A stretch of 17,074 nt of DNA from positions 1 through 17,074 of the forward strand of contig NZ_JAKEDR010000061.1 of the NCBI RefSeq assembly GCF_023653455.1. The letters are read 5' to 3'. The DNA comes from Paraclostridium ghonii (lineage in GTDB: Bacteria > Bacillota > Clostridia > Peptostreptococcales > Peptostreptococcaceae). This document shows positions 1 through 17,074 of this stretch, piece after piece. The notes under the pieces were generated by a model. It made no database searches. It was not told where the DNA came from and saw only the letters and a list, made by a program, of their open reading frames with translations. A program made the translations under genes and the position numbers. The first letter of the stretch is position 1; each line of letters begins with the position of its first letter.

Positions 1-177
1 TATTGTTAATCTTATTTTATAAAAAATTCTACTGTACTTCCCATACATTTATAACAGTTACTAACTACAATTAAATTATAATCTTAATTATACATATAAG
101 TAAATTAAATATTGGATTACAAAATAATTTAAATATATATAGAATTATATAGTTTTAATATGAAAACTCTTCAAAAA
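1..177. other. AT-rich intergenic stretch at window edge
   Basis: No coding region, RNA gene or convincing regulatory element was seen here. The stretch is strongly AT-rich and lies beyond the terminator of the outer hcp gene. A lone GTTAC half-site occurs near 56-60, without a partner arm. Confidence 0.5.
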
Positions 178-216
178 ATAAAAAGAATAGTTTACACTAG
201 GCAAACTATCCTTTTT
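178..216 (-). terminator. Intrinsic terminator of the outer hcp gene
   Basis: The arms at 181-193 and 203-215 pair on the minus strand over 13 positions with one G-U wobble, around a 9-nt loop. A T-rich run follows on the minus strand. The hairpin starts 7 bp past the hcp stop codon, so it should end that transcript. Confidence 0.8.
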
Positions 217-222
217 AAAAAA

Positions 223-1950
223 TTATCCTAAAAACATTTTTAAATCATCTTCAACATTTGTTATCCCACCTATACCAAAGTTTTCAACTAATACTTTAGC
301 TACATTTGGTGATAAAAATGCTGGTAGTGTTGGCCCTAAGTGTATATTTTTTACCCCTAGGTATAATAGTGATAATAATACTATTACTGCTTTTTGCTCA
401 TACCATGCTATATTAAATGCTATTGGTAATTCATTTATATCTTGTAATTCAAATACTTCTTTAAGTTTTAATGCAATAAGTGCTAATGAGTATGAGTCAT
501 TACATTGCCCTGCATCTAATACTCTAGGTATTCCGTTTATATCTCCTAGGTTTAACTTATTGTACTTATATTTTGCACATCCTGCAGTTAAAATTACTGT
601 ATCTTTTGGTAGAGCCTTCGCAAATTCTGTATAGTAATTTCTTGATTTAGCTCTTCCATCACATCCTGCCATAACGAAGAATTTCTTTATTGCTCCACTT
701 TTAACTGCTTCTACTACTGCATCTGCTAATGCAAATACTTGATTATGTGCAAATCCTCCAACTATTTCTCCTTTTTCTATTTCAGTAGGAGGTTGACAAT
801 TTTTAGCTTGTTCTATTATTTCTGAGAAATCTTTATCGTCTTCACTAATACCTTTTATATGCTTAACTCCTGCAAATCCAGCAGCTCCTGTAGTATATAT
901 TCTCTCCCTGTAACTATCTTTTGGTGGTACTATACAGTTTGTAGTCATTAATATTGGTCCATTAAAGCTTTCAAACTCTTCTTTTTGTTTCCACCAAGCA
1001 TTTCCATAGTTTCCTGCAAAGTGAGAATACTTTTTAAATGCTGGATAATAGTGAGCTGGAAGCATCTCTGAATGAGTATATACATCTACTCCAGTTCCTT
1101 CTGTTTGTTTTAATAATAGTTCTAAGTCTTTTAAATCATGTCCTGATATAAGTATTCCTGGATTATTTCTAACCCCTATATTAACCTTAGTTATTTCCGG
1201 ATGTCCATAAGTTCCTGTATTGGCACTATCAAGTAAAGCCATTCCATCTACCCCAACTTTACCAGTTTCTAAAGTTAAACCTATTAATTGGTCTATACTT
1301 AAGCTATCATCTAAAGTCTTAGCTAAAGTTGATTGCATAAAAGCATTTATTTTTTCATCATCATATCCTAATGCATTAGCATGTTTCATGTATGCTGATA
1401 AACCTTTCAAACCATATATTATTAATTCTCTTAAACTTCTTATATCTTCATCTTTAGTTTCTAAAACTCCAACTTTGGTTGATTTTTCATCTAATAATTT
1501 ATTTATATCATCAGATGTTAATTCTTGTCCACTTCCTAATATTACATCTTTGATTTTGCTTAACATACTCACCTTAATGTCCATTTCTGCATTTGAACTT
1601 GCATTCCATAAAGCTGCTTCTGGCAAGTTGTCTTTATTACTTAATTTTGATAATAACTCTTGTTTTGTTTCTAATGTTTCTTTTACTCTTGCATAAAACA
1701 CTTCATCATCAAAATTTGCATTAGTTATAGTAGTAAATAAATTTATAGTTATTAAATGATTTACATTAGCGCTTACTTTTTTACCTTCTTTTCTAAGCCT
1801 TGTTGTAATCTCTGATAATCCCTTAGTTGTATATATTAAAAGATCTTGCATTCTAGCTAAATCTGGTGATTTTCCACAAACTCCAAATTTTGTACATCCT
1901 GTACACCCTGCTGTTTCTTGACATTGAAAACAAAACATTTTATTTTCCAT
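223..1950 (-). CDS. hcp: Hybrid cluster protein (hydroxylamine/NO reductase), class I, paralogue 1
   Basis: This cytoplasmic Fe-S protein of 575 aa is complete. Family members reduce NO to N2O and/or hydroxylamine to ammonia; physiological activity is inferred. The N-terminal cubane cluster motif is C7-x2-C10-x8-C19-x5-C25, the class I spacing of strict anaerobes. All eight hybrid-cluster ligands can be placed: H271, E295, C339, C430 (the persulfide position), C458, C483, E518 and K520. Their spacing matches the Desulfovibrio protein at a near-constant offset. The ATG start follows GGAGG with a 7-nt gap. Upstream is an activator palindrome with a matching -10 box, giving a predicted leader of about 36 nt, and a terminator follows the stop. 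The unknown 213-aa gene ends just 5' of this operator with no terminator between, so some read-through is likely. It is more similar than paralogue 2 to the hcp remnant at 5177-5298. Confidence 0.96.
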
Positions 1951-1992
1951 AATAGTTCCTCCAATTTTTTTAAATGTTTATTTTATATACAC

Positions 1993-2034
1993 ATTATATA
2001 GCGTAATTTATTTTGAATCAGTAACATAGGTTAC
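1993..2034 (-). promoter_or_regulatory. HcpR-like (CRP/FNR-type) activator site plus -10 box for outer hcp
   Basis: A perfect palindrome GTAAC-ATAG-GTTAC lies at 2021-2034. On the minus strand, 22 nt later, comes TATAAT (1998-1993). With +1 near 1986 the palindrome centre falls at -41.5, the class II activator position, and no good -35 box is needed. The same geometry recurs at 2773-2814 and 3342-3383. The identity of the regulator (HcpR) is inferred from the palindrome type and the target genes; no hcpR gene is in the window. Confidence 0.78.
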
Positions 2035-2039
2035 TATTT

Positions 2040-2681
2040 TTAATTTTTATATTTTTTAATTATATAATCCTCATCATCAGTTTTTGTATATTCAAAATTA
2101 TTGTTTATAGTATTCACAAATGATGTTATCCATAAATCTCTAAGATTATAAAAAATATTAACATCTACATTCTCATTTTCCCATATTTCTTTATGCACAC
2201 ATACTCTTCTTTTCCATCTTACAACATCATCTTCTAAAGTAATTACTTCGTTTACTCTATCACATGGCATTCCATCTAGTATATAATCATTTATACTATT
2301 ATATAATTCTTTTGCATTAGTAATATTTTGTGAGAAACTTACTTCTTTACCAGCTTTTATACCTTGATTTTTATAAATATTTTCTATTTTTTTCAACGAG
2401 TCTTTATTATCTTCTAAAATTTTAGATGTCCATGCTGCCATTCTTCCTTCTGATGAATGTATTTTTTCTTGCAGCCATCCATGTATATTTCCCGTATCAA
2501 TAATATCTTCTAAATTTTTGCTTACTAATTTTTCTCCATACTTTAAATTTATTTGTTTAGTTAACTTTTCTACATCTAGTCCTTCAACCTCCGCTAACTT
2601 TATTATTTCTATTTCCAAATCTTCAAACCAAAGTATTTTATTAAATAACCAATAATGAATTTTTCCTAAAAACAAACTCAT
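2040..2681 (-). CDS. Conserved-looking protein of unknown function in the Hcp regulon
   Basis: This 213-aa protein is not recognised by family. It is probably cytoplasmic: there is no signal peptide and no clear membrane helix. The N-terminus (residues 1-30) is aromatic-rich, with H9, W11 and W18. Other candidate functional residues are the NIHGW stretch at 65-69, H75, W84, the PCDR stretch at 139-142, W156 and C161-V-H163, followed by W167. Spaced His and Cys residues would suit metal or haem binding, but that is speculation. The ATG follows AAAGGAGG with a good gap. It has its own promoter with the same palindrome/-10 layout as outer hcp and the ferredoxin operon, and its stop codon is 5 bp from the outer hcp operator. 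Its shared control and position argue that it works with Hcp in NO or hydroxylamine stress. Confidence 0.85.
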   Translation of the reverse strand: MSLFLGKIHYWLFNKILWFEDLEIEIIKLAEVEGLDVEKLTKQINLKYGEKLVSKNLEDIIDTGNIHGWLQEKIHSSEGRMAAWTSKILEDNKDSLKKIENIYKNQGIKAGKEVSFSQNITNAKELYNSINDYILDGMPCDRVNEVITLEDDVVRWKRRVCVHKEIWENENVDVNIFYNLRDLWITSFVNTINNNFEYTKTDDEDYIIKKYKN

Positions 2682-2772
2682 ATAAAACCTCCTTTATTTA
2701 TTAAAACTTCATTTTAAATAAGTATTTTAAATACACTTTTAAAATTTTATTTTTTTGCCTTTCTATATTTAG

Positions 2773-2814
2773 ATTATATAGTATTTAATTTTCATTTTCT
2801 GTAACGCTTGTTAC
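2773..2814 (-). promoter_or_regulatory. HcpR-like activator site plus -10 box for the unknown 213-aa gene
   Basis: GTAAC-GCTT-GTTAC lies at 2801-2814 (with flanks, a 16-bp TGTAAC...GTTACA palindrome). TATAAT on the minus strand occupies 2778-2773, 22 nt downstream. The predicted +1 is near 2766 with the palindrome centred at -41.5, giving an 85-nt leader. Regulator identity is inferred. Confidence 0.78.
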
Positions 2815-2840
2815 ACTATTTAATATAATTTATATTAAAT

Positions 2841-2873
2841 AAAAGGATTACCAAATAAATTGATAATCCTTTT
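2841..2873 (-). terminator. Intrinsic terminator of ferredoxin/CxxC operon
   Basis: Arms AAAAGGATTA (2841-2850) and TAATCCTTTT (2864-2873) are perfectly complementary over 10 bp around a 13-nt loop. On the minus strand the second arm ends in TTTT followed by more A/T. It starts 5 bp after the stop codon of the small CxxC gene. Confidence 0.75.
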
Positions 2874-2877
2874 GTAC

Positions 2878-3063
2878 TTATGCCTCATTTAATTCTTTTA
2901 ATATTTTTTCTAAATCTAATCCATGAATTTCACATGCTTGTTCTAATTTTTCCATTTGAGCTGAAGGGCATCCTATGCAACCCATTCCATAACTCATAAG
3001 TATTTGCGCTGCATTTGGTTTAGATTTTATTATATCTGCTATTATAGTATCCTTAGTTATCAT
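2878..3063 (-). CDS. Hybrid-cluster-protein-associated redox disulfide domain protein (DUF1858-type)
   Basis: This small soluble protein of 61 aa is a single DUF1858-like helical domain with the redox motif C29-I-G-C32 following a GMG turn. The family is named for its association with hybrid cluster (prismane) proteins and is thought to be a dithiol/disulfide redox or cluster-handling partner; its exact chemistry is not established. The ATG follows AAAGGAGAG. It starts 22 bp after the ferredoxin stop, so the two form one operon controlled by the palindrome at 3370-3383, and a terminator follows directly. A role in delivering electrons to, or repairing, Hcp is inference. Confidence 0.9.
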   Translation of the reverse strand: MITKDTIIADIIKSKPNAAQILMSYGMGCIGCPSAQMEKLEQACEIHGLDLEKILKELNEA

Positions 3064-3085
3064 ATTAATCTCTCCTTTGTGTAAA

Positions 3086-3274
3086 TTATTTTATGCTTAT
3101 AACAGAAACTGGACAACCATCTCTAGCATCCTTTGCTGAATCTAACACTTCTTCAGGTATATCTTCTTTTATAGGTACTGATATATTATCTTCATCCATA
3201 CTAAATACCTCTGGACAAGTTCCTGCACACGCTTGACATCCTATACAACCATCTCTATCTACAAATGCTTTCAT
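3086..3274 (-). CDS. Single-cluster [4Fe-4S] ferredoxin
   Basis: This 62-aa soluble electron carrier binds one cluster. C10-x2-C13-x2-C16 plus C54 (followed by Pro) provide the four ligands. C20 is an extra cysteine, as in the Desulfovibrio/Thermotoga monocluster type, but its usual disulfide partner in the middle of the chain is absent. The acidic central region (about 26-48) is typical. The ATG is preceded by AAAAGGAG. It is first in a two-gene operon with the CxxC protein and lies directly after an hcp. It is therefore a plausible electron donor to Hcp, since strict anaerobes often lack the dedicated Hcr reductase; that pairing is inference. Confidence 0.93.
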   Translation of the reverse strand: MKAFVDRDGCIGCQACAGTCPEVFSMDEDNISVPIKEDIPEEVLDSAKDARDGCPVSVISIK

Positions 3275-3341
3275 ATTTTTATCTCCTTTTATTTATATTT
3301 TAATAATAGTATTTTTAAATTTTAAATATTATATTTTATAT

Positions 3342-3383
3342 ATTATAAACTTTATCTAAATAAATTTACGTAACTCTAGTTAC
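3342..3383 (-). promoter_or_regulatory. HcpR-like activator site plus -10 box for the ferredoxin operon
   Basis: GTAAC-TCTA-GTTAC lies at 3370-3383, with TATAAT on the minus strand at 3347-3342, again exactly 22 nt after the palindrome. The predicted +1 is near 3335. The site sits 11 bp past the stop codon of inner hcp, with no terminator between, so this operon can also receive read-through from that gene. Confidence 0.78.
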
Positions 3384-3394
3384 ATTTAATTAAT

Positions 3395-5071
3395 TTATTT
3401 AGATGGAACTTCTAAGCAAGATGCTAAATCTTTATCTGGAGTACTTATAGTTTGTAAATTAAATGTGTCTACCAAATATTGAAGTACGTTAGGACTTAAA
3501 AATGCAGGTATTGATGGTCCTAAGTATATTCCTTTTATTCCTAGAGATAATAATGCTAATAAATCCGCTACTGCTTTTTGCTCATACCAAGATAAAATTA
3601 TAGATAGTGGTAAACTATTTACATCAGTGTCAAAAGCATCAGCTAATGCTAAAGCAATTCTTACAGCTGAATAAGCATCATTACATTGTCCTACATCTAA
3701 AAGTCTTGGTAATCCAGCAACTTCTCCAAAGTCTAATTTATTAAATCTATACTTACCACAAGCTAGCGTAAGTATTATGCAGTCTTTAGGTACTTTTTGA
3801 GCAAACTCTGTATAGTAATTTCTTCCAGGTCTTGCTCCATCACACCCTCCAATTAAGAAGAAATGTCTTAATTTACCTGATTTTACAGCATCAATTATAG
3901 CTGGTGCATTACTTAAAGTTGCATTGTGACCAAATCCAACTAGAATTTCGTGCGGCTCTTGGTCTTCTTTAAATCCACCTAATTCTAATGCCTTATTTAT
4001 AATTTCACTAAAATCTTTTTCTCCATCAGCGTTTTTGCCTATGTATTTTACTCCATCCCATCCAACTACACTCGTAGTAAATATTCTATCCTTATATGAA
4101 TCCCTAGGTTTCATAAGACAGTTTGTAGTCATTAAAATACAACCTGGTATATTATCAAACTCTTTTTGCTGATCTTGCCAAGCTCCACCAAAATTTCCTA
4201 CTAAATGAGGATATTTATTAAGTTCTGGGTACCCATGGCATGGTATCATTTCTCCATGAGTATAAATATTTATTCCTTTTCCTTCAGTTTGTTTTAAAAT
4301 CATTTCTAAGTCTTTTAAATCATGTCCTGAAACCACAATGAATGGACCTTTTTTAATGTGGACATTTACTTTATGAGGAGAAGGATTTTTATATACAGTT
4401 GTATTTGCTTCATCTAGTTTTTGCATAACCGCAACACTCATGTCACCAGTTCTTAGAGTCCACGTTATTAAATCATTAACAGATAGTTTGTCATCTGTTG
4501 TTGCAGCTAATGCTCTAAAGTAAAATTCGTCAACTTGATCATTAAAATATCCTAATTCTCTAGCTTGATGTCCATATGCAGATATCCCTTTTAAACCGTA
4601 TATTATGGTTTGTCTTAAACTTCTTATATCTGGATCTAAATTTTTATCATACATTATTCCTGCACGTTTAGCATCTTTTAACATTTGATCTCTAGTATCA
4701 CTTAAATTATATTCAGCTTGTTCACAGCAATTCGAACAACTTGAAACTCGACTTCTTAGACTTTGCTTTATTTCTTGTGATTGTCTAAGCATTTTTTCAT
4801 GAACATCTCCATCAAAGTTTACATTAGTAAGAGTTGTAAATAAAGAGTTTTCAACAAAACTTACAATTTCCTTATCTATCTTTTCTCCTTTGTCTATTAA
4901 CTCTTTTACATAACAACTTATTCCTTTAATTTGATATATTAACAAGTCTTGAAGAGCTGCAATTTCTGGCGTTTTACTACAAACTCCTACCTTAGTACAG
5001 CCCTTACCTCCAGCAGTCTGCTCACATTGATAGCAAAACATTGGGTATTCCATAGCCATATTGTTTTCCAT
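3395..5071 (-). CDS. hcp: Hybrid cluster protein (hydroxylamine/NO reductase), class I, paralogue 2
   Basis: This is a second complete hybrid cluster protein, 558 aa from the chosen start. An in-frame ATG at 5077 lies only 1 nt after AGGAGG, whereas the ATG at 5071 has a 7-nt gap, so 5071 is preferred. Counted from the longer form, the cubane ligands are C15, C18, C27 and C33, with class I spacing. Hybrid-cluster ligands are H252, E276, C320, C412, C440, C465, E499 and K501, so it should be active. It also has an unusual extra C114-x2-C117-C118 group that paralogue 1 lacks. It has no GTAAC palindrome upstream; instead a 17-bp inverted repeat covers its likely promoter, and an NsrR-like gene lies divergently. 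The two paralogues therefore seem to be controlled differently. No terminator is visible before the ferredoxin operon. Confidence 0.95.
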   Translation of the reverse strand: MENNMAMEYPMFCYQCEQTAGGKGCTKVGVCSKTPEIAALQDLLIYQIKGISCYVKELIDKGEKIDKEIVSFVENSLFTTLTNVNFDGDVHEKMLRQSQEIKQSLRSRVSSCSNCCEQAEYNLSDTRDQMLKDAKRAGIMYDKNLDPDIRSLRQTIIYGLKGISAYGHQARELGYFNDQVDEFYFRALAATTDDKLSVNDLITWTLRTGDMSVAVMQKLDEANTTVYKNPSPHKVNVHIKKGPFIVVSGHDLKDLEMILKQTEGKGINIYTHGEMIPCHGYPELNKYPHLVGNFGGAWQDQQKEFDNIPGCILMTTNCLMKPRDSYKDRIFTTSVVGWDGVKYIGKNADGEKDFSEIINKALELGGFKEDQEPHEILVGFGHNATLSNAPAIIDAVKSGKLRHFFLIGGCDGARPGRNYYTEFAQKVPKDCIILTLACGKYRFNKLDFGEVAGLPRLLDVGQCNDAYSAVRIALALADAFDTDVNSLPLSIILSWYEQKAVADLLALLSLGIKGIYLGPSIPAFLSPNVLQYLVDTFNLQTISTPDKDLASCLEVPSK

Positions 5072-5130
5072 AAACATTCCTCCTTTCGAAATTTCAATAA
5101 CAATTTTAGTATTTCACAAATCTTTTTAAA

Positions 5131-5168
5131 TATAGCTATATAATTAATATTTTAATTATATAGCTATA
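5131..5168 (-). promoter_or_regulatory. 17-bp perfect inverted repeat over presumed inner hcp promoter
   Basis: Arms at 5131-5147 and 5152-5168 are exact reverse complements with a 4-bp spacer. The right arm contains TATAAT on the minus strand (5160-5155), giving a +1 near 5148, inside the repeat; no good -35 box is seen. A repressor bound here would block initiation, and the divergent NsrR-like protein is the obvious candidate. It could instead be a relic terminator of the hcp remnant just upstream, but there is little GC in the stem and no proper T-run. The left arm also carries TATAAT on the plus strand. Confidence 0.55.
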
Positions 5169-5176
5169 TCATAGTT

Positions 5177-5298
5177 GAAATATTTTTAAATCATCTTAAA
5201 TATTCATTATTCAAGTTATCCAAATTTTTAACTATAACTTTTACTATATTTGCTGATAAAAACGCTAGTAGTTTTGGCTCTTAATGCATATTTTCAAC
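5177..5298 (-). pseudogene. Decayed 3' remnant of a third hcp gene
   Basis: Read on the minus strand, this stretch matches the last 40-odd codons of hcp paralogue 1 in the same frame. VENMH-stop-EPKLLAFLSANIVKV aligns with [21 protein letters not shown], followed by a weaker match to the C-terminal tail. Two codons have become stops (5281-5283 and one near 5191). At the DNA level, ATTTTTAAATCATCTT is identical in both copies, and TTTGCTGATAAAAACGCTAG aligns with TTTGGTGATAAAAATGCTGG. It resembles paralogue 1 more than the adjacent paralogue 2 (for example KV.V.N after the conserved AFLS). Upstream of 5298 no further homology was seen, so the rest of that gene has been deleted. Confidence 0.85.
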
Positions 5299-5351
5299 TT
5301 AATTTTTTTATAAAAATAATAATTAAATTAATTTAAATTTAATATTTACTA
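5299..5351. other. AT-rich spacer between hcp remnant and regulator promoter
   Basis: This is the unassigned part of the 345-bp gap between inner hcp and the divergent regulator. The rest of the gap holds the inverted repeat, the hcp remnant and the regulator's promoter. Nothing coding or structured was seen here. Confidence 0.5.
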
Positions 5352-5391
5352 TTGTGTTTAATAGTATTTAGTTACTATAATAATACTATTA
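5352..5391 (+). promoter_or_regulatory. Promoter of the NsrR-like gene with flanking inverted repeat
   Basis: TATAAT at 5376-5381 has TTGTGT 18 bp upstream (5352-5357), giving a +1 near 5388. The -10 is bracketed by 10-bp perfect arms, TAATAGTATT (5359-5368) and AATACTATTA (5382-5391). These would make a reasonable autoregulatory operator. Both arms are AT-rich, so chance is not excluded. Confidence 0.5.
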
Positions 5392-5416
5392 CATTAAGTT
5401 AAATAAGGGGTGAATT

Positions 5417-5812
5417 ATGTATCTATCAAAATTTACTGACTATAGCTTTAGAATACTTATTTATTTAGGCAACCATCCAAATGAACTGTTTACAGTAGAT
5501 GAACTATCATCTATACTTGATTTATCTACTCATCATATAAAAAAAATTGTGTATAAATTAGCAAAAAATAATTATATATTGTCCACAAAGGGACGTAATG
5601 GTGGAATAAAACTAGTTATGGATCCCAAAGATATAAACTTAGGAAAACTGCTTGATATAACAGAAGACAATTTAAATATAGTAGAGTGTTTTTCTAAAGA
5701 AAATAACGCTTGTAATCTTACAAAATGTTGCAAGCTAAAACCTATTTTAAATGAAGCTTTAATATCGTTTAAAGATAAATTAAGTGAATATACTTTACAA
5801 GATATTCTTTAA
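5417..5812 (+). CDS. nsrR: Rrf2-family regulator, NsrR-like nitric oxide sensor
   Basis: This 131-aa DNA-binding protein is the normal length for the family. The winged helix-turn-helix spans about residues 1-75, opening with FTDYSFRILIYL and including the KGRNGGIKL wing, very like E. coli NsrR. The cluster loop has C91, C99 and C105 (plus extra C104). After a short insertion these align with NsrR C91, C96 and C102, and D8, the fourth ligand in Streptomyces NsrR, is present. The end (EYTLQDIL) also matches. NsrR proteins bind a [4Fe-4S] cluster that is destroyed by NO, relieving repression. It is divergent from an hcp, the classic NsrR target. The start follows AAGGGGTG. IscR or CymR identity is less likely given the cysteine pattern. 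Confidence 0.85.
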   Translation: MYLSKFTDYSFRILIYLGNHPNELFTVDELSSILDLSTHHIKKIVYKLAKNNYILSTKGRNGGIKLVMDPKDINLGKLLDITEDNLNIVECFSKENNACNLTKCCKLKPILNEALISFKDKLSEYTLQDIL

Positions 5813-5833
5813 AACTTCTTAGGATATAATTTT

Positions 5834-6182
5834 ATGTATAAACAAAACACTTTAAGGATTTAAATGTAAATGAATTTTATCAAATGTTAAAAGCTCGATA
5901 TGAAGTATTTGGATGTGAACAGAAAATATTCCAAGAAAATGATTTTAATGATATTGATAAAAACTGTTATAACATATTTCTTGAAGAAGAAAATGTTATA
6001 ATTGCTTATGTTCGAATAATCCAAAAAAAATTCAGTCCCTATGAAGATATCTCTATAGGTCGTGTATTAGTTTTAAAAAACTATAGAGGCAGACAAATTG
6101 CTCAAGAAATGATGAGTCGTGCTATAAGGCATATGATGAATGTGGTATACCTCATATTAAAATGAGACTTTTAAATAATTAA
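5834..6182 (+). pseudogene. ElaA-type GNAT acetyltransferase, broken
   Basis: The longest open stretch (5884-6165) reads as the middle of an ElaA-like GNAT protein: an RYEVFGCEQ segment, then IIAYVRII and the acetyl-CoA-binding segment IGRVLVLKNYRGRQIAQ. The gene is damaged at both ends. An upstream ATG at 5834 gives MYKQNTL, but a missing base near 5855 throws it out of frame from DLNVNEFYQML, which continues into the body. At the 3' end the body frame runs off after SRAI. Another frame at 6132-6182 gives YDECGIPHIKM, the usual ElaA C-terminus, so about 40-50 codons have been lost with a frame change. A functional truncated protein is unlikely. Confidence 0.8.
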
Positions 6183-6226
6183 AAAAGCTGTATCAAAGTC
6201 TTAGATTACTTTGATACAGCTTTTTT
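6181..6226. terminator. Bidirectional intrinsic terminator
   Basis: An 18-bp perfect stem (6181-6198 with 6209-6226) surrounds a 10-nt loop, with A-runs and T-runs at the two ends so that it works on both strands. It lies between the plus-strand regulator/acetyltransferase relic and the 3' end of adenine deaminase on the minus strand. Confidence 0.9.
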
Positions 6227-6255
6227 AATTATTTAATTATATTATAAGTTTCTAT

Positions 6256-7962
6256 TTAATATATTTCCATAAATTTAAAGTTATCTACGTCAAATAAACC
6301 CTTATCAGTAATTTTTATATGTGGAATTACTGGAAGTGCTAAAAATGCTAATGTCATAAATGGTTCAATATCTTTGCTGACATTTAACTTTTCATATGCT
6401 ATAGATAACATATTTTCTAATTTTCCACTTACATAAGTTATATCTTTATCACTCATTAAACCTGCTATAGGTAAGCTTAAACTATCCAAAATTTCATTAT
6501 TTGACGAAATAGCTAAACCTCCTCCGATTCTTTTTATTTCATCAACAGCATTTATAATATCTTCATCATTGTCTCCAACAACAATTATATTGTGAGAATC
6601 ATGCGCTACTGTAGAAGCTATTGCTCCATTTTTTAATTTGAAATTTTCTACAAGCCCAAGTCCTATGCTTTTTTTAGCAGTATGTCTTTCAATTACAACA
6701 AGTTTTAATATATCAACATCTTTATTAAATTTAAATTCATTATTTTCAATATCTACTTTTCTCGTTAATTTTTCTGTTACTAGATTATGAGGAAGTAATC
6801 CTATAACATTTGCTGCATCTTTTTCTAAATTTATTATTAAATCTTCTTTTGTAAGCTTATCTATATTTACAGTGTTTGTTACATCTGAACTCTCTAATTC
6901 ATTTATTTCAAACAATGCTTTTTTATCTTTTCCAACTAATTTTCCATCTTTATAAACTTCTAATACATTAAAGTCTTCCAAATTATCTAAAACAACTATA
7001 TCTGCTATATACCCTGGTGCTATTGCACCTATGTTTTGTAAATTATAACAGTTAGCAACGTTTATAGTAGCCATTTTAATTGCAATAATAGGATCTATAT
7101 TATTTTTAATAGCTAATCTTATATTATTATCTATATGGCCGTTTTTAAGTATATCTTGTGGGTGTTTATCATCAGTACAGAATAAGCATCTTTGATAATT
7201 ATTGCTATTAACTCCTTTAATTAATGTCTCTAAGTTTCTAGCTGCTGACCCTTCTCTAATCATTACATACATGCCTAGACTTATTTTCTCAATCATTTCC
7301 TCAACTGTAGAACATTCATGATCTGTACTTATTCCACTTAATATATACCCATTTAATCCTTCACTTCTTATGTTAGGAATATGCCCATCTATATATTTAT
7401 TATATTTTTTTGCTAACTCCAATTTATCCATGACTATTTTATCTTTATTTATAACACCTGGATAGTTCATCATTTCACCAAGTCCAAGTATTCTATCATG
7501 ATTTATATACTTTTCTAAATCTGTAGCTTCTAATTTTGCTCCTGAATTTTCAAAATCAGTTGCTGGTACACAAGATGGTAACATAGAATAAACACATAAA
7601 GGTAAATCTTCAGTTGATTTTAATATATATTCTATACCTTCTAGCCCACAAACATTTGCTATCTCATGAGGATCAGTTATTATAGTAGTTGTACCCATAG
7701 GTACTATAGCTTTTGCAAATTCCCCTGGTGAAACCATAGAAGATTCTATATGAACATGAGGATCTATAAATCCTGGAGTTATATATTTGCCGCTTAAATC
7801 TATGTTATTTATTCCTTCGTAGTCTCCTATTCCAACTATTATACCTTTTTCTATCGCAACATCCGCTTTTATTATTTCATGAGAAAACACATTAACTATA
7901 TTGGCATTTTTTAAAACCAATTCAGCTTTTTTATTTTTTATACTGTAGTCTATTAGTTCCAT
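6256..7962 (-). CDS. ade: Adenine deaminase (AdeC type)
   Basis: The enzyme hydrolyses adenine to hypoxanthine and ammonia in purine salvage and is cytoplasmic. At 568 aa it has the usual length. It belongs to the amidohydrolase superfamily: GFIDPHVHIESS gives the metal-binding H69-x-H71 pair, and TDPHEIANVCG at about 96-106, DGHIPN and CTDDKHP are characteristic of AdeC. The C-terminal third (VAHDSHNIIVVG, RIGGGLAI) is the second AdeC domain and looks complete. The ATG follows a GGGGGG-type ribosome binding site with a 6-nt gap. A bidirectional terminator lies 3' of it. The 125-bp upstream gap shows no purine riboswitch core and no clear terminator, so it may be transcribed together with the genes at 8088-9180. 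Confidence 0.96.
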   Translation of the reverse strand: MELIDYSIKNKKAELVLKNANIVNVFSHEIIKADVAIEKGIIVGIGDYEGINNIDLSGKYITPGFIDPHVHIESSMVSPGEFAKAIVPMGTTTIITDPHEIANVCGLEGIEYILKSTEDLPLCVYSMLPSCVPATDFENSGAKLEATDLEKYINHDRILGLGEMMNYPGVINKDKIVMDKLELAKKYNKYIDGHIPNIRSEGLNGYILSGISTDHECSTVEEMIEKISLGMYVMIREGSAARNLETLIKGVNSNNYQRCLFCTDDKHPQDILKNGHIDNNIRLAIKNNIDPIIAIKMATINVANCYNLQNIGAIAPGYIADIVVLDNLEDFNVLEVYKDGKLVGKDKKALFEINELESSDVTNTVNIDKLTKEDLIINLEKDAANVIGLLPHNLVTEKLTRKVDIENNEFKFNKDVDILKLVVIERHTAKKSIGLGLVENFKLKNGAIASTVAHDSHNIIVVGDNDEDIINAVDEIKRIGGGLAISSNNEILDSLSLPIAGLMSDKDITYVSGKLENMLSIAYEKLNVSKDIEPFMTLAFLALPVIPHIKITDKGLFDVDNFKFMEIY

Positions 7963-8087
7963 CTATGTCCCCCCTATACTTAAGTATGTTTGATTTATTG
8001 TATTAAAAATATTTTAAAATTTATACTTTTAAATAAATTATTCTAATAATACACTTTTTATTCTTAATTGTCTACATATAAAAATTC

Positions 8088-8636
8088 CTAATTAATTACT
8101 CTTTCTATATCTCTACTTACATTGCTTGGTAAATATTGCTTTAAATTTCTTTTTAGCAACATCTTATTTTTAATCCCATTTTCTCTAAAGTATTCTTCTA
8201 TTAAAGGAGTTCTACCTTTTGGATCTTCCATTACACTATATGCCACAAACCAATCTTCTAGGGTAGCCATATTTACAGTTACTCCATCTAAATTAACTTT
8301 ATTAATAGCACTCTTATCTAAAATAAACTCATAGATTTTCTTATCTCCTACATCTATTTTAAATCCACCTAAAAACTCTACCATAGTTCCTTCAACAATA
8401 TATCCAAAGAATTCTTCGGTTTTAAATGGCTCCTTTGATGGCAAATCTATTTTTTGTCCCATAGTATCCATAAATTTTTTCACTTTTTCTACATCATTTG
8501 GATCTATTAATATATCTATATCCTTTGGTTTTTCTATTAATCCATAGTGATTTAATAAAACTGATCCTCCTATTGCCCAAGTGCAATTTAACCTATTTAG
8601 TCCAATAGATATTTTTTTTATTAATTCAATATTCAT
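8088..8636 (-). CDS. Nucleotidyltransferase-fold protein, function unknown
   Basis: This 182-aa soluble protein starts at the ATG at 8636, which follows TAGGAGG. A longer GTG start at 8684 overlaps the preceding gene and has no ribosome binding site. Residues 20-45 hold a polymerase-beta-type nucleotidyltransferase signature: AIGGS (21-25), then DID (39-41) and a third Asp at 45. This resembles minimal nucleotidyltransferases and the AbiEii/aminoglycoside adenylyltransferase group, but the substrate cannot be told. No antitoxin-like partner is adjacent. It begins 25 bp after the FmdE-family gene, so the two are probably co-transcribed. Confidence 0.8.
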   Translation of the reverse strand: MNIELIKKISIGLNRLNCTWAIGGSVLLNHYGLIEKPKDIDILIDPNDVEKVKKFMDTMGQKIDLPSKEPFKTEEFFGYIVEGTMVEFLGGFKIDVGDKKIYEFILDKSAINKVNLDGVTVNMATLEDWFVAYSVMEDPKGRTPLIEEYFRENGIKNKMLLKRNLKQYLPSNVSRDIERVIN

Positions 8637-8661
8637 GCTTCCTCCTAATATGCTTAATTTT

Positions 8662-9180
8662 CTAAAAAAATCTTTTATAATCACTATAACAATCTATGCA
8701 AACTTTCTTGCCTTCTTGAAGACGCGTAAATTGTTCAGATGTTTTTTCTCCACATACTTCACAAATTTCTGATAGAAAAATTCTTGCTTTTTCTGGAATT
8801 TCTATATTAGTTTCCATAAATTCAAATAAATCCATAGGGTTTGAGTTTAGTAAATATTCTTTATACTCATCTCTGTTTAAATTGGTTGGTTTTAATTTTA
8901 AAACCATTCTTACAGATTTTTTATTTTTTCTATTATAAAAATGATATACACTTTTTCCTCTAAGCCTTATTAATAAGTTACCTTTACCTATAGTACATCC
9001 TAGCATTGCTTGTATAGCATCTATTCCACAAGCATCATTTTCAGCTATACAAACTAGTTCTTCATCACTGGAAAAATCAACACCTAAATATTCTTGTACA
9101 GCTTTTGATGCAACATATCCAATTGCAAGTCCTGGACACTCATGTCCATGAAATTCAACTACTTCATCCCAAGTTTTCAT
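8662..9180 (-). CDS. FmdE-family protein with C-terminal zinc ribbon
   Basis: This 172-aa cytoplasmic protein is named for formylmethanofuran dehydrogenase subunit E. In bacteria such proteins occur apart from methanogenesis, often near molybdenum genes, and their role is unclear. The N-terminal domain has the HGHECPG motif (H11, H13, C15), a CGIDA segment with C51, and C62 before GKGNL; these probably bind a metal. The C-terminal ribbon has C140-x2-C143 and C161-x2-C164. The ATG follows GGAGG. It is the first gene of a likely pair with the nucleotidyltransferase-fold gene. No methanogenesis gene and no molybdopterin gene is in the window. Confidence 0.9.
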   Translation of the reverse strand: MKTWDEVVEFHGHECPGLAIGYVASKAVQEYLGVDFSSDEELVCIAENDACGIDAIQAMLGCTIGKGNLLIRLRGKSVYHFYNRKNKKSVRMVLKLKPTNLNRDEYKEYLLNSNPMDLFEFMETNIEIPEKARIFLSEICEVCGEKTSEQFTRLQEGKKVCIDCYSDYKRFF

Positions 9181-9263
9181 AAAATTCCCTCCAAAATAAA
9201 TTTAAATTCTCTTATTATTTCCAACTTAATTGTAGTACAATTTTTTTATATACTCAATATATC

Positions 9264-10919
9264 TTAAATTTGATTATTTTTTAAATCTTTTATAGATTTT
9301 AACAACATATCATACTCTTTTTCATACTCCAATTTTTTATCAGAATTAGATTCTATACATATCATGGAAATTATATGTGTTAATTTATGCTCTAAGACTA
9401 AAACTTTTTCATGCTCTATTTGTTCTTGTTTATCTACTTTTTTTATATTTATTGATTCTTCATATTGTCTTAAATTCCCGTTAAACTCTTTTATATGATT
9501 ATCTTTAATTTCAAGTATATAATCACAAGTGTTATTAATAAAAGATCTATCATGCGATACTATAATCATTGTCTTTTCTGTACTAATCAAAGATGACTCT
9601 AGTGCTTGCATTGATAAAATATCTAAATAATTTGTAGGTTCATCTAAAATTAATAAGTTATTGTCTTCTAAAATTATTTTGCATAAAGCTACTTTTACTT
9701 TTTCTCCTCCACTCAATACTCTAACATTTTTATAAACATCATCACCTTTAAATCCAAATAAATTTAAATTAATTCTTATAAAGGTTTCATTAAATGATGA
9801 TGATTCTTTTATATTATCTAATATACTTTTATCTTGATTTAAATTTTCTTGATTTTGAGCAAAGTATCCTATTTTAACTTTTGGGTGTATTTTCATAGAA
9901 TCATTATTATTTTTTAAAATCTCTTTTAACAATCTACTTTTCCCAGATCCATTTTTACCAATTAAAGCAATTTTTTTATTTCTTTTTACCTTAAAAGAAG
10001 TGTCTTTTAGTAAATTTTTATTTTTTAAGTTAAGATTTAAATCTTTTACTTCTATTAAATTTTTACTAACTATTTCCATTCCATCTTGTATGTAGATTTT
10101 TATTGGTTTTATAGTTTTAGGTTTTTCTTTTACTTCTAACTTGTCAATTCTACTTTGAATGGCTTTTATATTTCCATCTAAATTCTGTTTTCCTCTTTGA
10201 TCTCCCATTTTATGGAGTCTAGCCTCTGAGTTTCCCATTCTTTTTGGACATTTTTTTATATTATTTTTTAATTCAACCTTTTGGACCTTAATATTTTCTA
10301 GCCTATTTTTTTCAGTTTGATATTTCTCATATTCAAATTCTTTTCTTTTTATTTCTTTTGCTTTAAGATTCTCATAAGTTGTATAGTTTCCATGATATAT
10401 TTTTAAGATTCCTTCATCAATTTCAATGATAATATTACATAAAGAATTCAAAAAGGTTCTATCATGAGAAACTAATAATAGTGCACCATTGTGATTCTTT
10501 AACATTTTTTCTAAAGATTTTATGCTTTCTTGGTCTAAATTTGATGTTGGTTCATCTGCTATTATAAGCTTCTTTTTTTCTCTTAAAGCGTTTGTAATCT
10601 TTATCTTTACTTTTTCTCCACCAGATAAATAATCTTCAAACTTATCTGGTGCATTTAATAAGCTTTTTATTTTGCTATCAACACACAAATCTTTAGGATC
10701 TTCACTTTGACTTATATATGAATAGCTATTTGTTAAATATATATTTCCTTCGTCTATATCTACTTCACCTACTAAAGCCTTTATAAAAGTAGTTTTCCCA
10801 GCTCCATTAACTCCTACTAATCCAATTTTGTCTCCTTCTATTATTTCAAACTTATCAATATCTAGTATTAATCTATCTAAATAATATTTTTTCAATTTAT
10901 CTATACTTACTAACAACAA
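9264..10919 (-). CDS. ABC-F ATPase, antibiotic-resistance (ribosome protection) type
   Basis: This 551-aa soluble ATPase has two ABC domains and no membrane part. Domain 1 has Walker A GVNGAGKT (36-43), signature LSGGE (98-102), Walker B with D122-E123 and SHDR (151-154). Domain 2 has Walker A GKNGSGKS (321-328), LSGGE (402-406), D426-E427 and SHDR (455-458). The charged interdomain linker (about 185-285), with KRMGNSEARLHKMG, resembles Vga/Lsa/Msr and clostridial CplR-like proteins. Those bind the ribosome exit site and displace lincosamides, pleuromutilins, streptogramin A or macrolides. The C-terminal extension after about 490 is long. The start is TTG at 10919, 5 nt after GGAGGG; a second TTG follows directly. 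The leader upstream looks like an attenuator. The actual drug spectrum is unknown. Confidence 0.9.
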   Translation of the reverse strand: MLLVSIDKLKKYYLDRLILDIDKFEIIEGDKIGLVGVNGAGKTTFIKALVGEVDIDEGNIYLTNSYSYISQSEDPKDLCVDSKIKSLLNAPDKFEDYLSGGEKVKIKITNALREKKKLIIADEPTSNLDQESIKSLEKMLKNHNGALLLVSHDRTFLNSLCNIIIEIDEGILKIYHGNYTTYENLKAKEIKRKEFEYEKYQTEKNRLENIKVQKVELKNNIKKCPKRMGNSEARLHKMGDQRGKQNLDGNIKAIQSRIDKLEVKEKPKTIKPIKIYIQDGMEIVSKNLIEVKDLNLNLKNKNLLKDTSFKVKRNKKIALIGKNGSGKSRLLKEILKNNNDSMKIHPKVKIGYFAQNQENLNQDKSILDNIKESSSFNETFIRINLNLFGFKGDDVYKNVRVLSGGEKVKVALCKIILEDNNLLILDEPTNYLDILSMQALESSLISTEKTMIIVSHDRSFINNTCDYILEIKDNHIKEFNGNLRQYEESINIKKVDKQEQIEHEKVLVLEHKLTHIISMICIESNSDKKLEYEKEYDMLLKSIKDLKNNQI

Positions 10920-10924
10920 AAAAT

Positions 10925-11010
10925 CCCTCCTTATTTACACTTAAATATAAGGAGAGATTATTATTTATGGGTACAAAAATAAAAGTAGATAATATAATTT
11001 ACTCTCCTTA
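10925..11010 (-). promoter_or_regulatory. Candidate ribosome-stalling attenuator of the ABC-F gene
   Basis: On the minus strand three arms compete. Arm 1 TAAGGAGAG (11010-11002) is perfectly complementary to arm 2 CTCTCCTTA (10956-10948). Arm 2 also pairs with arm 3 TAAGGAGGG (10933-10925), which is the ribosome binding site of the ABC-F gene, with one G-U pair. The 2:3 hairpin extends with TTTA/TAAA to a 4-nt loop and would hide that site. A ribosome stalled near the end of the leader ORF, whose stop is 4 nt from arm 2, would mask arm 2 and free the site. There is no T-run, so control would be translational. Confidence 0.65.
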
Positions 11011-11023
11011 ATTTAAGCATCAT
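10961..11023 (-). CDS. Putative 20-aa leader peptide of the ABC-F gene
   Basis: Tandem ATG codons at 11023 and 11020 open a frame of 20 codons (MMLKLRRVNY followed by IIYFYFCTHK), ending TAA at 10963-10961. It spans arm 1 and stops just before arm 2 of the attenuator. Short leader ORFs are the norm before inducible ABC-F and erm genes. Against it, no good ribosome binding site precedes the ATGs; AAGGAGAG (arm 1) lies inside the frame and would better serve a non-standard ATT start 8 nt later in the same frame. Confidence 0.45.
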   Translation of the reverse strand: MMLKLRRVNYIIYFYFCTHK

Positions 11024-11188
11024 AAATACAACTACAAAAGTAGCTTTTTAAAAATTTATAATACTTTAAATTTGAAAAATAAATTATAGCTTCATTTTCT
11101 TTTATTCCGTTCCCTTTCTTTTATATTTTTAATGAAAGTTTACCATACTTATTATATATTATCAATTATAATTTTATTTATAATAAAA
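11024..11188. other. AT-rich gap upstream of the ABC-F leader
   Basis: This gap must hold the promoter for the ABC-F transcript. Candidate minus-strand -10 boxes are TATAAT near 11088-11083 and TATAAA near 11060-11055, but neither has a convincing -35. No gene was seen. Confidence 0.4.
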
Positions 11189-11220
11189 TTAACCCTACGT
11201 CATTTTTGATGTAGGGTTAA
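11189..11220 (-). terminator. Intrinsic terminator of the permease operon
   Basis: Arms TTAACCCTAC (11189-11198) and GTAGGGTTAA (11211-11220) form a GC-containing 10-bp stem, followed on the minus strand by AATTTTATT. It lies 12 bp after the permease stop codon. Confidence 0.85.
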
Positions 11221-11232
11221 TATATAAAAAAA

Positions 11233-12561
11233 TTAATCTCTTATAATTGCTTTATCTCCATTTGCTTTTTTAGAATATACTTTAGTCATATAAAAATATA
11301 TTGGTACTACTACTATCATACCTCCAAGACCCCAAACTATTTTCATAGGTGAGTCAATTGCAGCTTTTACTAATAGTATTAAACTTACTATGACTGCAAA
11401 TATTGGAACAACTGCTCCTCCTGGTATCTTAAAGTTTATTTCTTTACCTGAATATTTTTTTCTAAATATTAAAACAGCTAAACAAGTAGGTATATACTGA
11501 ATAAATCTAGATACAACACTAATTTGAGATAATGTTGTAAATGATCCTGACCAAGCTATTATTAAAGTTCCTATAACAGATACTATAATTGCTATATATG
11601 GAGCTTCATTTTTATTAGTTTTTCCCATAGATTTAGGCATTAACCCTTGTTCTACTAAAGCTTTAGCTGATCTTGGTGTAAATATAGATGAAGCAATATT
11701 TATACCCCCAACAGATATTATAGTTCCAATTGTTATTATATAACCACCTACAGGTCCCATAATTTTAGTTGCAGCATCAGCAACTGGATTAGCTGCTCCT
11801 CTTAACCCTTCTCCTAAAACACCTATACTTATAGCTAATACAAGTACATATACAACAGATACAACAAACATTACCATAACTAATGCCTTTGGTACATTTT
11901 TCTTAGGATCTTCCATTTCTTTTGCTGCAACAGCTAAAGATTCAAATCCTGTAAATGCATAGAATAATAATATACTTACAGCTACGAATGCTGATGAAGT
12001 CGTTTGCCCTTCAGGTATTATTAAAAATGGTTTAAAGTTTGATCCTTTTATAAAGAATATACCTACAGCTATAAATAATATCAATGGAACTAATTTTCCT
12101 ACAGTCATTATGTTATTTAATTTTCTAGATTGTTTCATTCCCATTAAGTTTATAGATCCAAGCCCTATTACTAAAACTCCAATTATTATATTTTTAGTTA
12201 ATGGATCTGCTGCTTTAGGCCATACAGAAGATAATGTAACTGCAAAGAAGTTTGCCATAGTAGCCCATGCAATCATACTTACTATCCATTTCATAAACCC
12301 AACTTCAAATCCAATAAATTCACCAAATGCTTCTTTAGCATAAAGATATGGTCCTCCATCTTCATCAAACCAGCTTCCTGCCTCAGCAAAACATAAAGCA
12401 ATAGATACTGCTAAAACCATACAAAATCCTAAAATTAATATACTTGCTGGACCTATATTTGAGTAAGCTTCACCTGGAAGACCAAATATACCAGAACCTA
12501 TAATTGCATTAATACCTAATAATACAATACTCCAAAACCCTAACTTAATTCCTTTTTCCAC
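11233..12561 (-). CDS. APC-family amino acid permease
   Basis: This 442-aa integral inner-membrane transporter has about 12 hydrophobic helices. The APC hallmark GSGIFGLPG lies in the first helix (about 22-30). Helix 6 has FYAFTGFESLAVAAKEMEDP, and the end is short and basic. The family moves amino acids, polyamines or their derivatives by proton symport or exchange. The start is GTG, with GGGAGG 7 nt upstream. It begins 39 bp after the stop of the C26 hydrolase gene and shares the sigma-54 promoter upstream of that gene. The likely substrate is a gamma-glutamyl compound or the amine that the hydrolase releases; this is inferred from the pairing. Confidence 0.93.
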   Translation of the reverse strand: MEKGIKLGFWSIVLLGINAIIGSGIFGLPGEAYSNIGPASILILGFCMVLAVSIALCFAEAGSWFDEDGGPYLYAKEAFGEFIGFEVGFMKWIVSMIAWATMANFFAVTLSSVWPKAADPLTKNIIIGVLVIGLGSINLMGMKQSRKLNNIMTVGKLVPLILFIAVGIFFIKGSNFKPFLIIPEGQTTSSAFVAVSILLFYAFTGFESLAVAAKEMEDPKKNVPKALVMVMFVVSVVYVLVLAISIGVLGEGLRGAANPVADAATKIMGPVGGYIITIGTIISVGGINIASSIFTPRSAKALVEQGLMPKSMGKTNKNEAPYIAIIVSVIGTLIIAWSGSFTTLSQISVVSRFIQYIPTCLAVLIFRKKYSGKEINFKIPGGAVVPIFAVIVSLILLVKAAIDSPMKIVWGLGGMIVVVPIYFYMTKVYSKKANGDKAIIRD

Positions 12562-12600
12562 TTTAATTCCTCCCAGCGCATATTTATATTATGTTAAAAT

Positions 12601-13344
12601 TTACTTTTGCTTAGATGCTTCTTTAACTAACGCCATGAATATCTTTTGCATTTTTGAACAATCTTTAGTCATCATTTCTGGATGCCACTGAACTCCTATA
12701 ACAAAGTCTTCGCCTTCTTTTTCTATAGCCTCAACTAAACCATCTTTTGCAGTTGCAGATACAACATATCCAGGAGCTACATTTTTTACACCTAGGTGAT
12801 GGAAGCTGTTTACTAAAACTTCTTTCTCTCCTAATATTTCATATAATTTTGTACCTTCTTTAATTTGAGCTGTGTGAGTAGCTACATTTGATAAATGCTC
12901 TTGATTATGCTTTATATAAGCCCCTTCAATTAAACATAAATCTTGATATAAGTCTCCACCTTCACATACATTTAATATTTGTTCTCCTCTACATATCCCT
13001 AAAACTGGCTTTTTCATTTCTAATGCAAATTTTAATAATTTCATATCAAAAGTATCTCTCTTTGGCATTATTCCACCTAGTTTAATATGAGGTTCTTCAT
13101 TCCAAATTAAAGGATTTACATCTTGTCCCCCTGATAATATTAATGCATCTATGTTAGATACTTGCTCTTTTATTAACTCATCATCATAAACCATTGGTAT
13201 TATATATGGTGTAGCTTTACACCTAGCTACCGATTGAATGTAATCGTTATTAACGTAAGCTCTCTCGTATCCCGGAAACATACCTCCTTCATCAATTAAT
13301 AAATTCCCTGATATTCCTACTACTGGATATTTGTTGTTTTTCAT
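12601..13344 (-). CDS. Gamma-glutamyl hydrolase, peptidase C26 / PuuD-like class I glutamine amidotransferase fold
   Basis: This 247-aa cytoplasmic enzyme is complete. The nucleophile elbow GICRGEQ places C118, and the catalytic His-Glu pair is H221-P-E223 in GVQWHPEMM. ALILSGGQDVNP at about 67-78 is typical of the PuuD group. PuuD itself hydrolyses gamma-glutamyl-GABA in putrescine breakdown, but no other Puu genes are here, so the substrate is best given as a gamma-glutamyl amide. No amidotransferase synthase domain is attached. It is first in an operon with the APC permease. The start follows a GGGAGTG site, and a sigma-54 promoter about 48 nt upstream should make it dependent on the neighbouring activator. 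Confidence 0.92.
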   Translation of the reverse strand: MKNNKYPVVGISGNLLIDEGGMFPGYERAYVNNDYIQSVARCKATPYIIPMVYDDELIKEQVSNIDALILSGGQDVNPLIWNEEPHIKLGGIMPKRDTFDMKLLKFALEMKKPVLGICRGEQILNVCEGGDLYQDLCLIEGAYIKHNQEHLSNVATHTAQIKEGTKLYEILGEKEVLVNSFHHLGVKNVAPGYVVSATAKDGLVEAIEKEGEDFVIGVQWHPEMMTKDCSKMQKIFMALVKEASKQK

Positions 13345-13377
13345 TTGTAATTCACTCCCATACTTAAATACTTATAC

Positions 13378-13414
13378 TAAAAAATGCTACTGCTTTTTAA
13401 AAAGCAAGTAGCAT
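13378..13414 (-). terminator. Intrinsic terminator after the sigma-54 activator gene
   Basis: ATGCTACTGCTTTTT (13384-13398) pairs with 13399-13414 over 15 bp with one bulged base. Six T residues follow on the minus strand. It lies about 190 bp past the activator's stop and overlaps the sigma-54 promoter of the next operon. Confidence 0.8.
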
Positions 13415-13420
13415 GCCAAA
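13403..13420 (-). promoter_or_regulatory. Sigma-54 (-24/-12) promoter of the hydrolase-permease operon
   Basis: The minus strand reads TTTGGCATGCTACTTGCT, matching consensus TGGCAYG-N4-TTGCW with exactly 10 nt between GG (13417-13416) and GC (13405-13404). The predicted +1 is near 13392, 48 nt before the hydrolase ATG. The next gene upstream on the same strand encodes a sigma-54 enhancer-binding protein. Confidence 0.82.
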
Positions 13421-13554
13421 GTTTATTTTTATTCTTAAATTATAACCAATACAAAGAAATCGTTGTCAGTTTTTGTAGTATTTTTAACCATTTCATTATT
13501 TTTATTAATTAAATTTTATTTATTCCTTGTAAATTTTTAATTCTTAATATTTAT

Positions 13555-13572
13555 TAATTAACAGGTTAATTA
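13555..13572 (-). promoter_or_regulatory. Candidate upstream activator palindrome
   Basis: TAATTAAC-AG-GTTAATTA is a perfect 8-2-8 palindrome centred about 170 bp upstream of the predicted sigma-54 start. That is the usual range for an enhancer-binding protein site. The rest of 13421-13602 is AT-rich with no gene, and a palindrome of this composition could arise by chance. Confidence 0.4.
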
Positions 13573-13602
13573 GGCATTTTAATTTTCCTATTTTACTACC
13601 TA

Positions 13603-15612
13603 TTAAATACTCTCCAATATGCACACGCCTTTTTTGCTTAATTCACTCCCTTTTCTTCCCACTTCAGCATTAATCAAATCTAATTCTTTTAGCGTACTTA
13701 AAATGCCTCTCACTTCACCTTCTGTTATAATAAATCCCTCTTCTTTTAATCTGTTAACTATATTATTTCTTCCTATACATTTGTTTAATATATTTTCCTC
13801 TCTTATAATCTTCATAACTTTTTTTGACTTTTTAATGTCTGTTTTATATTTTAAAACTTCTATCTCTTTACTGTAATCAATTTTTATATTGATAAGATTA
13901 TGAGGTAAATCACAAGTTTCAACTTTATCATCCATGCACATTATATCAATATACATAGCTGTGTTTTTTAACTCTCTAATATTTCCCGGCCATGAATATG
14001 CATTGAGAATTTCTTTAACACCTTCTCTTATGTCCCTTCTCTTTTTCATAAAATATTTCAACATCATAGATATATCTTCTTTTCTTTCTCGTAATGATGG
14101 CATGTTTATAGGTAATACATTTATTCTGTAATATAAATCAGCTCTAAATTTTTCTTGTTTTATCATTTCTAACAAATCTTTATTTGTAGCAGCTATAATT
14201 CTGACATCAATGTCTATTACACTCTCTCCTCCAACTCTCATAACTTGATTTTCTTGAAGAACTCTAAGTAGTTTAGTTTGTAAGTATATTGGCATATCCC
14301 CTATTTCATCTAAAAATATAGTTCCATTGTGAGCTTGTTCAAATAAACCTTTTTTTCCACCTTTTAAAGCTCCTGTAAATGCGCCCTCTTCATACCCAAA
14401 CAATTCACTTTCTAGCAAGTTTTCTGGCATAGCTGCACAGTTTATAGCTATAAATGGCTGTTTAGACCTTAGTGATTCATTGTGTATAGATTGTGCCATT
14501 AATTCTTTTCCTGTTCCACTTTCACCTGTAATTAAAACTGTGTAATCTGATTTTGATATTTTTTTCCCTAAATCCTTTGATTTTTGCATTTTTATAGAGT
14601 TAGTTTTTATATCATTAAAATTATATCTGGCAACTTGACCCTTATCTCTTAGTTTTTTACTTAAATTTTGCTCTAACTTTTTTATATAGGTTATTTCTTG
14701 AATACAAAAATAAGAACCTGTAATTTTTCCAAAACTTTCTATATCATACTTATTTATATTTAAGTGCTTATTCTTAAACTTTATAACTTCATCTTTTGCT
14801 TTATCTAAGCTAAAAATAAATTTAATATCTTTATTTTCTATATCACTTATTTTTTTATATAATATAGAATCTTCAATATCCAGTATAGCTTTTAAACTTT
14901 GATTACAAATTAATACTTCTTCTTTGTTTGATATTACAGCTATACCGTTACTAGATAAATTTATTATTGAACTTAACTCATCATTTTTTATAGTAAGCTC
15001 TTTATATTTAGTATTGATTCCAGAATATAAGCTAATAACTTCATCCGAGTATTTTATTAACCGTTCTGTTACATCTTTATCATCTATATTTAATTTAGCT
15101 ATTATTTGCAAAAATGTAGAACTATCTATGTTCCTATGTCCAAGATCTATTACTTCATCAATGTAACTTGGAACCAAATTCATCTCTCCTGGTGTAACAG
15201 CTACCTTTATGTTTTTGTATTCCTTATTAGGTTCATATGGGATAAAATTCAAGTGATTTATACCTATATTGTATAAACTAGATATTGTTTCAAGTACAGT
15301 AGATTCATTATCATTTACAACTAATACATCTATTCCCTCTGGTAAGGAAAATAGTTTGTATACATATTTTTGCTTTATACTTCTATTTATTTTTATTATT
15401 TTTTTAGTATCTTCAACATACTCCTTTATTCTTAACGCTCTATCATCTATCATTACAAGAACTACATCACCTTTAATCATTTCTTCTTTTGATAGTTTAT
15501 TAAGGTAATAGTTTTTTATCTTTACTTTATCTTTAAAAATAAGCTCTATGTTTTTATTTAAAAAATCTTCTAATTTTGATATTCCATCTGTCACTACGGC
15601 TATAGTTTTCAT
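13603..15612 (-). CDS. Sigma-54-dependent transcriptional activator with PAS sensor
   Basis: This cytoplasmic regulator has 669 aa from the chosen start; ATG at 15612 follows AAAAGGAG, while a longer frame to 15702 runs back into the previous terminator. Residues 1-200 are a sensory region, perhaps PrpR-N-like. A PAS domain lies at about 210-310, and the AAA+ domain at about 330-560. The AAA+ motifs are Walker A GESGTGKE (363-370), the sigma-54 contact loop GAFTGA (410-415), Walker B with D435-E436, AATN (474-477) and [11 protein letters not shown]. The end (about 605-665) looks like a winged helix rather than the common Fis-type helix-turn-helix. It should activate the -24/-12 promoter at 13403-13420, probably in response to the permease/hydrolase substrate; the signal is not known. 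Confidence 0.93.
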
Positions 15613-15665
15613 CAAATAAGCTCCTTTTAACTTTGTATGCAGTTTATATAATTTTATTATATTAT

Positions 15666-15722
15666 AAAAACACATAAAAACCATATTGATTGTTTCTATC
15701 AATATGGTTTTTATGTGTTTTT
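15666..15722 (-). terminator. Strong intrinsic terminator of the LacI-type gene
   Basis: Perfect 25-bp arms (15666-15690 and 15698-15722) surround a 7-nt loop and end in five T residues on the minus strand. The stem begins at the first base next to the regulator's stop codon. Confidence 0.9.
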
Positions 15723-16720
15723 TAAAACGACTGTCTTTCTATAAATTCAGTATTTACTATGTAATTACTTATATGTTCATTATTCCCTTCTAAATTGTCT
15801 ATAAGTAATTTAGCAGCTTGATATCCAAGTTCATCAGCGTTTATATCTACAGATGCTAGTGATGGCTTTTGATACTGTGCTAGTTTAGTATTATTAAATC
15901 CTACTACTGATATATTCTTTATTTTTCTTTCCTTTAGTTCTTTTAAAACTCCAATTGCAATTAAATCATCTGTAGTAACTATAGCCGTTAAGCCTTCGTT
16001 TTCCAAGAGTTCACTGCATGAAATTTCTCCTACATGTTCTTTAAATTCACCTTTATGTATAACAATACTTTCATCATAATCAATATTGTTAATCTCAAGA
16101 GCCTTTTGATATCCTTTAAATCTATCCTTAGACATATTTAAATTTTTAATTGATCCTACAAATCCTATTTTTTTATGTCCTTTTTTTATAAGTTTATCTA
16201 CTACCCTATACATAGCTTGAAAATTATTATTATCTACCCATAATACTTCATTTGGATATTCTGGTCTTCCTATTAATACAAAAGGAAATTTTATTTCTTT
16301 TAAATGTTTTACACTCTCGTCTTTTTCTCTTGCCCTCAAAAGTATAACTCCGTCTACTAAATTGCTGGTAGTCATTTCTTTAATATTTTCAGCCTCTGTT
16401 TTTTCGTTTTTGCTAAAAGCATAAGTTATGTAATAATTCTTACTTTGTGCATACATACTCATACCCTTCATTGCATTTATAAAAAACGGATTTGTAAGTA
16501 AATCTTCTCCTTTGCTTGGAAGTACAACCCCTAATATTCTTGTTTTATTTTTAACTAAACTTCTCGCTATTGGATTTGGTTTGTAATTCAATTTTTTGAT
16601 AGCCTTATTTACTATTTTTTTTGTTTCTTCACTTATCCTTGGATTATTTGATAAAACTCTTGATACCGTAGATGTAGCTACATTTGCTTCTTTAGCTACA
16701 TCTTTTATTGTAATTTTCAT
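15722..16720 (-). CDS. LacI/GalR-family repressor, probably MalR-like
   Basis: This 332-aa DNA-binding repressor of normal length has a helix-turn-helix at residues 4-25 ([20 protein letters not shown]). The hinge helix is [10 protein letters not shown] at about 46-55. A periplasmic-binding-protein-like effector domain follows, with [28 protein letters not shown] and ISVVGFNN. Family members release DNA on binding a sugar or act with HPr-Ser-P. It starts 51 bp after the stop of an alpha-glucosidase gene on the same strand, so control of maltose or isomaltose use is likely; MalR is inferred from this and from overall resemblance. The ATG follows TAGGAG. Confidence 0.92.
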
Positions 16721-16771
16721 ATATTTCTCCTATTAAAGCAACATCATAAACATGATTTACACATTCTATAA

Positions 16772-17074
16772 TTATATAACTTCGTATACTATAGCTTCAT
16801 AAGGTCTCAATTTTATATTGTCGTTTTCAACTAACTTATCATTATAGTTAGTTAACATAATTTTTAATTTCTTTTGTTGTAATAAATCCGGTATCTTAAA
16901 TATTACATTATTTTCATAGAAATTTAATACAACCAATATATTTTTACCATTTAAATTTCTTTCATAGGCAAATATATTTTCATCATCTGGATAAATAAGT
17001 TTAACATCGCCATATACTATTGTTTCATTTTCATGTCTTAACTTAATTAAATCTTTATAATAATAGAATATAGA
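16772..17074 (-). CDS. GH13 alpha-glucosidase (oligo-1,6-glucosidase type), C-terminal part only
   Basis: The last 100 codons are present; the gene continues beyond the window edge and its catalytic domain is not seen. The visible part starts in the end of the barrel (FYYYKDLIKLRHENETIVYG), typical of the family, and runs through the C-terminal beta domain (NIFAYERNLNGKNILVVLNF) to LRPYEAIVYEV and TAA at 16774-16772. Such enzymes release glucose from isomaltose, maltose or short oligosaccharides in the cytoplasm. The gene is upstream of, and probably co-transcribed with, the LacI-type repressor. Confidence 0.88.
   Translation of the reverse strand, partial: SIFYYYKDLIKLRHENETIVYGDVKLIYPDDENIFAYERNLNGKNILVVLNFYENNVIFKIPDLLQQKKLKIMLTNYNDKLVENDNIKLRPYEAIVYEVI

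Follow-up and report, generated by a model that had tools for sequence, protein, structure and literature searches.

The window analyzed here, a 17,074-nt contig of Paraclostridium ghonii, carries one short palindrome three times in front of minus-strand genes, which raises the question of which protein reads these sites and for what purpose. The palindrome GTAAC-N4-GTTAC lies at 2021-2034, 2801-2814 and 3370-3383, perfect in each case. On the minus strand every copy is followed by exactly 22 nt and then by TATAAT, the −10 box of outer hcp (1993-1998), u213 (2773-2778) and fdx (3342-3347), respectively. Positions and spacing are those given in an initial annotation of the sequence, and its statement that the window holds no further perfect copy was borne out as well. 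In 200 dinucleotide shuffles, perfect palindromes appeared with a mean of 0.01 and a maximum of 1, compared to the 3 present. Mismatched copies in the window are without signal, with 8 palindromes at up to two mismatches and 5.5 expected, and an Rfam scan of the window yielded no match at gathering score. An extra TATAAT on the plus strand, 28 nt from the palindrome at 2021-2034, points into the 3′ end of u213 and is probably there by chance.

The minus-strand order is inner hcp, palindrome, ferredoxin, DUF1858, hairpin, palindrome, u213, palindrome and outer hcp, so that each of the three modules heads one unit, namely fdx-DUF1858, u213 and outer hcp. Outer hcp (223-1950) encodes a hybrid cluster protein of 575 amino acids (PF03063, 5.4e-184; NF003658 and TIGR01703 above cut-off), and inner hcp (3395-5077) a protein of 560 amino acids with the same domain (PF03063). 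Both belong to the Prismane family and exceed the hydroxylamine-reductase/hybrid-cluster cut-offs. The gene fdx (3086-3274) specifies a single-cluster 4Fe-4S ferredoxin of 62 amino acids (PF13370, 1.5e-14), and the following gene (2878-3063) a hybrid-cluster-protein-associated redox disulfide protein of the DUF1858 type (61 amino acids; PF08984, 2.7e-23; TIGR03980 above cut-off). The product of u213 (2040-2681), 213 amino acids long, belongs to an unnamed family, neither Pfam nor NCBIfam giving a match at E ≤ 0.01. A terminator-like hairpin on the minus strand (2841-2873) lies between DUF1858 and the u213 promoter; it was the one such site found in 1900-5500, where 0.6 are expected, and is therefore listed as a consensus match only. 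No module at up to three mismatches was found upstream of inner hcp in this genome. An 18-nt perfect inverted repeat with a 4-nt loop is present there (5130-5169), and was dropped as a candidate operator because its second arm is lost in the sister genome.

The palindrome equals the published HcpR2 motif GTAACnnnnGTTAC. According to the accessible text of Rodionov 2005 (PMC1274295), this motif was derived from the hcp upstream regions of HcpR2 genomes and is tied to a proline at position 181 in the recognition helix of the regulator. In P. ghonii the operator GTAACnnnnGTTAC stands upstream of hcp, and the genome encodes a CRP/FNR-family HcpR with a helix of the Arg180-Pro181 type. The Crp-type helix-turn-helix domain gave 10 matches in the genome, 3 of them over the cut-off. 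The HcpR gene, which the initial annotation had proposed to look for, was found on contig C322; its product has 214 amino acids, both CRP domains and the helix GVPRPSLSREF, and its assignment to HcpR2 is based on similarity together with this helix signature. The Arg-Pro helix recurs in all 30 HcpR loci taken as the best matches of the family search. That the regulator is not present in the window itself thus held true for HcpR, but the claim overlooked an Rrf2/NsrR-like gene at 5417-5812. On C322, hcpR is unlinked to the cluster, and its 3.2-kb locus contains no perfect palindrome; in other genomes hcpR lies close to genes of the regulon, as in two Terrisporobacter records, where it is next to u213. 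We consider it highly probable, at roughly 0.92, that HcpR activates all three units from class II promoters as part of a regulon for nitrosative stress.

A different CRP/FNR protein might read the palindromes in place of HcpR, above all the one encoded on contig C312, which also has both CRP domains. Its recognition helix, however, is of the S-R-E (CRP/FNR) type, tied to other motifs in the accessible text of PMC1274295, and the Arg-Pro helix belongs to the C322 protein and not to this one. We regard such a reader as very improbable.

Assignment of the sites to HcpR as a class II activator also draws on their position. Taking the first base of TATAAT as −12, i.e., with a predicted start 7 nt past the hexamer, the palindrome covers −48 to −35 and the 22-nt spacing places its centre at −41.5, the value of about −41.5 given in the initial annotation. 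Class II CRP/FNR activators bind with their centre at −41.5, a position typical of activators. To see how far this geometry extends, we searched 71 genomes of the family, that of P. ghonii included, for the palindrome and TATAAT with the gap left free from 12 to 32 nt (21 spacings). This search returned 114 matches in 45 genomes, compared to 8 for a reversed-pattern control in the same 71 genomes. The gap was exactly 22 nt in 72 of the 114, 23 nt in 12 and 21 nt in 4, while the other 26 were scattered over 13 values, a number that exceeds the control's 8 in all. With the genome of the window left out, 22 nt still accounted for 69/110. Random occurrence without a fixed spacing was thus not what the scan revealed.

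In the profile of 69 distinct 22-nt modules, C-n-G-A-w-w and not TTGACA occupies the hexamer position 17 nt upstream of TATAAT. With their centre near −41.5 of the predicted start and no −35 consensus, the modules correspond to class II CRP/FNR-type promoters. Apart from the bases that the search itself required, the second base after the palindrome is G in 48/69 and the adjacent one A in 47/69. The GA pair occupies these two positions in 38/69 and its mirror image occupies the far side in 7/69, so that good HcpR sites look asymmetric; the corresponding figures for modules at other spacings are 9/28 and 10/28, and we treat the asymmetry as suggestive only.

Presence of the module follows presence of HcpR. 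A homolog at E ≤ 1e-40, a cut-off chosen after the list was seen, occurs in 39/71 genomes, and a module spaced by 21-23 nt in 41/71. The module is found in 37 of the 39 genomes with HcpR and in 4 of the 32 others (Fisher test, 2.8e-13, which is not a probability of independent events as the genomes are related). The exceptions are G018 and G060, which have HcpR and lack the module, and G001, G002, G024 and G068, where the module is present and HcpR weaker or missing. Together with the published motif, the HcpR2-type gene, the 22-nt preference and the mostly redox-type targets described below, this co-occurrence favours the HcpR and class II reading that had been proposed for the three sites.

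The Rrf2/NsrR-like gene (5417-5812, plus strand) is divergent from inner hcp and encodes 131 amino acids with a C-x7-C-x5-C pattern (PF02082, 4.1e-31; TIGR00738 above cut-off), which we take to be the cysteine pattern of NsrR. The protein passes the Rrf2 superfamily cut-off and reaches 95.4 bits with the NsrR equivalog NF008240, whose cut-off is 182, and is therefore filed as Rrf2/NsrR-like only. Conceivably, this protein represses the three promoters and the palindromes are its operators. Its gene adjoins the cluster, the three cysteines are NsrR-like, relatives adjoin HcpR modules in G027, G053 and, in broken form, G049, and an nsrR-type gene lies near u213 in 5/79 named loci (from the best 80 of at least 545 relatives). 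Strong relatives (E ≤ 1e-49), however, occur in only 19/71 genomes as opposed to 41/71 for the 21-23 nt module, and 18/20 nsrR loci are without a perfect palindrome, some of these loci ending at contig ends and one (L193) holding a relative of only 30%. The gene is moreover preceded by another inverted repeat, TAATAGTATT-N13-AATACTATTA at 5359-5391, perfect here, largely kept in the sister genome and a candidate operator, and −41.5 is a position typical of activators. Repression through the palindromes is thus slightly less probable still than a reading by the C312 protein. The Rrf2/NsrR-like protein may add a second nitric oxide input to the same cluster. In G049, the nsrR-like gene is in two pieces (C5:733077-733468), beside an HcpR module at 733593-733634.

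The history of the cluster can be followed in a sister genome of the same genus (G027, locus L090). There the palindromes of outer hcp and u213 are kept with one change each in the N4 spacer, and the fdx module is imperfect, with a half-site change (GTACC..GTTAC) and TATAGT as −10 box; the fdx module has accordingly been newly perfected in P. ghonii or is decaying in the sister. The same cluster in L090 includes a third hcp, open at 9669-11306 between inner hcp and nsrR, with a frame of 545 amino acids, 89% identity to outer hcp and its own HcpR module. The window retains about 120 nt of this gene, a decayed 3′ end on the minus strand (5178-5294; 79% identity to the 3′ end of outer hcp over 119 columns, E 2e-24) with stops in all three minus-strand frames. 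Similarity between outer hcp and the third hcp of the sister extends through the promoter, and some modules have therefore arisen by duplication. That the three modules are chance repeats, or one promoter duplicated without function, is nevertheless scarcely credible, as each has its own N4 spacer, 22-nt spacer and flanks, the 71 genomes as a set favour this spacing, and none of the 200 shuffles contained three perfect copies.

The initial annotation had called the regulon local, which proved too narrow, since two or more further units outside the window have the palindrome or a close variant of it. The assembly (3.53 Mb, 374 contigs) contains 6 perfect palindromes, 3 of them in the window, 1 intergenic on contig C65 and 2 within coding sequences, the latter without TATAAT at 22-nt spacing. 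Weaker sites are less telling: palindromes with up to one mismatch number 126 compared to 96 for the reversed control, which puts single mismatched palindromes close to background, and whole modules with up to two mismatches number 10 compared to 8 for the reversed pattern, so that weak sites cannot be trusted. The C65 palindrome precedes what we take, by eye, to be a second DUF1858 gene, with a −10 box of TATAGT at 20 nt or TAGTAT at 22 nt. A near copy on C357 (one mismatch, 22-nt spacing) precedes a gene that we likewise take to encode a siroheme reductase-like protein, a relative of which (L079) contains PF01077 and PF03460. For the second DUF1858 gene (L002, 5001), the −10 box appears to be TATAGT at 20 nt and not at 22 nt, and in two more species of this genus (L153, L154) a DUF1858 gene that is not part of the cluster has the palindrome with TATAAT at 20 nt. 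Two further Prismane-family frames, on C201 (21037-22722, 670 amino acids) and C14 (4418-6097, 641 amino acids), are perhaps carbon monoxide dehydrogenases; neither contig carries any of the six perfect palindromes.

For a survey of target genes, module surroundings and the window were rescanned, allowing 10-32 nt between palindrome and −10 box and collapsing 60-nt contexts that were identical, and the longest open reading frame starting within 300 nt was taken as the target of each of the resulting 113 modules. The 69 modules at 22 nt precede hcp in 28 cases, the u213 family in 14, siroheme nitrite/sulfite reductase-like genes in 7, an 81-aa CxxC protein in 7, ferredoxin-like genes in 3, cupins in 3, nitroreductase-like genes in 2, a hemerythrin in 1 and the fdx of the window in 1; one of the remainder faces an unassigned frame and two face none. 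The nitroreductase-like (252 aa) and ferredoxin-like (242 aa) labels are presumptive, assigned by eye. At spacings other than 21-23 nt, 22/28 modules have an unassigned target or no open reading frame. Counting as known only the genes of the window and hcpR, known targets follow 53/85 modules at 21-23 nt and 6/28 at the other spacings (Fisher test, 2e-4). The 81-aa CxxC protein follows its seven modules at exactly 22 nt throughout (L088, L089, L092, L094, L115, L124 and L148); the copy in L088 has no Pfam match, and the protein is possibly another undescribed member of the regulon.

The u213 family is the second commonest target, and relatives occur in 46/71 genomes of the family. In 30 of these loci, including one whose upstream DNA spans just 26 nt, a perfect palindrome lies within 400 bp upstream in 20/30 and one with up to one mismatch in 25/30, compared to 0/3000 and 26/3000 in shuffled upstream DNA. 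A wider set, which overlaps the first in some species, comprised the best 80 named loci of at least 545 confirmed relatives, 79 of them with enough upstream DNA. Here the corresponding numbers are 50/79 and 61/79, against 1/3950 and 36/3950 for shuffles; a site with one mismatch precedes the u213 relative of Clostridium beijerinckii HUN142 (L228). The 22-nt spacing is among the best-scoring −10 positions in 45/61 named loci, a figure without control. The 18 misses are 3 of Intestinibacter type, 2 of 3 Cetobacterium loci, Clostridium sp. CL-2, Inconstantimicrobium and 11 relatives of at most 48% identity. In the flanks of the 79 loci, which extend up to 3 kb, we found DUF1858 genes near 36, hcp near 13, hcpR-type genes near 8 and siroheme reductase-like genes near 8, besides the five nsrR-type genes mentioned above. 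The u213 protein, widespread and so far without a description, now appears to be a standard component of nitric oxide defence.

Homology searches with two u213 queries returned 1836 (clustered) and 780 relatives in overlapping sets. Among the matches listed (120 per query), the relatives are named 'hypothetical' or 'uncharacterized', and the closest, from a Paraclostridium sp. assembly, is 91% identical. The predicted fold of u213 weakly resembles H-NOX, V4R and TRAPP domains; the model of a divergent u213 relative (m4437b0ea2eb6) has a pLDDT of 92.2. H-NOX, V4R (as in MopR, PoxR and DmpR) and TRAPP domains share one superfamily. An assignment of u213 as H-NOX was rejected, with an hhalign probability of 0.9% against 14 H-NOX domains from the fetched genomes; u213 differs from H-NOX in having no HNOB profile match at E ≤ 1 and no conserved histidine in helix 93-117. 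V4R matches were found in 4/118 genomes, two of them standalone proteins, a number too small to build a profile from, and the u213 profile retrieved nothing at E ≤ 1 among sequences of solved structures. We tentatively suggest, as one possibility that is more doubtful than probable, that u213 represents an undescribed HcpR-activated clostridial nitrosative-stress family, in which a small ligand-binding domain of the H-NOX/V4R/TRAPP class without the H-NOX heme histidine has a conserved Cys/His site (C140, C161, H163) whose ligand is a metal, an NO-derived species or a cofactor, and so supports Hcp. Among the titles and abstract openings listed, none points to published work on relatives of u213 or on a constant spacing of HcpR sites, and the exact motif string turned up in one of the papers searched; u213 may be listed under a locus name in supplementary tables or RegPrecise, which lay outside that search.

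In the proposed mechanism, HcpR would sense NO, by analogy to Porphyromonas through heme, and would then bind GTAAC-N4-GTTAC. Centred at −41.5, it would cover the −35 region, recruit RNA polymerase to TATAAT and switch on hcp, the genes for ferredoxin and the DUF1858 redox protein, and u213. The role of Hcp is NO reduction, for which the ferredoxin would supply the electrons. For P. ghonii, the sequence shows the sites, their conserved spacing, a regulator gene with the matching recognition helix and the kind of genes targeted, whereas binding by HcpR, activation, the response to NO and the transcription starts are inferred.

Among known systems, the HcpR2 regulon shares with this cluster the consensus GTAACnnnnGTTAC, the proline of the recognition helix and clostridial targets of the hcp and ferredoxin type, according to its accessible text (PMC1274295). 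The main text of that paper contains neither '41.5' nor 'transcription start', and, supplementary site tables aside, its accessible text names no protein recognizable as u213. In Clostridioides difficile, NO induces hcp and frdX about 200-fold, and this induction requires hcpR, as described in the accessible part of PMC12915319. Common to both systems are a CRP/FNR activator and an hcp plus a ferredoxin-like gene, with NO induction presumed for P. ghonii; the difference is that hcpR sits with its targets in C. difficile, whereas here it lies apart from them and u213 joins the targets. As a different motif is predicted for C. difficile HcpR (PMC1274295, accessible text), those data are no direct test of the present one. 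The heme-dependent HcpR of Porphyromonas gingivalis (PMC12750200, accessible part) is likewise an NO-responsive CRP/FNR activator of hcp, as the C322 protein would be, and its motif differs from GTAACnnnnGTTAC in the accessible text of PMC1274295. Among solved structures, the C322 protein matches PDB 9day best (E 2.8e-14), named only 'Transcriptional regulator, putative', which we believe to be P. gingivalis HcpR; if so, the position of the heme-linked Met68 appears, by manual count, to be Arg in P. ghonii, and the sensing chemistry may differ.

As motif and regulator were already known, the regulon as such is expected and of a known kind; new is u213 as a member, an undescribed core protein. 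The family-wide promoter grammar of palindrome, 22 nt and TATAAT allows regulon members to be predicted from sequence alone. It strongly links the unnamed u213 family, for which one search returned 1,836 clustered relatives, to clostridial NO defence, a link that makes the function of u213 directly testable.
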